A stretch of 64,000 nucleotides of DNA. It comes from Ruminiclostridium herbifermentans (lineage in GTDB: Bacteria > Bacillota > Clostridia > Acetivibrionales > DSM-1351). The stretch covers positions 558,001 through 622,000 of the forward strand of contig NZ_CP061336.1 in assembly GCF_005473905.2 (NCBI RefSeq), in the 5' to 3' direction. Shown here one piece after another: positions 1 to 64,000 of this stretch. Position numbers and translations under genes: made by a program. Below the pieces are notes generated by a model. That model saw only the letters and a list, made by a program, of their open reading frames with translations, did no database searches and was not told the origin of the DNA. Every line of letters begins with the position of its first letter. Within the stretch, counting starts at the first letter, position 1.

Positions 1-957
1 GTTGTCAATGAGGTTTTCAGCCATTTTTACGCACTCTCTGAGAGTTACTTTATTGTATGCCATATATAAGCACAATGCCGAGTTCAGGACAACAATATCT
101 CTCTTAGGACCTTTTTTGCCGGATAATATATCAATAGCAATATTTGCATTTTCTTTAGGGTCTCCACCTATTAAATCTTCTGGGAGACATCTCGTAAACC
201 CTAATTGTTCAGGAGATAAGAAGAAGCTGTTTAGTGTTCCGTCATTAACTTCGCAAATTGTAGTAGCATCGCAGAGAGTAACTTCATCAAGTCCATCGTG
301 ACCATGTACAACCATAGCTCTCTTTATTCCAAGGTTTAAAAGTACTTGTGCTAGGGGTTCAACTAGATTTTCATCATATACACCTAATAGCTGCATGTTT
401 GCTCCAGCTGGATTGGAAAGAGGCCCTAATATATTAAAAATAGTTCTTACTGACATTTCCTTACGGACTGGTGCAGCATACTTCATAGATGAATGATAAG
501 TTGGAGCAAACATAAAGCACATGCCTATTTTTTCTAGTATTTGTGCGCTTTGCTCAGCCGTTAAGGCAATATTTATTCCAAGTGCCTCAAGGACATCTGC
601 GCTTCCGCATTTACTTGAAACGGAGCGGTTTCCATGCTTTGCAACAGGTACTCCTCCTGCGGATATAATAAATGTTGAAACTGTTGAAATGTTAAAGGTG
701 AACGCTTCATCTCCACCAGTACCTACAATGTCAAGGACATCTCTATTTGGATTTATTCGTAGACTTTTCTCTCTCATAACACTGGCGCAGCCAGTTATTT
801 CGTCAATAGTTTCTCCCTTCATACGCATTGCAGTCAAAAAGGCTGCAATTTGTGCATTGCTAGCTCTACCTTCCATGATTTCTTCCATTACCGATTTAGT
901 TTGCTCAAATGAAAGATTGTTTTTATTAATTACCTCATAAATAGCCTCTTGTATCAT
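1..957 (-). CDS. trpD: Anthranilate phosphoribosyltransferase, 3' end cut by window
   Basis: Transfers phosphoribose from PRPP to anthranilate, the second committed step of tryptophan synthesis, in the cytoplasm. The frame is open from the ATG at 957 to the window edge (319 residues); the family is about 340 residues, so only some 20 C-terminal residues are missing. Visible motifs are the PRPP-binding GTGGDEAFTFNISTVS near residue 80, the KHGNRSVSSKCGSADVLEALG segment near residue 105, and the downstream NPLGPL-type stretch here read as NILGPLSNPAG. The start codon overlaps the stop of trpG as ATGA, so the two are translationally coupled. It is the third gene of the trpE-trpG-trpD operon controlled by the T-box leader at 3161-3511. 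Confidence 0.95.
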   Translation of the reverse strand, partial: MIQEAIYEVINKNNLSFEQTKSVMEEIMEGRASNAQIAAFLTAMRMKGETIDEITGCASVMREKSLRINPNRDVLDIVGTGGDEAFTFNISTVSTFIISAGGVPVAKHGNRSVSSKCGSADVLEALGINIALTAEQSAQILEKIGMCFMFAPTYHSSMKYAAPVRKEMSVRTIFNILGPLSNPAGANMQLLGVYDENLVEPLAQVLLNLGIKRAMVVHGHDGLDEVTLCDATTICEVNDGTLNSFFLSPEQLGFTRCLPEDLIGGDPKENANIAIDILSGKKGPKRDIVVLNSALCLYMAYNKVTLRECVKMAENLIDN

Positions 958-1535
958 TTTACATTACCTCCTATTTTAAGAAAGTTCTCTAAAATACTTT
1001 TTCCATTTGGAGTTAGTATTGATTCTGGATGGAACTGAACCCCATATAAATCATGGTCTCTGTGTTTAACTCCCATAACTTCACCATTGCTGTCTTCAGC
1101 AATGACAAGCAGTTCGTCGGGTAATGTATGACGGGCAACTGCTAAGGAGTGATATCTAGCACCATCAATAATTGGGGGGAGACCTTTGAAAAGAGCACTT
1201 CCATTTGCAATGTGAATTTTTGAAACTTTACCATGCATTAAAACCTTTGCATATGTAATTGTTCCTCCAAAAACTTCACAAATGGCTTGATGACCAAGAC
1301 ATACACCTAAAATAGGAAGCTTGTTGTAAAAATACGATATTACATCCTCGCAGATGCCGGCATCCTTTGGCCTTCCAGGTCCAGGTGATAAAATAATGTG
1401 TGATGGATTTAAATCCTCAATTTCATGCAATGTTAGCTGGTCATTTCTAATTACTTTAATGTTTCTGTTTATAACACCAACCATTTGAAAAAGGTTATAT
1501 GAAAAGCTGTCATAGTTATCGATTAGTAATATCAT
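954..1535 (-). CDS. trpG: Anthranilate synthase glutamine amidotransferase component
   Basis: Class I glutamine amidotransferase that supplies ammonia to TrpE for anthranilate synthesis; in many Firmicutes the same protein also serves 4-amino-4-deoxychorismate synthase. The 193 residues are the usual length. The N-terminal MILLIDNYDSFSYNL and SPGPGRP oxyanion strand are clear, the nucleophile Cys lies in the GVCLGHQA elbow near residue 79, and the His/Glu of the triad are in GVQFHPESI near residue 170. It overlaps trpE by one base (TAATG) and trpD by four (ATGA), which indicates tight translational coupling of the three genes. Confidence 0.96.
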   Translation of the reverse strand: MILLIDNYDSFSYNLFQMVGVINRNIKVIRNDQLTLHEIEDLNPSHIILSPGPGRPKDAGICEDVISYFYNKLPILGVCLGHQAICEVFGGTITYAKVLMHGKVSKIHIANGSALFKGLPPIIDGARYHSLAVARHTLPDELLVIAEDSNGEVMGVKHRDHDLYGVQFHPESILTPNGKSILENFLKIGGNVK

Positions 1536-3007
1536 TATTTTATACCCCCTACAGACATTTCTATGGCATTAATGATTGCTTGTGCTTTGTTTGATGTCTC
1601 AATATATTCTGTTTCAGGAACACTGTCTGCTACAATACCACCACCAGATTGAACATATACTTTATTATCCTTTAAAACAGCCATTCTGATTGCAATACAG
1701 GTGTCCATGTTCCCAGTGAAATCGATATAGCCGATTGCTCCACCGTAGATACCTCTTTTATGTCCTTCTACTTCATTAATTATTTGGCAGGCACGGATTT
1801 TTGGAGCGCCTGAAAGAGTACCGGCTGGGAGAAGTGCTGCAATTGCATCAAGTTGGTCAAATTCTTTACGCAGCTTGCCTACAACCTTTGACTCAATATG
1901 AATAACATGGGAATATTTTCTTATACTTAAATAATCTTTTACTTCGACGGAACCAAATTCACTTATTTTACCTAAGTCATTTCTGCCTAAGTCAACTAGC
2001 ATATTATGTTCAGAAAGTTCCTTTTCATCACTTAGAAGCTGCTCAATTAGCTGAATATCTTCCTCCTCACATTTACCTCGTGGTCTTGTTCCAGCGATAG
2101 GAAATGTGGCAAGTTTTCCGTCTTCAAGCTTAATAAGTGTCTCAGGAGATGCCCCTGCTATTTCTACATCATCAAACTTTAAGAAAAACATGTATGGAGA
2201 AGGATTTATTGACCTAAGGGCTCTATAGGTGTCAAATAAACTGCCCTCAAAGTCAGCTGATTTATGGTTTGCTGTAACAGCTTGAAAAATATCACCCTCA
2301 TGAATATAATGCTTTACTTTTTCTACTATACTAGAATACTCTTCCTTGCTAAAAGCGGGAGTAAGGGGTGACAGCAGCCTTGAAGGAGTTGCTATTGCTG
2401 GTACATAGCTTTTTATTAAGTCTATTATTTTTTCAAGTTCTTTTATTCCGTTCTCATAATTGACTTCTAGATTATCTGTCTTAATATTTATCATAACTAT
2501 TATTTTTTGTGAGAAGTGATCAAAGGCTATTACCTTGTCGAATAACATTAAATCTATGTCATAAAAATTTGCATTATCTATTGCGTTAAGCGTAAGTGTA
2601 TTTTCACTATATTTAAAATAATCATACGCAAAGTAACCAACGAAACCACCTGTAAATGGAGGTAAGTAGTTTAACCGTGGACTCTTGTATTCATTTAGAA
2701 TTGATCTGATTTGAGCATTTGGATTATCAGTTTCAATATGTTTAGTTGGTGCTGAAGCACTTTTTATATCAAGTGAACCATCTTTACATGTTAATTCAAC
2801 TATTGGATTGAAACCTAAAAATGAGTAACGTCCCCATTTCTCACCATTTTCAACGCTTTCTAATAGATAGTATTTACTGCTTGCAGACTTAATACTTTGT
2901 AATACAGAAATAGGGGTTACAGTATCAGCAAAAATTTCACAGCTTATAGGTATTATCGTATAGCCGCATGATAGCTGCTTTGCTTCATCAAGACTTGGTT
3001 TAAACAT
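1535..3007 (-). CDS. trpE: Anthranilate synthase component I
   Basis: Converts chorismate plus ammonia to anthranilate, the first step of tryptophan synthesis, as a complex with TrpG. About 490 residues. The N-terminal domain carries the LLES segment (near residue 48) used for tryptophan feedback binding. The C-terminal chorismate-binding domain has the motifs PSPYMFFL, AGASPETLIKL, FPIAGTRPRG, DLGRNDLG, LPAGTLSGAPK and YGGAIGY in the family order. The ATG at 3007 is chosen because it has an AGGAG ribosome site 8 bases upstream; the in-frame GTG at 3016 lies inside that site. The gene is preceded by a long leader containing a tryptophan-type T-box. Confidence 0.96.
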   Translation of the reverse strand: MFKPSLDEAKQLSCGYTIIPISCEIFADTVTPISVLQSIKSASSKYYLLESVENGEKWGRYSFLGFNPIVELTCKDGSLDIKSASAPTKHIETDNPNAQIRSILNEYKSPRLNYLPPFTGGFVGYFAYDYFKYSENTLTLNAIDNANFYDIDLMLFDKVIAFDHFSQKIIVMINIKTDNLEVNYENGIKELEKIIDLIKSYVPAIATPSRLLSPLTPAFSKEEYSSIVEKVKHYIHEGDIFQAVTANHKSADFEGSLFDTYRALRSINPSPYMFFLKFDDVEIAGASPETLIKLEDGKLATFPIAGTRPRGKCEEEDIQLIEQLLSDEKELSEHNMLVDLGRNDLGKISEFGSVEVKDYLSIRKYSHVIHIESKVVGKLRKEFDQLDAIAALLPAGTLSGAPKIRACQIINEVEGHKRGIYGGAIGYIDFTGNMDTCIAIRMAVLKDNKVYVQSGGGIVADSVPETEYIETSNKAQAIINAIEMSVGGIK

Positions 3008-3160
3008 TATTACCACTCCTTTAAGTATAAAAATTATTTTCTAAGTTGTTTTACTCATAGCCGCAAATATTGCGTTTAGATAATGAGTTCAATTTTAATT
3101 AGCTAATACAAATGTTGGTAAAACAATTTAAATTAACAAGCTAGCATTGTTTGAATAAAA

Positions 3161-3205
3161 TAAAAACACCCGCCCAATGACTACTTATATGTCAAGGACG
3201 AGTGT
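3161..3205 (-). terminator. Regulated terminator of trp T-box
   Basis: On the minus strand ACACTCGTCC (3205-3196) pairs with GGGCGGGTGT (3175-3166), including two G-U pairs, and is followed by a U run at 3165-3161. The left arm abuts the T-box sequence, as expected for the terminator that competes with the antiterminator. Confidence 0.88.
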
Positions 3206-3511
3206 GTATAATTCACCCGCGGTGCCACCTTGTTTTGTAAGAAAATAATCTTACACACTTAAAGAAATACCATCATATTTCCCACAAATAACGCTTGTGA
3301 CACGTCGCAGAATACTCTGAAAGAATACCTTAGTTAAAAAGAAAACCTTTATTTAAAGAAGACCTTTTTAAGAATACTTTCATTTGACTGCGCCCTCAGT
3401 GGTCCATTTGATGTACTGCGTTCTGCGAGGCTCTCAGCTATCCTCACTCTCTGTAAGTGCACGTATCACCGTTATCTCCACTTCAACGGTTTCAAGGGCA
3501 GATATTTAATT
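3161..3511 (-). promoter_or_regulatory. T-box leader of trp operon, UGG specifier
   Basis: The RNA read from the minus strand has the T-box signature AAGGTGGCACCGCG at 3217-3231, followed at once by an intrinsic terminator. Upstream is a long stem I region with the AGTA-type bulge and, at 3404-3406, a TGG triplet followed by A within a plausible specifier loop. TGG is the tryptophan codon and the next gene is trpE, so uncharged tRNA-Trp should stabilise the antiterminator and permit transcription. The sequence shows signature and terminator directly; the exact specifier is inferred from loop context. Confidence 0.93.
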
Positions 3512-3517
3512 AAGCAT

Positions 3518-3547
3518 ATAATAACATTCAAAATAGACTGATGTCAA
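3518..3547 (-). promoter_or_regulatory. Probable sigma-A promoter of trp operon
   Basis: On the minus strand TTGACA (3547-3542) is followed after 18 bases by TATTAT (3523-3518). It would start the transcript near 3511, immediately before stem I of the T-box. Confidence 0.7.
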
Positions 3548-3636
3548 CAAAGAAAATTTACAATTATAACCATTAATTCAATTTATACTCTTATAGCTAT
3601 GTTTTTCTATAAAATTTAATGGTTTTTTATTAAATT

Positions 3637-4257
3637 CTATAAAATTATCTGATAAAGACCTACCAATAAGAGTATTATACCTGATAAAAGTGTTGCTTTA
3701 TCACCAAGAAGCTGATTGGCATAGCGCTTTCCAATTATTGCGCCTAAGGATATTGTAAAAAGACTAAAAACAGTTACTACTGCTGTGAGAATTAATATAT
3801 TAACACCTGCTATACCAGCACCAAAACCTGTTCCCAAGCAATTTAAAGCTAGAGCAATACCAAGTAAAATGGATTCCTTTAAGGATATGTCCCCGGAATA
3901 ATCTTTATCTGCAACACTTGGATCATTCATTACTGCTCTTATGTTATCTATATACACATAATTACTTTCTTGAATTTTCTTAGTTTTTATTCTTGTGTGT
4001 AAATAACTTATAATTGTGTAAATACCCATGATACTTACAATAGAACCACCGATAACAGTTCCTAAATAATTTGGAATATAATTAGTGAGCAAATTTCCAA
4101 AGGAACTGGAAATAAGAGTTGCAAAGCCTGAAAAAAGTGCTATAGCAAGATTTGACTTTGGTGGTACACTTATTTTTTTAGCACCATAAGCCAAACCAAT
4201 TGCCATGTTATCAAGATTTGGAGCTAAGCATAGTAAGAGTATGGACAGAATATGCAC
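3637..4257 (-). CDS. ytaF: Sporulation membrane protein YtaF-like
   Basis: Polytopic membrane protein of 206 residues resembling YtaF, a sporulation protein of the MntP/LysE-like fold. Two halves of hydrophobic helices are separated by a hydrophilic loop (about residues 88-122). The N-terminal half has the family-like segment NLDNMAIGLAYG, with a conserved acidic residue in a membrane helix; the second half has an equivalent ALNCLGTGFGAGI. A GAGGTGA ribosome site lies 9 bases before the GTG start at 4257. Its substrate is unknown. It is likely monocistronic or shares a transcript with the TPR gene 104 bases upstream. Confidence 0.8.
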   Translation of the reverse strand: MHILSILLLCLAPNLDNMAIGLAYGAKKISVPPKSNLAIALFSGFATLISSSFGNLLTNYIPNYLGTVIGGSIVSIMGIYTIISYLHTRIKTKKIQESNYVYIDNIRAVMNDPSVADKDYSGDISLKESILLGIALALNCLGTGFGAGIAGVNILILTAVVTVFSLFTISLGAIIGKRYANQLLGDKATLLSGIILLLVGLYQIIL

Positions 4258-4361
4258 TAATGAATCACCTCACTAGGCAGTATATTTACCGGGAGGATTA
4301 TTAGTGCATGTTCGATTTTAAAAGTTATATATCCTGCAAAATTTGTTGATAAACTGCGGAA

Positions 4362-5108
4362 TTATTCCATTTCCTTTAGCTTATTTTCTATATCCTCTGA
4401 AGTAATTGCAGATAAGAAGTTAGTCTTATACTGCATAGCTTTTTTGAGATACTCTACGCATTTTTCTTTATCTCCCATTTTTTCAAACAACAGTGCATAA
4501 TCATAAAAAGCTTCAGGGAATTTGGGATTCAAAGCCATGAGTTCTTTGAAGATTTTATCAGCATTTTCAAGATCATTAAGGAGTAAGTAGGTTTCACCTA
4601 AATTATCTAATATTATTCCGTTTGTGTTGTTGTAGTCATATGCTTCAAGATTGAATTTCAGTGCCTTGTCTAGATCGCCATTTAGAATATAAAGATAACC
4701 TAAGCTGCCATAAATATTAGTGTTTTTATAGTTAGCTATAACTTTTTCAAGCAGTGTAATTGCCGCATCAATCTGACCTTTTTTCCACAATGCGAGAGCA
4801 TAGTTTGCTTGAACATCAAATTTTTCTGACGCTGACAGCTTTGATGAATTGAATTGCTCTGTAAATATACTCATAGCTTCTTCAAGCTTTCCATGCTTTA
4901 GAAGCATATAGCCATAAGTTGATACTACAGATGCTTTAGCACAGCCTGTTTTGTAGGCTTTCTCGAGAAGGTCTAAAACTTCCTGAGAATTTCCCTTTTG
5001 AAATGCAAGATTAGCTTTAATAACATATATTTGTGCGAAAATTTTACCAAATATCATCCTATTGCCCATGCCTGAAAATAAAAAAACTAATTGACATGGA
5101 CTTAACAC
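4362..5108 (-). CDS. Tetratricopeptide-repeat protein, N-terminus uncertain
   Basis: About 235-248 residues made almost wholly of TPR-like helix pairs, for example segments around NYALALWKKGQIDAAI, GYLYILNGDLDKALK, LGETYLLLNDLENADK and YDYALLFEKMGDKEKC. These make a protein-binding scaffold; no enzyme domain is present. The start is problematic. The GTG at 5108 lies inside the AGGAGGTG ribosome site. The ATG with ideal spacing (at 5094) is in another frame, which stops after 12 codons. Removing one T from the seven-T tract just after that ATG would join it to the TPR frame, giving an N-terminus MSISFLFSGMGN. The internal ATG near 5069 is the only other in-frame candidate. Partner unknown. Confidence 0.75.
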   Translation of the reverse strand: MLSPCQLVFLFSGMGNRMIFGKIFAQIYVIKANLAFQKGNSQEVLDLLEKAYKTGCAKASVVSTYGYMLLKHGKLEEAMSIFTEQFNSSKLSASEKFDVQANYALALWKKGQIDAAITLLEKVIANYKNTNIYGSLGYLYILNGDLDKALKFNLEAYDYNNTNGIILDNLGETYLLLNDLENADKIFKELMALNPKFPEAFYDYALLFEKMGDKEKCVEYLKKAMQYKTNFLSAITSEDIENKLKEME

Positions 5109-5756
5109 CTCCTATTATGTGTTGACTTCATTTCAGTTTATTTTATCAAATAAATTTATTTAAATAAATAGGGTTAATTTGTGCGTTATCAAATTTCCGT
5201 TTTATGATTACTATTTAACCTATGAAGTTAGATTAGTTTATGAGCATTCAAAATTATAAATTTTGACAATGAGTTGTTGCCAAAATAACTAGAAAGTATA
5301 GTTAGTGCTTGTGTGGAGACCTTTCGAATCTCAAAATACGAATGCGCTTTTGTTGATGTAGGTGGTATTATCTTAAATGATGTGCTTTTACAAAATCAAG
5401 ATATTCTTAAAAATTGTTGGAATTGCAAAAGAAAACAATTCGGAGTTTAACAATAACTTGCTGCCAAGTAAACTAACTTTTTCATGAACTATTTAGCTTT
5501 TATTTGATGTTAGAACACCTAAAATAAATAGTTTATACGTTTATTGTTATTATTATTGTAGTTTGTTCTGCATATCGCATTGTCAAAGGAAGAATAGCAA
5601 CTATTTTGTAATAGAAACATTCTTCTTTACCTACAATTTCAACTATTGAGGTTGAATTATAGATACATTTTCTTTGTTAAAATATATTTTTAATTAATGA
5701 GGTAATTTGCTATAATGGTACAGGCTACAAATTCTAAAAAGAGGAGAGTTTTTTAG
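5109..5756. other. Intergenic region upstream of the nucleoid-associated protein gene
   Basis: 648 bases without a credible gene. A stretch at about 5270-5310 (GTTGCCAAAATAACT then AAAGTATAGTTAGTGCTT) resembles one at 54645-54685, suggesting remnants of a dispersed repeat. A TATAAT hexamer at 5711-5716 is a likely -10 box for the gene at 5757, with only a weak -35 match. Confidence 0.5.
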
Positions 5757-6773
5757 ATGGAATATAATATTCAAATAAAAACTGCTGTTTTACATATTTT
5801 AGATACATCCATAAATCTTCCGCTGATTTCCAATAATGAACTTTATATTGATGGAGAAATATCAGAATTTTTAGATAAGCACATAAATAAAGTATTAGAT
5901 GATACAAATTTAAAAAAAGCTAGGTTTATTGGAGACACAAATATTGTGAGGGATATATGCCAGGCAATTAGTGCAGATGAAAGCAATTTTCGTGAAGCTA
6001 GCAAAGAAATAGCAAATATTATTTTTGATATTATGATAAAAAATGTTGATATTATTTCAGGTGATTTGATATGCTGTTTGCTTGATATAAATAATGAACG
6101 ATATTATGGATTATTAAAATTGAACTATAAAACTGGATTTACTCACTATGTCAATCAATCTGAAGATGGAACAACCAATTCAATAATAAGGCATAAGACT
6201 TTGCTGCCAGCTGAAGGGCAGAAAGTAGATGAGGCGGCATTAATTAGTTTGGAAACTGGTGAGATTAAGCTAATAGAAAGAACCTACGAAATCAACGGTC
6301 AGAAGGAATTTTATCTCTCAAAATATTTGCTGAACTGTACTACTGATTTATCAGACAATGAGAAAATGAAGATTATTGACAAAGTAACAAAAAAAATAAA
6401 CAAAAAATATTATGACGAAGACTTTGATAAAGTGGCTAAGCTAAAAAATGTTGTATCACAAAGTTTAGAAGATAACAACAAGGTAAGTGTCGAAAAAATT
6501 GCAGAGGAAATGTTTGAGACCAATTTAGAGGTTCGCGAAGAATATATTCAAGAGATACAAAAAGCTGGGATAACAGAAGAGGCAATACAGATTCCGCAAA
6601 AAATTGCTGAGAAGAAATTTAAAACCCACAAAATAAAGACTGATACAGGAATAGAAATTAACTTTCCACTTAGCTATTATGACAATAGCGACATGATTGA
6701 GTTTACTAACAATCCAGATGGTTCTATTTCGATTATTATTAAAAATGTCGGCAAAATAATTAGCAAACAATAA
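5757..6773 (+). CDS. Nucleoid-associated protein, NdpA/YejK-like family
   Basis: 338 residues resembling the 37-kDa nucleoid-associated protein family (NdpA/YejK). The match rests on the N-terminal pattern (AVLHILDTSINLPLIS, then ELYIDGEISEFLDKHI) and a middle section around ISGDLICCLLDINNERYYGLLKLNYKTGFTH, both characteristic of the family. Expected location is the nucleoid; the molecular role is poorly defined. A GAGGAG ribosome site lies upstream of the ATG, and the gene is transcribed alone, convergent with the capA-like gene. The C-terminal part has a predicted beta-rich tail (residues 295-335). No catalytic motif is visible. Assignment is by recognition of the pattern, not by search. 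Confidence 0.75.
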   Translation: MEYNIQIKTAVLHILDTSINLPLISNNELYIDGEISEFLDKHINKVLDDTNLKKARFIGDTNIVRDICQAISADESNFREASKEIANIIFDIMIKNVDIISGDLICCLLDINNERYYGLLKLNYKTGFTHYVNQSEDGTTNSIIRHKTLLPAEGQKVDEAALISLETGEIKLIERTYEINGQKEFYLSKYLLNCTTDLSDNEKMKIIDKVTKKINKKYYDEDFDKVAKLKNVVSQSLEDNNKVSVEKIAEEMFETNLEVREEYIQEIQKAGITEEAIQIPQKIAEKKFKTHKIKTDTGIEINFPLSYYDNSDMIEFTNNPDGSISIIIKNVGKIISKQ

Positions 6774-6816
6774 AAATAGTTTGATTTAAACTCAGCTTGA
6801 ATTTGCTATGAGCATT

Positions 6817-6857
6817 TATGAGCATTATTTAAATTTTGCCATAATGCTCATAGTGTT
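6817..6857 (+). terminator. Terminator overlapping the capA-like 3' end
   Basis: TATGAGCATTAT (6817-6828) and ATAATGCTCATA (6841-6852) form a 12-bp perfect stem with a 12-base loop, followed by GTGTTTTT. It ends the plus-strand transcript from 5757 and lies partly within the last codons of the convergent gene. Confidence 0.75.
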
Positions 6858-8210
6858 TTTATAGGACTGCTTTACAAACTCTCTATTTTTATTTGTTATG
6901 TAAGGTTCTTTAATATTTGCATCAGGAATAGGGATTATCTTGAATACCGGTCTATTATTAACATAGTTCTTATCAACCCAAGTTGGTATATAATCTGCAT
7001 TTTTTAGAATAACACCACCCTGTGGGTCTTTTTCAAGCTTTAGCTGGACAATAACACCATCTTCGGTATATATTTTGTTTGGTCGTTTAGCCGTATCTGA
7101 TCTCCTATAGCCAGAAATAAAATTACCCATAGAATATATAACAAATTTGTTTTTGCCATTTATCTTCACTATTTCTGATTTCTGAACTACATGTGGATGT
7201 GAACCTAATATAATATCTGCACCCCATGTCAGCATTTTCTTTGCAAGTGAGGTTTGTGAAGTGTTTGGTGTTCTTTGGTATTCAGTTCCCCAATGTATAA
7301 TTACAATTACTGCATCAGTACCTTGGGCTTTAACAGTTTCTATATCTTTTTTTATTTGAGTTTCGTTTATAGGACTTAAATAATTGCTTTTTTGTTTTGA
7401 ATTAAGGCTTGCATCATTTCCATTAAAAGCATATGAATAAGAAAGCATACTTATCTTGATACCATTTATTTCTTTTGTTATGTACTTATTTTTTCCATCA
7501 ATAGAACTGCCGACATTTATCATTTTATTTTCAGTAATCTTTTTAATGGTTCTTGTTAACCCATTTACGCCTCTATCAAGACAATGATTATTTGCTGTAG
7601 ATAAAACATCAAAACCAGCATTTGCAAGGGCAGGCAAAATTGCATCAGGAGTATTGAATTTTGGAAAACTTGTATAGCCTGAATTGGGCCCTGCAGTTAC
7701 TGTTTCAAAATTGCCTATTGTTAAGTCTGAACTTTCTAAGTAAGGTGAAACATACTCCAAAAAGCCACTAAAATCGTAGGTTCGTGTCTTAGGATTATAT
7801 GCATTATTCAGATTTGATTGATGTACCATTATGTCACCAACTGCAGATATTGTAATTGATGGAACTAAAACAGGCTCTTCCTTAGGAGACTGAACTTCTT
7901 GTGGTTGTTGTTTATTTATAGTATTGTCAGTGGTTGCGTCCTTTGATAAATTAGTGGTGCTTATATCTGTACTAGAATCAACCATCGGGATGGATGCCAA
8001 TAAGTTTGTTTGCGTATTATTATCTGCGTAAGCTGACGATGATACATTATTGGAAGAGTCAGAGTTTACAAGCACATTAGGAGCGCTGTAAAAAATCTTT
8101 GAATTTAAATTTATACTATCATGCATTATGTACGTAACAATGATAAGAAGACAGCACATAATGCTAAGAATTAGAAATGTATATTTAAAAATATGTTTGT
8201 TATTTTTCAT
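6825..8210 (-). CDS. CapA/PgsA-family metallophosphatase-like protein, membrane anchored
   Basis: 461 residues. A single N-terminal hydrophobic helix (about residues 8-28) anchors it to the outside of the membrane. A Ser/Thr/Asn-rich linker follows to about residue 115, and then a CapA domain. Family motifs are AVGDIMVHQSN, IGNFETVTAG, LSTANNHCLDRG, VIIHWGTEYQR, ILGSHPHVVQ and VIYSMGNFISG, in the correct order with the metal-site Asp, His and Asn residues present. In Bacillus, CapA/PgsA proteins function in poly-gamma-glutamate export or attachment. No pgsBC or capBC genes are adjacent here, so the substrate is unknown. The ribosome site is AAGGAA upstream of the ATG at 8210. Confidence 0.88.
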   Translation of the reverse strand: MKNNKHIFKYTFLILSIMCCLLIIVTYIMHDSINLNSKIFYSAPNVLVNSDSSNNVSSSAYADNNTQTNLLASIPMVDSSTDISTTNLSKDATTDNTINKQQPQEVQSPKEEPVLVPSITISAVGDIMVHQSNLNNAYNPKTRTYDFSGFLEYVSPYLESSDLTIGNFETVTAGPNSGYTSFPKFNTPDAILPALANAGFDVLSTANNHCLDRGVNGLTRTIKKITENKMINVGSSIDGKNKYITKEINGIKISMLSYSYAFNGNDASLNSKQKSNYLSPINETQIKKDIETVKAQGTDAVIVIIHWGTEYQRTPNTSQTSLAKKMLTWGADIILGSHPHVVQKSEIVKINGKNKFVIYSMGNFISGYRRSDTAKRPNKIYTEDGVIVQLKLEKDPQGGVILKNADYIPTWVDKNYVNNRPVFKIIPIPDANIKEPYITNKNREFVKQSYKNTMSIMAKFK

Positions 8211-8905
8211 GTTGGTTCACGTTCCTTTTTTTTCTAAATAATAACTTAAAAATTCTTCATCTGGTTAAAAATCATATTTTTATGACTTTACGCACTCTCA
8301 GCAAAAATATTGATACAGTATTAATAATAAAACATAAACTATATCTCGATTTTTTAGCCATCCTCCATTTAACTGGTATCTATTACGCGACACAAATAGT
8401 AGTGAAAAAGATACTTGCAGCAACTTGTTTTTGAAATGTACAAAGCTGGTGCAAATATTGTTTGCCAGTTATTAAGGCTTTGAACCGTAATTTGCTAGAT
8501 TTCTATAAAAACTGATGAACACTATATACTATATCATATATTAGGATAATACTGGTACAAAAATTAAGACATTGTAATAAAAATTAATATTTTCGAAATA
8601 TTTTATCCAAGATATCTTATTAATTCAATACATAGAATTAACGAGTAATTTTCTTGTAAGCATGTATAATGTCTAAAAAAACTTCTATTGGCGCAATAAA
8701 TTTATAAAGTAAGAATAAGTATTCGGAATACATATGGATAGTATTGGTTATGATTGAGTACAAGTATTTGGTTAAAAATATTGTAAATGAATATCATAAT
8801 ATGGTAGAATTTATTTATGAAACATTCATAGACTTGGAGTGATTGTACACAAAACGACAATTTGCGACGTCGTGGAAATATATTGCTTGGTGAAGAGGTA
8901 GAACA
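8211..8905. other. Long divergent intergenic region, no gene seen
   Basis: 695 bases between the divergent capA-like and HD-GYP genes. It is AT-rich, with many stop codons in all frames. It must contain promoters for both genes, but no clean -35/-10 pair stands out. No riboswitch motif was recognised. Confidence 0.5.
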
Positions 8906-10081
8906 ATGAACATAATTACGCGCGATGATACCAAGATAATAATAGTAATTGCATTTCTATTTATAATTGGCATTCTTTTGTGTATTATATGGTATTACAG
9001 AAAGAAAATTGCACAGATGGAGAAAATCAATCTTGCTGGAATAAATATATCGTCAGGCGCACAACAAAAGTTAATTCAGAGAATTATGGAGGTTGCAAAG
9101 CAACAAGTAGATGCAGAATCTTGTTCGCTTTATTTTGTTAATGATGAAACTAAAGAATTATATTTTGGAGTTGCTCTGGGAGAAAAGGGCTCTTTAATTA
9201 AGGAACTGAGATTTAAGATTGACGATAGCTTTATTGCTGGTTGGGTAGCTACTTATAAAAAAACTTTAAATATAAAGGATGTTAATAAAGATAAACGCTT
9301 CAAAAATCGTAATGTTGCTAAAAATTTTGGACTTAATGAAAAATCATTTCTAACAATGCCGGTAATATTTGGTGGCAAATTAGTTGCAGTCTTACAGATG
9401 ATAAACAAACTAAATGGCGGGCATTTCAGTAAAGCCGATGAGAAAACAATGGAGCTGCTCATTGAGACACAGATTGCTCCAAATCTAGAAAAAGCAAAAG
9501 TCTATAATTACATGCAAGAATTATTTAATGATTCCATTCAAACAATTGCAAATGCTATTGATGCCAGAGATGAATATACTCAGGGACACTGTATGAGAGT
9601 TGCAGAGTATTCTATTATGATAGGAAAAGAACTTGGGTTAGACGAAGAGGAACTTGTAAGCCTTCGTTATTCTGCAGTATTACATGATGTTGGGAAAATA
9701 GGCATCAGAGATGACATTTTAAATAGCAAACAAAAACTAACTGCAGAAGAATTTGAAGAAATGAAAAGCCATGTAATTAAGGGCACTAAGATAATAGAAC
9801 AAATAAGCAAAACAAATCCAGATATAGTGTATGGTGTTAAATATCATCATGAAAGATATGATGGAAAAGGGTATTGTGAAGGCTTGTCCGGTGAGGAAAT
9901 TCCGTTATTTGCAAGAATTATTGCTGTTGCGGATACCTTTGATGCCATGACAAGCAATAGACCATACAGGAGAGAGTTTCCACAGGAGGCTGCAGTGGCT
10001 GAATTAATACGGGGTGCTGGAACTCAATATGACAAAAAAGTTGTTGATGCATTTGTTAGGTGTTTTGATGGACAAAGTTAA
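8906..10081 (+). CDS. Membrane GAF/HD-GYP cyclic-di-nucleotide phosphodiesterase
   Basis: 391 residues: one N-terminal transmembrane helix (about 11-29), a GAF sensor domain (about 50-190), then an HD-GYP domain (about 205-391). HD-GYP proteins hydrolyse cyclic di-GMP or related dinucleotides at a two- or three-iron site. The HD pair is in LHDVGKIGIRDDIL near residues 262-263, and HHERYDGKGY lies near residues 313-322. The usual final proline of the GYP triplet is replaced by Cys (GYC). GAGAxxG-type family residues follow in IIAVADTFDAMTSNRPYR. It heads a probable operon with the CHASE2 cyclase, 26 bases downstream. The pairing suggests linked turnover of two nucleotide messengers, which is an inference. 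Confidence 0.92.
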   Translation: MNIITRDDTKIIIVIAFLFIIGILLCIIWYYRKKIAQMEKINLAGINISSGAQQKLIQRIMEVAKQQVDAESCSLYFVNDETKELYFGVALGEKGSLIKELRFKIDDSFIAGWVATYKKTLNIKDVNKDKRFKNRNVAKNFGLNEKSFLTMPVIFGGKLVAVLQMINKLNGGHFSKADEKTMELLIETQIAPNLEKAKVYNYMQELFNDSIQTIANAIDARDEYTQGHCMRVAEYSIMIGKELGLDEEELVSLRYSAVLHDVGKIGIRDDILNSKQKLTAEEFEEMKSHVIKGTKIIEQISKTNPDIVYGVKYHHERYDGKGYCEGLSGEEIPLFARIIAVADTFDAMTSNRPYRREFPQEAAVAELIRGAGTQYDKKVVDAFVRCFDGQS

Positions 10082-10107
10082 TAGAGAGTATTGAAAAAGG
10101 GGACAAT

Positions 10108-11931
10108 ATGAGTAGACTTATCAGCTTTGTAAAACGAACATGGATATTGTTTGTTTTGATGTTGGTTATAGGGTTTTTATCACTTTTTGACAGTGCTAAG
10201 GTTGCTGACAGAGCATTACAGGATTACATATTTACAATTAATTCACCTACGCGCAGTGAAGATATATTTGTAATAGGCATTGATCACAATACTCTTGAAG
10301 AAATAGGACCTTGGGGTACTTGGTCAAGAGGTGTATTAGGTGAATTAATTAACACATTAAATGCTGATCCAATAAATGCACCGTCGGTTATAGGAATAGA
10401 TATTATGTACTTCGGAAACAAAGAGGATGACCTGGAGGGTGATGAGAGTCTTGCACTTGCTGCTGAGGCAGCTGGAAATGTTGTTGTAGCCAATGAAATT
10501 ATTTTTGGAAAAGAAATGGACAATGAGGGCTCTTTTGATTTTTTTGTTGTTGATAAAATAGACCAACCTTATGATGAATTAAAGAGTGTTACTAAACAGG
10601 GCTTTATAAATACAATTCCAGACATAGCTGATAATAAGGTGCGTAAGTCTTTGCACAAGGTTACCTATGATGAGGAAGAATACTATAGTTTTGCATATGA
10701 AATATACAAGCTATACGCTGAAAAAAATGGTTTGCCATTAAAAAAACAACCAAAGCTTGATAGCAGAAACCAATGGAATATTGAATATTCATCAGGAGAC
10801 TATGGAGGATATTCACTTTCAAAGGTACTGTCAGGAGAAATACCGGCTAGTGAATTTAAGGATGGCATAGTCATTGTTGGTCCTTATAGCACAGGGATGC
10901 AGGATGGATATTTTACTCCAATTGATAATAATCAATTATTTGGAGTAGATATACATGCAAATATAGTTCAATGTCTTTTGGATAATAGATTTAAGCATGA
11001 AGCCCCAAGAAATATTCAGACTTGTATTCTTTTGGCTTTAATGATTGTGCTACATGTATGTTTTAGAAAAATTAATATTAAGCTTTCATCACTTATTTTT
11101 GTGGCAGCAATGTTTTGTGGATTAGCAATACCATTTCTATTATATAGAATTGGTATAGTTATAAGTATATTTTACCCATTACTATCGGTTATCTTACTAT
11201 ATTTATTATGCTTAGTCAGGAACTATGTATTGGAAATAGTAAGACGAAAGAGGATAACAGACAACTTCAAAAAATATGTTGCACCTCAAGTTGTTGATAC
11301 CTTAGTCAAGGATGGTATTGATGAATTAAAGCTAGGCGGAGTCAAAAGGAACATTGCAGTTCTATTTGTAGATATAAGAGGATTTTCTACAATGTCCGAA
11401 AAGCTAAATCCAGAGCAGGTTGTTGAAATACTTAATGATTATTTAAATTTAACATCAACAGCAATTTTTAAATTTGGTGGTACTTTGGATAAGTTTATTG
11501 GAGATGCAACGATGGCTGTATTTAATGCACCTTTAGATATAGATAAGCCTGTATTAAAAGCTATTTGCGCAGCATTGGACATGTTAAAAGGTGCAGTGGA
11601 GTTAGGAGAAAAGAGTCTTAAAAAATATGGAATTAAAGTAACATTTGGAATAGGTATTAATTACGGTACGGCAATTGTGGGTAATATAGGTGCTTCATTT
11701 AGAATGGAATATACGGCAATTGGGGATACAGTCAATACAGCCCAAAGACTTGAAAGTAATGCCAAACCGGGACAAATCCTAATAAGTGAAAGCGTATATG
11801 AAGAGGTTAAGAAATTTGTAAAGGTGACTCCTATTGGCATTATACCGCTTAAGGGGAAAAGTGAGGAAATATCTGTATACCAGCTAGATGGATTAGCAGT
11901 CGAGCATATAGAAAAGGAATTAAGAGAATAA
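10108..11931 (+). CDS. CHASE2-domain class III adenylate/guanylate cyclase
   Basis: 607 residues. A first membrane helix (about 10-27) is followed by an extracytoplasmic CHASE2 sensor (to about 290), three close membrane helices (about 300-375) and a cytoplasmic class III nucleotidyl cyclase domain (about 400-600). The cyclase shows the metal-binding LFVDIRGFS, substrate residues in LDKFIGDATMAVFNAP, and the transition-state Asn/Arg in AIGDTVNTAQRLE. The Lys in LDKFIGD and the Asp/Thr pair favour ATP, hence cAMP, but this is inferred. Ribosome site AAAGGGG. It sits between the HD-GYP gene and the DUF3307 gene in one likely operon and would turn an outside signal into a cyclic nucleotide. Confidence 0.93.
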   Translation: MSRLISFVKRTWILFVLMLVIGFLSLFDSAKVADRALQDYIFTINSPTRSEDIFVIGIDHNTLEEIGPWGTWSRGVLGELINTLNADPINAPSVIGIDIMYFGNKEDDLEGDESLALAAEAAGNVVVANEIIFGKEMDNEGSFDFFVVDKIDQPYDELKSVTKQGFINTIPDIADNKVRKSLHKVTYDEEEYYSFAYEIYKLYAEKNGLPLKKQPKLDSRNQWNIEYSSGDYGGYSLSKVLSGEIPASEFKDGIVIVGPYSTGMQDGYFTPIDNNQLFGVDIHANIVQCLLDNRFKHEAPRNIQTCILLALMIVLHVCFRKINIKLSSLIFVAAMFCGLAIPFLLYRIGIVISIFYPLLSVILLYLLCLVRNYVLEIVRRKRITDNFKKYVAPQVVDTLVKDGIDELKLGGVKRNIAVLFVDIRGFSTMSEKLNPEQVVEILNDYLNLTSTAIFKFGGTLDKFIGDATMAVFNAPLDIDKPVLKAICAALDMLKGAVELGEKSLKKYGIKVTFGIGINYGTAIVGNIGASFRMEYTAIGDTVNTAQRLESNAKPGQILISESVYEEVKKFVKVTPIGIIPLKGKSEEISVYQLDGLAVEHIEKELRE

Positions 11932-11961
11932 GACGTAAAATAAAATTAGGACGGTAGACAA

Positions 11962-12648
11962 ATGCAGAATACAGATTTTTTAATGACATTAATTTTTACT
12001 CATCTTTTGGGTGATTTTGTTTTTCAGACATCAAAACTTGCTGAAAGTAAAGCAAAGTCAATTAAGGGATTACTGATTCATGTATTAATAGTTTTTACTG
12101 TTAACATAGTATTTCTTTTTAATTATGGTTTGATTGGAGAAATAGCAGCATTAATAACAACAGCAACACACTTTATTATAGATTATGCCAAAATGAAAAC
12201 TAAAATATTTTATAAAATTACTTCAATACACAGTGTAATTGATCAAATAATCCATTTTGTTGTAATAATTAGCTGTGATTATTTCTTTAGAAATATGACA
12301 AACCAGCCGATAATGAAATTAGGATTTATTGGCATTTTGAATTATTTTATAATTATCACTTATGTAGCTACAGTAATTGCAAAAATGGTGCTTTGCGATA
12401 TATGTGAATGTAAGCAAGTATCATGTGATTTTTTTAAGAAATATGAAAGGTTATTTGATTGTACAATTATACTAGCTATTGTATTTTCGTTTATTAATAC
12501 TATATTAGGAATCATAGTCTTAGTCATAGCAACAGTGGTATTTTACTTCGTTGAAAACAATTATTTTAAATACTCCAAACAACAAACTATTTTAAAAGCA
12601 ACAATATATTTAATTTTTGCCTGGGCATTTAGGTTTTTGGTAATCTAA
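11962..12648 (+). CDS. DUF3307 integral membrane protein
   Basis: 228 residues with six or seven hydrophobic helices. The N-terminal segment LMTLIFTHLLGDFVFQTSKLA is typical of DUF3307 proteins, and the conserved DYAKMK follows the second pair of helices. No function is established for the family. A weak AGGACGG ribosome site precedes the ATG, and the gene follows the cyclase by 30 bases, so it is probably co-transcribed. A role as membrane partner of the cyclase is possible but not shown. Confidence 0.8.
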   Translation: MQNTDFLMTLIFTHLLGDFVFQTSKLAESKAKSIKGLLIHVLIVFTVNIVFLFNYGLIGEIAALITTATHFIIDYAKMKTKIFYKITSIHSVIDQIIHFVVIISCDYFFRNMTNQPIMKLGFIGILNYFIIITYVATVIAKMVLCDICECKQVSCDFFKKYERLFDCTIILAIVFSFINTILGIIVLVIATVVFYFVENNYFKYSKQQTILKATIYLIFAWAFRFLVI

Positions 12649-12869
12649 TTTTGTATGTATAAAACATATGACGATATTATTTGCATAAGAGTTTAAGTGT
12701 TAATAATCGGGAGTTGCACTAAAAAAATTTGCATTATAAATATTTGCATTGAAAAGATTCGTATTCAAAAAAATTATACATAGATTTAAAATCACAAATA
12801 CATAAAAGGGGGGCAGTCCTTGCAATATTTGGTGGAGATATACCAAAATGTTGTGTATGGATATAATTT

Positions 12870-14453
12870 ATGAAGAAAAACTTATTTATAAAATTTATCT
12901 CAATAGCTATTGTTGGAATAATAGTTTTTCAAATGTTGGGGACAATAGTTGAGGCAAAAAATTCTAATCAATGGGTTCAAGTATATATTAATGAGTTAAA
13001 GAAAGATGAAAAGATTAATGATTTTATGAAGCAAAGCTCAATTTTAAATAAATTGGATAAGCCTATTACAAAAGAGGATTTTTTAGAGTTGCTTACTTGC
13101 TCAATAAATAAGGAAATTGTAGATAGCATTAAAGAACAATTGGATTATGTTTATATTGATAACGCAAAAAACAGTATAACTCGTGAAGAAGCAATAACTA
13201 TTGCAGGAATGATTTGTAAGCTTGAATCCTATAATCAAGTTGAATTTTATGACAAAGATAGTATTTCAGAAGAGGCATACAATTATATTTCCGCATTTCG
13301 TGAGCAAGAGATAGTAGTGGGCTATGGAAATAATAAGTTTTATCCGAAAAATAAGCTTACTGTTGCAGAGGCTATTGTAATAACAAGCAAGCTAATAAAA
13401 AAGGGCTTTATTAGTTCAAATAAAGTCAGTGACATTGCTGGAGACAAAAGTGGGTACATCGATGGCGCTGCCACTCAAGCAGATTTTTTTAGACCCATTG
13501 GGTTATGTAATGACAGAAAAAATGGAATATTAGTTGTTGATTCATATAATAACTTGATTCGAAGGATATCTAATAATAATGTTGAAACTATTGCTGGGAA
13601 AAAAATGAGCAGTACTGATGGTTATGGAATTCCTAGTGGTGGATATGTAGATGCAAAAACTAGTGAAGCATTATTTAATAAACCACAGTTTGCAGATGTA
13701 AATGAAAATGGAGATATAATAGTATCAGACACTGAGAATAATTCTATTAGGCTGATTTCAAATTCTAAAGTTATATCACTAAATGGTTCCACATCTGCAG
13801 GTCACAGAGATGGAAAACTTAAAACGGCTCAATTTAATAAGCCATCTGGTATTGTATTTGATAAATCGGGAAATGTTTATGTTGCAGACACTTTAAATAA
13901 TTGTATTAGGTTTATTGATATAAAAAAAGGAGAAGTATCTACTTTTGCGGGGAAAAATTTAACATCAGGTTTAAAAGATGGGAAGATAAGTGATTCATTA
14001 TTTAGCCAACCTGTAGGGTTAGCTATAGATAAAAATGGGGTCTTATATGTATCTGATAGTGGGAATCAGAGAATTAGAAAGATTGAGAAGGGTGTTGTTT
14101 CAACAGTAGCTGGCTCAGGAATGAATATACTTGAAGGGACAAGCTGTATTGAAGGTGGTTATGCTGATGGCAAAAGAGATGAGGCTAAATTCAATTTTCC
14201 TGGAGGCATTGATGTTAGTGATAATGGAGTGATTTTTGTCGCAGATACCAAAAATCACAGAATTAGAGCTATTACTAGCACATCAGTTATTACAATAGCA
14301 GGTAATGGTGAAGCGGGTTATTTTTTAAGTATGTCTAGGGCTGCCGCTTTTAACGAACCATCTGATATACTGGTTAGTGGTAATAAAATTTATATTAGTG
14401 ATACATTTAATTCCAAGATAAGAGCAATTAATATTGACACAAGTTGGAAATAG
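12870..14453 (+). CDS. Secreted SLH-like/NHL beta-propeller protein
   Basis: 527 residues. A signal peptide covers about residues 1-29 (ending VEAKN). Residues 60-175 resemble one or two S-layer-homology modules (TREEAITIAGM; ISAFREQEIVVGYGNNKFYPKNKLTVAEAI), which attach proteins to the cell wall. From about 185 to the end are repeated NHL blades with motifs such as GNVYVADTLNNCIR, GVLYVSDSGNQRIRK and GVIFVADTKNHRIRA, each followed by a TIAG- or TFAG-like strand, forming a beta-propeller. Surface location is strongly supported; the ligand is unknown. The ribosome site is weak and in-frame stops occur just upstream, so the ATG is fixed. It follows the signalling operon in the same direction. 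Confidence 0.88.
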   Translation: MKKNLFIKFISIAIVGIIVFQMLGTIVEAKNSNQWVQVYINELKKDEKINDFMKQSSILNKLDKPITKEDFLELLTCSINKEIVDSIKEQLDYVYIDNAKNSITREEAITIAGMICKLESYNQVEFYDKDSISEEAYNYISAFREQEIVVGYGNNKFYPKNKLTVAEAIVITSKLIKKGFISSNKVSDIAGDKSGYIDGAATQADFFRPIGLCNDRKNGILVVDSYNNLIRRISNNNVETIAGKKMSSTDGYGIPSGGYVDAKTSEALFNKPQFADVNENGDIIVSDTENNSIRLISNSKVISLNGSTSAGHRDGKLKTAQFNKPSGIVFDKSGNVYVADTLNNCIRFIDIKKGEVSTFAGKNLTSGLKDGKISDSLFSQPVGLAIDKNGVLYVSDSGNQRIRKIEKGVVSTVAGSGMNILEGTSCIEGGYADGKRDEAKFNFPGGIDVSDNGVIFVADTKNHRIRAITSTSVITIAGNGEAGYFLSMSRAAAFNEPSDILVSGNKIYISDTFNSKIRAINIDTSWK

Positions 14454-14577
14454 GTTTAAAATGTAATTATAGGTGAAATAATGTCGATATATGATAATTG
14501 AATCGGTTGCGAATGATAATATACGACAAAATAAATTAATAAGTGATATGACTGAATTGTAAAGGGGGGGGTAAATC

Positions 14578-16188
14578 ATGAGGCGTCAAACTGTAAAGAT
14601 GTTATCAATGATGCTTGTCATATTGTTTGCATTGACTTCAATAGAGTTAGTGCCAGCATTAGCAGCGGAAGGAAGAACAGCAAAGATATATGATTATACC
14701 AATTCAGTAACTGTTATCAGAGGAAACGAAAGCTTAAAAGTGTATAAAGGCATGAGACTAAAAGAGGGAGATACCATTAAAACCGGTAAAAACTCTATTG
14801 CATACATTGAAATTGATAGTGATAAGGTAGTAAAAATGGATTCGTCTACAATCATAACTATTAGCAATTTTAATGGTACAGATAAAAATGGAAGTATTAA
14901 TATTAGTCTCACAAGTGGTAAAATATTTAATGATATAAAGAAAAAACTTACAAAAAATTCTACATATAAAGTAAGGACACCTAATGCTGTAATGGGTGTT
15001 AGAGGTACTACGTTTGTTGTTGGTATTAAGCCTTTAGGGGGAAACAGTCAACAGACAGAATTATCTGTTTTAGATGGAACGGTAGCTTTTGCTGCATCAC
15101 AACAGGAGAATTTAAGTGTATTTGTTGAAATGAATCACAAGGCAAATTCTACGGAGTTGACAGAAGATAAACTACCAGAAGTAAGAGAATTAAATACAAC
15201 AGATTTAGGTACCTTTGAATTAGAAGAAATAGTTAATAATGATGAACTAAAAAGCAATATTAGTGAAGTTCTAAAGCAAGAAGACACGACTCTAGATGAG
15301 GTTTTAGAACAAGCTAAGAAGCGAGAAGATGAGTTTAATAAAAATGAAAATCAGAATGAATTTATAGAATCTGGTTCAAAAGATAATAACGGAGAGAATG
15401 ATAGGGGAAGCAATGGAAAAGCGCCTAGCAACGGAGGCAATGGAAATCCAAACGCTAATCCCAATAACAACGGAAATGGAAACGGAAATAATAATTCCAA
15501 CAGCGGAGGCAACGGAAATCCAAACGCTAACCCCAATAACAACGGAAATGGAAACGGAAATAATAATTCCAACAGCGGAGGCAACGGAAATCCAAATGCT
15601 AACCCTGATAACAACGGAAATGGAAATAATAATTCCAGCAACGGAGGCAACGGAAATCCAAATGCTAACCCTAATAACAACGGAAATGATAATTCCAACA
15701 GCGGAGGCAACGGAAATCCAAACGCTAATCCCAATAATAATGGTAATGGAAATGGAAATAATAATTCCAACAGCGGAGGCAACGGAAATCCAAATGCTAA
15801 CCCTAATAACAACGGAAATGGAAATAATAATTCCAGCAACGGAGGCAATGGAAACTCAAACGCCAATCCCAACAACAATGGTAATGTAAATGGGAATGAT
15901 AAGCCTAGCAACGGAGGAAACGGAAACCCAAATGCCAATCCCAACAATAATGGGAATGGAAATGGGCTTAATAAGCCCAGCGGAGGCAATGGAAATCCAA
16001 ACGCCAATCCCAATAACAACGGAAATGGAAACGGAAATAATAATTCCAACAGCGGAGGAAACGGAAACCCAAATGCCAATCCCAATAATAATGGGAATGG
16101 AAATGGGCTTAATAAGCCCAGCGGAGGCAATGGAAATCCAAACGCCAATCCCAACAATAATGGGAATGGAAATGGCAATAAGAAGTAA
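14578..16188 (+). CDS. Secreted FecR-domain protein with Asn/Gly-rich repeat tail
   Basis: 536 residues. A signal peptide (about 1-30, ending ALAAE) is followed by a FecR domain (about 35-165). Its hallmark is VRTPNAVMGVRGTTFVV near residues 130-147, preceded by LKEGDTIKTG and a conserved small beta-strand series. A charged linker (200-275) leads to 11 tandem copies of a 20-24 residue motif, GGNGNPNANPNNNGNGNG plus a variable end. The tail has no Cys and almost no charge, as for an extended cell-wall spacer or phase-separating region. The function is not known; FecR domains often accompany CHASE2 cyclases and surface proteins. A G-rich ribosome site precedes the ATG. Confidence 0.88.
   Translation: MRRQTVKMLSMMLVILFALTSIELVPALAAEGRTAKIYDYTNSVTVIRGNESLKVYKGMRLKEGDTIKTGKNSIAYIEIDSDKVVKMDSSTIITISNFNGTDKNGSINISLTSGKIFNDIKKKLTKNSTYKVRTPNAVMGVRGTTFVVGIKPLGGNSQQTELSVLDGTVAFAASQQENLSVFVEMNHKANSTELTEDKLPEVRELNTTDLGTFELEEIVNNDELKSNISEVLKQEDTTLDEVLEQAKKREDEFNKNENQNEFIESGSKDNNGENDRGSNGKAPSNGGNGNPNANPNNNGNGNGNNNSNSGGNGNPNANPNNNGNGNGNNNSNSGGNGNPNANPDNNGNGNNNSSNGGNGNPNANPNNNGNDNSNSGGNGNPNANPNNNGNGNGNNNSNSGGNGNPNANPNNNGNGNNNSSNGGNGNSNANPNNNGNVNGNDKPSNGGNGNPNANPNNNGNGNGLNKPSGGNGNPNANPNNNGNGNGNNNSNSGGNGNPNANPNNNGNGNGLNKPSGGNGNPNANPNNNGNGNGNKK
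15433..16185 (+). repeat. Eleven tandem 60-72 bp coding repeats
   Basis: DNA basis of the FecR protein tail. Units begin GGAGGCAAYGGAAAYCCAAA and are 72, 72, 66, 60, 72, 66, 72, 69, 72, 69 and 63 bases. Changes are mostly at third positions (GCT/GCC, AAC/AAT) and in the variable unit ends, so the peptide is kept while DNA drifts. The minus strand and another plus frame are also open through the array, a by-product of the repeat composition. Confidence 0.95.
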
Positions 16189-16325
16189 GGCAATTTAATA
16201 TCAACAATTGGAGTTAATTAATATAGCATACAGTTGAACAAACAAAATGTAATATTTTTACCACATATTATATATACTTAATGAGGTAGCTAAGGCCTTA
16301 TAAAATCCTAAAAATACGGGTATAT

Positions 16326-16378
16326 GGACAGTATTTTGTTTTTGCATTAAGCATTTACAAATTAACTGTCCTTTTATT
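16326..16378 (+). terminator. Terminator after the FecR gene
   Basis: GGACAGT (16326-16332) pairs with ACTGTCC (16365-16371) around a secondary TGC/GCA hairpin, followed by TTTTATTT. Confidence 0.65.
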
Positions 16379-16473
16379 TAATTGATAATCATGATAAGTG
16401 GTATAATATATAATATTAATTAAGTATAAGTGAAATATTAGAAATATATATTAAAGACAAGGGGATACTTTCT

Positions 16474-17649
16474 ATGAAAAATATAAATAGAGTGATTTTA
16501 ATTGTTTTAGATAGTGTGGGTATAGGTGAACTTCCTGATGCAGCTGAGTACGGAGATAGTGGAAGCAATACAGTAGGGAACATAGTAAAGGTATGTGGTA
16601 AATTAGATATTCCTAATTTGAGCAGACTTGGTATGGGAAAGATAGAGGGAATTGATTACATATTCGTACCTCAAAAGATAGAAGGTTGCTATGGAAGAAT
16701 GGCAGAAGTATCTAAAGGAAAAGATACAATTACTGGACATTGGGAAATAGCGGGTCTGCAGCTTGAATATCCATTTCCCACATATCCTCAGGGATTTTCT
16801 GAGGAAATATTAGATAAGTTTCAAAAATTGACAGGAAGAGGAGTTCTTGCAAATTGTGCAGCATCAGGAACAGAAATAATTAAAGAGTATGGCGAGGAAC
16901 ACATGAAAACGGGTAAGCTTATTGTTTACACATCTGCTGACAGTGTTTTCCAAATAGCCGCTCATGAAGAAATAGTTTCCATAGAAGAACTATATAGAAT
17001 ATGTCAGATTGCCAGAGATATGCTTCAAGGAAGAGATATGGTTGGACGAGTTATAGCTAGACCGTTTATAGGGCAACCAGACAGCTTTTCGCGTACTGCA
17101 AATAGAAGGGACTTTGCTGCAGAGCCTACATCTAATACCATTCTAGATAAAATAAAGCAAAAAGGATTAGATGTAATAGCAGTAGGGAAGATAGAGGATA
17201 TCTTTTCTAAGAAAGGAATTACTGAAGCAAAACACACTAAAAATAATATGGATGGTGTTGATGTAACACTTAAATATATGGATAAAGGAAACCCGGGTAT
17301 AATATTTACAAATTTAGTGGATTTCGATATGGTTTTTGGGCATAGAAACAATCCAGAAGGCTATAAGCAGGCTATTGAGGAGTTTGATAGACGTCTTCTA
17401 GAAATAATATCTAAAATGAGGGAGGATGACTTGCTTATTATTACAGCTGACCATGGCTGTGACCCAACTACAGCAAGCACTGATCATTCAAGAGAGTATG
17501 TTCCGCTGCTGCTATATGGACAAGGAATTAAAAGGGAAATAAATTTAGGAACTAGGAAAACTTTCTGTGATATTGCCAGTACTATTGCTGATATCTTTGA
17601 GATAGATAATACCTTCCCAGGCGAAAGCTTTAAAGATGATATTTTATAA
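16474..17649 (+). CDS. deoB: Phosphopentomutase
   Basis: Interconverts ribose 1-phosphate and ribose 5-phosphate (and the deoxy forms) in nucleoside salvage. 391 residues, standard for the family. It belongs to the alkaline phosphatase superfamily: [17 protein letters not shown] at the start holds the first metal Asp; [15 protein letters not shown] near residues 84-98 contains the phosphorylated Thr; [15 protein letters not shown] and [14 protein letters not shown] near residue 320 hold the remaining metal ligands. The ribosome site is AAGGGG. It appears to be transcribed alone, with a TATAAT-like box near 16403. Confidence 0.96.
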
Positions 17650-17999
17650 TTTGTTGCGGTGTAAATTATTTTATGAAGCTTGCAGGTAAATTTAAAGTGC
17701 TGGCTTACTTACAAGATATTTGATGAATTTGTATTGATTGATTCATACAGCTCTCGGTAGAATTCTTCATCAACAAATTCAAACAAATATCTTTAATCAA
17801 GTAACCAATTTATCTAAGTGGTACTCGCATACCAGCTGTAAGTTAAGCAGATTGCCTGCAAACTCAGTTCAGAATTGATAAGTACAATGAGTTGATTTAT
17901 GGCCTCTTAAATTTTTACAGCAAAGTCTATTGGTGTGTTACTTTATTACTTTTATCTGTGAAAATTGAGTTATTAATAAGTTAAGTAAAGGAGACTTAA
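17650..17999. other. Intergenic region with an inverted short repeat
   Basis: 350 bases without a gene. ACAAGATATTTGATGAATTTG at 17711 recurs inverted at 17773-17793 and again at 25433. No riboswitch motif (including a B12 box) was found upstream of cobU. Confidence 0.5.
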
Positions 18000-18557
18000 A
18001 TGTCTAGGCTAATTTTAGTAACCGGGGGTGCTCGCAGCGGAAAGAGTTCCTTTGCTGAAGGAATAGCTAAGGAATGCGGGAATAATGTGCTTTATGTGGC
18101 AACATCAAAGCCTATTGATGATGAGATGAAGCAGAGAATTGCAAAGCATAAAGCACAGAGACCATCTGATTGGGAGACTCTTGAAGAATATAAAAATTTA
18201 GATTTAGCAATATCTAACCATATCCATGGTAAAGAAGCAGTGCTTTTAGATTGTATTACAATAATGATTACCAATCTAATGTTTGAAGAAACTAATGATT
18301 GGGACAGCTTGACGAGAGACGAGGTTCAAGAAATTGAGAATTCTATTCAGCATCAGATTGAAAGATTAATTGGCCTGTCAAAAATGTCAGATGTAACATT
18401 TGTAATAGTAACCAATGAAATAGGGCTTGGGATTGTTCCAGCAACAGCAATTAGCAGGGATTTTAGGGATATTGCTGGCAGGATGAATCAATTAATTGCA
18501 AGAGCTGCGGATGAAGTATACTTCTGTGTGTCTGGTATACCAATGAAAATAAAATAA
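18000..18557 (+). CDS. cobU: Adenosylcobinamide kinase/guanylyltransferase
   Basis: Bifunctional enzyme of cobalamin assembly that phosphorylates adenosylcobinamide and then transfers GMP to give adenosylcobinamide-GDP, the substrate of CobS encoded downstream. 185 residues, normal length. The P-loop is GGARSGKSSFAE (residues 8-19); the covalent GMP-accepting His is in the region of AKHKAQRP near residue 45; TWETLEE-like is here DWETLEEYKNL; VTNEIGLGIVP near residue 137 and RDIAGRMNQ are further family motifs. AGGAG ribosome site. The cob genes are separated by a terminator and a repeat array, so they may be independently regulated. Confidence 0.95.
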   Translation: MSRLILVTGGARSGKSSFAEGIAKECGNNVLYVATSKPIDDEMKQRIAKHKAQRPSDWETLEEYKNLDLAISNHIHGKEAVLLDCITIMITNLMFEETNDWDSLTRDEVQEIENSIQHQIERLIGLSKMSDVTFVIVTNEIGLGIVPATAISRDFRDIAGRMNQLIARAADEVYFCVSGIPMKIK

Positions 18558-18594
18558 TACTATTTTGAATTTAAATTGTAGAAAACATGCTTTA

Positions 18595-18638
18595 AATCAC
18601 TGCTTTACATGGTGTACTGTATAAGCAGTGGTTCTTTT
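18595..18638 (+). terminator. Terminator after cobU
   Basis: AATCACTGCTT (18595-18605) pairs with AAGCAGTGGTT (18623-18633) with one G-U pair, followed by CTTTT. Confidence 0.75.
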
Positions 18639-18723
18639 AATGCAGTTTAGTTGGATTGCTTTATAATTTGTAGGGGGATTAAGTCGCAAATTTAAGCTAT
18701 GGTCCGATATCATAATATACAGC

Positions 18724-18883
18724 GATAACAAATGACTTATATAGCTGAAAGGGTGATGTCGCTAGTGGTATCAACATCACCCTGCTTAGGATAACAAATG
18801 ACTTACATAGCTGAAAGGAATAATCACCGATGTCGGTTGGATATTCATAACCTTGATAACAATCGATTTATTTGATTGAACAG
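18724..18883 (+). repeat. Three tandem ~66 bp repeats upstream of cobS
   Basis: A 29-base word starting GATAACAAATGACTTA occurs at 18724 and 18790 with one mismatch, and a degenerate third copy starts at 18855. Between the first two is a hairpin, GGGTGATGT/ACATCACCC; after the second is ACCGA-TG-TCGGT. None is followed by a U run. The array lies 95 bases upstream of cobS and is not a recognisable B12 riboswitch. Confidence 0.75.
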
Positions 18884-18977
18884 CAAAACATCTCGGTATA
18901 TAACATTAGTACCTATATGTGGGTATATTAGAAGTTATGGGAGAATTGATGAAGAGAAATAAAGGAGGAACATAAAT

Positions 18978-19730
18978 TTGAATACAGCAATAAAGAGACT
19001 GGTGCTAATGCTGCAATTTTTCACAAGAATACCTATTAAATTAAGGCTTTCAGCAGATGCTGAGGACTTTGGTAAAGGCTTGGTTTTTGCCCCATTAGTT
19101 GGAATAGTGATTGGAACTATTTTGGGAGCATTTTCATTTGGATTGCTGTATCTACTTTCAAAACCTCTGGTGGCTGCTATAGTTTTGATTACTTATATTT
19201 TAATAACAGGAGGATTGCATTTAGATGGATTAGGTGATACCTTTGACGGGCTTTTTTCAAATCGTTCCAAAGAACGGATTCTGGAAATAATGAGGGACAG
19301 TAGGGTTGGAACAAACGCAGTACTAGCGATAGTAAGTGTCCTGTTAATAAATTATGCTGCGTTATGCCAAATAAACAGCACATATTTTTTGAGGGTTGTA
19401 ATGTTGATGCCTATGGCAGGCAGAATTGGTTCATTGATAAGTTCTGCTGTATCTACTTATGCTAGGAGAGAAGAAGGCCTAGGTAAGTCTTTTATTGATT
19501 TCTGCGGTAAAAAGGAATTGATTGGTGGATTAATAATATATATTGTGATTAGCTTATTAACTTTCGACTACAAAATGTGGATTGTTTTGGCAGTTTCTCC
19601 TATAAGCGCATTTCTATTAATAAAGGTATTAAGCAAAAAGATTGACGGAGCGACAGGTGATATACTTGGAGCAGTGTGCGAAATCAATCAGAGCATTTTC
19701 TTGTTAATTGCATGTTCGGTTTTAGTGTAA
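18978..19730 (+). CDS. cobS: Adenosylcobinamide-GDP ribazoletransferase (cobalamin synthase)
   Basis: Membrane enzyme joining adenosylcobinamide-GDP to alpha-ribazole, the last step of cobalamin assembly. 250 residues with about six membrane helices. Family motifs are FFTRIPI near residue 15, the metal-binding GGLHLDGLGDTFDGLFS near residues 74-90 with its Asp residues, and RDSRVGTNA near residue 104. The start is a TTG at 18978 with AAAGGAGG ahead of it. It follows cobU by 420 bases containing a terminator and a repeat array. Confidence 0.94.
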   Translation: MNTAIKRLVLMLQFFTRIPIKLRLSADAEDFGKGLVFAPLVGIVIGTILGAFSFGLLYLLSKPLVAAIVLITYILITGGLHLDGLGDTFDGLFSNRSKERILEIMRDSRVGTNAVLAIVSVLLINYAALCQINSTYFLRVVMLMPMAGRIGSLISSAVSTYARREEGLGKSFIDFCGKKELIGGLIIYIVISLLTFDYKMWIVLAVSPISAFLLIKVLSKKIDGATGDILGAVCEINQSIFLLIACSVLV

Positions 19731-19893
19731 TGTATGTCTGGCATTTTAATAATGAAATGTTAACAGAAGGTTATTACCATATAACACCAATACATATGTT
19801 TGTTTTGTAAAATTTATTTCGAATGTAATTAATAATTTTACTCGAAAATGAGCATACTTTTAGCTATAAAATAAAAAAGGTGTGGAGGTTAAT

Positions 19894-20127
19894 ATGGTTA
19901 GGCCAATTAAAATCAAAAACATAGAAGATATTGAGAAAATAAACTCAATTGTGACAAAATATCATTTTGATATATGGATACACGGAAAAAGTGGAATGGC
20001 TGATGCAAAATCTATTTTAGGCATGTTTATTCTTAAGTTAAATGAACCCTTGACTTTAGTAGTTCCTGATGATGTTGAGACAAGTAAATTATTTAAGGAA
20101 CTGGGAGAATATATAGAAATCTACTAA
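19894..20127 (+). CDS. HPr-like domain protein lacking the phospho-histidine motif
   Basis: 77 residues. The order SGMADAKSILGMFILKLNEPLTLVV resembles the second half of HPr phosphocarriers (VDAKSILGxxxL), and the size fits. The GLHARPA motif with the phosphorylated His is absent; the equivalent region reads INSIVTKYHFDIWIHG. So it should not work as a normal PTS phosphocarrier and may be a regulatory relative. The ATG at 19894 has GGAGG 5 bases upstream; a GTG at 19882 overlaps that site and is rejected as the start. It stands alone between cobS and a decayed transporter. Confidence 0.6.
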   Translation: MVRPIKIKNIEDIEKINSIVTKYHFDIWIHGKSGMADAKSILGMFILKLNEPLTLVVPDDVETSKLFKELGEYIEIY

Positions 20128-20276
20128 TATAATGAGTTATAATGAGCTTTTAGTGCAAAACTCTGCACAAATAATATGTGGTTCGATAGTATTGATAGTG
20201 GCTTGTTGCCAAAAAGCTTTCTAGTTCTTAGGCAAAACTGGTTACCAGTTATGTATAAAATATCCAAGTGATTAGT

Positions 20277-21634
20277 CTAAGGTAAGCTTTTTATTGTAGA
20301 TTTATACATTATATCCTCTTTTGTTGCTTCATTTCGATTAAATTCACCAGATATTCGTCCTTCTGCAAGCACAAGTACTCTATCACACATTCCTAATATT
20401 TCTTCCACGTCAGATGAAATCAATATTATAGATGCGCCTTTTGTGACTAAATCAAGCATTATGTTGTATATATCTATTTTTGAAGCTATGTCAACTCCAC
20501 GTGTAGGCTCATCAAGGATATATATTTTTGAACGGCTCATTATCCAACGTGCCACAGCAGTTTTTGCTGATTGCCTCCGCTGTAGGTTTCAAGCAAGTCA
20601 TTTAGAAGACCAGGCTTGATGCTTAGTTTTTTAATATATGTATCTGTAACATCGGTCATTATTTGGTTATGCAGGTATTTGTACTGCTCAAATCTTTTTA
20701 GAGACGATACAGTAACATTATTTTCCAAGCTGAGACAACCAAATATAGAACTTACAGCTCTATCCTCGGGAAGAAAAGCAATACCTTTTTTTATTGCGTC
20801 ATGTGGGGATGTAATTTTTTGTTTTTGCCCATCTATTTCGATACAACCGCTTTTTATGGGAACTATGCCAAAGAGACATTGTGCAAGCAGTGATCTTCCA
20901 GCACCCATAAGCCCAGTTATACCTAGAATCTCTGATTTTCTCAGATCGAAACTTATTGAATGAAGGATATCAGCTGCACTTAAGTCTTTAACTGACATAA
21001 CTATATCACCGAGAGGTATGTCTAACCGAGGGTAACGCTTTACTTCAGCTGGTACAGAAAGCATCTTAATTATATCTTCTTTGGTTCCGCTGCCAACTTT
21101 ACGAGTTCCAATAACTTTGCCCTGATGCATTACTGTAAATCTATCTGCAATCAACTCTATTTCCTCTACTAAATGAGTAATATAAAAAATAGCAGTATTC
21201 TTCTCTTTTAGTGAACGTATAATTTTAAATATAATTTCTTTTTCAGAGGAAGTAAATGCAGAAGAAGGCTCGTCAAATATTATAATTTTTGCATTGGATA
21301 CATAAGCTTTTACTATTTCAACTAACTGCTTTTGGGCAAATCCCAATTGGGCTACAGTAGATCGTGGATTAATATCTATGCCGAAACTTTTAAAAATATC
21401 ATTGCAATCTTGATGCATCTTATACTTATTTACTGTTGTAAATAATTTCTTTTTTGAATAGGAATAATCCATAAAAATATTCTCTGCTACAGTAAGGTTT
21501 GGGTATAGATTTATATCCTGCCATACGCAATAAATTCCATTTGTCCTAGCATTACTGACATCTTCAATAGATACAGGATTGCCGTCTATAAGAAGAACAC
21601 CACTAAATGGGCGTATTAAATAATGGTATGTCAA
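20277..21634 (-). pseudogene. Decayed sugar ABC transporter ATPase (RbsA/MglA type)
   Basis: Encodes most of a double-domain sugar-importer ATPase. Present are the signature region AQLGFAQKQLVEIVKA, the Walker B IIIFDEPSSAF, FYITHL, a second domain with GLMGAGRSLLAQ (a Walker-A-like loop), YSGGNQQK and IYILDEPTRGVD. Two defects make it a pseudogene. The N-terminal Walker A and some 45 residues are missing at the right end, where the frame runs into a permease remnant on the other strand. A one-base shift occurs at the five-A tract (minus strand; 20561-20565), just after GGNQQK. One added A there would restore the frame into TAVARWIMSRSK. The downstream part ends at 20277. Confidence 0.85.
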
Positions 21635-21738
21635 TTATGGGAGTCGGAATCGATTGGCAGCAGACAATAAAGGGTATGGTTCTTTTAGCAGCCGTTGCAT
21701 TTGATGTATACACTAAGTCAAAGTCTAATAATAATTAG
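21613..21738 (+). pseudogene. 3' remnant of a sugar ABC transporter permease
   Basis: The plus frame reads VLNNGMSIMGVGIDWQ then QTIKGMVLLAAVAFDVY and ends at TAG 21738. This is the typical C-terminus of RbsC/XylH-type permeases. No 5' part exists; the frame begins where the opposite-strand ATPase remnant is cut, near 21612, so the two fragments meet head-on at a rearrangement junction. It is followed by a terminator. Confidence 0.75.
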
Positions 21739-21787
21739 TATGAAAGTTACATAGCTAAGAATAGAAACTACAATTATTTTTAAAGGT

Positions 21788-21833
21788 GCACATGGTAGGG
21801 AGTATTAATGCTCTTCGCTATGTGCGCTTTTTA
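21788..21833 (+). terminator. Terminator of the former ABC permease
   Basis: GCACATGGTAGGG (from 21788) pairs with the reverse arm ending CTATGTGC at 21825, with several G-U pairs, followed by GCTTTTTATTT. Confidence 0.75.
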
Positions 21834-21836
21834 TTT

Positions 21837-22090
21837 GGGTTCTATGTAAATAGTTGGGATAGAACTGTAAACTGAAATTATTAAAGGGTCGATTGCTTTT
21901 TTTCGGGTTTATGTAAATAGTTGGGGTAGAACTGTAAACTGAAATTATTAAAGGGTCGATTGCTTTTTTTCGGGTTTATGTAAATAGTTGGGGTAGAACT
22001 GTAAACTGAAATTATTAAAGGGCCGATTGCTTTTTTTCGGGTTTATGTAAATAGTTGGGGTGGAACAGTAAACTGAAATTTTTACTGAGC
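21837..22090. repeat. Tandem array of 67-bp repeats, 3.7 copies
   Basis: Units start at 21837, 21905, 21972 and 22039 with GGGTT(C)TATGTAAATAG and run through AGAACTGTAAACTGAAATTA to a T7 tract. Copies 2 and 3 are almost identical; the last one diverges and runs into the hairpin at 22087. No open frame or known motif. Confidence 0.93.
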
Positions 22091-22127
22091 CGATCGCTTT
22101 AACGAGTGATTGGCTCTTGTTCATTTT
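22087..22127 (+). terminator. Hairpin closing the 67-bp repeat array
   Basis: GAGCCGATCGCT (from 22087) pairs with AGTGATTGGCTC (ending 22116) with two G-U pairs, followed by TTGTTCATTTTT. The left arm aligns with GGGTCGATTGCTTTT of the upstream repeats, so the array may have grown from this terminator arm. Confidence 0.65.
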
Positions 22128-22311
22128 TAGGGTATGTAGAATTCTTGGTCTGAAGTTTTCAAAGTTCAGATATAGAACCGTTTTTATTATGAGTTTGAAC
22201 ATCTATAATATATAGTTTCTAAGTTTATTAATGCTTGTTGTATATATTTTATTGTCAAAGTTTAATAGTAATTATCTATAATAAATTCAAAAAATTATTT
22301 TAAATATAGTA

Positions 22312-22340
22312 TTGACAATTATTTAACAAGGTTGTAAAAT
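22312..22340 (+). promoter_or_regulatory. Sigma-A promoter of adhE
   Basis: TTGACA (22312-22317), 17-base spacer, TAAAAT (22335-22340). It lies just upstream of the first Rex-like palindrome. Confidence 0.75.
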
Positions 22341-22353
22341 GTAATTGTAGAAG

Positions 22354-22371
22354 TTGTTAAATAATTAACAT
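22354..22371 (+). promoter_or_regulatory. Rex-like operator 1
   Basis: TTGTTAAATAATTAACAT fits the Rex consensus TTGTTAA-N4-TTAACAA except for the last base. It lies at about +7 to +24 of the probable adhE transcript, so NADH-sensitive repression by Rex is expected. Confidence 0.75.
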
Positions 22372-22438
22372 ATTAAAAATATGCATTTTAGTCATTAGTA
22401 AATACAATTTATGTAAGTTATATTTTTTTTACAATTGA

Positions 22439-22456
22439 TTGTTAAAAAAATAACAA
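22439..22456 (+). promoter_or_regulatory. Rex-like operator 2
   Basis: TTGTTAAAAAAATAACAA matches TTGTTAA-N4-TTAACAA in all but one position. A second site 85 bases below the first would allow stronger or cooperative repression of adhE. Confidence 0.75.
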
Positions 22457-22488
22457 TAATTAGAGTGTTATTACAACTAAGCAGTATT

Positions 22489-22642
22489 TATACCGAGGGA
22501 AGCAAGCGTCCCACTTTTTAAATGGTTATTACCGATTTTAATTGTTAGGAAGTGAGAGTATTTTCCGCCTTGTTAATTACCGCTTATGTAATGAAATTTT
22601 CTGCAAATAGAAAAATTTCGTTTTGAATCTAAGCGTTAAAAT
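22489..22642 (+). repeat. Structured intergenic element, copy A (before adhE)
   Basis: Divergent member of the family. It runs from TATACCGAGGGAAGC, through GGAAGTGAGAGTATTTTCC and GCCTTGTTAATTACCGCTT, to an AAATTTTCT/AGAAAAATTT hairpin and TTGAATCTAAGCGTTAAAA. CGCTT near 22581 pairs with AAGCG near 22631. The adhE ribosome site follows within 10 bases. Confidence 0.7.
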
Positions 22643-22665
22643 CTAAAAATGGAGGGTGAATAATT

Positions 22666-25299
22666 ATGTCAAATAAAAATTTAGTGGTAAATAGTGTAGA
22701 GAGTTTGCAGGAAAAGATATCTGAGATAAGGCAAGCACAGCAAGTATTTGCAACCTATACTCAAGAGCAGGTAGATAAAATATTTTTGGCTGCCGCACTA
22801 GCTGCTAATAAAAATAGAATTCCTCTTGCAAAAATGGCACATGAAGAAACAGGAATGGGAATTGTAGAAGATAAAGTTATAAAAAACCACTATGCATCAG
22901 AGTATATTTATAATGCCTATAAGGATACTCAAACCTGTGGTGTAATTGAAAAGGACGAAGCGTTTGGAATAACTAAAATTGCTGAACCATTAGGTGTAAT
23001 AGCGGCTATAGTACCAACAACCAACCCTACATCAACTGCAATTTTTAAAGCATTATTATCTCTGAAAACAAGAAATGGTATTATTTTTTCACCACATCCT
23101 AGAGCAAAAAAATGCACTATCGAAGCAGCACGAATAGTCCTAGATGCAGCTGTAGCAGCAGGTGCACCAGAAGGAATTATTGGTTGGATAGATGAACCTT
23201 CAATTGAACTGTCAGGTATTGTTATGAAGGAAGCAGATATAATCCTTGCCACTGGCGGACCTGGAATGGTTAAGGCAGCTTATTCATCAGGTAAGCCTGC
23301 AATTGGAGTTGGGCCTGGTAATACACCAGCTATTATTGATGATAGTGCTGATATAAAAATGGCGGTTAGTTCAATTATTGTTTCAAAAACTTTTGATAAT
23401 GGTATGATTTGTGCCTCAGAACAGTCAGTTATAGTTCTAGACAAGGTTTATAATGAGGTCAGAAAAGAGTTTGTTCGTCGTGGAGCATATATGTTAAATA
23501 AAGATGAGACTCAAAAGGTTAGAGATATTATTTTGATTAATGGAGTCTTAAATGCAAAAATAGTTGGTCAATCTGCATATACTATTGCAAAACTAGCAGG
23601 TTTCAGTGTCCCTAATGATACTAAAATGCTAATTGGTGAAGTAGAATCTGTTGAACTATCAGAAGCGTTTGCACATGAAAAGCTTTCACCTATTTTAGCA
23701 ATGTATAGAGCAAAAAACTTTGGAGATGCATTGGCAAAGGCTGAAAAGCTAGTAGCTGATGGGGGGTTCGGACATACATCCTCTTTATATATCAATGTAG
23801 TAAGCGGTAAGGAGAAAATTAATAAATTTACTGAAGCAATGAAAACTTGCAGAATTCTTATAAATACACCATCTGCACATGGAGGAATAGGAGACCTGTA
23901 TAACTTCAAATTAGAACCATCATTAACACTTGGATGTGGTTCATGGGGAGGAAATTCAGTTTCTGAGAATGTTGGAGTTAAGCATCTTATCAATATTAAG
24001 ACTGTTGCAGAAAGGCGAGAAAATATGTTATGGTTTAGAGCACCAGAAAAGGTATATTTTAAAAAGGGCTGCTTAGGTGTTGCATTAAGAGAACTTAAGG
24101 ATGTAATGAACAAAAAGAGAGCATTTATAGTAACAGATACTTTCTTGTACAATAATGGTTATACAAAGGCAGTTACAAACTTATTAGATGAAATGAACAT
24201 CAGCCATTTTACATTCTTTGATGTGGCTCCAGATCCAACACTTGAGTGTGCAAAGCTTGGTGCAAAGGCTATGATCGAATTTAAACCAGATGTTATTATA
24301 GCAGTTGGCGGTGGTTCAGCAATGGATGCAGGTAAAATAATGTGGACATTATATGAACACCCTGAGGTTGACTTCCAAGACTTAGCTATGAGATTTATGG
24401 ATATAAGAAAAAGAGTATATAACTTCCCTAAAATGGGTGAAAAAGCATATTTTGTAGCAGTGCCAACATCAGCAGGTACGGGCTCAGAGGTAACACCTTT
24501 TGCAGTTATTACTGATGAGCAGACAGGAGTAAAGTATCCTCTTGCTGACTATGAGTTGATGCCAGATATGGCAATTGTTGATGTGGATTTGATGATGCAT
24601 ATGCCAAAGAGTCTAACAGCTGCATCAGGAATAGACGCATTAACACATGCAATTGAGGCATATGGTTCAATGTTGTCTTCAGACTATACAAATGGTCTAG
24701 CTTTGCAGGCACTTAAGAGCATATTTGAGTATCTTCCATCAGCGTATGAAAATGGAGCAAAGGATCCTATTGCTAGAGAAAAAATGGCTAATGCTTCAAC
24801 TATAGCTGGTATGGCATTTGCTAATGCTTTCTTGGGAATTTGTCACTCAATGGCTCATAAGCTAGGAGCATTCCATCATTTGCCGCATGGGGTTGCTAAT
24901 GCCCTTCTTATTAATGAGGTTATGAAATTCAATGTTGCTGAGGCACCCGCAAAAATGGGTACCTTCTCACAATACAAGTATCCTGAAGTATTAAAGAGAT
25001 ATGCTGAAATTGCTTCCTTTATTGGAATTAATGGTGTAAATGATGAAGATAAATTTAATAAATTACTTGCTAAGATTGATGATTTAAAAGCTAAGGTTGG
25101 AATTCCTAAGACAATAAAAGAAGCTGGTATAGATGAAAGTAAATTTATTGAAACTTTAGATGAAATGGTAGAACAGGCATTTGATGACCAGTGCACAGGT
25201 GCAAATCCAAGATATCCACTTATGAGTGAAATGAAAGAAATGTATTTAAGAGCTTATTATGGTAAGGAAAATGTATCTGCTGATGAATTAGCAGGTTAG
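22666..25299 (+). CDS. adhE: Bifunctional acetaldehyde-CoA/alcohol dehydrogenase
   Basis: Reduces acetyl-CoA to acetaldehyde and then to ethanol, regenerating two NAD; it usually forms long helical spirosomes in the cytoplasm. 877 residues. The N-terminal CoA-acylating aldehyde dehydrogenase (about 1-440) has GVIAAIVPTTNPTSTAIFK and the catalytic Cys in NGMICASEQSV near residue 250. The C-terminal iron-dependent alcohol dehydrogenase (about 450-870) has GGGSAMDAGK, AVPTSAGTGSEVTPF and the iron ligands in SMAHKLGAFHHLPHG. AGGGTG-type ribosome site. Expression is probably governed by the Rex-like operators and by the structured element in its leader. Confidence 0.97.
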   Translation: MSNKNLVVNSVESLQEKISEIRQAQQVFATYTQEQVDKIFLAAALAANKNRIPLAKMAHEETGMGIVEDKVIKNHYASEYIYNAYKDTQTCGVIEKDEAFGITKIAEPLGVIAAIVPTTNPTSTAIFKALLSLKTRNGIIFSPHPRAKKCTIEAARIVLDAAVAAGAPEGIIGWIDEPSIELSGIVMKEADIILATGGPGMVKAAYSSGKPAIGVGPGNTPAIIDDSADIKMAVSSIIVSKTFDNGMICASEQSVIVLDKVYNEVRKEFVRRGAYMLNKDETQKVRDIILINGVLNAKIVGQSAYTIAKLAGFSVPNDTKMLIGEVESVELSEAFAHEKLSPILAMYRAKNFGDALAKAEKLVADGGFGHTSSLYINVVSGKEKINKFTEAMKTCRILINTPSAHGGIGDLYNFKLEPSLTLGCGSWGGNSVSENVGVKHLINIKTVAERRENMLWFRAPEKVYFKKGCLGVALRELKDVMNKKRAFIVTDTFLYNNGYTKAVTNLLDEMNISHFTFFDVAPDPTLECAKLGAKAMIEFKPDVIIAVGGGSAMDAGKIMWTLYEHPEVDFQDLAMRFMDIRKRVYNFPKMGEKAYFVAVPTSAGTGSEVTPFAVITDEQTGVKYPLADYELMPDMAIVDVDLMMHMPKSLTAASGIDALTHAIEAYGSMLSSDYTNGLALQALKSIFEYLPSAYENGAKDPIAREKMANASTIAGMAFANAFLGICHSMAHKLGAFHHLPHGVANALLINEVMKFNVAEAPAKMGTFSQYKYPEVLKRYAEIASFIGINGVNDEDKFNKLLAKIDDLKAKVGIPKTIKEAGIDESKFIETLDEMVEQAFDDQCTGANPRYPLMSEMKEMYLRAYYGKENVSADELAG

Positions 25300-25340
25300 C
25301 GAAGGTAGTCTCTCTCTTAATATGTTATATATTCTCAAAG

Positions 25341-25378
25341 AAGTCGCTTATTCATTTGAATAGGCGGCTTTTTTGACT
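25341..25378 (+). terminator. Terminator after adhE
   Basis: AAGTCGCTTATTC (25341-25353) pairs over 13 bp with GAATAGGCGGCTT (G-U allowed) around an ATTT loop, followed by TTTTGA. Confidence 0.9.
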
Positions 25379-25841
25379 TTAAAGTACATGATTACTGGTG
25401 CTTCTGCATAAACTTATCTAAATGTGTTACTAACAAGATATTTGTTGAATTTGTATAGGGGGGTATCATAGCTAATTATACCGCTGAATACATTTGACAA
25501 ACATGATTGTTCTTCACTGTAATTATTTCAGCATCAAATTCGTGGGCGAGCAATAGATATATATTGCACGGAGAGTACTATGGGAAGTAGATATAATAAT
25601 TAGCAGAAAAATTGATAATAATTATATTGTTTTATATTATTAAAAAAATGGTATATTAAAATAGTAGTACTTAAAATAAATATACAATGTTATATTTTAT
25701 TTTGTTTAGAATAAGTTACAAATTACTAACTAATATAGACTATTAACTCTGTCTATAAGTGTTCATACTTATTATTATCACAATAAGTATATGAATTAGT
25801 ACATTAGAGAATAAAAATTTTAAATGCAGGAGGATTTTTTA
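25379..25841. other. Intergenic region before the second alcohol dehydrogenase gene
   Basis: 463 AT-rich bases. It has a 24-base word at 25433-25456 shared with 17711-17734, and a symmetric TACTTATTATTATCACAATAAGTA near 25767-25791 that may be an operator. No gene was recognised. Confidence 0.45.
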
Positions 25842-27011
25842 ATGAGTTTTAATTATTTTATGCCCACAAGAATTCTGTTTGGTAAGGGCCAGTTATCGAA
25901 TTTGCATAAACAGAAGTTGCCTGGTAAAAAGGCTTTAATTGTAACCTCGGCAGGAACGTCAATGAAAAAACACGGATATCTTGGCAGACTTGAAGAACAG
26001 CTGAAAATAGCAAAGGTTGAATATGTATTGTTTGATAAAATATTGCCAAATCCAATTAAGCCGCATGTAATGGAAGGAGCACAACTTGCAAAGGATAGCG
26101 GATGTGACTTTATAATAGGACTTGGCGGCGGCAGCAGTATAGATTCGGCAAAATCAATTGCAGTAATGGCCACTAATGAAGGCGATTATTGGGATTATAT
26201 CAGTGGTGGTTCTGGAAAGGCAAAGCCTGTACCAAATGATCCGTTACCAATAGTGGCTATCACAACAACTGCAGGAACTGGTACAGAGGCTGATCCTTGG
26301 ACTGTTATAACAAATGACATCAGTAATGAGAAAATTGGATATGGTTATGACAAAACTTTTCCCACATTATCAATAGTAGACCCTGATTTAATGATGACAG
26401 TTCCACCACATTTGACTGCATTTCAGGGATTTGATGCATTATTTCACAGTACAGAGGGATATATAAATGTAGTTGCAAATGAGATGAGTGATTTGTATGC
26501 GTTGAAGAGTATTGAATTATTAGGGAAATATCTTAAAGTTGCTGTTAATGATGGTTCAAATGAGGAGGCTCGTGAAAAGGTCGCTCTGGCAAATACTTTA
26601 GCAGGTATGGTTGAGTGGCTTTCAGGCTGTACATCTGAGCACTCTTTAGAGCATGCTCTTAGTGCATTTCATCCAGAATTGCCACATGGAGCAGGTTTAA
26701 TTATGATTAGTGAAGAATACTACACATTTTTTGCAAAATCAGGTGCCTGTGACAAAAGACTTGTAGATATGGCAAAGGCTCTTGGTAAACTTGATGCAAA
26801 AGAGCCTATGGATTTTGTTACGGAATTGGCAAAGCTTAAAAAGGCATGTGGTGTGGATGAACTCAAAATGTCCGATTATGGTGTGAATCTGGAAGAACTT
26901 GACAAAATAGCGAAAAATGCAAGGGAAACAATGGGAGCACTATTTAATTGTGATGCTGCTCAGCTTTCTCACGAGGATGTAGTTGAAATATACAGGAAAT
27001 CTTACAAATAG
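25842..27011 (+). CDS. Iron-containing alcohol dehydrogenase
   Basis: 389-residue type III alcohol dehydrogenase, likely reducing an aldehyde with NAD(P)H. The coenzyme loop is IGLGGGSSIDSAKS near residue 90; AITTTAGTGTEADPW near 140 is the family signature. Iron ligands are expected in the FDALFHSTEGY and EHSLEHALSAFHPELPHG segments (residues 190-280). It is similar to butanol or 1,3-propanediol dehydrogenases; the substrate cannot be told. The ATG at 25842 is chosen because AGGAGG lies 8 bases before it; an upstream ATG at 25824 overlaps that site. Monocistronic by spacing. Confidence 0.92.
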   Translation: MSFNYFMPTRILFGKGQLSNLHKQKLPGKKALIVTSAGTSMKKHGYLGRLEEQLKIAKVEYVLFDKILPNPIKPHVMEGAQLAKDSGCDFIIGLGGGSSIDSAKSIAVMATNEGDYWDYISGGSGKAKPVPNDPLPIVAITTTAGTGTEADPWTVITNDISNEKIGYGYDKTFPTLSIVDPDLMMTVPPHLTAFQGFDALFHSTEGYINVVANEMSDLYALKSIELLGKYLKVAVNDGSNEEAREKVALANTLAGMVEWLSGCTSEHSLEHALSAFHPELPHGAGLIMISEEYYTFFAKSGACDKRLVDMAKALGKLDAKEPMDFVTELAKLKKACGVDELKMSDYGVNLEELDKIAKNARETMGALFNCDAAQLSHEDVVEIYRKSYK

Positions 27012-27298
27012 TGTTAGAAGTTAAGAATTACAGTATGGTTAAAAGCCATAGTTGTGCAATAAATAACACCTATATTTATTGCAATATGCATTAGATATAG
27101 GAGTGTAACGAGAAATATAAATTTTATAATACCATAATTCTAGAGATAAATATTTCAGAATTTATTTATGAAAAAAATGCTGTGAAAATCCAATATGGAA
27201 GATTGGCATTATACTTAAGTTATGAAAAAACTAATAGTTAATTATGCTAGTGATTTATACCATAAATATTATTAAGCATGTTTTTCTAAAAAATAATA

Positions 27299-27391
27299 AG
27301 GGTTGACTAAAGAACTTTTAAGTAAAAGCCTATTTAATAATAGGCAATGGCCTTAAAAAGGCTAGTTACGGATAAGTTCTTAGTCAACCCT
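27299..27391. repeat. Cloverleaf-like palindromic element
   Basis: AGGGTTGACTAAAGAACTT (27299-27317) pairs with AAGTTCTTAGTCAACCCT (27374-27391) over 18 bp with one bulged A. Inside are two smaller hairpins: GCCTATT-TAAT-AATAGGC and GGCCTT-AAA-AAGGCT. It lies 288 bases after the alcohol dehydrogenase gene and 163 bases from the convergent hydE stop. The folded form is a three-way junction; neither arm is followed by a long U run. It may be a small mobile element or an RNA. Confidence 0.85.
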
Positions 27392-27553
27392 GTTTATAAA
27401 AATGATACATTATTTTCTCAATTTTCTAATGAAAAGTCCATCTATTTTTAATACTAATGGCTGCTGCCTTGTAATCAAACAAGTTTTAATAAAATAATTA
27501 ACCTTTCATTCTTTAAGTTTGAATCCCTATGTTCTTATTCTTAAAAAGTTGAA

Positions 27554-28594
27554 TTATTTATATTTATAATCTCCTCTATCGACAACTAGCTGATAGCCAA
27601 TGCTTTTCATACGGTTTTGCAGACAATGGTTACATTCTGCAGCCTCTTCACCTGTGCAAATTTTATTATCGTATAATAAATATTTCTTACGTACAGAAAC
27701 AGGAGAGAGGTTTGGCATTACAACATTTGCACCTGCAAGAATGCCTTTTTCGCGCCCATTTTTATCAATTGTACCAAGAGCTGTAGTAGCAGGAATAAGT
27801 GAATTTGGCAGCAATAATCGTACAATTCCAATCAGCAATAGTGTCAATTCTAAGCTGCCAGCAGGCTCGTTAGAAAATATTGTGTCCTTGTGAGGTATAA
27901 AGGGACCCATACCCACCATTTCGGGAGAAAATTCTTTAATGAACATTAAATCTTCAACAATATTCTCCATTGTCTGATAAGGTGAACCTATCATAAATCC
28001 TGTACCCACCTGAAAGCCTATATCCTTCAAATTATATAAGCACTGTTTTCTGTTACTTAAGGATAAGCTTTTTGGGTGAAGCTTTTGATAATGCTCCTCA
28101 TTTGCAGTTTCATGACGAAGCAAATACCGGTCTGCACCTGCTTCAAAGTAGCGTTTATAGGATTCATAGCTTTTTTCACCTATTGAGAGAGTAATAGCAC
28201 AGTCTGAATAATTAGACTTGATTTTTTTTAGAATATCAACTATTTCATTGTCAGAAAAGTAATTATCTTCACCGCCTTGCAGTACAAAGGTGCGAAAGCC
28301 TAACTCATAACCAGTTTTGCAACAGGAAAGCACTTCATCTATGCTTAATCTATATCTCTCTGTGTTTTTATTGCTGCTTCTAATGCCGCAGTAATAACAA
28401 TTATTTTTACAGTAGTTAGTAAACTCTATTAGACCTCTTGTATAAATTGAATTACCGAAATGCTTTAAAGCAACCTCTCGTGATTTGGAAAATAAGTATT
28501 CACTAATATTGGTATCAAAATTATTGAGTAAATTAAGAAACTCTTCTCTATCTAAGTTTTGTGTATTATATAGCTTATCAATTATTGCTTTCAT
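27554..28594 (-). CDS. hydE: [FeFe]-hydrogenase maturase HydE (radical SAM)
   Basis: Radical-SAM enzyme helping to build the diiron subcluster of [FeFe] hydrogenase. 346 residues, the standard length. The SAM-cluster motif CKNNCYYCGIR lies near residues 62-72. Family-typical segments are FVLQGGEDNYFSDNEI, RYLLRHETANEEHY, GTGFMIGSPYQT, MGPFIPHKDTIF and AGANVVMPNLSPVSVRKKYLLYDNK. The ribosome site is AGGAGG. No hydF, hydG or hydrogenase gene is adjacent, so maturation genes are scattered here. The C-terminal Cys residues CNHCLQN resemble a second, non-essential cluster. Confidence 0.93.
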   Translation of the reverse strand: MKAIIDKLYNTQNLDREEFLNLLNNFDTNISEYLFSKSREVALKHFGNSIYTRGLIEFTNYCKNNCYYCGIRSSNKNTERYRLSIDEVLSCCKTGYELGFRTFVLQGGEDNYFSDNEIVDILKKIKSNYSDCAITLSIGEKSYESYKRYFEAGADRYLLRHETANEEHYQKLHPKSLSLSNRKQCLYNLKDIGFQVGTGFMIGSPYQTMENIVEDLMFIKEFSPEMVGMGPFIPHKDTIFSNEPAGSLELTLLLIGIVRLLLPNSLIPATTALGTIDKNGREKGILAGANVVMPNLSPVSVRKKYLLYDNKICTGEEAAECNHCLQNRMKSIGYQLVVDRGDYKYK

Positions 28595-28720
28595 TTTGAG
28601 CCTCCTAGTATTATTGCAAATTACAATTTAGATAACTATAGCATATATTTAAGACATAGGCAAAGCAATAATAGTTAAAAATTATATATTAGGGTTGATT
28701 GCTTAGGATATTGATACCCT

Positions 28721-28757
28721 GCACCAAAACATCAAAAACCTGTTCGGTGTTTTGTGC
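28721..28757. other. Intergenic hairpin between hydE and cysK
   Basis: GCACCAAAACATC and GGTGTTTTGTGC fold together with one bulge. No U run follows on the minus strand, so it may be a processing or stability element for the cysK transcript. Confidence 0.45.
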
Positions 28758-28812
28758 TCGAAAAAGCATACGTTTCGTACAATGATGTTTTTTAAATTAG
28801 CCTCAAACCTAA

Positions 28813-28860
28813 ACTATCGGAAGATATCATCGAATATTAACCGATGTATCGTCCGATAGT
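28813..28860. other. Strong hairpin downstream of cysK
   Basis: ACTATCGGA (28813-28821) pairs with TCCGATAGT (28852-28860), and inside GATATCATCG pairs with CGATGTATC. It is 54 bases past the cysK stop, and no U run follows, so an intrinsic terminator is doubtful. Confidence 0.6.
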
Positions 28861-28914
28861 AATTAACTAGTAAAAATTGAGCAAATGTCAATACTATAGG
28901 CCATATACAGTGTT

Positions 28915-29847
28915 TTAGTCTGCAAATAATGGTGTTGACAAATATCTCTCGCCAGTATCGGGGAGTAAAACTATAATTGTTTTGCCTGCATTTTCTGGTC
29001 TGTTTGCCAACTGGGTTGCTGCCCATAGTGCTGCACCAGAAGAAATTCCAATCAAAAGACCTTCTGTCTTAGAAAGTTCTCTTCCTGTTGCAAAAGCAGC
29101 TTCATTTTCAACAGGAATTATTTCATCATAAATATTAGTATTCAGTGTATCAGGTACAAAGTTGGCACCTATACCCTGAATTTTATGTGAGCCTGCATAT
29201 CCCTTTGTAAGGATAGGTGAACTTGCTGGTTCAACTCCCACTACTTTAATATTGGGATTTTTTGATTTCAAATATTCGCCTACACCTGTAATTGTTCCGC
29301 CAGTTCCGATACCAGCAACAAAAATATCAACCTTTCCGTCAGTATCTTCCCAGATTTCAGGACCTGTTGTTGCTCTATGAATTGCAGGATTTGCTGGATT
29401 TACAAACTGGCCGGGAATGAAGCTGTTTGGTATTTCAGCTGCAAGTTCATTGGCTTTTTCTATAGCACCCTTCATACCCTTAGTGCCTTCTGTTAATACA
29501 AGTTCTGCACCGTATGCTTTTAATAAGTTTCTACGTTCTACGCTCATAGTTTCTGGCATAGTAAGTATAATTCTATAGCCTCTGGCAGCTGCAACTGAAG
29601 CTAAGCCTATACCTGTATTTCCGCTGGTTGGTTCTATAATAACTGAATCCTTTTTTAATATGCCTTTTGCTTCAGCGTCATCAATCATAGCTTTTGCAAT
29701 TCTGTCTTTTACACTGCCAGCAGGATTAAAATATTCTAACTTACCGATAAGAGTTGCATTAAGATTATTTTTCTTTTCATAATTTGATAATTGAAGCAAT
29801 GGTGTTCTGCCAATTAAATCTGTTAAGCTTTTGTAAACCTTTGACAT
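28915..29847 (-). CDS. cysK: Cysteine synthase A (O-acetylserine sulfhydrylase)
   Basis: PLP enzyme making cysteine from O-acetylserine and sulfide. 310 residues. The PLP lysine is in [14 protein letters not shown] near residue 44, the substrate loop is [12 protein letters not shown] near 69-80, the phosphate-binding glycine loop is [13 protein letters not shown] near 175-187, and the Ser contacting the PLP ring lies in [13 protein letters not shown] near 262-274. AGGAGGAG ribosome site before the ATG at 29847. No cysE is adjacent. Confidence 0.96.
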
Positions 29848-30657
29848 ATAATAACTCCTCCTCTTAAAATCTATTAATTTTCTTATACTGCATTTTGATT
29901 AATTTTTGTATATATATAAATTTTATTCAATTGCTGTATTTTAATATGTTGAAGAAACTATAAATAAGATTATTTCTTATAAGAGTATTTCTTACTTACA
30001 GATATAAATTTATTAAGTCATTTGTTTATAGCTTTCAAAAAATACATTTGCTATGTTAGAGAAATTATGTGTTTATACCGGCTAAGATGAAATGATTTCT
30101 TAGTGCTGAAGTAAGTACGTGAGTAATGTATATAATTTCGTCTTTTTCAATTAAATAATTGAAATTGTGTCATTAAACATAAGAAGCATTGATTATTTGT
30201 AGTAATTATACATTTCATATATGGTTACTATGAATTAATTTTAATGCATTTATACTCAAAAGTCAACAAGTATATATAGATAATTATAATACTATTAATT
30301 ACAAATATACACTCAACTTGTTTACATTGAGATAGGACTCTGAAATGACTATAATTTACTGAAAAACATTACAAATAAAAATTCTTCCTATATATTCATA
30401 AGCCTAGATTTGAAGGCATATATATACACTATAGATTACAAAACGGCTTAAAAAATAGAAAGGTATAAGTTTATAAAGCATAAGTGAACTTAGCCTGAAG
30501 AATAGGTACAACCGGTTCTTACAAAAGCTTTGTAAGCTAAGTATTAAAGGTTTTTCTATAGATAGAGCCAAATTTATATTTCTTGCTATAAGAATAGCTA
30601 TATAAATGCAATAATGCATAAGCATTAAATATTGCCTTATCAAAGGGGGGTATATGG
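29848..30657. other. Long divergent intergenic region before spoIIID
   Basis: 810 AT-rich bases between divergent cysK and spoIIID. A small symmetric TTACAAAAGCTTTGTAA sits near 30519. No T-box, S-box or gene was recognised. Confidence 0.5.
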
Positions 30658-30906
30658 TTGAAGGAATATATAGAGGAACGGGTTTTGGAACTCGCAAATT
30701 ATATTATTGACAAAAAGACAACTGTCAGGTACGCAGCTAAAAAATTTGGCATTTCAAAATCTACAGTCCATAAGGATGTAACCGAAAGACTCGAGAAAAT
30801 CAATCCTTCATTAATGAGCGCTGTAAGAGTAATACTTGAGGAGAATAAAGCTGAAAGGCATATACGTGGTGGAGAAGCAACAAAAGCGAAATATCAAGCA
30901 AAATAA
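30658..30906 (+). CDS. spoIIID: Mother-cell sporulation transcription factor SpoIIID
   Basis: 82-residue DNA-binding regulator of mother-cell genes during sporulation. The helix-turn-helix is TVRYAAKKFGISKSTVHKDVTERL (about residues 21-44), preceded by the family-typical EYIEERVLELANYII, with a basic C-terminus (HIRGGEATKAKYQAK). The start is a TTG after a run of six Gs; a nearby ATG is out of frame. It is followed after inserted DNA by mbl, flhO and flhP, the order known in Bacillus. The 3' half and terminator are repeated downstream in two further incomplete copies. Confidence 0.95.
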   Translation: MKEYIEERVLELANYIIDKKTTVRYAAKKFGISKSTVHKDVTERLEKINPSLMSAVRVILEENKAERHIRGGEATKAKYQAK

Positions 30907-31030
30907 AAATTACGTTTTTGTTTAAATAAAATTAATTACGATTAAAGATAAGCATTAAGCTGGGTTTTCCCAGCTTTTTTGAGTTGGGGGAATATATAAT
31001 GGCTATTTGTTGTTTTTGGCAAGGCATGAG
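30859..31030 (+). repeat. Direct repeat 1 (spoIIID 3' end + terminator)
   Basis: 172 bases from CATATACGTGGTGGAG to GGCATGAG, nearly identical (about two differences) to 33273-33444, at a constant offset of 2414 bases. It flanks the RloA/RloB-like cassette on the left. Confidence 0.92.
30957..30980 (+). terminator. Terminator of spoIIID
   Basis: AAGCTGGG-TTTT-CCCAGCTT followed by TTTT. It recurs at 33371 (with a CCCGGCTT arm) and as a variant at 34674. Confidence 0.9.
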
Positions 31031-31234
31031 AATGTTGTAGGTGCATGTTAAGGAACTACTTAATGATTTTTTTATTTTATAAATAGAATATAGTTCGAAA
31101 AAATAGGTTATAATAGGGTTATATATATTAAAAAAAGTGATAAAATTTTAAAAAAATACGAAAATTACGAGAAATAATTGAAAAAACTAAGAAAAAATAA
31201 TATACTATATTCAGAATAATTAGGGGTGAATTAT

Positions 31235-32497
31235 ATGCTTATAATGTTTAAAACAAGAAATTTTATGTCTTTTAAGGATGAAGTAATAATAGATTTTAGG
31301 GCAACTTCTTATATTCAGCATCCAACACATGTTTTAGAGATTAATGATAAAATGAAGGTTTTAAAAACCACTGCAATATATGGAGCAAATGCTTCAGGAA
31401 AATCAAACCTTATCTCGGCTATGTACTTCTTTAAAAAATATATTTTTGAACAATTTTTATCAAATCGTAAATCTGATAATACAGAAATTGATAATAAATT
31501 TAAAGTAGAATTAGATCAGTTTCTTTTATCAGACGAAAGTGATAACGTATCAGAATTCGAAATCATTTTTTGTTATAATAATAAAATTATTCAATATGGT
31601 TTCGAATGTACTCCTGATAATGTATTGAGTGAATGGTATTATATAAATGAAAATAAAGTTTTTGAAAGGAATGGAAATAAGCTCTCGTTCGGGAGTCAAT
31701 ATCGAAACATTTTAAATAAATACTCAAAAGTAATTCCTGAAAGACTTCATCTTTCTGTACTTGAATATTTGCTTGATAAAACAGAAAAAGAGCTTGTGTT
31801 GAAGGATTTCATTGACTTTTTCATTAAGGATTACAATGTTTATTTGGAGATATTCTTTGAAGTAAGTATAAAGAAAGTAGGAGGCATGGTTAGTTTTAAT
31901 GATAAAATATTAAAAGATAAGAAGTATAGAAATAAAATAGTATCATATCTGAAGCGAATTGATGTTGGTATATCAGGATTGGAGGTTCAAAAGAAAATCG
32001 TATTAGACGAGGAGACAGGGAAGGAAACGGAAAAACAGATAGTTAAGTCTATCCATAATGTTTATAATTCTGCTGGTGAGGTGACTGGCAAACAATATTT
32101 CGATTTAATACAAGAATCCACTGGAACACTGAGATTTTTATCATATATACAAAATGTAATTGAAATGACTGAAAACGGGGGAGTGTTTATTGTAGATGAA
32201 CTATCTGCAAGATTACATCCACTTTTGACAAAGTTAATTGTAGATATTTTTCAAGATAACAGTAATAAAAAAGCCCAGCTTATATTTACTACTCATGATA
32301 TATCAATACTAAACAAAGAACAGTTTAGACGAGATGAGGTTCTATTTGTTGACAAGGATATTAAAGGAGTTTCAAAAATTTATGCATTATCAGACTTAAA
32401 AGTTCGTGAAGATGCTAGCTTTAATAAGGATTATCTTCAAGGAAAGTACGGAGCCATTCCTATATTTAATTACGATGAAATAATTGGTGGTGACTAA
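31235..32497 (+). CDS. AAA15-family ATPase, RloA/AbiLi-like
   Basis: 420 residues with an SMC/RecF-like ATPase layout typical of anti-phage ATPases. It starts MLIMFKTRNFMSFKDEVIIDF; Walker A is YGANASGKSNL near residues 49-59; Walker B and the following His are in VFIVDELSARLHPLLTK near 317; LIFTTHDISIL is the switch His loop near 352. The last two codons of the family-like tail are followed after 2 bases by the RloB-like gene, so the pair is coupled. Function: with its partner nuclease it probably gives abortive-type phage defence (AbiL or RloAB). It lies between direct repeats of the spoIIID end. The ATG at 31235 is preferred to the GTG at 31226. Confidence 0.85.
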   Translation: MLIMFKTRNFMSFKDEVIIDFRATSYIQHPTHVLEINDKMKVLKTTAIYGANASGKSNLISAMYFFKKYIFEQFLSNRKSDNTEIDNKFKVELDQFLLSDESDNVSEFEIIFCYNNKIIQYGFECTPDNVLSEWYYINENKVFERNGNKLSFGSQYRNILNKYSKVIPERLHLSVLEYLLDKTEKELVLKDFIDFFIKDYNVYLEIFFEVSIKKVGGMVSFNDKILKDKKYRNKIVSYLKRIDVGISGLEVQKKIVLDEETGKETEKQIVKSIHNVYNSAGEVTGKQYFDLIQESTGTLRFLSYIQNVIEMTENGGVFIVDELSARLHPLLTKLIVDIFQDNSNKKAQLIFTTHDISILNKEQFRRDEVLFVDKDIKGVSKIYALSDLKVREDASFNKDYLQGKYGAIPIFNYDEIIGGD

Positions 32498-32499
32498 AA

Positions 32500-33153
32500 A
32501 TGCCTAAAACAACATTAACACCTGAAAGGAAAGTGGCAATAGAGAAGCAGTTTCTAGGAAGGATTATTATTTTCTGTGAGGGCATGACGGAAAAGCTATA
32601 TTTAGATTATTTCGCTAATATAATAAATAAGAAAAATAAGTATACCGATATCAAAATTGAGACTGAATCTGCAAATGGAAATTCTAGAAAAGTTTTCAAT
32701 TTTGCTAATAACTTTATGGAATCAGAATCAAATAATAGAAAGTATATTAACTATACAAAATATCTAATTTTTGATTGTGATTCTCCGAAGGATATTCAAA
32801 GCGTTATTAATGATATGATAGCATCAACAAAAGAATATAATCTTTTAGTTTCGAATTTTTTATTTGAAGTTTGGCTGTTGATGCATTTTGAAATAGTTGA
32901 TAGCAAGATGTCAAAGAAAAAAATATATGAGAAGCTTGGAATCCATCTTGCTAATGATTATGTTAAAGCAAATGCAGGTACAATAAGAGAAATAATCAGA
33001 AAAGGTAGTGTTGAGGATGCTATAAAAAATGCACAGAAATTATATGAACTGCATGAGTCAGCAGGCAATAAAATTGAAAATAATATTAAAGATATGAATC
33101 CTTATACAAATGTACATAAGTTACTTGAACAGTTTATGCTTGAGATTTCATAA
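32500..33153 (+). CDS. RloB/AbiLii-like TOPRIM-type effector
   Basis: 217 residues of the RloB family, a TOPRIM-like nuclease paired with AAA15 ATPases in defence systems. The catalytic Glu candidate is in FCEGMTEKLYLDYF (about 25-38); the Asp pair in FDCDSP (near 92); SNFLFEVWLLMHFE (about 118-131) and the C-terminal NPYTNVHKLLEQF match the RloB pattern. It starts two bases after the ATPase stop. No methylase, restriction or integrase gene lies in the cassette. Target (phage or host nucleic acid) is unknown. Confidence 0.85.
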   Translation: MPKTTLTPERKVAIEKQFLGRIIIFCEGMTEKLYLDYFANIINKKNKYTDIKIETESANGNSRKVFNFANNFMESESNNRKYINYTKYLIFDCDSPKDIQSVINDMIASTKEYNLLVSNFLFEVWLLMHFEIVDSKMSKKKIYEKLGIHLANDYVKANAGTIREIIRKGSVEDAIKNAQKLYELHESAGNKIENNIKDMNPYTNVHKLLEQFMLEIS

Positions 33154-33172
33154 AGATTCTCTCCATTTTATT

Positions 33173-33318
33173 ACTGCAGTTCACAAGGATGTAACAGAAA
33201 GAATATATAAAATGCAATCTTTCGCTTATAAGTTATTTAAAGGTAATACTTGAGGAAACTAAGGCTTAAAGACATATACGTGGTGGAGAAGCAACAAAAG
33301 CGAAATATCAAGCAAAAT
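33173..33318 (+). pseudogene. Second partial spoIIID copy
   Basis: Begins in ACTGCAGTTCACAAGGATGT, matching spoIIID codons from about 35. Its first 100 bases are diverged, with stops and a shift, while the last part (33273 on) is almost identical to the real gene. It has no start and no N-terminal half, so it is a displaced or duplicated 3' fragment. Confidence 0.85.
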
Positions 33319-33444
33319 AAAAATTACGTTTTTGTTTAAATAAAATTAATTACGATTAAAGATAAGCATTAAGCTGGGTTTTCCCGGCTTTTTTGAGTTG
33401 GGGGAATATATAATGGCTATTTGTTGTTTTTGGCAAAGCATGAG
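33273..33444 (+). repeat. Direct repeat 2 (right flank of RloA/RloB cassette)
   Basis: Partner of 30859-31030, including a second copy of the spoIIID terminator (33371-33394). After 33444 the two flanks no longer match. Confidence 0.92.
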
Positions 33445-33671
33445 CCATCTGTTGTGAATGTGAAAGATGCCTGATACGCTCAGATAAACTTACTAGTATC
33501 AGATGTTTTGACAACAAACCAGAGATGTTTCAGATTTACTTTGTATATAAAAATTTGAATATATTATTATATATGGTATTATTTCTATATAAGTGTTGAT
33601 AAAGAAGTTAGGTGGTTTAGACGGGCATTAATTTTATATTTGAAAGAATAATTATAAGGTACAGGTATTGT

Positions 33672-34502
33672 ATGACAAAAAAATGTATTTCTTCATCTAT
33701 TGTGTTAATACTCTTATGTATGTTATGTACAAATACTTTTGCTTTAGATAATAATACTATAAAGACCATACACAAGAGTTTAAATATAGAAATACTAGAT
33801 GATGATTCTGAAAAAGACATGATAGTAAATGTCATAAAAGGGAATTTGAATGATGAACCTTCCGAGAACATAAATTTGGGTAAGGATTCAAAAGAATCAG
33901 ATGAGTATTATAAGATTTATTGGATTAGAGATAATTTGAAAAAATATTCTAACATAGATGAATTATTTAAGCGCAGTGTTGTAATGTGGGAGTTACTAGT
34001 TAAAGATAGCAATGGTAACGCTGTATCGGCTGTGCGTGCAGTAAAGTCTAATGAAAGTTGGGATATTTCTACTGGATTTCAACTAAAAGAAGAACTTGCT
34101 GACTTTTACTTAAATCCTGAGAACTTAGCTAACATTTTAAGCAGTGAAAAGATTACTCCTAAGCAAGTTAAGCATGCAAGAATTAAAGAACTATATTTAG
34201 ACTTTTATTATATTAAAGCAGCTAACAAAGATTATATAATTCCATTTACACATTTATATAAAGAGTATAATATTGAAAATTATAAAATATACGAAGCAAA
34301 TGATTTCATCAATATAATTAAAAATCAGTATGTAGATCCAAATACACAAATTAAGGATAATCAACCTGCTAGCTTTGGAGGTAAAGTTAATCAAAATTAT
34401 TTAGAAAATAATTGGGCTATAGTAACTATTATATTTGGAACATGTGCTGTATTTTTGGGGATTGTTTATATATGGAAAAGGAATAAGAAGCAAACTGTGT
34501 AA
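33672..34502 (+). CDS. Secreted/membrane-anchored protein of unknown function
   Basis: 276 residues. A signal peptide (about 1-24, MTKKCISSSIVLILLCML then CTNTFA) and one C-terminal membrane helix (about 245-268, WAIVTIIFGTCAVFLGIVYIW) followed by a short basic tail suggest an anchored outside domain of about 220 residues. The middle is hydrophilic, with Tyr/Trp and Asp/Lys-rich stretches; one Cys is in the anchor. I recognise no family. It lies between the second and third partial spoIIID copies, so it belongs to a second insert. A weak AGG ribosome site precedes the ATG. Confidence 0.7.
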   Translation: MTKKCISSSIVLILLCMLCTNTFALDNNTIKTIHKSLNIEILDDDSEKDMIVNVIKGNLNDEPSENINLGKDSKESDEYYKIYWIRDNLKKYSNIDELFKRSVVMWELLVKDSNGNAVSAVRAVKSNESWDISTGFQLKEELADFYLNPENLANILSSEKITPKQVKHARIKELYLDFYYIKAANKDYIIPFTHLYKEYNIENYKIYEANDFINIIKNQYVDPNTQIKDNQPASFGGKVNQNYLENNWAIVTIIFGTCAVFLGIVYIWKRNKKQTV

Positions 34503-34593
34503 TAAAAAGCAAGATCAAACAAAAGGCCGAGAATGTGACTTTTTGTTTGCTTAAATGCAATTTATTAATTAAATAATTTCTCTCCATTTTGAT

Positions 34594-34690
34594 ACTACAG
34601 TCCATAAGGATGTAACCGAAAGATTAGAGAAAATCAATCCTTCATTATTGAGTGCTGTAAGAGTGGTACTGGAGCTGGGCCTCCCAGTTT
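34594..34690 (+). pseudogene. Third partial spoIIID copy with terminator
   Basis: ACTACAGTCCATAAGGATGT to GTGCTGTAAGAGTGGTACT matches spoIIID codons 35-62, then jumps straight to a variant of its terminator (CTGGGCCTCCCAG plus T7). The region to about 34775 continues to match the flank of copy 1 (GCATGTTAAGGA). It lies 520 bases upstream of mbl. Confidence 0.85.
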
Positions 34691-34937
34691 TTTTGAGTTT
34701 GAGGTATTATATGTAATGGCGGTTTGATATTTTTAGCAAGGTATGAGAAGGTTGTATATGCATGTTAAGGAGTTTCTAAATTTTTTTTATTCTAAATAAA
34801 GACTGTGAAAATGCGTCATTAGATATTGAAAGTATACAAAAATATTGCATATTTAATTTAATATGATAATATAATTATTAGATAATTTTGACTTGGTAAA
34901 AAATTAAAATTAACATACAATTATAATGTTTATATAT

Positions 34938-35157
34938 TATAACGAGGTAAGAAAATGTCCGCTTATACAAGTAGACAGTATCGCTTTTGCTTTCTAGCGC
35001 TGAAGAGTATTTACTGCCTCGCTTACACGCCACTGATAAAATAAAATTTTTCATAAATGAAATTTTTTATAATTAAAATTTTTTATAATTAAAATTTTTA
35101 ATAATTAAAATTTTTCTATAATCGAGTAATTTTATTTTGAATTTAGGCGTTATAAAG
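34938..35157 (+). repeat. Structured intergenic element, copy B (before mbl)
   Basis: Clearest termini of the family: TTATAACGAGG at the left and AGGCGTTATAA at the right are inverted. It contains GTCCGCTTATACAAGTAGAC, CGCTGAAGAGTATTTACTGCCTCG and a long AT-rich section with several AAATTTTT arms. ACGCC (35027) and GGCGT (35146) pair. The mbl start lies 56 bases downstream. Confidence 0.85.
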
Positions 35158-35212
35158 TGATTATATATTATTGTGTTGATTTATTTAATAAGAAATAAGG
35201 GAGTTGTTAAGC

Positions 35213-36241
35213 TTGGGTTTTGGACAGGACATCGGTATTGATTTGGGTACAGCTTCAGTGCTTGTATATATTAAGGGAAAAGGCATTGTTTTAAGAGAGC
35301 CTTCGGTTGTTGCGATTGACAAAAATACCAATAAACTTTTAGCAGTAGGTGAAGAAGCTAGAAGAATGTTAGGAAGAACACCTGGAAATATTGTCGCAAT
35401 TAGACCGCTTAGAGATGGTGTAATATCTGATTATGATATTACAGAGCGTATGCTTAAATATTTTATAAACAAGGCGACTGGAAATAGGAAGTTTTTTAAA
35501 CCAAGAATAATGGTTTGTGTTCCCAGCGGAGTTACAGAAGTAGAGAAAAGAGCAGTTATAGATGCTTCAATGCAGGCTGGAGCTAGAAAGACATATTTAA
35601 TAGAAGAACCAATAGCAGCAGCTATAGGTGCTGGAATTGATATCTCAAAAGCATGTGGCAGCATGGTTGTGGATATGGGTGGTGGAACCACTGATATAGC
35701 AGTTATATCCTTAGGTGGAACAGTAGTAAGTACATCCATAAAGGTAGCAGGAGACAAATTTGATGAAGCAATCGTTAGATATATGCGTAAGAAGCATAAT
35801 ATTATGATTGGTGAAAGAACTGCGGAAGATCTAAAGATAAATATAGGAACGGTATATCCAAGAGTTCAAGAGGTGACTATGGATATTAGGGGTAGAAATT
35901 TAATATCTGGATTGCCTAAAACTATTACTATATCGTCTACTGAAATGATGGAAGCTTTAGAAGAGCCTATTTCAAGTGTAGTAGAAGCAGTTCATTCTGT
36001 TCTGGAGCGTACACCTCCTGAATTGGCTGCAGATATAAGTGATAGAGGAATTGTAATGACAGGTGGAGGAAGCTTGATTTATGGACTAGACAAGCTTATT
36101 CAAGAAAAGACAGGAATAAATGTTATTATTGCAGATGATTCTATATCCTGTGTTGCAATGGGAACTGGTAAAGCTTTAGATAATATAGAGGCCATAGAAG
36201 AAAGTGCGTTGTCTTCAAATAGTTTGAAACATAGATCCTAA
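35213..36241 (+). CDS. mbl: MreB-like rod-shape protein Mbl
   Basis: Bacterial actin homologue that positions peptidoglycan synthesis along the cell side wall. 342 residues. Actin-fold nucleotide motifs: [19 protein letters not shown] at the N-terminus, [17 protein letters not shown] near 160, and [19 protein letters not shown] near 285. [19 protein letters not shown] and [13 protein letters not shown] are also typical. A TTG at 35213 is preferred because GGGAG lies 9 bases ahead; the upstream TTG at 35204 is too close to that site. Its order relative to spoIIID and flhO/flhP supports Mbl rather than MreB. Confidence 0.9.
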
Positions 36242-36292
36242 AAATGCGAAGTTTTCATTTCGTGTATTCATCGCTGTCTTCGCATTTTTTCG
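36240..36292 (+). terminator. Terminator after mbl
   Basis: AAATGCGAAG (36242 on) pairs with CTTCGCATTT (ending 36288) around a long loop, followed by TTTT. Confidence 0.85.
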
Positions 36293-36523
36293 AGTTGAGG
36301 ATTTTGCAATTCTTTTACTAACAGTGTGATTTTACTATATGTGGATTTGATAATCAAGCAGGGTAGCTTTTAAAGGCTATCCTCTTTTATTAAATAAAAA
36401 ATGTATTATTTCTTCAATAAATTTTATTTGATTTTAGGCAAAATTTTCTTAGTATATTCATGTTAAGTAATTTATATAAAGTACCGATATAACTATTAAT
36501 GAATTTAAACAAGGAGATTTCCT

Positions 36524-37318
36524 ATGATTAGAGGATTATATACTTCAGGATGGAGTATGCTTGCTAATACCAGAAAGCTTGACGTTATAACAAATAATAT
36601 GGCAAATGTTAATACTAATGCTTATAAAAAGGATACTGTTGTTTTTGAGAGCTTTCCTTCTGTATTAACAAAGAGAATTAATGATACCAGAAGCCCATTA
36701 AATCCTTCTGGTAATATTGGAAGAATGCAGCTCAGTAGTGATGTGGGTGAAGTTTTTACTAACTATACACAGGGGCAGTTAAGTCAAACAGGCAGCAAGC
36801 TTGATTTTGCTATTAGTGATGACGGTTCAGGTGTAAGCCCTGCATTTTTTACAGTAGGCATGATGGATGGAAATAATAACAATAATATTAATGAATATTA
36901 TACGAAAGATGGTTCTTTTACCATAAATTCAAATAACCAATTAGTTACTAAGGAAGGTTATTTAGTAATGGGTGAAAAAGGACCTATTACGCTCTCAGAC
37001 ACGGAATTTTCTGTGAATGAGAAGGGTGAGATAATTCAGGATGGCAAATTAGTTGATAGACTCAAAATTACTCAATTTGCTGATGCTACTAAACTAAGAA
37101 AGTTTGGAAACAATCTTATTCAGAATACTGACAGCGAGGTTGTTGAATTTACTGGAAATGTTCTTCAGGGATATTCTGAACAGTCAAATGTAAATGTAGT
37201 TGATGAAATGGTTGATATGATTACTGTAATGAGAGCTTATGAAGCAAGTCAAAAGGTTCTTCAAGCACAGGACAATACTTTAGAAAAGGCTGTAACTGAG
37301 GTGGGTGTAGTTAGATAA
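36524..37318 (+). CDS. flhO: Flagellar hook-basal body protein, FlhO/FlgF type
   Basis: 264-residue rod/hook-family axial protein of the flagellum. The N-terminus MIRGLYTSGWSML then TNNMANVNTNAYKKDTVVFE is the FlgE/F/G N-terminal D0 domain; the C-terminus has SNVNVVDEMVDMITVMRAYEASQKVLQAQD, the matching coiled D0 helix. It is the first of two paralogues with flhP. A long central insert is Asn-rich. AAGGAG ribosome site. It assembles outside the membrane through the flagellar export apparatus. Confidence 0.9.
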   Translation: MIRGLYTSGWSMLANTRKLDVITNNMANVNTNAYKKDTVVFESFPSVLTKRINDTRSPLNPSGNIGRMQLSSDVGEVFTNYTQGQLSQTGSKLDFAISDDGSGVSPAFFTVGMMDGNNNNNINEYYTKDGSFTINSNNQLVTKEGYLVMGEKGPITLSDTEFSVNEKGEIIQDGKLVDRLKITQFADATKLRKFGNNLIQNTDSEVVEFTGNVLQGYSEQSNVNVVDEMVDMITVMRAYEASQKVLQAQDNTLEKAVTEVGVVR

Positions 37319-37381
37319 CCCTTTTGATTATATATTTGAATAGATAACTTGAAATTTATATTATTTTTGGAGGTAATGGTT

Positions 37382-38194
37382 ATGATGAGAGCATTATGGA
37401 CAGCGGGCTCAGGTATGAAAGCTCAGCAGTTCAATGTAGATGTTATTTCTAACAATTTATCAAACGTTAATACTACTGGATATAAAAAGGAAAGAGCAGA
37501 ATTTAATGATTTATTGTATCAGACAATGGAAAGAGCATATGTTCTTGAAGATAAAGGTAGACCAGTAAACCTTCAAGTTGGACATGGTACTCAGGTGAGT
37601 GCTACAGTTAGAAATTTTGATAGTGGTAATTTTGATCATACAGGTTCAAATTTAGACTTTGCTATTGACGGAGAAGGATTCTTTACTATATTGATGCCAA
37701 ATGAATCAGTTCAATATACTAAAGATGGTTCGTTTAAGATAAGCGTTTCAGAGGATGGACTTAGGAAATTGACTACATCACAAGGATATCCTGTTTTGGA
37801 CAGTGCAGAACAGGAGATAGTGTTTGATACAGATGTTGATATTTCCAAACTTGTTGTTACTTCACAGGGTGCTATGAGTTATATAAATGCTGATGGTGAG
37901 ACTGTTGATTTAGGACAAACAATTGGTATGGTTACTTTTCCTAATAAATATGCTTTAGAAGCTGTAGGAGGAAATCTTTTCACAAAGAATTCTGCTACAG
38001 GAGAGCCAATACAGGTAAGTGATGATGAGTATAGTTCAACCACAATAAAACAAGGCTATCTAGAAGCTTCAAATGTACAAGTTGTTGATGAAATGGTTAA
38101 ATTAATTATTGCTCAAAGAGCTTATGAAGTTAATTCAAAAGCAATTCAGTCTTCTGATGATATGCTTCAGATTGCAAATAACTTAATGAAATAG
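37382..38194 (+). CDS. flhP: Flagellar hook-basal body protein, FlhP/FlgG type
   Basis: 270-residue paralogue of the preceding gene. MMRALWTAGSGMKAQQFNVD and NNLSNVNTTGYKKER form the N-terminal rod-protein motif; ASNVQVVDEMVKLIIAQRAYEVNSKAIQSSD closes the protein. It forms the distal rod or proximal hook segment. The ATG at 37382 is chosen from the GGAGG at 37369-37373; the open frame extends upstream to 37349 but without a ribosome site. It is 63 bases after flhO and 10 bases before the FlgJ-like gene. Confidence 0.92.
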   Translation: MMRALWTAGSGMKAQQFNVDVISNNLSNVNTTGYKKERAEFNDLLYQTMERAYVLEDKGRPVNLQVGHGTQVSATVRNFDSGNFDHTGSNLDFAIDGEGFFTILMPNESVQYTKDGSFKISVSEDGLRKLTTSQGYPVLDSAEQEIVFDTDVDISKLVVTSQGAMSYINADGETVDLGQTIGMVTFPNKYALEAVGGNLFTKNSATGEPIQVSDDEYSSTTIKQGYLEASNVQVVDEMVKLIIAQRAYEVNSKAIQSSDDMLQIANNLMK

Positions 38195-38204
38195 GTGAGT
38201 ATAT

Positions 38205-38597
38205 ATGGAAATAGGAAGTATTAATTCTTTAAACAATCTTGATAGTGTCCAAAACACATCTTCTAAGGTTGCTGATGACGATTTTGAAAAAAGACTTAAG
38301 GCAGCTGCTGAGAGTGGAGATGATGCTGAACTTAAGAAAGTTTGTAAAGAATTTGAAGGCATATTTATTAGTATGATGTTTAAACAAATGAGAGCTACAG
38401 TGCCAAAATCAGATTATTTTTCTAGTGATACAGCTACAGAGTTATACAATTCGATGTTTGATGATGAGCTCTGTAAGGTAGCATCACAAAGAGGAATAGG
38501 CCTTGGAGATATGATGTACAAGCAGATGTCAAAGCAATATGGCAAGCAGGAGGTTTTGAACCAGACTTCCGGAGGAATAATTGATGAGAAAAAATAA
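38205..38597 (+). CDS. FlgJ-like rod-binding protein (N-terminal domain type)
   Basis: 130 residues matching the rod-capping domain of FlgJ: KKVCKEFEGIFISMMFKQMRATVP near 45-70 and TELYNSMFDDELCKVASQRGIGLGDMMYKQM near 83-113. The muramidase domain of Proteobacterial FlgJ is absent, as usual in Firmicutes. It likely helps rod assembly across the wall. The gene overlaps the next one by 14 bases. Confidence 0.85.
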   Translation: MEIGSINSLNNLDSVQNTSSKVADDDFEKRLKAAAESGDDAELKKVCKEFEGIFISMMFKQMRATVPKSDYFSSDTATELYNSMFDDELCKVASQRGIGLGDMMYKQMSKQYGKQEVLNQTSGGIIDEKK

Positions 38598-39732
38598 TCA
38601 CAATTTGATTATAGTTATTAGTATATTTGTTATATTGTCCTGCATTTTATTTTATGCCGGACAATTTTTATTTTATACAGAAAACACGAAGAGTCCTATT
38701 ACACAAACCGCTGAAACAACTGAAATAGAGGCGTTACGACCAGTTCCAATTGAGTATAAGAACATTACAACATCGATTAATGGTAAGAAACAAGAGATAT
38801 TTTTAATAGAGTTTGATCCCCTTGATAATAGAGTAGAATTTAAACCTGTTCTTTCATATAATAATGTATTTGGATTTGAGAATTTATCAGAAATTTGTAA
38901 AAGAACTGGTGCGTATGCTGCTATAAATGCGGGCTTTTTCTATGAGAATGGAGATCCTGTGGGAATGGTTGCTATTGACAGTGAACTTGTAATTAATGCA
39001 ACAGGTAGAGATCCTGTTTTGTTGATTGATAAAAACGGTGTAAGATTTGAAAAGCTATTTACTCAATTATCATTTAGTGTAAATGGTGAAAAAATCTATA
39101 TTAATAAGCTTAATCGCAGTGGATTAGATGGAAATATTGTTTTATATACAAATGTATACGGTTCAACAAATAGAGCTCGTATAAAGAATACATCTGTTAG
39201 TATTAAAAATGGTACAGTTACTTCTATAATTAGAGATACACTACAAGAGGTGCCTATACAAAAGGATAGCAGCTTGCTTAGTTTTTTTGGGAAAAACTCT
39301 GAATTACCTGATAAGCTAGGTATTAAAGTTGGGGATAAAATTAATATCGAAATGGAACCTAAATTTACTGAGCCTTATGAGGCTTATGAATGTGGCTGTA
39401 TGCTGGTAGATAATGGGATATCGGTAGTGCCTGATGAGTATAGGTGGGTAGGTTCATTAAATAACCAAGATCCTCGTACGGCCATTGGAATAAAAGAGGA
39501 TGGTAGAGTTGTTCTTTTTGTTGTTGATGGCAGACAGCCTGGCTATAGCAGTGGGCTTACAGGTAAGGAACTTGCTGAATATTTAGTATCCATTGGAGTT
39601 AAGCATGCTGCAATGCTAGACGGAGGTGCAACGTCTCAGATGTTCGTGGATGGTGAACTGAAAAACAAGCCATCATATAGGGGGATAGAAAGACCCGTTG
39701 CAGGAGCTTTTATTGTAAAGGTAAAAAATTGA
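38584..39732 (+). CDS. Phosphodiester glycosidase (NAGPA-family) membrane protein
   Basis: 382 residues. An N-terminal membrane helix (about 10-28) anchors an outside domain of the NAGPA/DUF2233 family, whose members remove GlcNAc-type phosphodiester caps. Visible family pattern: AYAAINAGFFYENGDPVGM near 115-135, DPRTAIGIKEDGRVVLFVVDGRQPGYSSGLTGKELAEYL near 297-335, and AAMLDGGATSQMFVDGEL near 343-360. The start ATG at 38584 lies inside the 3' end of the rod-binding gene with GGAGG 8 bases before it. The substrate here is unknown; wall polymers are a reasonable guess from the neighbours. Confidence 0.88.
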   Translation: MRKNNHNLIIVISIFVILSCILFYAGQFLFYTENTKSPITQTAETTEIEALRPVPIEYKNITTSINGKKQEIFLIEFDPLDNRVEFKPVLSYNNVFGFENLSEICKRTGAYAAINAGFFYENGDPVGMVAIDSELVINATGRDPVLLIDKNGVRFEKLFTQLSFSVNGEKIYINKLNRSGLDGNIVLYTNVYGSTNRARIKNTSVSIKNGTVTSIIRDTLQEVPIQKDSSLLSFFGKNSELPDKLGIKVGDKINIEMEPKFTEPYEAYECGCMLVDNGISVVPDEYRWVGSLNNQDPRTAIGIKEDGRVVLFVVDGRQPGYSSGLTGKELAEYLVSIGVKHAAMLDGGATSQMFVDGELKNKPSYRGIERPVAGAFIVKVKN

Positions 39733-40553
39733 TATTTATTTGGCTAATTGCAGTGGTTTTGTCAGAATTGCTTAGTTACTAAAATTAAATATCTATAATC
39801 AAATAGCTAGAGATGCTTTGATTTTTAGTTTAAATATGAATTAGTTATATTTTGAATTGAATTGTTTTATTTATTTTCAATTTATCCAAAATGGTTATTT
39901 ATCTTGTATAGTTATTTATCTAATATTTATTTATCCAATAAAGTTAACTCCTATTACTTGTCATTGTTTCATGAAAAAGTATTATGTCCAAATAAAGTTT
40001 ATTTTTCCTAACTTGTCTATGCCAAAACTAACATCCGCCTGACAACGCCTGACAACAAATTTAGTTTATGGTAATTAATTTTTAATAAAGTTCATCTGCA
40101 AAAGAGGATTATTTATATAATGAGTAGAATATATTACCTGGTAATAATATTGACCTAAAAATAGTATTTAGTATAATTAGGTTATATTTATTAATACAAT
40201 TTATGGTAATAGATAAATGCTAAATTAGTTTGTGATAAAACTTATTGAATATAGGAATTTTGTATTTAAGTAATAGCGGGAGTAATATTCATATGTTTAC
40301 ATTGTTGAGCAGGCTATACGTGTTTTGCTATAAATAATGTGATGTTAGCATAAGTATTATTATGCAAGAGTTGTATATGTGCGCTGCTATCAAAAATGCT
40401 GAGATGCATTAATTTAGAAATAAAATTAATAAAACTAACACTCGTTAGATTATTATGTGGAAAAGTTGAGTAGAATAAATAAAATAATTACCATAAAATG
40501 CAGCTACATTCAAGAATTGTGCTGCTTATGGTATATTGAAAGGTCGGGATTAA
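39733..40553. other. Long intergenic region upstream of fabZ
   Basis: 821 AT-rich bases with no credible gene. No strong terminator was found after the glycosidase gene. A short direct repeat, CGCCTGACAACGCCTGACAAC, lies near 40036. Promoters for fabZ must lie here but are not clear. Confidence 0.45.
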
Positions 40554-40982
40554 ATGCTTACAAATAAAGAAATTAGAGAAATATTACCGCATAGGTATCC
40601 ATTTCTGTTGGTTGACAAGGTTATTGAACTTGAACCAGGAAAAAGAGCAGTAGGAATTAAGAATGTATCAGCAAATGAACCTTTTTTTCAGGGACATTTT
40701 CCGGATTATCCTATAATGCCAGGAGTATTGATAGTTGAGGCACTTGCTCAAATAGCTGGCATAGCAGTTGCTGTTATAGAAGAGAATAAAGGTAAATTAG
40801 GAGTATTTGCAGGTATAGACAGCATGAAGTTTAAAAATCAAGTTCTACCTGGAGATGTTTTAACTCTTGAGGCTGAAATACTTTTATCAAAAATGGGTGT
40901 TACTAAAGCAAAAGTTAAGGCGACAGTTGATGGAAGGCTTGCGGCTGAGGGAGAAATAAAGTTTGCTATGACAAAGGTTTAA
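40554..40982 (+). CDS. fabZ: 3-hydroxyacyl-ACP dehydratase FabZ
   Basis: Hot-dog-fold dehydratase of fatty acid elongation. 142 residues, the normal length. The start [22 protein letters not shown] and the catalytic His in [20 protein letters not shown] (residues 43-62) with its Glu are intact. ALAQIAG follows. AAGG ribosome site is weak. It is convergent with murC, with a strong shared terminator between. Confidence 0.96.
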
Positions 40983-41005
40983 GCACTGAATAAAATCGAA
41001 TATAT

Positions 41006-41045
41006 AATATATAATGGAAGTTCATAAGAACTTCCATTATATATT
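41006..41045. terminator. Bidirectional terminator between fabZ and murC
   Basis: AATATATAATGGAAGTTC (41006-41023) and its perfect inverse (41028-41045) with an ATAA loop form an 18-bp stem, serving both converging genes. Confidence 0.85.
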
Positions 41046-41111
41046 GCTAGTATTATATGTTGATTTACTTAACTTGTTGTGTAATTAATTTTGATTAGAA
41101 TTTGAGGGAAA

Positions 41112-42515
41112 CTACTTATTTCCCCTTAGGTTTATGAAAATTTCACCTACTCGGACCACATCTCCAGCTCCCATTGTTAGTATTAAATCGCCTGCTTGGG
41201 CATTCTTATCAAGATACTCAGCAATGTCTTGAAAATCACTGATGTAAATGGCATTTACACCATTCTGACGAAGCTTTTCTGCTAAGATGCTAGAATGTAT
41301 ATCACCTGGGTCTTTTTCTCTAGCAGCGTAAATATCAGTTATTATAATATTATCGGCATCACTAAAAGAATTTGAGAACTTATCTAAAAAAGCTTTTGTT
41401 CTTGTATAGGTATGTGGCTGAAATACACACAATAACTTATTGTGTGCAGTATTCTTAGCTGCACTGAGAGTGGCTTGAACCTCAGAAGGATGATGGGCAT
41501 AATCATCAATTACTTTTATATCATCTACCAAACCCTTTAATTCAAAACGTTTGTGACTTCCTCCGAAGGCCAGCAGACCAGATATGATATCCTCCATGCT
41601 ACAACCGCAGGTATAACAGGCAGCAATGGCTGCAAGAGAATTACTTATATTATGCTTTCCTGGTACTGAAAGAGAGACAGTACCTAACATTTCACCGTCT
41701 TTATAAACATCAAAATAACCAAATCCCAATTCATTATATCGAATATTTTTAGCACTCCACATAGCATTTGGATTTTTAAGACCATAGGTTATTATATTAC
41801 AATTTTTATTTTTCACAACTGAAAGCGTATTTTCATCATCTGCACAAGCCACGATATATCCATTTGGAGGTACTAATGAAACAAATTCTTCAAAGGTTGA
41901 CTTAATATGGCTTAAATCCTTGAAATAATCCACGTGATCTACCTCAATGTTCAAAACTACTGACATAAATGGATGAAATTTCAAGAAACTGCCATAGTAT
42001 TCACATGCCTCGGTTATAAAGAATTCGGACTTGCCAATTCTAGTATTTCCTCCAATGCAATCTAACTCTCCCCCGATATGAACTGTAGGGTCGGTATTAG
42101 CCTCTAACATAATAGAAGTTATCATAGATGTAGTTGTGGTTTTCCCATGTGTACCAGCAATTGCAATGCCAAAGGAGTGTTTTTTCATTAAAAGCCCCAG
42201 AAGCTCTGCACGATCAATAATGGGTATATTTAATTGGCGTGCGCGAAGCATTTCGGCATTATCATCTTTAACTGCAACTGTATAAATAACAAGGTCGGGA
42301 TTATTTATATTTTCAGATTTGTGTCCGATAAAAATCTGAGCACCTTTGCTTTCAAGCTTTTGTGTTGTTTTTGAAGACTTAATATCTGAACCTGAAACCT
42401 TATAACCTTGGCTCAAAAGGATTTCAGCCAGACCACTCATGCTTGAACCGCCAATACCTATAAAATGTACATTTTTGATATCTTCAGATTCCAAAATATT
42501 AGAATTATTATTCAA
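41112..42515 (-). CDS. murC: UDP-N-acetylmuramate-L-alanine ligase
   Basis: Adds L-Ala to UDP-MurNAc at the start of the peptidoglycan peptide. 467 residues. Motifs: VHFIGIGGSSMSGLA (UDP-binding), GIAGTHGKTTTTSM (ATP loop), NIEVDHVDYF, NSLAAIAACYTCG, VIDDYAHHPSEV and FQPHTYTRT, all in standard places. The TTG at 42515 is preferred: AGGAG lies 9 bases before it, whereas the in-frame GTG at 42524 is part of that site. Divergent from purR. Confidence 0.96.
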   Translation of the reverse strand: MNNNSNILESEDIKNVHFIGIGGSSMSGLAEILLSQGYKVSGSDIKSSKTTQKLESKGAQIFIGHKSENINNPDLVIYTVAVKDDNAEMLRARQLNIPIIDRAELLGLLMKKHSFGIAIAGTHGKTTTTSMITSIMLEANTDPTVHIGGELDCIGGNTRIGKSEFFITEACEYYGSFLKFHPFMSVVLNIEVDHVDYFKDLSHIKSTFEEFVSLVPPNGYIVACADDENTLSVVKNKNCNIITYGLKNPNAMWSAKNIRYNELGFGYFDVYKDGEMLGTVSLSVPGKHNISNSLAAIAACYTCGCSMEDIISGLLAFGGSHKRFELKGLVDDIKVIDDYAHHPSEVQATLSAAKNTAHNKLLCVFQPHTYTRTKAFLDKFSNSFSDADNIIITDIYAAREKDPGDIHSSILAEKLRQNGVNAIYISDFQDIAEYLDKNAQAGDLILTMGAGDVVRVGEIFINLRGNK

Positions 42516-42547
42516 AGAAAACACTCCTCTATATTAAACTATATAAT

Positions 42548-42757
42548 TTAACGAGGCAATAAAATAACTCTCGCTATTACAAGTGGTGATTTCCACTTTG
42601 GTATTAAGGCGGTGAAAGTATTGCCAGCCTCGTTGAAATACTGCCAGTGTAATTAAATTTTTCTACAGTCAAAAAATTTAATTCAAAAAAATTTAATTCA
42701 AAAATTTAATTCAAAAAATTCATTCAAAAAAAATCATATTGAATCTCCATATTGCAT
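42548..42757 (+). repeat. Structured intergenic element, copy C (murC-purR gap)
   Basis: AACGAGGCAA (42550) with GGCGGTGAAAGTATTGCC and CCTCGTTGAAATACTGCC; GCCTCGTT pairs back to AACGAGGC. Inside, AAGTGG pairs with CCACTT. The AT-rich part repeats AAAAAATTTAATTC several times, and the right end (GAATCTCCATATT) is degenerate. Unlike the other sites it lies between divergent genes, 370 bases from purR. Confidence 0.8.
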
Positions 42758-43126
42758 GTTCATCATAAAAATAATACATTATTTTCTTAGAAATGTAAAA
42801 GGTATTGGGAAAACTAAATTAATTATAGATTTAAACACACTTGCACATAAAATAGTATATGACGCCTAAAGGATAAATATATTCAAAATATAAGTCTTGA
42901 TTAATAAATTTCCGAATGTTAATATGAATTTGAGTGAAATTATTCGGAAATTATTATATAATAATAAATGTTGTTGTATAAATTTTTGGTTTGAGATATT
43001 ATCAATTATATATCAGTGTAGTAAGGTAAAATTTGATACTTACAACGGCTTGATAACTTATTGTTCATATGTATGTACTGACAGCAGACATTATATAAAT
43101 GCAAACTATAGATTTGAGGAGATAAA

Positions 43127-43942
43127 ATGGATAAGATCCAACGAAACGAAAGACTTACAATTATAATGAAGACATTATGTGATAATCCCAATAAGATTTT
43201 TACTTTGGGTTATTTTTCTGCAATGTTCGGTTCGGCTAAATCTACAATTAGCGAGGATTTGGACTTTTTACAGAAAACTTTTCAAAAAAATTCATTGGGA
43301 AATATTATAACTATAGCTGGTGCTTCTGGAGGAGTCAAATATGTTCCTTATATGAATGAAAATGATATTCAGTTAACACTTGATGAACTTTCAAAGGAGT
43401 TATCAAAACAAGACAGAGTACTGCCTGGAGGCTACCTTTATATCCTTGACATTATATATAACCCTGAATGGGTGAATAAAATTGCTATGATATTTGCAAG
43501 CAAATTTTATAATTTAGAATTAGATTATGTGATAACTGTAGAGACTAAAGGAATTCCTCTAGCATTTGCAACTGCTCAGTACTTGGATGTTCCTCTGGTA
43601 ATTGTAAGGCACTATAATGTAGCTACTGATGGAGCGTCTGTGAATATTAACTATCTTTCAGGCTCATCAAAAAAAATACAGACCATGGTACTTCCTGTGA
43701 AGTCATTAAAGAAAAATTCCAAGATATTGTTTATTGACGACTTTATGAAGGGTGGAGGCACATCAAAAGGTATTATTGAAATGGCACATCAATTTGAAAG
43801 TGAAGTAGTTGGTATTGGTGTACTTATTGAAACAAATCAACCTGAAAAGAAGTTGGTAGATAAATATTACTCATTAGTTACCTTAAATTCGTGTCTGGAT
43901 TTCCAAGAGGATACAGAAATTGACATAAAACCAAGTAAATAG
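43127..43942 (+). CDS. purR: Pur operon repressor PurR
   Basis: 271-residue purine repressor of Gram-positive type. An N-terminal winged helix (about 1-75, with [17 protein letters not shown]) joins a phosphoribosyltransferase-fold effector domain. The PRPP-binding loop [18 protein letters not shown] near 201-218 is intact, so PRPP can act as inducer. [15 protein letters not shown] and VIVRH-like VIVRHYN are also family residues. The order purR-spoVG-glmU-prs is conserved in Firmicutes. GAGGAG ribosome site. Confidence 0.95.
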
Positions 43943-44073
43943 ACAGTATTCCGCAAAATTCAAGTAATTTTTTAAGATTATATTGCAAAATTTCATTTAA
44001 AAAAGAAGGAATGTATGAATTATTGGCGAATATTAGATATAATCACATAATATTTCTTGGAGGTTTTGCCATT

Positions 44074-44325
44074 ATGGAAATCACAGACATTAGAATTAGG
44101 AAGATTGAAACAGAAGGAAAAATGAAAGCAGTCGTATCAGTAACATTTGATAACGAATTTGTTGTGCATGACATTAAAATTATTGAAAGCCAGAACGGTT
44201 TGTTCATGGCGATGCCAAGTAGAAAGACACCTGATGGTGAATTTAGAGATATTGCGCATCCAATAAATGCACAAGCAAGAGAAAAACTACAAAGTGCAAT
44301 ATTAGCAAGTTACGAAAACTTATAA
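44074..44325 (+). CDS. spoVG: Septation/sporulation regulator SpoVG
   Basis: 83-residue RNA- or DNA-binding regulator. [11 protein letters not shown] opens it; the highly conserved [37 protein letters not shown] lies in the middle. The ATG at 44074 follows TTGGAGG with 10 bases; upstream in-frame codons lack a ribosome site. 132 bases after purR; followed by a terminator. Confidence 0.96.
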
Positions 44326-44393
44326 GAAATTAGAATGAATTTAGGAAAGATTCAGGATAAGTTAAAAAGAATTTAGGGAAAATAGAAAATTAT

Positions 44394-44424
44394 AAAGGAT
44401 ACTTTTTTAGGTATCCTTTTTTTT
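44394..44424 (+). terminator. Terminator after spoVG
   Basis: AAAGGATAC-TTTTTTA-GGTATCCTTT followed by TTTTT. Confidence 0.92.
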
Positions 44425-44571
44425 AATGGCTATCTGAATTATCTTATGGAATATAGAAAATTGCACAACTTATATACAATTATGTTGAAATATTTAGTTA
44501 TAGTAATGGGTTGAAATTATTCTGTAAAAATGAGAGAATATATCCTGTAAAAACAAATGGAGGCTTTGACA

Positions 44572-45744
44572 ATGTATATAAGTTTAGGATTAGTTATTTC
44601 TGACAATAATGATTGTGATTTTAAATCAAAAGTTGCAAAAGAACACCATAATATTTTAGGACGAAGTGTCCAACAGTGGTCCAAAGTTCCATTAGAAGAA
44701 GTAACTAATAATATCCAATCTATCTCATTTCAGGATTTGGAGAAATGCAAAGAGATTCTAAGCCAAGCCCAGCAAGTGGTAATTAATTGGTCAGATCAAC
44801 CTTTGATTCTAGCAGAAACAGTTCAGCGACTGCTTACAATTCATATTGCTGAAGGAAATAATGCAACAGCTGTATTTGCTAGTGACGGGGAAGCAGTAGT
44901 GTATGCTTTTGATTGTAAGATTCTGATTAAGAAGCTAAATGAACTAAATATTTCAAGCCTTTCAAGAGATATTCTTAAAGATATTTTCAAAGTCACAGAG
45001 AAATCTAATAAAAGCATTTATGAGGATAAAAGCCAATTCTTAATAGTTAAGGATAGAGTAGCACTCTCTTTGGCAACAGAAGAAATCAAATCTAGGATTA
45101 ATCAACAAATAATGCTTTCCGGTGTTACAATTGTTGATCCATCATCTACGTATATTGATTATGGTGTTGAAATTGGTATGGACAGCATTATTTTGCCTAA
45201 TACCATTCTTCAGGGGAATACTGCTATTGGTGAGGATTGTACAATAGGACCTAATTCAAGAATTTCAAACTGTATTATTGGAAATAACGTAGAAGTAGCT
45301 AATTCAGTTGCTATTGACAGTTCTATCGGTGATGAAACTCATGTTGGTCCATTTGCATATTTGAGACCAGGCAGTGTTATAGGCAGCAAAGTTAAGATTG
45401 GTGATTTTGTAGAAATTAAGAAGTCTTTAATAGGAGATAAAACGAAAATTTCACACTTAACCTATATAGGAGATGCTGAGATAGGGAAAAATGTAAACGT
45501 AGGTTGTGGAGTTGTAGTAGTGAATTATGATGGTAAGCATAAAAATAAGACTATAGTTGAAGATAATTGCTTTATTGGATGTAATACTAATTTAGTTTCA
45601 CCAGTTATAGTTCATAGTGGTGCTTACACAGCTGCTGGTTCTACTATAACAGATGCTGTGCCTGAAAATTCATTGGCAATAGCTCGTGAACGTCAGGTGA
45701 TAAAGCATGATTGGGTTAGTAAAAAGGGTTTGACTCGAGGATAG
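44572..45744 (+). CDS. glmU: GlmU-like protein: acetyltransferase intact, uridylyltransferase degenerate
   Basis: 390 residues against about 455 for GlmU. The C-terminal left-handed beta-helix is normal: SGVTIVDPSSTYIDYGVEIG, the catalytic His in ISHLTYIGDAEIG near 300, NVGCGVVVVNYDGK and the final KHDWVSK region; it should make GlcNAc-1-phosphate from glucosamine-1-phosphate. The N-terminal domain has lost the nucleotide motif LAAGxGTRM (here LVISDNNDCDF), and the region normally holding GRIVR and the EYYLTD segment is about 60 residues shorter. WSDQPLILAETVQRLL still recalls the GDxPL strand. So UDP-GlcNAc synthesis probably needs another enzyme. ATG 44572 has TGGAGG 8 bases upstream. Confidence 0.9.
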   Translation: MYISLGLVISDNNDCDFKSKVAKEHHNILGRSVQQWSKVPLEEVTNNIQSISFQDLEKCKEILSQAQQVVINWSDQPLILAETVQRLLTIHIAEGNNATAVFASDGEAVVYAFDCKILIKKLNELNISSLSRDILKDIFKVTEKSNKSIYEDKSQFLIVKDRVALSLATEEIKSRINQQIMLSGVTIVDPSSTYIDYGVEIGMDSIILPNTILQGNTAIGEDCTIGPNSRISNCIIGNNVEVANSVAIDSSIGDETHVGPFAYLRPGSVIGSKVKIGDFVEIKKSLIGDKTKISHLTYIGDAEIGKNVNVGCGVVVVNYDGKHKNKTIVEDNCFIGCNTNLVSPVIVHSGAYTAAGSTITDAVPENSLAIARERQVIKHDWVSKKGLTRG

Positions 45745-45758
45745 CAATTTTGATGGTA

Positions 45759-45794
45759 TTAATATGATTAATAAATGAGTTTTAATCATATTAA
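45759..45794 (+). other. Hairpin after glmU
   Basis: TTAATATGATTAA (45759-45771) pairs with TTAATCATATTAA (45782-45794), loop 10. No U tract follows, so it is at best a weak terminator. TTAATCATATTA recurs at 45971. Confidence 0.5.
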
Positions 45795-45980
45795 TTATTG
45801 CAGGCTTGTTGACTTTTAAAAATATTTAGCTTTAGTTGAAATCACAAATTAGCAAATTTAGCTAGCTAAGAAAGCGGTTTTTACCACTGCCTCTGCTTAT
45901 TTTAAGATAACTTAAACTTTATGGCTGGTTAAATAATACTTACAATCAAAACAGAATATGATTTTATGTATTAATCATAT

Positions 45981-46203
45981 TACAGATATGCAAGAAAATG
46001 TCCTCCATTTCTATGAGTGGCGGGTATTTCTTGGCTTTTTAGGCGGTGAGGACTTTTCTCGCCTTACTTATGCGCCGATGAACATAATAGTTCGAAAATA
46101 AAGTATGTACGAATAAGGTGCATTTTCGAGCCACAAAAACCACAAGTGTTTTTTGACGGTGTATAAAATCGAAAAATTTTGTTTTGAATTTTGGCATTTT
46201 TAC
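45981..46203 (+). repeat. Structured intergenic element, copy D (before prs)
   Basis: Diverged copy: GCAAGAAAATGTCC matches copy B, followed by AGGCGGTGAGGACTTTTCTCGCCTT, GCGCC, a region with TTCGAAAAT and AAAATCGAAAAATTTTG hairpin arms, and the end TTGAATTTTGGCATTTTTA. The prs promoter starts at its right end. Confidence 0.7.
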
Positions 46204-46227
46204 AGACATTATAATATGGGTTATAAT
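46199..46227 (+). promoter_or_regulatory. Promoter of prs
   Basis: TTTACA (46199-46204), 17-base spacer, TATAAT (46222-46227), 43 bases before the prs ATG. The -35 overlaps the end of element D. Confidence 0.75.
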
Positions 46228-46269
46228 GAAAATAAATTAAAACATAGCGGTTAAAAAAGGAGAATTGAA

Positions 46270-47229
46270 ATGAATTTGCATGGAAAGGACATAAAAATAT
46301 TTGCAGGAAATTCAAATAGGGGATTAGTTAATGAAATTGCCGATAAAATAGGTATTCCTGTAGGTATTGCTAGTGTTGGTGGATTTAGTGATGGAGAAAC
46401 TGCTGTAAATATCGGAGAGGTGGTAAGAGGTTCTGACGTCTTTATTATTCAATCAACATGTCAACCAGTAAATGATAATCTTATGGAACTTTTAGTTATG
46501 ATTGACGCAGTTAAAAGGGCTTCTGCTGGTAGAATTACTGCCGTTATACCATACTTTGGATATGCAAGACAAGACAGAAAAGCAAGAGCTAGGGATCCTA
46601 TTTCAGCTAAATTAGTTGCAAATTTGATTACTACTGCAGGTGCAGACAGAATATTGACAATGGATTTACATGCTCCACAAATTCAAGGTTTTTTTGATAT
46701 TCCAGTGGATCATCTATTAGGATTACCTATTATAGCAGAATATCTTAAAGAGAAATTTATAGATCATGACGATTTAGTTATTGTTTCTCCTGATGTAGGC
46801 AGTGTTACAAGATCTAGAAAAGTGGCTGAAAGACTAGAATGTCCATTAGCTATTATAGATAAGCGCAGACCTAAGGCAAATGTATCTGAGGTAATGAATA
46901 TCATTGGTGATATTAGAAATAAAAAATGTGTACTTGTTGATGACTTGATAGATACAGCTGGTACTATCGTTAATGGTGCAAATGCATTAATTGATGCAGG
47001 TGCAAAGGAAGTATATGCATGCTGCACACATGCTGTTCTCTCTGGTCCCGCTATTGAGAGAATACAAGCATCGGCTATAAAAGAGATGGTAGTTTTAAAT
47101 ACTATTCCATTAAGTGAAGAGAAGAAAATTGATAAGATAACAACATTATCAGTTGCAAGTATTTTGGCAGAAGCAATTGAAAGAATTTATGGAGATATAT
47201 CAATTAGCACTTTATTTACTCAGGTGTAA
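46270..47229 (+). CDS. prs: Ribose-phosphate pyrophosphokinase
   Basis: Makes PRPP from ribose 5-phosphate and ATP; PRPP feeds purine, pyrimidine, His and Trp synthesis, and is the effector of the PurR encoded upstream. 319 residues. Motifs: [51 protein letters not shown] (ATP loop), [18 protein letters not shown] (metal site), and the PRPP loop [18 protein letters not shown] near 218-235. AAAAAGGAG ribosome site. Confidence 0.97.
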
Positions 47230-47235
47230 ATTAAA

Positions 47236-47295
47236 AAAGTCAATTGCAGTTTAAAGCCATTGGCAGATAAATATAGAGATGACGTAATTGACTTT
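47236..47295. repeat. Inverted repeat after prs (AAAGTCAATT family)
   Basis: AAAGTCAATT (47236-47245) and AATTGACTTT (47286-47295) are perfect inverses with a 40-base loop. The same arms, extended to 16 bp, bound the segment 55476-55610. It may aid prs termination. Confidence 0.65.
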
Positions 47296-47303
47296 ACTTT
47301 TAT

Positions 47304-47369
47304 GGGTGGTTCTTATCTGACATAGCAACGTTGGTTTATCAACTTGTATTGTTTAGGAACCGCCCTTTT
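47304..47369 (+). terminator. Probable terminator before pth
   Basis: GGGTGGTTC (47304-47312) pairs with GAACCGCCC (47357-47365) across a structured loop, followed by TTTTAAAT. Confidence 0.55.
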
Positions 47370-47444
47370 AAATATGTAATTAAATAATGAAAAGCTATTA
47401 TATAGTAGTTATTAAATAGTTTTTTTAGGACTGGAGGTACTAAT

Positions 47445-48014
47445 TTGGAGGACATATTTCTGATTGTAGGTCTCGGTAATCCAGGTAATAAATATGAAAA
47501 TACCAGACATAATGTTGGATTTCGTACAATAGATTACCTTTCAGAGAAACATAATATAAAGCTTTCAAAGATTGGCTTTAAAGCAGTATATGGTGATGGA
47601 ATAATTGGAGAAACAAGAGTTATACTTGTTAAGCCTCAAACATTTATGAACTTAAGCGGTGAAAGTGTCAGAGAAATTGTGAACTGGTACAAGCTTTCAT
47701 TAGATAAAGTGATAGTTATATATGATGATATTGACTTAGAACCCGGTAAAATAAGGGTTAGACCAAAAGGCAGTTCTGGCTCTCATAATGGTATGAAATC
47801 TATAATATATCAGCTTCAAGCGGAAAACTTTCCACGGATAAGGATTGGCATTGGGCGTCCGCCTGAAAAGTGGGACCTTGCAGACTATGTGCTTAGTAAG
47901 TTCCCTAAGGAAGAATGGGAAATAATATTTAATAGTATTGAAAAAGCAGCTGAAGCAGCTATAATGATAACAAAAAGCGGAACTGAAAAGGCTATGAATT
48001 GTTATAACCACTAG
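47445..48014 (+). CDS. pth: Peptidyl-tRNA hydrolase
   Basis: Releases tRNA from dropped-off peptidyl-tRNA (SpoVC in Bacillus). 189 residues. VGLGNPGNKYENTRHNVGF at the N-terminus contains the catalytic His and Asn; KPQTFMNLSGESV, YDDIDLEPGKIRVRPKGSSGSHNGMKSI and the following RIRIGIGRP are standard. Start is TTG at 47445 with GGAGG 9 bases upstream. Lies between prs and mfd as usual in Firmicutes. Confidence 0.96.
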   Translation: MEDIFLIVGLGNPGNKYENTRHNVGFRTIDYLSEKHNIKLSKIGFKAVYGDGIIGETRVILVKPQTFMNLSGESVREIVNWYKLSLDKVIVIYDDIDLEPGKIRVRPKGSSGSHNGMKSIIYQLQAENFPRIRIGIGRPPEKWDLADYVLSKFPKEEWEIIFNSIEKAAEAAIMITKSGTEKAMNCYNH

Positions 48015-48231
48015 AATCAAGTGAATTTTTTTGAAGTGTTTTGTCCAATGGGACTTAGATGTTATAAGGTATTTGTTTGGTAATCTTTGAACTAAGGCAA
48101 TTTGTATGCAAATGATGAATATTTGAGAAAAGCAAATAGCTTTGCTATGCAAATTTCTTGCTTTGTTACAATAAGGAACCTGACTGTCGTTATGCGGCAT
48201 TAATTCTATACAATAATTTGGAGGCACAGGA

Positions 48232-51200
48232 ATGAATTTATTTACAGATCCTCTACTGAAATTAAAAGAGTATAATACACTTTTATCTGCTATAAAGGAA
48301 GATATGGGTGCTGTTTCGGTTATTGGACCATCTGATTCTCAGAAGGTTCATTTAATATATTCATTGTGTACTCATGCAAAGACCAGAGGTCTGTTTATAA
48401 CATATAATGAAATGCAGGCTAGAAGAGTATTTGATGATTTTTCGTTATTTCTAGGGGATGATGTTCTCTATTTACCGCCGAAGGAAACTATGCTTTACGA
48501 TGTTGAAGCTAGGAGTAATGATATTATCTATCAAAGAGTTAAAACCCTATTACGATGTATGCAGGGTGACTATAAAATATTGGTTGTTTCAGCAGAAGCA
48601 CTTGTTCAAATGATATCTCCTATGGACATATTCAGAGATGGAATTATATCCATTAATGTTGGAACACAAATTGAATTAGATGAGTTAATATCAAAACTAG
48701 TATTATATGGATATGAAAGAGTTGAATTAGTAGAGGGAAAGGCGCAATTTGCAGTTCGTGGAGGAATTATCGATATATTTTCAATAAATGAGGAGCAACC
48801 CTTTCGTATAGAACTTTTTGATACTGAAGTTGACTCCATTAGATACTTTGATGCCAATACTCAGCGTTCAACGGAAGCAATAGACAAATGTCAGATATCA
48901 CCTGCCAGAGATGTTGTATATAAGCAAGGAACGAAGGAAAATATTATTTCCAAGATTAATAAGGATTTATCAGAATATGTAAAGAAGCTAAACAAGAAAG
49001 GAAATTCTGATATAAGCAGCAAAATAGTTAAAAGGGTTAATGAGGACATTGAAAAAATTAATACAAACCACTATTTTGCAGGAATAGACAGATATATGCC
49101 ATATATACTGGAAAAACCAGCATCAATTCTTGATTACATTGACAACGATGTAATAGCCGTCTTTGATGAAACATTGCGAATTGAACAGAGAATTGAGAAT
49201 TTAGCCCTTGAACAGGATGAATTGTATAAAAGTATGCTTGAGAAGGGTGCAATGTTGCCAAATGGAGCAAGCTGGGATCACTCTATGGATTATATTTTAA
49301 AGAGTGTTCATAGGTTAAGAATTGTTACTATGGCTGCAATTTCTTCAAATAATTCTTTTATAAGGCCATATACTCAAATTTCAATTCCGTGCAGGACTGG
49401 TAATTCATATCAAAATCATATGGAGTTGCTTGTTAATGATATACAGCATTTAAGAGAAAAAGAATATAAAATTATTGTTCTTTCAGGTCCTAGCGGAAGA
49501 GGTCATAGATTAGTTGAAACACTTGCAGCTAATGAAATTGTGGCAAACTTTGTAGATAACCTTGATAGAGAACTTTTAAACAAAGAGGTTGTGATAACCC
49601 GTGGAAGCCTTCAAAAGGGATTTGAATACCCTACAATAGGTTTTGTAATAATAAGTGACAAAGAAGTATTTGGACAAGACAAAAGGATAAAGAAGGCAAA
49701 ATCCAAGCATGATGGTAATAAAATTAAGGCATTCTCTGACCTGAATGTAGGTGATTTTGTTGTTCACCAAGCACATGGAATAGGACAATATATAGGTATT
49801 GAAAAATTATCAGTTGGTGAAATTAAGAGAGATTATCTTAAAATAAAATATCAGGATAATGGCTTTTTGTATATTCCAACAAACCAGTTAGATTTAATTC
49901 AAAAATATATAGGCTCAGAGGGCAAGGTGCCAAAGGTTAATAAACTTGGTGGTACAGAATGGGCTAAAACAAAAAATAGGGTAAAAGAATCACTTAGAGA
50001 GCTTGCTGCTGAGTTAATAAAGCTGTATGCACAACGTGAAGCATCAAATGGATTTGCTTTTTCTAAAGACACAGTTTGGCAAAGACAGTTTGAAGAAATT
50101 TTTCCTTATGATGAAACAGATGATCAACTGAAGTGTATTGATGAAATAAAGAAGGATATGGAATCAAATAAGCACATGGATAGGCTTCTCTGTGGTGATG
50201 TAGGATATGGAAAGACTGAGGTTGCAATAAGAGCAGTATTTAAGGCTGTAATGGATGGGAAACAGGTTGCCTACCTTGTTCCAACAACTATATTGGCGCA
50301 GCAGCATTTTGAGAATTTTAAGAAGAGAATGAGTGATTTTCCTGTAACAGTAGATGTAATAAGCAGATTTCGTACAGCAGCTGAACAGAAGAAAATAATA
50401 AGGGATGTAAAGAATGGAAATATAGATGTACTAATTGGAACTCATAGATTACTGCAAAAGGACATTGAATTTAAAGACTTAGGACTTCTTGTAGTTGATG
50501 AAGAACAACGATTTGGTGTAAGTCATAAAGAAAAGCTAAAAGCGTTAAAGCCTAATGTAGATGCGTTGACTTTAACGGCTACACCTATACCAAGAACCTT
50601 GCACATGTCTTTAGTAGGAATAAGAGACATAAGTGTAATAGAAGATCCTCCTGAGGAGAGGTATCCTGTTCAAACATATGTAATGGAGTATAATGCTGAA
50701 TTAATAAGGGATGGCATAATTAGAGAACTTTCACGAAATGGACAGGTTTTTTATCTATATAACAGGGTTAGAGGAATTGAACTAAAGGCTAACGAAATTA
50801 AGACCCTTGTACCTGAAGCGAGAGTAGCTATAGCCCATGGTCAAATGAATGAAAAAGAATTAGAAGACATTATGTATAGCTTTATAAACGGTGAATATGA
50901 TGTTTTAGTTTGTACAACAATTATTGAATCGGGGCTAGACATGCCAAATGTGAACACAATAATAGTTGAGGATGCAGACAGAATGGGACTGTCTCAACTA
51001 TATCAAATAAGAGGTAGAGTGGGCCGCTCAAATAGATTGGCCTATGCGTATATTACTTACAAAAGGGATAAGGTATTGTCTGAGGTGGCTGAAAAAAGGC
51101 TTCAGGCTATAAAAGAGTTTACTGAGTTTGGCTCAGGTTTCAGAATAGCAATGAGGGATTTGGAAATCAGAGGTGCTGGTAATTTACTTGGCTCTGAGCA

Positions 51201-51756
51201 GCACGGGCATATGGAAACTGTGGGATATGAAATGTATTGCAAGCTGCTTGAGGAAGCTGTCCGTGAATATAGTGGTGATAACAGTAATATATCTGATGAG
51301 GAAATTTCCATTGACTTAAATGTAAGTGCATATATTGATGATGATTATATAAGTTCTGAGGAACTAAAAATAGATATGTACAAGAAAATAGCAGCCATAC
51401 TAGATGAAAATGATGTAATTGATATTAAGGATGAACTTATAGATAGATATGGAGATATTCCAGAGGAAGTAGAAAATTTAATGGATATAGCATATATAAA
51501 GATGCTTGCAAAGAAATGTGGATTTATTAATGTGCAGCAAAAGGACGATTATGTTATTTTTCAATTAAGTAAATCTGCAGTCAAAGTTTCATTATATATC
51601 GGAAGTCTTATGGATAAATACCCTAGAAGAATTTTGTTTAATGCAAGCAGTAATCCATATATAACATTTAAACTGAATAATAATAATGCAAAGGATATAC
51701 TGTCAAATATTAAGATTTTATTACATGACATTATTAAATTGCAGTATTTAGAATAA
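48232..51756 (+). CDS. mfd: Transcription-repair coupling factor
   Basis: 1174-residue translocase that removes stalled RNA polymerase and recruits UvrA. In order: a UvrB-like N-terminal region (DVLYLPPKETMLYDVEA; FAVRGGIIDIF), the RNA polymerase-interaction domain (LNVGDFVVHQAHGIGQYIGI near 502-520), the helicase motor with Walker A CGDVGYGKTEVA near 652-663, DEEQRFG near 755, TATPIPRTL and the motif VI-containing IRGRVGRS near 925, and the C-terminal TRCF domain. Length and order are typical. GGAGG ribosome site 9 bases before the ATG. Confidence 0.97.
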   Translation: MNLFTDPLLKLKEYNTLLSAIKEDMGAVSVIGPSDSQKVHLIYSLCTHAKTRGLFITYNEMQARRVFDDFSLFLGDDVLYLPPKETMLYDVEARSNDIIYQRVKTLLRCMQGDYKILVVSAEALVQMISPMDIFRDGIISINVGTQIELDELISKLVLYGYERVELVEGKAQFAVRGGIIDIFSINEEQPFRIELFDTEVDSIRYFDANTQRSTEAIDKCQISPARDVVYKQGTKENIISKINKDLSEYVKKLNKKGNSDISSKIVKRVNEDIEKINTNHYFAGIDRYMPYILEKPASILDYIDNDVIAVFDETLRIEQRIENLALEQDELYKSMLEKGAMLPNGASWDHSMDYILKSVHRLRIVTMAAISSNNSFIRPYTQISIPCRTGNSYQNHMELLVNDIQHLREKEYKIIVLSGPSGRGHRLVETLAANEIVANFVDNLDRELLNKEVVITRGSLQKGFEYPTIGFVIISDKEVFGQDKRIKKAKSKHDGNKIKAFSDLNVGDFVVHQAHGIGQYIGIEKLSVGEIKRDYLKIKYQDNGFLYIPTNQLDLIQKYIGSEGKVPKVNKLGGTEWAKTKNRVKESLRELAAELIKLYAQREASNGFAFSKDTVWQRQFEEIFPYDETDDQLKCIDEIKKDMESNKHMDRLLCGDVGYGKTEVAIRAVFKAVMDGKQVAYLVPTTILAQQHFENFKKRMSDFPVTVDVISRFRTAAEQKKIIRDVKNGNIDVLIGTHRLLQKDIEFKDLGLLVVDEEQRFGVSHKEKLKALKPNVDALTLTATPIPRTLHMSLVGIRDISVIEDPPEERYPVQTYVMEYNAELIRDGIIRELSRNGQVFYLYNRVRGIELKANEIKTLVPEARVAIAHGQMNEKELEDIMYSFINGEYDVLVCTTIIESGLDMPNVNTIIVEDADRMGLSQLYQIRGRVGRSNRLAYAYITYKRDKVLSEVAEKRLQAIKEFTEFGSGFRIAMRDLEIRGAGNLLGSEQHGHMETVGYEMYCKLLEEAVREYSGDNSNISDEEISIDLNVSAYIDDDYISSEELKIDMYKKIAAILDENDVIDIKDELIDRYGDIPEEVENLMDIAYIKMLAKKCGFINVQQKDDYVIFQLSKSAVKVSLYIGSLMDKYPRRILFNASSNPYITFKLNNNNAKDILSNIKILLHDIIKLQYLE

Positions 51757-51837
51757 TTGAATATAATTATTATAGTGGGATTTTGTAAAATACAGGATTC
51801 ATGAGTCAGAAAAATATATAATGGGGAGCGATTACCT

Positions 51838-53052
51838 TTGGAGAATGAGAATGTACATGAAAATGCAAATGTAAATGAGGAAGCAATAGAAAATACAATT
51901 GCTGATACAAGTACAGATGCAAAAGAAAATGAAATTGCAGCTACCAGTGTAAAAGGAACTGCAAAAAAGAAAGGAAAGAAAAAATCAAAGGGTTTGATTA
52001 TTGGAGTTTTTGCTGCTCTGGTAATAATAGCAGCTACTGTAGTATTATTTATTTTTAAGCCATGGTCAGCCGCATATGTAGCTACAGTGGACAAGTATAA
52101 AATTACAGCACCAGAATATATAGTCATTTCAAAGATTAATATGCAGCAGTTTTTAGCAAGTGCAGGTGTTGATGCCAATACTACAATAGATAGTTATGAT
52201 TGGAATCAACAAAAGAATGGAGAAGCAATTAAAGAGCAAATACAAAAGGATACTCTAAACCAATTGCAGGAAAACAAAATTATGCTGATAAAGGCTGAAG
52301 AGGCTGGAGTTAAACTTTCAAATGAGGATATAAATAATATTGATTCTACTATTATTCAACAATATGGAAGTGAAGAAGCAGCTAAGGAATCCATTAAGAT
52401 TGATTATGGTGTAACATATAATCAATTTAAGGATTTCTACAAAGGACTTATTTTACAGCAAAATTATATTCAAGAAGAGCAAAAAAATAGCAAGATAATT
52501 GTTACTGATGAAGAAGTGAAGAAATACTATGATGACAATCCGGAATTATTTGAAGAGGTTACAATATCACACATAGTACTTTCTACTTATGACAATAATG
52601 GTGCACCAGTTAGTGAAGGGAAAAAGTCTGAGCTAAAGAAGCAGGCAGAAAATATAGTAACACAAATAAAAGCTGGAAAAGATATGAAAATTTTAGCAAC
52701 AGAGAATAATTCAAGTGCAACTGCTGATAACATTGAAATGACTTTCGTAAAAGGTCAATTAAGTACTCAATATGCAGTTCTTGCTGATTTGGAAAATTGG
52801 GCTTTTGCAAATGATGTGGGAGCAGTAGGAATTGTTGATGCTGCTTATGGTTATGATATTGTAAGAGTAGATAAACGTGCTGTAAAGGATTTTGATGAAA
52901 TTAAAGAAGACATAAAATCAAATCTTAAAATGGCGAAATTTACTGAGGAAATAACTGAAAGATTAGAAGGCTGGAAGAAAGACAAAAAATACGAAATCAT
53001 TAAAAATGATAAAGTATTAAACAAATTAAATTTAGAATTATACGGAGAATAA
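51838..53052 (+). CDS. Membrane-anchored peptidyl-prolyl isomerase, PrsA/SurA-like
   Basis: 404 residues. A long acidic/Asn-rich cytoplasmic start (1-35), a Lys cluster, one membrane helix (about 52-73, GLIIGVFAALVIIAATVVLFIF) and an outside chaperone part. Residues 80-220 resemble the SurA N-terminal helical domain; about 225-335 is a parvulin-type rotamase (ISHIVLSTYDNNG; VGAVGIVDAAYGYDIVRV). Unlike PrsA it is not a lipoprotein but has a signal anchor. It probably helps folding of exported proteins. Start TTG at 51838 with GGGGAG 9 bases upstream. Confidence 0.87.
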   Translation: MENENVHENANVNEEAIENTIADTSTDAKENEIAATSVKGTAKKKGKKKSKGLIIGVFAALVIIAATVVLFIFKPWSAAYVATVDKYKITAPEYIVISKINMQQFLASAGVDANTTIDSYDWNQQKNGEAIKEQIQKDTLNQLQENKIMLIKAEEAGVKLSNEDINNIDSTIIQQYGSEEAAKESIKIDYGVTYNQFKDFYKGLILQQNYIQEEQKNSKIIVTDEEVKKYYDDNPELFEEVTISHIVLSTYDNNGAPVSEGKKSELKKQAENIVTQIKAGKDMKILATENNSSATADNIEMTFVKGQLSTQYAVLADLENWAFANDVGAVGIVDAAYGYDIVRVDKRAVKDFDEIKEDIKSNLKMAKFTEEITERLEGWKKDKKYEIIKNDKVLNKLNLELYGE

Positions 53053-53067
53053 TTATACTTAAAAAAG

Positions 53068-53095
53068 AGAATCACACATTGTGTGGTTCTTTTTT
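53068..53095 (+). terminator. Terminator after the prsA-like gene
   Basis: AGAATCACAC-ATT-GTGTGGTTCT followed by TTTTT; one G-U pair. Confidence 0.92.
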
Positions 53096-53201
53096 GTGTG
53101 TAAAAAATGGATGGTATCAATTGAGTTACCAATTATGTATAAAAAATCATCAACTTAACAATACTAAGACTAAAATAACCTATTAAGGAGGTAATACTAA
53201 A

Positions 53202-53759
53202 TTGAAAGCAACTGGAATAGTTAGACGTATAGACGATCTTGGAAGAATTGTTATACCGAAAGAAATAAGAAGGACTTTAAGAATAAGGGAAGGTGACCCA
53301 CTAGAGATATTTACCGACAAGGAAGGAGAGGTTATTTTAAAGAAGTATTCTCCTATAGGAGAACTCAGCGATTTTGCCACACAATATGCAGAATCATTGC
53401 ATAAAACAAGCGGACACATTACTTGTATAACTGACAGAGATTCTATAATTGCAGTTTCAGGTGCGTCTAAAAAGGAATTCCTTGAGAAACAATTGAGCAG
53501 TGAAGTGGAAAAAACCATTGAAGACAAAACTACTCTACTTATAAAATCTCCTGAAGAAAAAGCTATTTTGATATTGGCAGATGAAAACGGAGAAAGAAAG
53601 TATACGTCACAAGTAGTTTCTCCTATAATATCTGAAGGCGATCCAATAGGTTCAGTTATTTTACTGTCTACTGATGCAAATACAAAAATGGGTGAGATTG
53701 AAGTTAAACTTGCTCAATCAGCGGCTAGTTTTTTAGGTAAGCAAATGGAACAAAATTAA
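53202..53759 (+). CDS. spoVT: Stage V sporulation regulator SpoVT
   Basis: 185-residue forespore transcription regulator. The N-terminal AbrB-type swapped hairpin (MKATGIVRRIDDLGRIVIPKEIRR then LRIREGDPLEIF, residues 1-50) binds DNA; a GAF-like domain fills 60-180. Start TTG with AAGGAGG. The gene order mfd-prsA-spoVT-mazG follows the conserved clostridial pattern. Followed by its own terminator. Confidence 0.95.
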   Translation: MKATGIVRRIDDLGRIVIPKEIRRTLRIREGDPLEIFTDKEGEVILKKYSPIGELSDFATQYAESLHKTSGHITCITDRDSIIAVSGASKKEFLEKQLSSEVEKTIEDKTTLLIKSPEEKAILILADENGERKYTSQVVSPIISEGDPIGSVILLSTDANTKMGEIEVKLAQSAASFLGKQMEQN

Positions 53760-53830
53760 TAAAAATACTGTTGAGTGAATAGGTTATTTAAATTTAATAA
53801 AAGTATAACAAATGAACTAGGTTAATTTAA

Positions 53831-53864
53831 GGAGAGGATTGAAACATTAGGTCTTCTCCTTTAT
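53831..53864 (+). terminator. Terminator after spoVT
   Basis: GGAGAGGATT (53831-53840) pairs with GGTCTTCTCC (ending 53859) with G-U pairs, then TTTAT. Confidence 0.75.
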
Positions 53865-54930
53865 AATAATTTATCCTATTGTCCTGTATAAAATGTCTAG
53901 AAATTTTTAAACTTTTGTATAACAAAGCCGGATGAATATACAAGACTTTTACATAAAATGTATAGTGATTTTCAAACATAAAGTTTTTAAATTTCAGTAT
54001 TTAAGCCTTTCATGGTAATTAATTACCATAAATTTAATAAAATAATGGACATGGATGGTCTTAAAATTGATATCGATGTAGTTCTCCCATTTTATACAAA
54101 TTTCTAAAAGTTAATTCTGCTGATTATGATTTTAGGGTGGAAATAAATACTGATAAATAAATGGATATTGACAGTTAATGCCATATATTATATAATTATC
54201 TTGAATTTGTGAAAAATGCATGGATGTTCATTTCTTAATATTCTAATATTATCTTTTAGTTAATTTTATTTTTTCAAATTTACTTTTCGGCTTTTATCCA
54301 GTATTTAAATTTAAAGTATTGTATGGATTATGTTAAATTTCATTTCAAACATATTTTGTGCTTTTTAAACATTTCAATTTATAGACAAAAGTTAATCTTT
54401 ATTATTTTTGGGGAATTCTCTCTTTCTAGTAATTATCCTCAAAAAGGAAACAATGCCAATCCCTAAAAAGTATCTATACACTGTTTGTCTATTGATAATG
54501 AATTATAGGATACTTGGACAGGTATAGAGATTACTTCTGTATGATTCAAAATTAACAGTTCTGTGTTTGGTTAATATCTAAATAACTCAAACCTCAAACT
54601 TCGCACATAGAAAGCCTATTGAAGTGGTAGAAATATCAATGGTTTGTTGCCCAAATATCTCAAAAGTATAATTAGCGCTTACCTAGTATAATTTCGAGTT
54701 TATCTATTTACTTTTCATTTGATAAAGCTGCCACACCTGTGTATTAGATTTTAGCAGTATATTTAGCTACGAAGTTTGAGCTGAAAAATTCATTTTATAG
54801 GTTACATATGCTTTTCAAGCTTAACAAATAAATATTCTGAGAAAGTTATTTTAAGAATTTATATGTTTAGGTTGAGAGCAGTAATAATATAAATATAAGC
54901 TCTTATTGTTAGAGCAGAAGGAGAATAATT
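53865..54930. other. Large empty interval between spoVT and ssb-like gene
   Basis: 1066 AT-rich bases with frequent stops in all frames. The stretch near 54645-54690 resembles 5270-5310. This is where a spoVB-type gene might be expected in related genomes, but I see no trace of one. No RNA motif was recognised. Confidence 0.45.
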
Positions 54931-55386
54931 ATGAATAATGTAAGTCTAGTTGGTAGATTAACAAAGGATGTTGATTTACGTTATACCTCAAAAAATTCTA
55001 AAGCTGTAGCTTCCTTTGTATTGGCAGTTGACAGAGACATTAAAAAAGTATTTGAGAATAGGAAAACTGATTTTATTCCTATTGTAACTTGGGGTAAAAC
55101 AGCTGAGTTTTCAAGTAAGTATTTCGCAAAGGGGCATCGAATAGCTCTGCAGGGAAGTATACATACAAGAATGTGGGAAGACGATCAAAAAAATAAGCAT
55201 TATGTCACAGAGGTGGTTGCTGACAGGGTATTTTTTGCTGATTCAAAGTATAAGGGAATAGATACAGAAGATTTAAATGATGTTTCAAATGAAGGCTTAA
55301 ATGAAGAAGCTGTAGAAGATTCAAATGATAATCAAGATGATGAATTATTTGAAGTGATAGCAGACGAAACTGAGAATGTAATTTAG
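54931..55386 (+). CDS. Single-stranded DNA-binding protein paralogue
   Basis: 151 residues. The OB fold is clear: MNNVSLVGRLTKDVDLRYTS, FVLAVDRD, DFIPIVTWGKTAEFSSKYFAKGHRIALQGSIHTRMWEDD. The acidic tail ends DETENVI and lacks the conserved DDDIPF-type tip that recruits repair proteins in the housekeeping SSB. So this is probably an auxiliary paralogue. AGAAGGAG ribosome site. It stands isolated by 1.1 kb and 0.8 kb of empty DNA in a locus where the neighbours are sporulation genes. Confidence 0.87.
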   Translation: MNNVSLVGRLTKDVDLRYTSKNSKAVASFVLAVDRDIKKVFENRKTDFIPIVTWGKTAEFSSKYFAKGHRIALQGSIHTRMWEDDQKNKHYVTEVVADRVFFADSKYKGIDTEDLNDVSNEGLNEEAVEDSNDNQDDELFEVIADETENVI

Positions 55387-55475
55387 TAGTTACCTACAGA
55401 ATTAAGCTAACAAAAAGATACTACTGTAGGCAAAAAAATTGGTATAAGCTAAATATTAAATTATAATAAAATGCT

Positions 55476-55610
55476 AAAGTCAATTACTATTTTAGGTCTT
55501 AGCTGCCATACAAGCATGAAAAAAAACTAGTTATACCTATTAGTTAGGTTAACTTAGCTAATTAATGCATATTCTTCATTTTGTTAGGCTTGCCAATAGT
55601 AATTGACTTT
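55476..55610. repeat. Inverted-repeat element (16-bp arms) after ssb-like gene
   Basis: AAAGTCAATTACTATT (55476-55491) and its exact inverse (55595-55610) bracket 103 bases. The core arm AAAGTCAATT is shared with 47236-47295. The rest of 55387-56162 shows no gene. Confidence 0.75.
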
Positions 55611-56162
55611 ATTCTGCTAAATAATCTTCCGCTGACTGTGAGATAATTAGCAAGATTCTCAAAGCAAACGCAAGGGCTATTATAAGCTTTCTTCAATTGA
55701 GTTTATTATCATCAACATTATTTCCTCAATTATTTTAAAAAGGATTGTAATCTCTTAAGACATTTCAGAAATAATAACAAAAGCATATATTGCTATTTGT
55801 TATTCTGTTTCATATACAAAACATCCTAGTTTACATATGCTTTTCTTTTGAATTAAAAATATAGTATAATAAAAATGCTAATTTTAGGCTGTTACACCAT
55901 ATTGAAATCAACTATCCCAGTTGGTTTATTTTATATGCGTATTATTAAGAAGTTTGTATAATTAAATAGCAGACTATAGTGGGATTGGTTTTATAAATGC
56001 GTTCGACGGTCTATTTAAGGTCAATAATATTTTTTAGTGCATTAAAGCTAATTTTGCTTTAAAACTTAAATTAAACGCAGATAAGACTATCGGTAAATTG
56101 ACTATTATGGCAATAATTTTATTATGGTAATAATTTTATGATAGAAATAAGGAGAACCCAAA

Positions 56163-56957
56163 ATGGATAAAGGTAAACTAGAGAGACTGATAAATATTAT
56201 GGAAATTCTGAGAAGTGAAGAAGGCTGCCCGTGGGACAGAGAGCAAACTCATCAGAGCTTAAAAAAGTACCTTATAGAAGAAACCTATGAGTATTTGGAG
56301 GTTGTGGATTTAGAAGATAAAAAAAGGATGTGTGAAGAACTGGGTGATGTTTTGCTGCAGGTAGTATTTCATGCACAAATAGCAAAAGAAAACGGAGATT
56401 TTAGTATTGAGGATGTTATAAATGGGGTTTGTGACAAGATGATACATCGCCATCCTCATGTTTTTGGAGATGTTAGCGCTGAAACATCCAGTGAAGTTCT
56501 AAAAAACTGGGAGGAAATCAAAAAAAAGGAGAAGGGAAGCAAAAATCAAACTTCTGTGTTGCAGGATGTACCAGCAAATTTACCTGCTCTTATGAGAAGT
56601 TTCAAAGTACAGCAGAAGGCTGCTCAAGTAGGGTTTGATTGGGATAATATAGATGATGTTTTTGCTAAAGTTAGAGAAGAAATAAATGAACTTGAAGCTG
56701 AGTATAAAAAGTCAGATAAAGCAGGTATTGAAGATGAATTGGGAGATGTATTGTTTTCAATTGTAAATCTTTCAAGATTCCTAAAGGTACATCCTGAACT
56801 TTCTTTATCTCAGTCTACAAATAAATTTATCAGAAGATTTGAAATTGTTGAGAAGAGAGCTTCAGAAATTGGTAAAAATATTAATGAAATGAGTCTTTCT
56901 GAAATGGATGAGCTTTGGGAAGAGGCAAAAATGCATAAATATGATAAAAATGGTTAG
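56163..56957 (+). CDS. mazG: Nucleoside triphosphate pyrophosphohydrolase MazG
   Basis: 264 residues with two MazG domains. Hydrolyses non-canonical or damaged NTPs. The first repeat has RSEEGCPWDREQTHQSLKKY, EETYEYLEVVD and EELGDVLLQVVFHA with the metal EExxE/ExxD pattern (residues 18-70); the second has EEINELEAEYK and EDELGDVLFSIVNLSRF (about 173-212). AAGGAG ribosome site. It is followed by three tandem structured elements and hup. Confidence 0.95.
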   Translation: MDKGKLERLINIMEILRSEEGCPWDREQTHQSLKKYLIEETYEYLEVVDLEDKKRMCEELGDVLLQVVFHAQIAKENGDFSIEDVINGVCDKMIHRHPHVFGDVSAETSSEVLKNWEEIKKKEKGSKNQTSVLQDVPANLPALMRSFKVQQKAAQVGFDWDNIDDVFAKVREEINELEAEYKKSDKAGIEDELGDVLFSIVNLSRFLKVHPELSLSQSTNKFIRRFEIVEKRASEIGKNINEMSLSEMDELWEEAKMHKYDKNG

Positions 56958-56968
56958 AATCATATTAG

Positions 56969-57142
56969 AACGAGGTAATTAAAGTCATCATCATTAATAA
57001 TGCGGCGTGTACTGCATTTGATTAAAGACGGTGAGAATATATTTGACCTCGTTGAAATACCTCGAAATGCCTCTAAAAGAAGTGAAATAAGTAGTTAAAT
57101 TTTTCTATAGTCGAAAAAATTCACAATGATTCTAGGTATTAT
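56969..57142 (+). repeat. Structured intergenic element, copy E1 (before hup)
   Basis: AACGAGGTAATT to GGTATTATAA, 174 bases. ACCTCGTT (near 57046) pairs with the left end; AAATACC near 57055 pairs with GGTATT near 57136. It contains AAATTTTTCTATAGTCGAAA hairpin arms. Confidence 0.85.
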
Positions 57143-57306
57143 AACAAGGTAATTAAAGCTACCCTCTTTAATAATATAGCGCGTACCGCATTTGTTTAAA
57201 GACAGTGAGATATCATTGATCTCGGTGAAATACCGCTGAAGAAGTGAAATTTTTCTACAATCGAAAAATTTAATAGAAAAATCTTATATATGATTCTAGG
57301 TATTTT
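57143..57306 (+). repeat. Structured intergenic element, copy E2
   Basis: AACAAGGTAATTAAAG to AGGTATTTT, 164 bases. Strongly similar to E1 in the first 90 bases (TTAATAAT, GCATTTG, GACAGTGAGA). AAATACC and GGTATTT pair. Confidence 0.85.
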
Positions 57307-57453
57307 AACGAGGCAACCACTTCAAAAAGACGTGAATATTGTGTTGATTTTCAGGCGTGAGAATATCTCTCGCCTCGATGAAACGCTACTGATGTAATGA
57401 AATTTCTTTATACTTTATAATTGAAAATTTCATGTTAATTCTAGGCGTTATAA
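57307..57453 (+). repeat. Structured intergenic element, copy E3
   Basis: AACGAGGCAACC to AGGCGTTATAA, 147 bases. AGGCGTGAGAATATCTCTCGCCT forms an internal hairpin; AAACGCT and AGGCGTT pair in place of AAATACC/GGTATTT of E1/E2, a compensated change. The hup ribosome site is 10 bases downstream. Confidence 0.85.
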
Positions 57454-57477
57454 TATACCTTATGGGAGGAATTGTTA

Positions 57478-57753
57478 ATGAATAAGTCAGAATTAGTAGA
57501 CAGCATTGCTGAAAAATCAGGATTGACTAAAAAAGATTCTGAAAAAGCGCTAAGTGCATTAATTGAAAGTGTAGAAGAAGCATTAGCAAATAATGATAAA
57601 GTTCAGCTAATAGGCTTTGGATCATTTGAAGTTAAGCAAAGAGCAGCAAGAAAGGGACGAAATCCTCAGACAATGGAGGAAATTGATATTCCAGAGAGTA
57701 AAGTTCCTACATTTAAAGCTGGTAAAGACTTAAAAGAAAAGGTTAACCAATAG
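57478..57753 (+). CDS. hup: Histone-like DNA-binding protein HU
   Basis: 91-residue dimeric nucleoid protein that bends DNA. MNKSELVDSIAEKSGLTKKDSEKAL, VQLIGFGSFEVKQRAARKGRNPQT and VPTFKAGKDLKEKV are canonical, including the Arg-rich DNA-gripping arm with its Pro. ATG 57478 is 8 bases after GGGAGGA; a TTG at 57472 is too close. Its leader holds three structured elements. Confidence 0.97.
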   Translation: MNKSELVDSIAEKSGLTKKDSEKALSALIESVEEALANNDKVQLIGFGSFEVKQRAARKGRNPQTMEEIDIPESKVPTFKAGKDLKEKVNQ

Positions 57754-57986
57754 AAAGATATCGATAGAATATCTTAGCGGATTTATTTAAGCGCAGAAGC
57801 CTCCAGATTTTTTTAATAGATAGTATCTGTGCTATATAAGTACAATTTATTTAGAACTTTACATGATAGATATTAATTTTTGGAGGTTTCTAGTATGTAA
57901 AAGTCAAACAGGGGGTTAAATTAGCTTAAAAATAATTCGCTGCAAAATGGATTATTTTATCTGCCGAGAGCAGATTGGAGGTTAAA

Positions 57987-58226
57987 ATGAGAATAGACAA
58001 ATATTTAAAGGTAAGCAGGATTATCAAAAGGAGAACCGTTGCAAATGAAGTTTGTGAGCAAGGTAGAGTTAAAATCAATGATAAGATTGCTAAACCGGGC
58101 TCTGAGGTTAAGGTTGGCGATGTAGTTGAAATTCAATTTGGAAATAATACAACGACAATTGAGATAACTAGGGTCACAGAGCATGTAACAAAGGACGATG
58201 CAAAAGAAATGTACGTTATAAAGTAA
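57987..58226 (+). CDS. rqcP: S4-domain ribosome quality-control protein RqcP
   Basis: 79-residue S4 RNA-binding protein (YabO/Hsp15-like). MRIDKYLKVSRIIKRRTVANEVCEQGRVKINDKIAKPGSEVKVGD is the complete S4 fold. In Bacillus it works with RqcH to elongate alanine tails on stalled 50S-bound peptides. Start ATG 57987 after TTGGAGG. The order mazG-hup-rqcP-yabP-yabQ-divIC-yabR is conserved. Confidence 0.93.
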   Translation: MRIDKYLKVSRIIKRRTVANEVCEQGRVKINDKIAKPGSEVKVGDVVEIQFGNNTTTIEITRVTEHVTKDDAKEMYVIK

Positions 58227-58273
58227 ATTTTATTGTTTAAATTAAATTGTTTAAATTAATAAGTAATTTTAAA

Positions 58274-58310
58274 GAAGAGCAAAACGCTGGTGCGTGTTTG
58301 TTCTTTTTTT
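58274..58310 (+). terminator. Terminator after rqcP
   Basis: AGAAGAGCAAAACGC pairs with GCGTGTTTGTTCTTT (G-U allowed), followed by TTTT. Confidence 0.8.
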
Positions 58311-58352
58311 ATTTGTACATGCATATGTATAGGATAAAGGAGGGATTTAATA

Positions 58353-58637
58353 ATGGAAGAAAAGAAAATAATAAAGCCTAAAAATCAAACTTTACTGCTT
58401 GAAAACAGAGAAAAACTAGTTATTACCGGTGTTGTTGATGTTGAAAGCTTTAACGATCAGATGATAGTTGCTATAACGGATTTAGGAATACTTATTATTC
58501 GTGGCGGAGAACTTCACATAAATAAACTTTGCCTAGAGAGCAATGAACTTATTATTGAAGGAGATATTTATTCTTTAGAATACAGTGATGGGGAAATAGG
58601 TAAATCAAAGTCTTTCTTTGGCAAAATGTTTAAGTAG
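58353..58637 (+). CDS. yabP: Sporulation protein YabP
   Basis: 94 residues of the YabP/YqfC family; required with YabQ for spore cortex formation in Bacillus. Visible pattern: NRE-like ENREKLVITGVVDVESFNDQMI near 17-38 and LGILIIRGGELHINKLCLESNELIIEGDIYSLEYSD near 44-79, a small beta-sheet protein. AAAGGAGGG ribosome site. Starts a set with yabQ and divIC. Confidence 0.93.
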   Translation: MEEKKIIKPKNQTLLLENREKLVITGVVDVESFNDQMIVAITDLGILIIRGGELHINKLCLESNELIIEGDIYSLEYSDGEIGKSKSFFGKMFK

Positions 58638-58683
58638 TAACTTCAGGTTAATTATAAAACAGTAAAGGCTTGTGGTAAAGCAA

Positions 58684-59307
58684 ATGATACATATTGTAGA
58701 CCAAGTATACATATTTATGTATGCAATTGTTGGCGGTGCGATAGTAGCCTTCTTTTATGATTTTTTAAGAATAAAAAGAAGAGCAATAAAAACAAATGCA
58801 GTAATAGTAAGTATAGAAGATATTATTTACTGGCTTGCAGTTGCGGTATTTTTATTCATTACAGTGTATAAAAGTAATAGTGGTGAGATGCGAGGATATA
58901 TATTTATAGGAAATATTATTGGAGTGTTACTATATGAGGCGTTATTCAGCAGTATATTTATTGCTTCCTCTGTAATGATTATTAATATAATAAAAAGAAT
59001 AGTTTTGTTTATATTTAAGGTAGTAAGTTATCCATTTATAATGCTATATAAGGTTGTAAAAGTAATACTGAAATTACTATATAAGTTGTTGAGGATTATT
59101 TTTAATCCTTTAATAATATTAGTTAAATTTATAATAAAAAAAATATATGCCTTATTGGAGAAACCAATTTCTTTTATTTCCAATCAAACTCTTATTTTTA
59201 CTAAAATATTATTTGATAAAATAAAAGGTTTTAGCAGTAAAGCAAGTAGTGTTACTGAAAAGAAATTAAAGAGAATGGCTACTTTAAAAAAATTAAAAAA
59301 AGAATAA
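58684..59307 (+). CDS. yabQ: Spore cortex membrane protein YabQ
   Basis: About 207 residues with four membrane helices in the first 130 residues, starting MIHIVDQVYIFMYAIVGGAIVAFFYDFLRIKR, and a basic C-terminal tail. YabQ acts with YabP in cortex assembly. Two starts are possible: GTG 58672 with an AAAGG too close, or ATG 58684 with no good ribosome site; the latter fits the family N-terminus better. Unusually long and Lys/Ile-rich C-terminal part. Confidence 0.85.
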   Translation: MIHIVDQVYIFMYAIVGGAIVAFFYDFLRIKRRAIKTNAVIVSIEDIIYWLAVAVFLFITVYKSNSGEMRGYIFIGNIIGVLLYEALFSSIFIASSVMIINIIKRIVLFIFKVVSYPFIMLYKVVKVILKLLYKLLRIIFNPLIILVKFIIKKIYALLEKPISFISNQTLIFTKILFDKIKGFSSKASSVTEKKLKRMATLKKLKKE

Positions 59308-59409
59308 AAAATAATTAATTTTGCAGGAGTTTTTACCGACATATAGAATATAGAAAATGTTGGAGTAGCAATTTTTATTTTACAAAAGATATTGATGAGA
59401 GGGTTAATA

Positions 59410-59688
59410 ATGAAAAAACAAAAGAAGTTGAAACTGTTAACATATTTAGTAATTATTTCAGTTTGTTATTTTGGATATACATTATATACACTTCAAATCA
59501 GTATTGACGAAAAGGAACTTAAAAACCAAGAACTGCAAAGAAACATTAATATTGAGACAGCCAAGAATCAGCAGCTTTTGAAACAGAAATCATTGATTAA
59601 TACTGATGAGTTTTATGAGCAAATGGCTAGAGAAAAATTAGGCTATATTAAAGATAACGAAAAAATATATATTGATACTAATAAATAA
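59410..59688 (+). CDS. divIC: Septum formation initiator DivIC/FtsB-like
   Basis: 92-residue bitopic division protein. A short basic cytoplasmic start (KKQKKLK), one membrane helix (about 10-27), then a coiled coil (ELKNQELQRNINIETAKNQQLLKQK) and the conserved DEFYEQMAREKLGYIKDNEKIY end. It bridges FtsL and FtsI in the divisome. ATG 59410 has GAGAGGG 6 bases upstream; upstream ATG 59395 overlaps that site. Confidence 0.92.
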   Translation: MKKQKKLKLLTYLVIISVCYFGYTLYTLQISIDEKELKNQELQRNINIETAKNQQLLKQKSLINTDEFYEQMAREKLGYIKDNEKIYIDTNK

Positions 59689-59780
59689 CTATAGCTTGAC
59701 GTAAACGTAAGAAGATGGCTTAAAAAAATTAAGTTTTAGTACGTAGTAAGCTTGGTTAACTGGGGAGGATTTCTTATTTT

Positions 59781-60212
59781 ATGCCGCTTGAAGTAGGTAC
59801 AATAGTTGAGGGTAAGGTTTCTGGCATTACGGCATTTGGAGCATTTGTTCAATTGCCAGAGGGGAGAACAGGATTAGTTCATATTTCTGAAGTTGCCCAA
59901 GAGTATGTAAAGGACATAAATGCTCATCTTAAAGAAAATCAGATTGTAAAGGTTAAAATTGTTTCAATTGATTCAAATGGTAAAGTGAGCCTTTCTATAA
60001 AAAAAGCTTGTGAACCAAAACAAGCTGCAATGTCTGTAAAGCCTCCAATGGAGATAGAATGGAATAGCAACAAAAATGCTGCCAGTAACACATCATTTGA
60101 GGATCGCTTAGCAAAATTTTTGAAAGATAGCGATGAAAGGTTACATGACTTGAAGAAAAATGTTGATTCCAAACGTGGAGGCGGCGGATATAGAAAATCA
60201 GCCCAGTATTAA
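59781..60212 (+). CDS. yabR: S1 RNA-binding domain protein, YabR-like
   Basis: 143 residues. An S1 domain fills 1-75: MPLEVGTIVEGKVSGITAFGAFVQLPEGRTGLVHISEVA and VKVKIVSIDSNGKVSLSIKKA. A Lys/Asn-rich linker and a Gly/Arg C-terminus (KRGGGGYRKSAQ) follow. The general stress protein Gsp13 is a relative. Role probably in translation or RNA binding; not defined. GGGGAGG ribosome site. Confidence 0.92.
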   Translation: MPLEVGTIVEGKVSGITAFGAFVQLPEGRTGLVHISEVAQEYVKDINAHLKENQIVKVKIVSIDSNGKVSLSIKKACEPKQAAMSVKPPMEIEWNSNKNAASNTSFEDRLAKFLKDSDERLHDLKKNVDSKRGGGGYRKSAQY

Positions 60213-60430
60213 TTAACGTTGGATTAATATACAGTTTCAGAATACTCGTTTTCAGTTTAACATTTATTATTATGGTTTAAATTAATTTTTAGGCGCTTGT
60301 AATGGCCTTATTTTGTGTGCTTTTATGATTTGTTTACTTTGTTTTATATAAAATAATAAAGAGGATTACAAGTACTATAATAATTTATATAAAAAAATTA
60401 AAATTTTTTAAAAAATTTTTAATTTAGGTG

Positions 60431-60460
60431 TTGACACTTTAGTGCATATAGTATTATAAT
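60431..60460 (+). promoter_or_regulatory. Promoter of tRNA-Leu
   Basis: TTGACA (60431-60436), 18-base spacer, TATAAT (60455-60460), 34 bases before the tRNA. Confidence 0.85.
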
Positions 60461-60494
60461 AAGCTAGTCGCGAATGGTTAGCGATGGTGGCCAA

Positions 60495-60583
60495 GCCGAA
60501 GTGGCGGAACTGGCAGACGCACAGGACTTAAAATCCTGCGGAGTTAACCCTCCGTACCGGTTCGATTCCGGTCTTCGGCACCA
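60495..60583 (+). tRNA. tRNA-Leu (UAA)
   Basis: GCCGAAG and CTTCGGC form the acceptor stem. The anticodon loop CTTAAAA holds TAA in a perfect CAGGA-type stem, a long variable arm (GGAGTTAACCCTCC) marks a class II tRNA, and GGTTCGATTCC is the T arm. CCA is encoded. Confidence 0.97.
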
Positions 60584-60632
60584 AATAAAGGATTGAGATT
60601 ACTTTTATAGAATCTTAATCCTTTATTTATTT
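60584..60632 (+). terminator. Terminator of tRNA-Leu
   Basis: AATAAAGGATTGAGATT pairs with AATCTTAATCCTTTATT (16 of 17), followed by TATTTTAATC. Confidence 0.85.
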
Positions 60633-60698
60633 TAATCAAATTATTCTATTAATTCTGTTTATACTGTCTTTTAATTTTTGTAAGGAGGCCAACCAGCT

Positions 60699-61871
60699 AT
60701 GAAATACAACTTTGATGAAATAATTGATAGAAAGTCTACATTTGCTGAAAAGCATGCAAAGCTTAAAGAACTTTATGGCTCTTCAGAACTTATACCTTTA
60801 TGGGTCGCTGATATGGATTTTAAAGTAGCACAACCTATTATTGATGCCATGAAGGATAGAATAGAAAATGGCATATTTGGATATACGATGAGACCAGATT
60901 CATATTTTGATGATGTATGCGAATTTCAAAAGAAAAGAAAGAACTGGAACATAGATAAAAAGTTAATGAGTTCTTGTTTGGGAGTTATGCCTTCAATATG
61001 CATGATTATTCAAAAACTCACCAATCCAGGGGACAAAGTTATAATTCAAACACCTGTATATCGTCCTTTTTTTAATGCGGTTAAGCAGGCATCTAGAGAA
61101 CTGCTGGAAAGCCCGTTAAAAGAAGTTGATGGTAGGTACTATATGAATTATGAGGATTTGGAGGAAAAAGCAAAGCAAGGGGCAAAATACTTGATTCTGT
61201 GCAGTCCGCACAATCCTGTAGGACGAGTATGGTCATTTGATGAACTAAAGAAGTTGGGAGATATATGTCTGAAATATGGTATAAAGGTTATTTCAGATGA
61301 AATTCATTCTGATTTGATTTTATGGGGGAATAAACATACTCCATTTGCTTCAATATCAGAACAGCTTAGAGAAATAACAATATCCTGCATTTCTGCTACA
61401 AAAACCTTTAATTTAGCTGGGCTTCAGTCATCAATTGTTATTTTTCCTAATGAAGAACTTAAGCATCAATTTGACCAAATGTGGGACAAACTTCACGTGG
61501 AAGGTAATAATTGTATGAGCATTGCTGCTATACAGGCAGCTTTTAGGCATGGAGAAGAGTGGCTTGAGCAGCTATTAAAATATATTGAGGAGAATGTAAA
61601 TTTTGTTAAGAACTATTTTGACAAATATATTCCAAAAATAAAAGTGGAGCGTCCAGAAGGAACATATCTTATGTGGCTTGATTGCAGACAATTAGGTCTA
61701 AATGGAGGACAACTCACAAGGTTTATGACTTCAAAGGCAGGTGTAGCCATGAGTTCAGGCACATACTTCGGATCAAATGGTGAGGGTTTTATGAGAATGA
61801 ACGTGGCATGTCCTAGAGCAATACTTGAAAAGGCACTTGAACAGATAAGGATAGCTGTTTCTGAGTTGTGA
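60699..61871 (+). CDS. patB: PatB/MalY-type cystathionine beta-lyase
   Basis: 390-residue PLP C-S lyase of the aminotransferase I fold. The start YNFDEIIDRKSTFAEKHAKLKE and LIPLWVADMDFKVAQPI are diagnostic of the PatB/MalY group. Also HNPVGRVW, DEIHSDLI, and the PLP Lys in SATKTFNLAGLQ near 230. The C-terminus has the Arg-containing GEGFMRMNVACPR. It probably cleaves cystathionine or other cysteine conjugates. AGGAGG ribosome site; unrelated to the tRNA before it. Confidence 0.95.
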   Translation: MKYNFDEIIDRKSTFAEKHAKLKELYGSSELIPLWVADMDFKVAQPIIDAMKDRIENGIFGYTMRPDSYFDDVCEFQKKRKNWNIDKKLMSSCLGVMPSICMIIQKLTNPGDKVIIQTPVYRPFFNAVKQASRELLESPLKEVDGRYYMNYEDLEEKAKQGAKYLILCSPHNPVGRVWSFDELKKLGDICLKYGIKVISDEIHSDLILWGNKHTPFASISEQLREITISCISATKTFNLAGLQSSIVIFPNEELKHQFDQMWDKLHVEGNNCMSIAAIQAAFRHGEEWLEQLLKYIEENVNFVKNYFDKYIPKIKVERPEGTYLMWLDCRQLGLNGGQLTRFMTSKAGVAMSSGTYFGSNGEGFMRMNVACPRAILEKALEQIRIAVSEL

Positions 61872-62054
61872 TGGTTTTGCAACATAATTAACTAAAAATT
61901 GGTCAGATGAATTATTGCTTTGTTAATTATAAAGTTTATCTTTGGGCTCATAGAATAGACTTTCTATAATCTAATTAATGCAACTATTTCTAACTCAATT
62001 TTCCAAAAGAAAGTTATCTGCCTACAATTCAACTTGAATAATGAGTAAATAACA

Positions 62055-62097
62055 AAAGTGGACAGGCCAATAATCAAATTACCTGTCCACTTTCTTA
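62055..62097. terminator. Bidirectional terminator between patB and the cyclophilin
   Basis: AAAGTGGACAGG (62055-62066) and CCTGTCCACTTT (62082-62093) are perfect inverses; T- and A-rich flanks suit both directions. Confidence 0.9.
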
Positions 62098-62131
62098 ATA
62101 TTAATACTTTAATAGTTTTTAAGCTTTTAAA

Positions 62132-62743
62132 TTACTTGCTAAGTACTTTTACAGTTTTAATTTTAACGGGTTCAGTTGGTACGGAAACTTCACCAGAAAA
62201 AGGATTAGCTTCAACTGGAGTATCTGCAATTTTATCAAGAACATCTTCACCACTGATGAGTTTTCCAAATGCAGCATATTGACCATCTAAGAATGCAGAG
62301 TCTGCATGAACAATAAAGAATTGGCTTGATGCTGAATTAGGGTCTTGACTTCTAGCCATTGAAATAACGCCTCTAGTATGCGAAAGTGTATTCTGTTCAA
62401 ATCCATTTCCGCTGAATTCACCCTTTATATTTTTCTCTGATCCACCTGTTCCATCACCTTTAGGATCGCCGCCTTGTATCATAAACCCTTTAACAATTCT
62501 GTGGAATGTTAAGCCATCATAAAAACCTGATTCTGCTAAGCTGACAAAGTTATTAACAGTTTCAGGAGCATATTCTGGATACAGTTCAAGAACCATCTTA
62601 TCACCGTTTTCCATTTCAATCTGTACCTGTGGTTTGCCTGTAGACTCAGTTTTGTCTGATTTTGAACAGCTAGTTGTAAATGAAAGTGTGCAAATTACAG
62701 CTAATAAAAGAGCCGTTGACTTTTTTAAAATAGATTTCAACAT
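62132..62743 (-). CDS. Cyclophilin-type peptidyl-prolyl isomerase lipoprotein
   Basis: 203 residues. An N-terminal lipoprotein signal ends with the lipobox-like SFTTSC (Cys near 24), so it is anchored outside. The cyclophilin domain shows YPEYAPETVNNFVSLAESGFYDGLTFHRIVKGFMIQGGD with the catalytic Arg, then GVISMARSQDPNSASSQFFI and FAAFG-like YAAFGKL. All key residues are present. ATG 62743 follows GGAGG by 10 bases; upstream frame is open but not used. It should aid folding of exported proteins. Confidence 0.94.
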   Translation of the reverse strand: MLKSILKKSTALLLAVICTLSFTTSCSKSDKTESTGKPQVQIEMENGDKMVLELYPEYAPETVNNFVSLAESGFYDGLTFHRIVKGFMIQGGDPKGDGTGGSEKNIKGEFSGNGFEQNTLSHTRGVISMARSQDPNSASSQFFIVHADSAFLDGQYAAFGKLISGEDVLDKIADTPVEANPFSGEVSVPTEPVKIKTVKVLSK

Positions 62744-63352
62744 ATTATTACAGCCTCCGTTTTTTAATAAATTAATTATTTTTGTGATAAGTAAATTATT
62801 AATGCTCATTACAAGCAATTAAAATGTTCCTGTGACTATAATACCCTATATTAAGGAAAAGGTCTAGAATTTTTGATAAAAATAGTATCATTTGGGCTAC
62901 TGTGGAATAGTAGTTTATATAATTAGCATAAAATGATAAGCGTCCTCAAGTTAAATGAGAGGTATTATTATTTTATACAAGGATTTGTATTGCTTAAGGT
63001 GAGCAAGAAAATTTTTAGGTAAATTTATTGGTTAAAGAATACCAATTGAGTGAAAAAGTAAATTACATTTGCTTAACAAGGATGGGGTACAGAGGAGGTG
63101 CGGACGAAATCCTGGACCTAGATTTTAACTAGGAGATTTGCTATGTATTCTCAGGTAGATAGAGTAGAGGCGTAATTTAACTTTTCAAATGAGTTGATAA
63201 ATTTTAGATAAATTTTACTTAAAAAAATATTAAAAAATACTTGCAATATTCAAAGTTTTATGTTAAATTATAATAGTTGTCAGCGGGATTAAATTTGTGA
63301 ATAAAAAATTTATTTGCCGTATATAATAATAGTACAATTAAATTTTATACAT
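62744..63352. other. Region upstream of tRNA-fMet, partly structured
   Basis: 609 bases without a gene. Near 63080-63175 the sequence GAGGAGGTGCGGACG is followed by a hairpin with CCTAG/CTAGG and AAATC/GATTT arms and then TAGATAGAGTAGAGGCG. This looks like a structured RNA, but no known class fits. Other parts are AT-rich. Confidence 0.4.
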
Positions 63353-63428
<76 letters not shown>

Positions 63429-63433
63429 TGAAG

Positions 63434-63466
63434 AATCGCTAGTCATAAGGCTTAGCGGTTTTTTTA
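63434..63466 (+). terminator. Terminator after tRNA-fMet
   Basis: AATCGCTA (63434-63441) pairs with TTAGCGGTT (63452-63460), followed by TTTTT. Confidence 0.8.
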
Positions 63467-63551
63467 TGTTTATATTTTCGTTAAAACAAATAAATTATGG
63501 GTACTATTTGGGTACTATTAAAATTAAAAGTTATTAAAAGATATTAAAAGA

Positions 63552-63707
63552 TTAAGCCTTTTTGGTGTCACTATTATTGCTTGTATTAGTGACAATAAGT
63601 TCCATTATATCAGCTGCTTGTTTATCTGCAGATTTCAATGCATGGCTATATACCGACAATGTAACATAAGGATTAGCGTGTCCTAAACGACTCAATTTAT
63701 AATTTGT
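63552..63707 (-). pseudogene. Tyrosine recombinase (integrase) C-terminal remnant
   Basis: The minus frame reads KLSRLGHANPYVTLSVYSHAL then KSADKQAADIMELI and stops at 63552-63554. This is the end of a phage-type integrase with the His of LGHAN and the nucleophile Tyr of VYSHA. About 50 residues survive; the upstream domains are absent. Its position 120 bases from a tRNA 3' end fits an old tRNA-targeted integration. The direct pair TGGGTACTATTTGGGTACTATT near 63500 may be a leftover attachment motif. Confidence 0.85.
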
Positions 63708-63827
63708 ATATTGTTAAAAGTATAATTTACCTAGAAAAAGGCGTATAACTTATCGGGCTAGATTTTGAACTGTATTTGCTGTTAGTTAAAAATATTATAA
63801 ACATAAAGATACTTAATATATATTGTA

Positions 63828-63856
63828 TTTACATCAAATATGGTGTAAACTAATAG
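63828..63856 (+). promoter_or_regulatory. Promoter of the HigB-like gene
   Basis: TTTACA (63828-63833), 17 bases, TAATAG (63851-63856). Confidence 0.65.
63829..63848 (+). promoter_or_regulatory. Palindromic operator 1 of TA locus
   Basis: TTACATCA-AATA-TGGTGTAA, one mismatch in 8-bp arms. It overlaps the -35 and spacer. Confidence 0.65.
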
Positions 63857-63861
63857 TGTAG

Positions 63862-63881
63862 ATACATCATATTTGATGTAT
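63862..63881 (+). promoter_or_regulatory. Palindromic operator 2 of TA locus
   Basis: ATACATCA-TATT-TGATGTAT, perfect 8-bp arms, just downstream of the -10. Same half-site (ACATCA) as operator 1, centres 33 bases apart (about three turns), suggesting cooperative repressor binding. Confidence 0.75.
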
Positions 63882-63906
63882 AAACATTAAACATAGGAGA
63901 AATAAT

Positions 63907-64000
63907 ATGAATGTATACCACTATGAAACAAGTGGAGGTAAGGATTTAATTCTAGAATATATAGATAAACTTCCGAAAAAGGAAAGGGCAGAGGGATTAA
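63907..64000 (+). CDS. HigB/RelE-type toxin, 5' part (cut by window end)
   Basis: 31 residues visible (MNVYHYETSGGKDLILEYID then KLPKKERAEGL). The strand-helix pattern and SGG(K)-DLI-EYIDKLPKK match the N-terminus of phage-derived Gp49/HigB toxins, mRNA interferases of type II systems. AGGAG ribosome site 8 bases before the ATG. Antitoxin would follow beyond the window, as in toxin-first HigBA. Two palindromes in the promoter suggest autoregulation. Lies in tRNA-fMet-proximal mobile DNA. Confidence 0.65.
   Translation, partial: MNVYHYETSGGKDLILEYIDKLPKKERAEGL

What the first reader, a model, noticed from the sequence alone, without database searches (positions are those of the whole stretch)
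44572..45744. GlmU at the canonical locus without a functional uridylyltransferase domain
Seen: the LAAGxGTRM nucleotide motif is replaced by LVISDNNDCDF, and about 60 residues of the catalytic half are missing, while the acetyltransferase half is intact. UDP-GlcNAc is essential for peptidoglycan, so known biochemistry requires another GlcNAc-1-phosphate uridylyltransferase. The gene remains in the conserved purR-spoVG-glmU-prs order, so the domain decayed in place or has a new role (allosteric or structural).
Basis: partly seen in the sequence, partly recalled or inferred. Interest (0 to 1): 0.68.

Follow-up and report, generated by a model that had tools for sequence, protein, structure and literature searches.

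The report
Half-dead GlmU across Ruminiclostridium

Summary
The gene at window 44572-45744 (390 aa) sits in the usual purR-spoVG-glmU-prs-pth-mfd order, has an intact acetyltransferase half, and lacks the motifs of a working uridylyltransferase half. It is no sequencing error: all 11 genomes held for the genus (Ruminiclostridium, inferred) carry only this form. Motif scoring separates intact GlmU (15-16 of 16 residues) from the genus (2-3 of 16) and reveals five further decayed cases, all metagenome bins. The leftover domain is still under purifying selection, but relaxed relative to intact relatives, and is predicted to fold.

Best candidate for the missing step: a 307-aa nucleotidyltransferase (PDB 3PNN family), outside the window, in 11 of 11 genus genomes beside a galE with the cysteine linked to N-acetyl sugars. 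In some members and other families the order is galE-NTase-nahK, a HexNAc salvage set. It recurs in two other decayed lineages and in 1 of 34 intact genomes examined (the order search adds three intact carriers, one a fragment, one probably a contaminant); a fourth decayed lineage has a eukaryote-type UAP instead. So a salvage uridylyltransferase probably displaced the GlmU domain. GlmR, the main rival, is also in 11 of 11. No activity has been measured.

The parts
44559..44563 (+). GGAGG ribosome-binding site for the ATG at 44572
   Evidence: sequence
44572..45744 (+). glmU-like gene, 390 aa: degenerate uridylyltransferase domain plus intact acetyltransferase domain
44572..45034 (+). residual N-terminal Rossmann-like domain without the nucleotidyltransferase motifs
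   Evidence: motif scoring; predicted fold (pLDDT blocks 82-95 over residues 11-180) and structural comparison; purifying but relaxed selection
45121..45744 (+). left-handed beta-helix acetyltransferase domain, catalytic residues conserved
   Evidence: Pfam hexapeptide hits; invariant columns
43127..43942 (+). purR, conserved neighbour
   Evidence: name from sequence, recalled
44074..44325 (+). spoVG, conserved neighbour
   Evidence: name from sequence, recalled
46270..47229 (+). prs, conserved neighbour
   Evidence: name from sequence, recalled

Best explanation
GlmU in this genus is a monofunctional glucosamine-1-phosphate acetyltransferase carrying a dead, shrunken nucleotidyltransferase domain that is kept as a folding or assembly module (shown: loss of motif residues, genus-wide; inferred: loss of activity and the structural role). 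The GlcNAc-1-phosphate it makes is converted to UDP-GlcNAc by a separate 307-aa nucleotidyltransferase of the PDB 3PNN family, encoded beside galE at G000:C1:789568-790488, outside the window (inferred). That enzyme belongs to a HexNAc salvage set (galE - NTase - nahK), in which NahK makes GlcNAc/GalNAc-1-P, the NTase makes the UDP-sugars and GalE interconverts them (inferred from context). Once present it made the GlmU domain redundant and the domain decayed. The same displacement probably happened in at least two more clostridial lineages, and a UAP-type enzyme did the same in another.
For: Only degenerate GlmU in 11 of 11 genus genomes; no other GlmU in the window's genome, next-best hit 59.3 bits. 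NTase in 11 of 11 genus genomes at 81-100% identity; the AAGxGSRYGGLKQxD and NADD motifs are kept in all 15 members aligned, 8 of them first copies from the genus. galE lies beside it in 11 of 11, and all 11 carry a Cys that aligns with Cys307 of human GalE; human C307Y loses, and E. coli Y299C gains, activity on UDP-GalNAc (PMC6668579, passages). The neighbouring kinase of genus member G010 matches solved N-acetylhexosamine 1-kinases at E about 1e-93. Cross-lineage test on 44 genomes: NTase in 3 of 6 decayed lineages and 1 of 34 intact genomes (p 0.0076); NTase or UAP in 4 of 6 versus 1 of 34 (p 0.0008). The UAP genome is a natural parallel: decayed GlmU (3 of 16) plus an AGX1-like protein, E 4.6e-100. 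Ratio of N-domain to beta-helix omega: 3.3 in the genus, 1.0-1.2 in three intact groups.
Against: No activity was measured for this NTase family here and none was found in print (titles); its substrate is inferred from neighbours. Two decayed cases have neither NTase nor UAP: G064 (10 of 16 motif residues kept, perhaps not dead) and G067 (2.2 Mb metagenome bin). All five decayed cases outside the genus are metagenome bins (titles). In the order search the NTase also occurs with an intact uridylyltransferase half in G042, G049 (same genome as G069), G041 (NTase a fragment at a contig end) and G016 (3.7-kb contig, probably contaminant). nahK is not beside the NTase in the window's genome and was not sought elsewhere in it; it is beside it in only 3 of 11 genus genomes (plus a second NTase copy in G009). 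Fisher tests are not corrected for phylogeny, the lineage count of six is a working number, and I chose 34 of the 69 scored intact loci. GlmR is also in 11 of 11.
Confidence: 0.6

Rival explanations
1. GlmR (YvcK), an accessory uridylyltransferase of Firmicutes, is the sole source of UDP-GlcNAc here, and GlmU keeps only acetylation.
For: One GlmR over cut-off in each of 11 of 11 genus genomes, all with a DD pair that I take to be the published catalytic pair; I did not align them to a characterised GlmR and did not test its third residue. Purified Listeria, S. aureus and B. subtilis GlmR make UDP-GlcNAc from UTP and GlcNAc-1-P (PMC10128056, abstract and passages); B. subtilis is inferred to rely on it alone on one medium (PMC13046274, passages).
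Against: It is described as accessory to an intact GlmU in those species, so its presence alone does not explain why the domain decayed here. Its distribution in decayed versus intact genomes outside the genus was not tested.
Confidence: 0.2
2. GalU or the 826-aa NTase-betahelix-phosphohexomutase fusion has broadened to GlcNAc-1-P and covers the step.
For: Both have nucleotidyltransferase domains over cut-off in the window's genome. Long frames of the fusion's kind (638-868 aa) are in 11 of 11 genus genomes, though only the window genome's, and of that the first 607 aa, was examined.
Against: GalU scores as an ordinary GalU (407.1 bits over a cut-off of 326.8); the fusion scores nearest mannose-1-P guanylyltransferase (253.1 of 440) and archaeal GlmU (215.2 of 292.1), both below cut-off. 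Their distribution in decayed versus intact genomes was not tested.
Confidence: 0.12
3. The shrunken GlmU domain still makes UDP-GlcNAc with a rebuilt active site.
For: The domain is under purifying selection (omega 0.16-0.18) and predicted to fold well; a DQPL motif at the metal-binding Asp column is kept in all 11 genus sequences.
Against: The nucleotide loop is replaced and the Q, GT, GR and N columns are deleted; selection is relaxed relative to the beta-helix compared with intact relatives.
Confidence: 0.05

Closest known systems
GlmU (TIGR01173, bifunctional UDP-GlcNAc diphosphorylase / GlcN-1-P acetyltransferase)
   Same: Locus, acetyltransferase half, overall predicted fold (best structural matches are GlmU structures)
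   Different: Uridylyltransferase motifs lost, about 70 residues shorter, below the family cut-off
PDB 3PNN family nucleotidyltransferase ('conserved domain protein')
   Same: The 307-aa candidate matches it over nearly its full length, E 4.3e-90
   Different: No published function found: the 5 papers listed for the term 3PNN are unrelated by their titles
Bifidobacterial lacto-N-biose pathway (NahK, GalT, GalE)
   Same: HexNAc-1-kinase and broad GalE acting together
   Different: There a GalT-type enzyme does uridyl transfer (PMC6668579, passages); here a UTP-using NTase is inferred
Eukaryote-type UAP/AGX1 (PF01704)
   Same: Appears as the alternative uridylyltransferase in one other decayed-GlmU genome (G051, the same as G066)
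   Different: Not found in the window's genome or in the 11 genus genomes
GlmR/YvcK
   Same: Makes UDP-GlcNAc in other Firmicutes (PMC10128056); present here
   Different: Described as accessory to an intact GlmU, not as a replacement

Membership tests
GlmU (bifunctional) | Nucleotidyltransferase loop and active-site residues | tested here: not met
   3 of 16 motif columns kept versus 15-16 in intact GlmU
GlmU (bifunctional) | Left-handed beta-helix acetyltransferase with conserved residues | tested here: met
GlmU (bifunctional) | Score above the curated cut-off of TIGR01173 | tested here: not met
   307.1 vs 366.85 bits
GlmU (bifunctional) | Canonical locus next to prs | tested here: met
GlmU (bifunctional) | Both enzyme activities | not testable with these tools
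   needs assay
HexNAc-1-P uridylyltransferase (307-aa NTase outside the window) | Nucleotidyltransferase domain and conserved motifs | tested here: met
   PF00483 31.7 bits over cut-off 21.2; motifs conserved in 15 aligned; 3PNN match
HexNAc-1-P uridylyltransferase (307-aa NTase outside the window) | Activity on GlcNAc-1-P with UTP | not testable with these tools
   inferred from galE and nahK neighbours
UAP (PF01704) | PF01704 match in the genome | tested here: not met
   0 of 11 genus genomes; the same search finds it in G051 and weakly in G029, though in none of its 14 control genomes
GlmR (TIGR01826) | Family match over cut-off with a DD motif | tested here: met
   11 of 11

The most novel reading that the evidence does not exclude
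The 3PNN-family NTases are a further, uncharacterised class of bacterial GlcNAc-1-P uridylyltransferase. In Ruminiclostridium such an enzyme, recruited from HexNAc salvage, is the essential last step of UDP-GlcNAc synthesis, and GlmU is reduced to an acetyltransferase; this displacement has happened repeatedly in Clostridia.
Probability: 0.5. Interest if true: 0.65.

Novelty: new variant of a known kind. Interest (0 to 1): 0.52.

Why it matters
GlmU is studied as an essential bacterial drug target with two activities in one protein. A cultivable genus that seems to have lost one of them offers a direct test of which enzyme can replace it (the salvage NTase or GlmR), would give a function to a protein family that has a solved structure but no published role that I could find, and warns that calling this gene 'bifunctional GlmU' would hide a missing step.

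Tried and rejected
Second GlmU in the genome: none. UAP in the genome: none; that search rang in none of 14 controls and proved nothing alone, but the order search found UAP in G051 and weakly in G029. An IspD, guanylyltransferases, a cytidylyltransferase-like gene beside neuB-like genes, GlgC/GlgD types and a 312-aa NTase among radical-SAM-like genes were looked at and set aside as having other likely roles (names from sequence, recalled). RNA element at the locus: no Rfam match at 43000-47500. Literature: the ten searches listed no report of this loss, judged from titles and abstract starts; two searches showed 20 of 66 and 15 of 35 papers. Passages were seen of PMC10128056 (abstract too), PMC13046274, PMC6668579, PMC10311766, PMC3423634 and PMC555942; none was read whole. 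My first motif expression missed the GKRM form of the loop and was replaced by column scoring. The tree has weak deep support, so six decayed lineages is a working number (L095 and L037 could be one); L082 and L034 were dropped from it because prs was not found, L043 was left out of the scoring, and L173 was read by eye. Omega values rest on unsaturated pairs only (e.g. 17 of 36 and 28 of 36 in the genus, 4 of 10 in one intact group), and one search used 9 of the 11 genus sequences. Counted by genome rather than lineage the NTase test gives 7 of 10 versus 1 of 34 (p 2e-5), which ignores relatedness. One search's control did not ring in B. subtilis, where GlmR is known, so that search can miss members. 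The structure was predicted on an alignment holding intact relatives, which may favour their fold.

Full report
What is there. The gene at 44572-45744 lies between spoVG and prs. Its acetyltransferase half is conserved, but it misses the glmU family cut-off. In a 16-column motif count over 119 GlmU rows (some genomes appear twice), 98 rows keep 15 or 16 columns and 21 keep 1 to 10; the window protein keeps 3. The alignment shows internal deletions as well as a replaced loop. The window's genome (4.82 Mb, one contig) has no second GlmU. The nearest named relative is Ruminiclostridium sufflavum, 75% identical, so the host is inferred to be a Ruminiclostridium.

How old. 11 of 11 genomes held for the genus have the shortened form only (the family search returned the same 11). 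In the order, 35 of 58 genomes pass the cut-off, but that count includes G055 and G040, which the motif count shows as decayed (as L037 and L056); I had loci for 30 of the genomes that pass. A FastTree tree of the C-half plus Prs puts the genus in one clade (support 1.000, 78 rows). The loss is therefore ancestral to the genus.

What the leftover domain does. It evolves under purifying selection: median omega 0.161 for residues 6-112 and 0.054 for the beta-helix (33 and 43 of 55 pairs unsaturated). In three intact groups the two halves are nearly equal (0.078/0.072, 0.099/0.096, 0.091/0.074); in 9 genus sequences they are 0.181/0.055. Synonymous changes are near saturation, so these are rough. 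AlphaFold2 gives a compact N-domain (pLDDT blocks 82-95 over residues 11-180), though pTM is 0.53 and the C-terminal end is poor. GlmU structures lead by Foldseek (E 4.4e-10) and by VIA-align (Z 26.9, rmsd 12.9 over 378 residues, so the two domains do not fit rigidly together); the N-domain alone fits IspD at Z 17.9, rmsd 2.2 over 170. I read this as a folded remnant kept for structure; that is inference.

Who makes UDP-GlcNAc. Ten NTP_transferase hits in the genome (the last below cut-off) include GalU, GlgC/GlgD types, the 826-aa fusion and a 307-aa protein beside galE. The latter matches PDB 3PNN over nearly its length (E 4.3e-90) and GalU only weakly. It is in 11 of 11 genus genomes; of the other 47 genomes of the order 7 have strong hits, E 2.1e-42 or better (G016, G041, G042, G049, G052, G055, G056). 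Of these, G055 has a decayed GlmU, G052 and G056 have no GlmU hit at E 1e-40 (85% and 88% complete), and G042, G049, G041 and G016 have an intact uridylyltransferase half. The G016 hit lies on a 3.7-kb contig whose neighbours look foreign to me.

Context. In G049, G052, G055, G065 and in genus members G001, G008 and G010 a kinase with the NahK motif lies beside the NTase; in G056 it is seen in the ORF list; G042 has galE and NTase only. The G010 kinase matches solved N-acetylhexosamine 1-kinases at about 1e-93. A second NTase copy in R. sufflavum (G009, the same genome as G058) sits in galE-NTase-nahK-SIS-ROK-PIG-L, an amino-sugar set. galE is beside the NTase in all 11 genus genomes and carries the Cys in all 11, and in all 9 GalE proteins aligned; it aligns with Cys307 of human GalE. 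That residue governs activity on N-acetylated UDP-sugars (PMC6668579, passages). This points to HexNAc-1-P as the NTase substrate.

Test across lineages. Five other decayed GlmU proteins turned up among the 80 named loci, all from metagenome bins: L102 (1 of 16), L095 (3), L037 (5), L082 (5) and L056 (10). I searched their genomes, five Ruminiclostridium, and the genomes of 34 of the 69 scored intact loci. NTase: 5 of 5 Ruminiclostridium, G063 (L037), G065 (L082), none of G064 (L056), G066 (L095), G067 (L102), and 1 of 34 intact (G069). UAP: only G066, 1 of 44, next to a GHMP kinase and a phosphohexomutase. With Ruminiclostridium as one lineage: NTase 3 of 6 against 1 of 34, p 0.0076; either enzyme 4 of 6 against 1 of 34, p 0.0008. 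Several of these are the same genomes as in the order search (G063=G055, G064=G040, G066=G051, G069=G049, and the five Ruminiclostridium), so the two searches are not independent.

Rival. GlmR makes UDP-GlcNAc in vitro in other Firmicutes (PMC10128056) and is present in 11 of 11 with a DD pair. It may share the load or carry it. It does not by itself explain the pattern across lineages, but its distribution outside the genus was not tested.

Verdict. The finding is real and genus-wide among the genomes held; the gap is probably filled by a salvage-type uridylyltransferase. What is shown is sequence, distribution and context; the activities are inferred.

Noticed in passing
L242:1762-2508 (G036); also G034, G035, G037-G039: Mirror image: in one family of the order the glmU locus next to prs encodes only the uridylyltransferase half (about 250 aa) and the acetyltransferase half is missing. 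Seen at the locus in G036 and, partly masked, in G034 (L235); the others by match range only.
   Followed up: partly
L223:2009-3013 (G041): A GlmU of 334 aa that lacks the last part of the acetyltransferase beta-helix, in the same family as the half-GlmU genomes.
   Followed up: no
L240:919-1659 and L241:1348-2079 (G033, G025): A stand-alone GlmU-N-like nucleotidyltransferase directly after a GHMP-kinase-like gene, in genomes that also have a full GlmU; a GHMP kinase also lies beside the UAP in G051 (L211). These look like kinase-plus-uridylyltransferase salvage pairs.
   Followed up: partly
L238 (G058, same genome as G009, R. sufflavum): Second copy of the 3PNN-family NTase in a galE-NTase-nahK-SIS-ROK-PIG-L cluster.
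   Followed up: partly
L005 (window genome) and the long frames of G001-G010: An 826-aa NTase-betahelix-phosphohexomutase fusion in the window's genome; frames of 638-868 aa with similar matches in the ten other genus genomes (not examined further). Archaeal-GlmU-like score below cut-off.
   Followed up: partly
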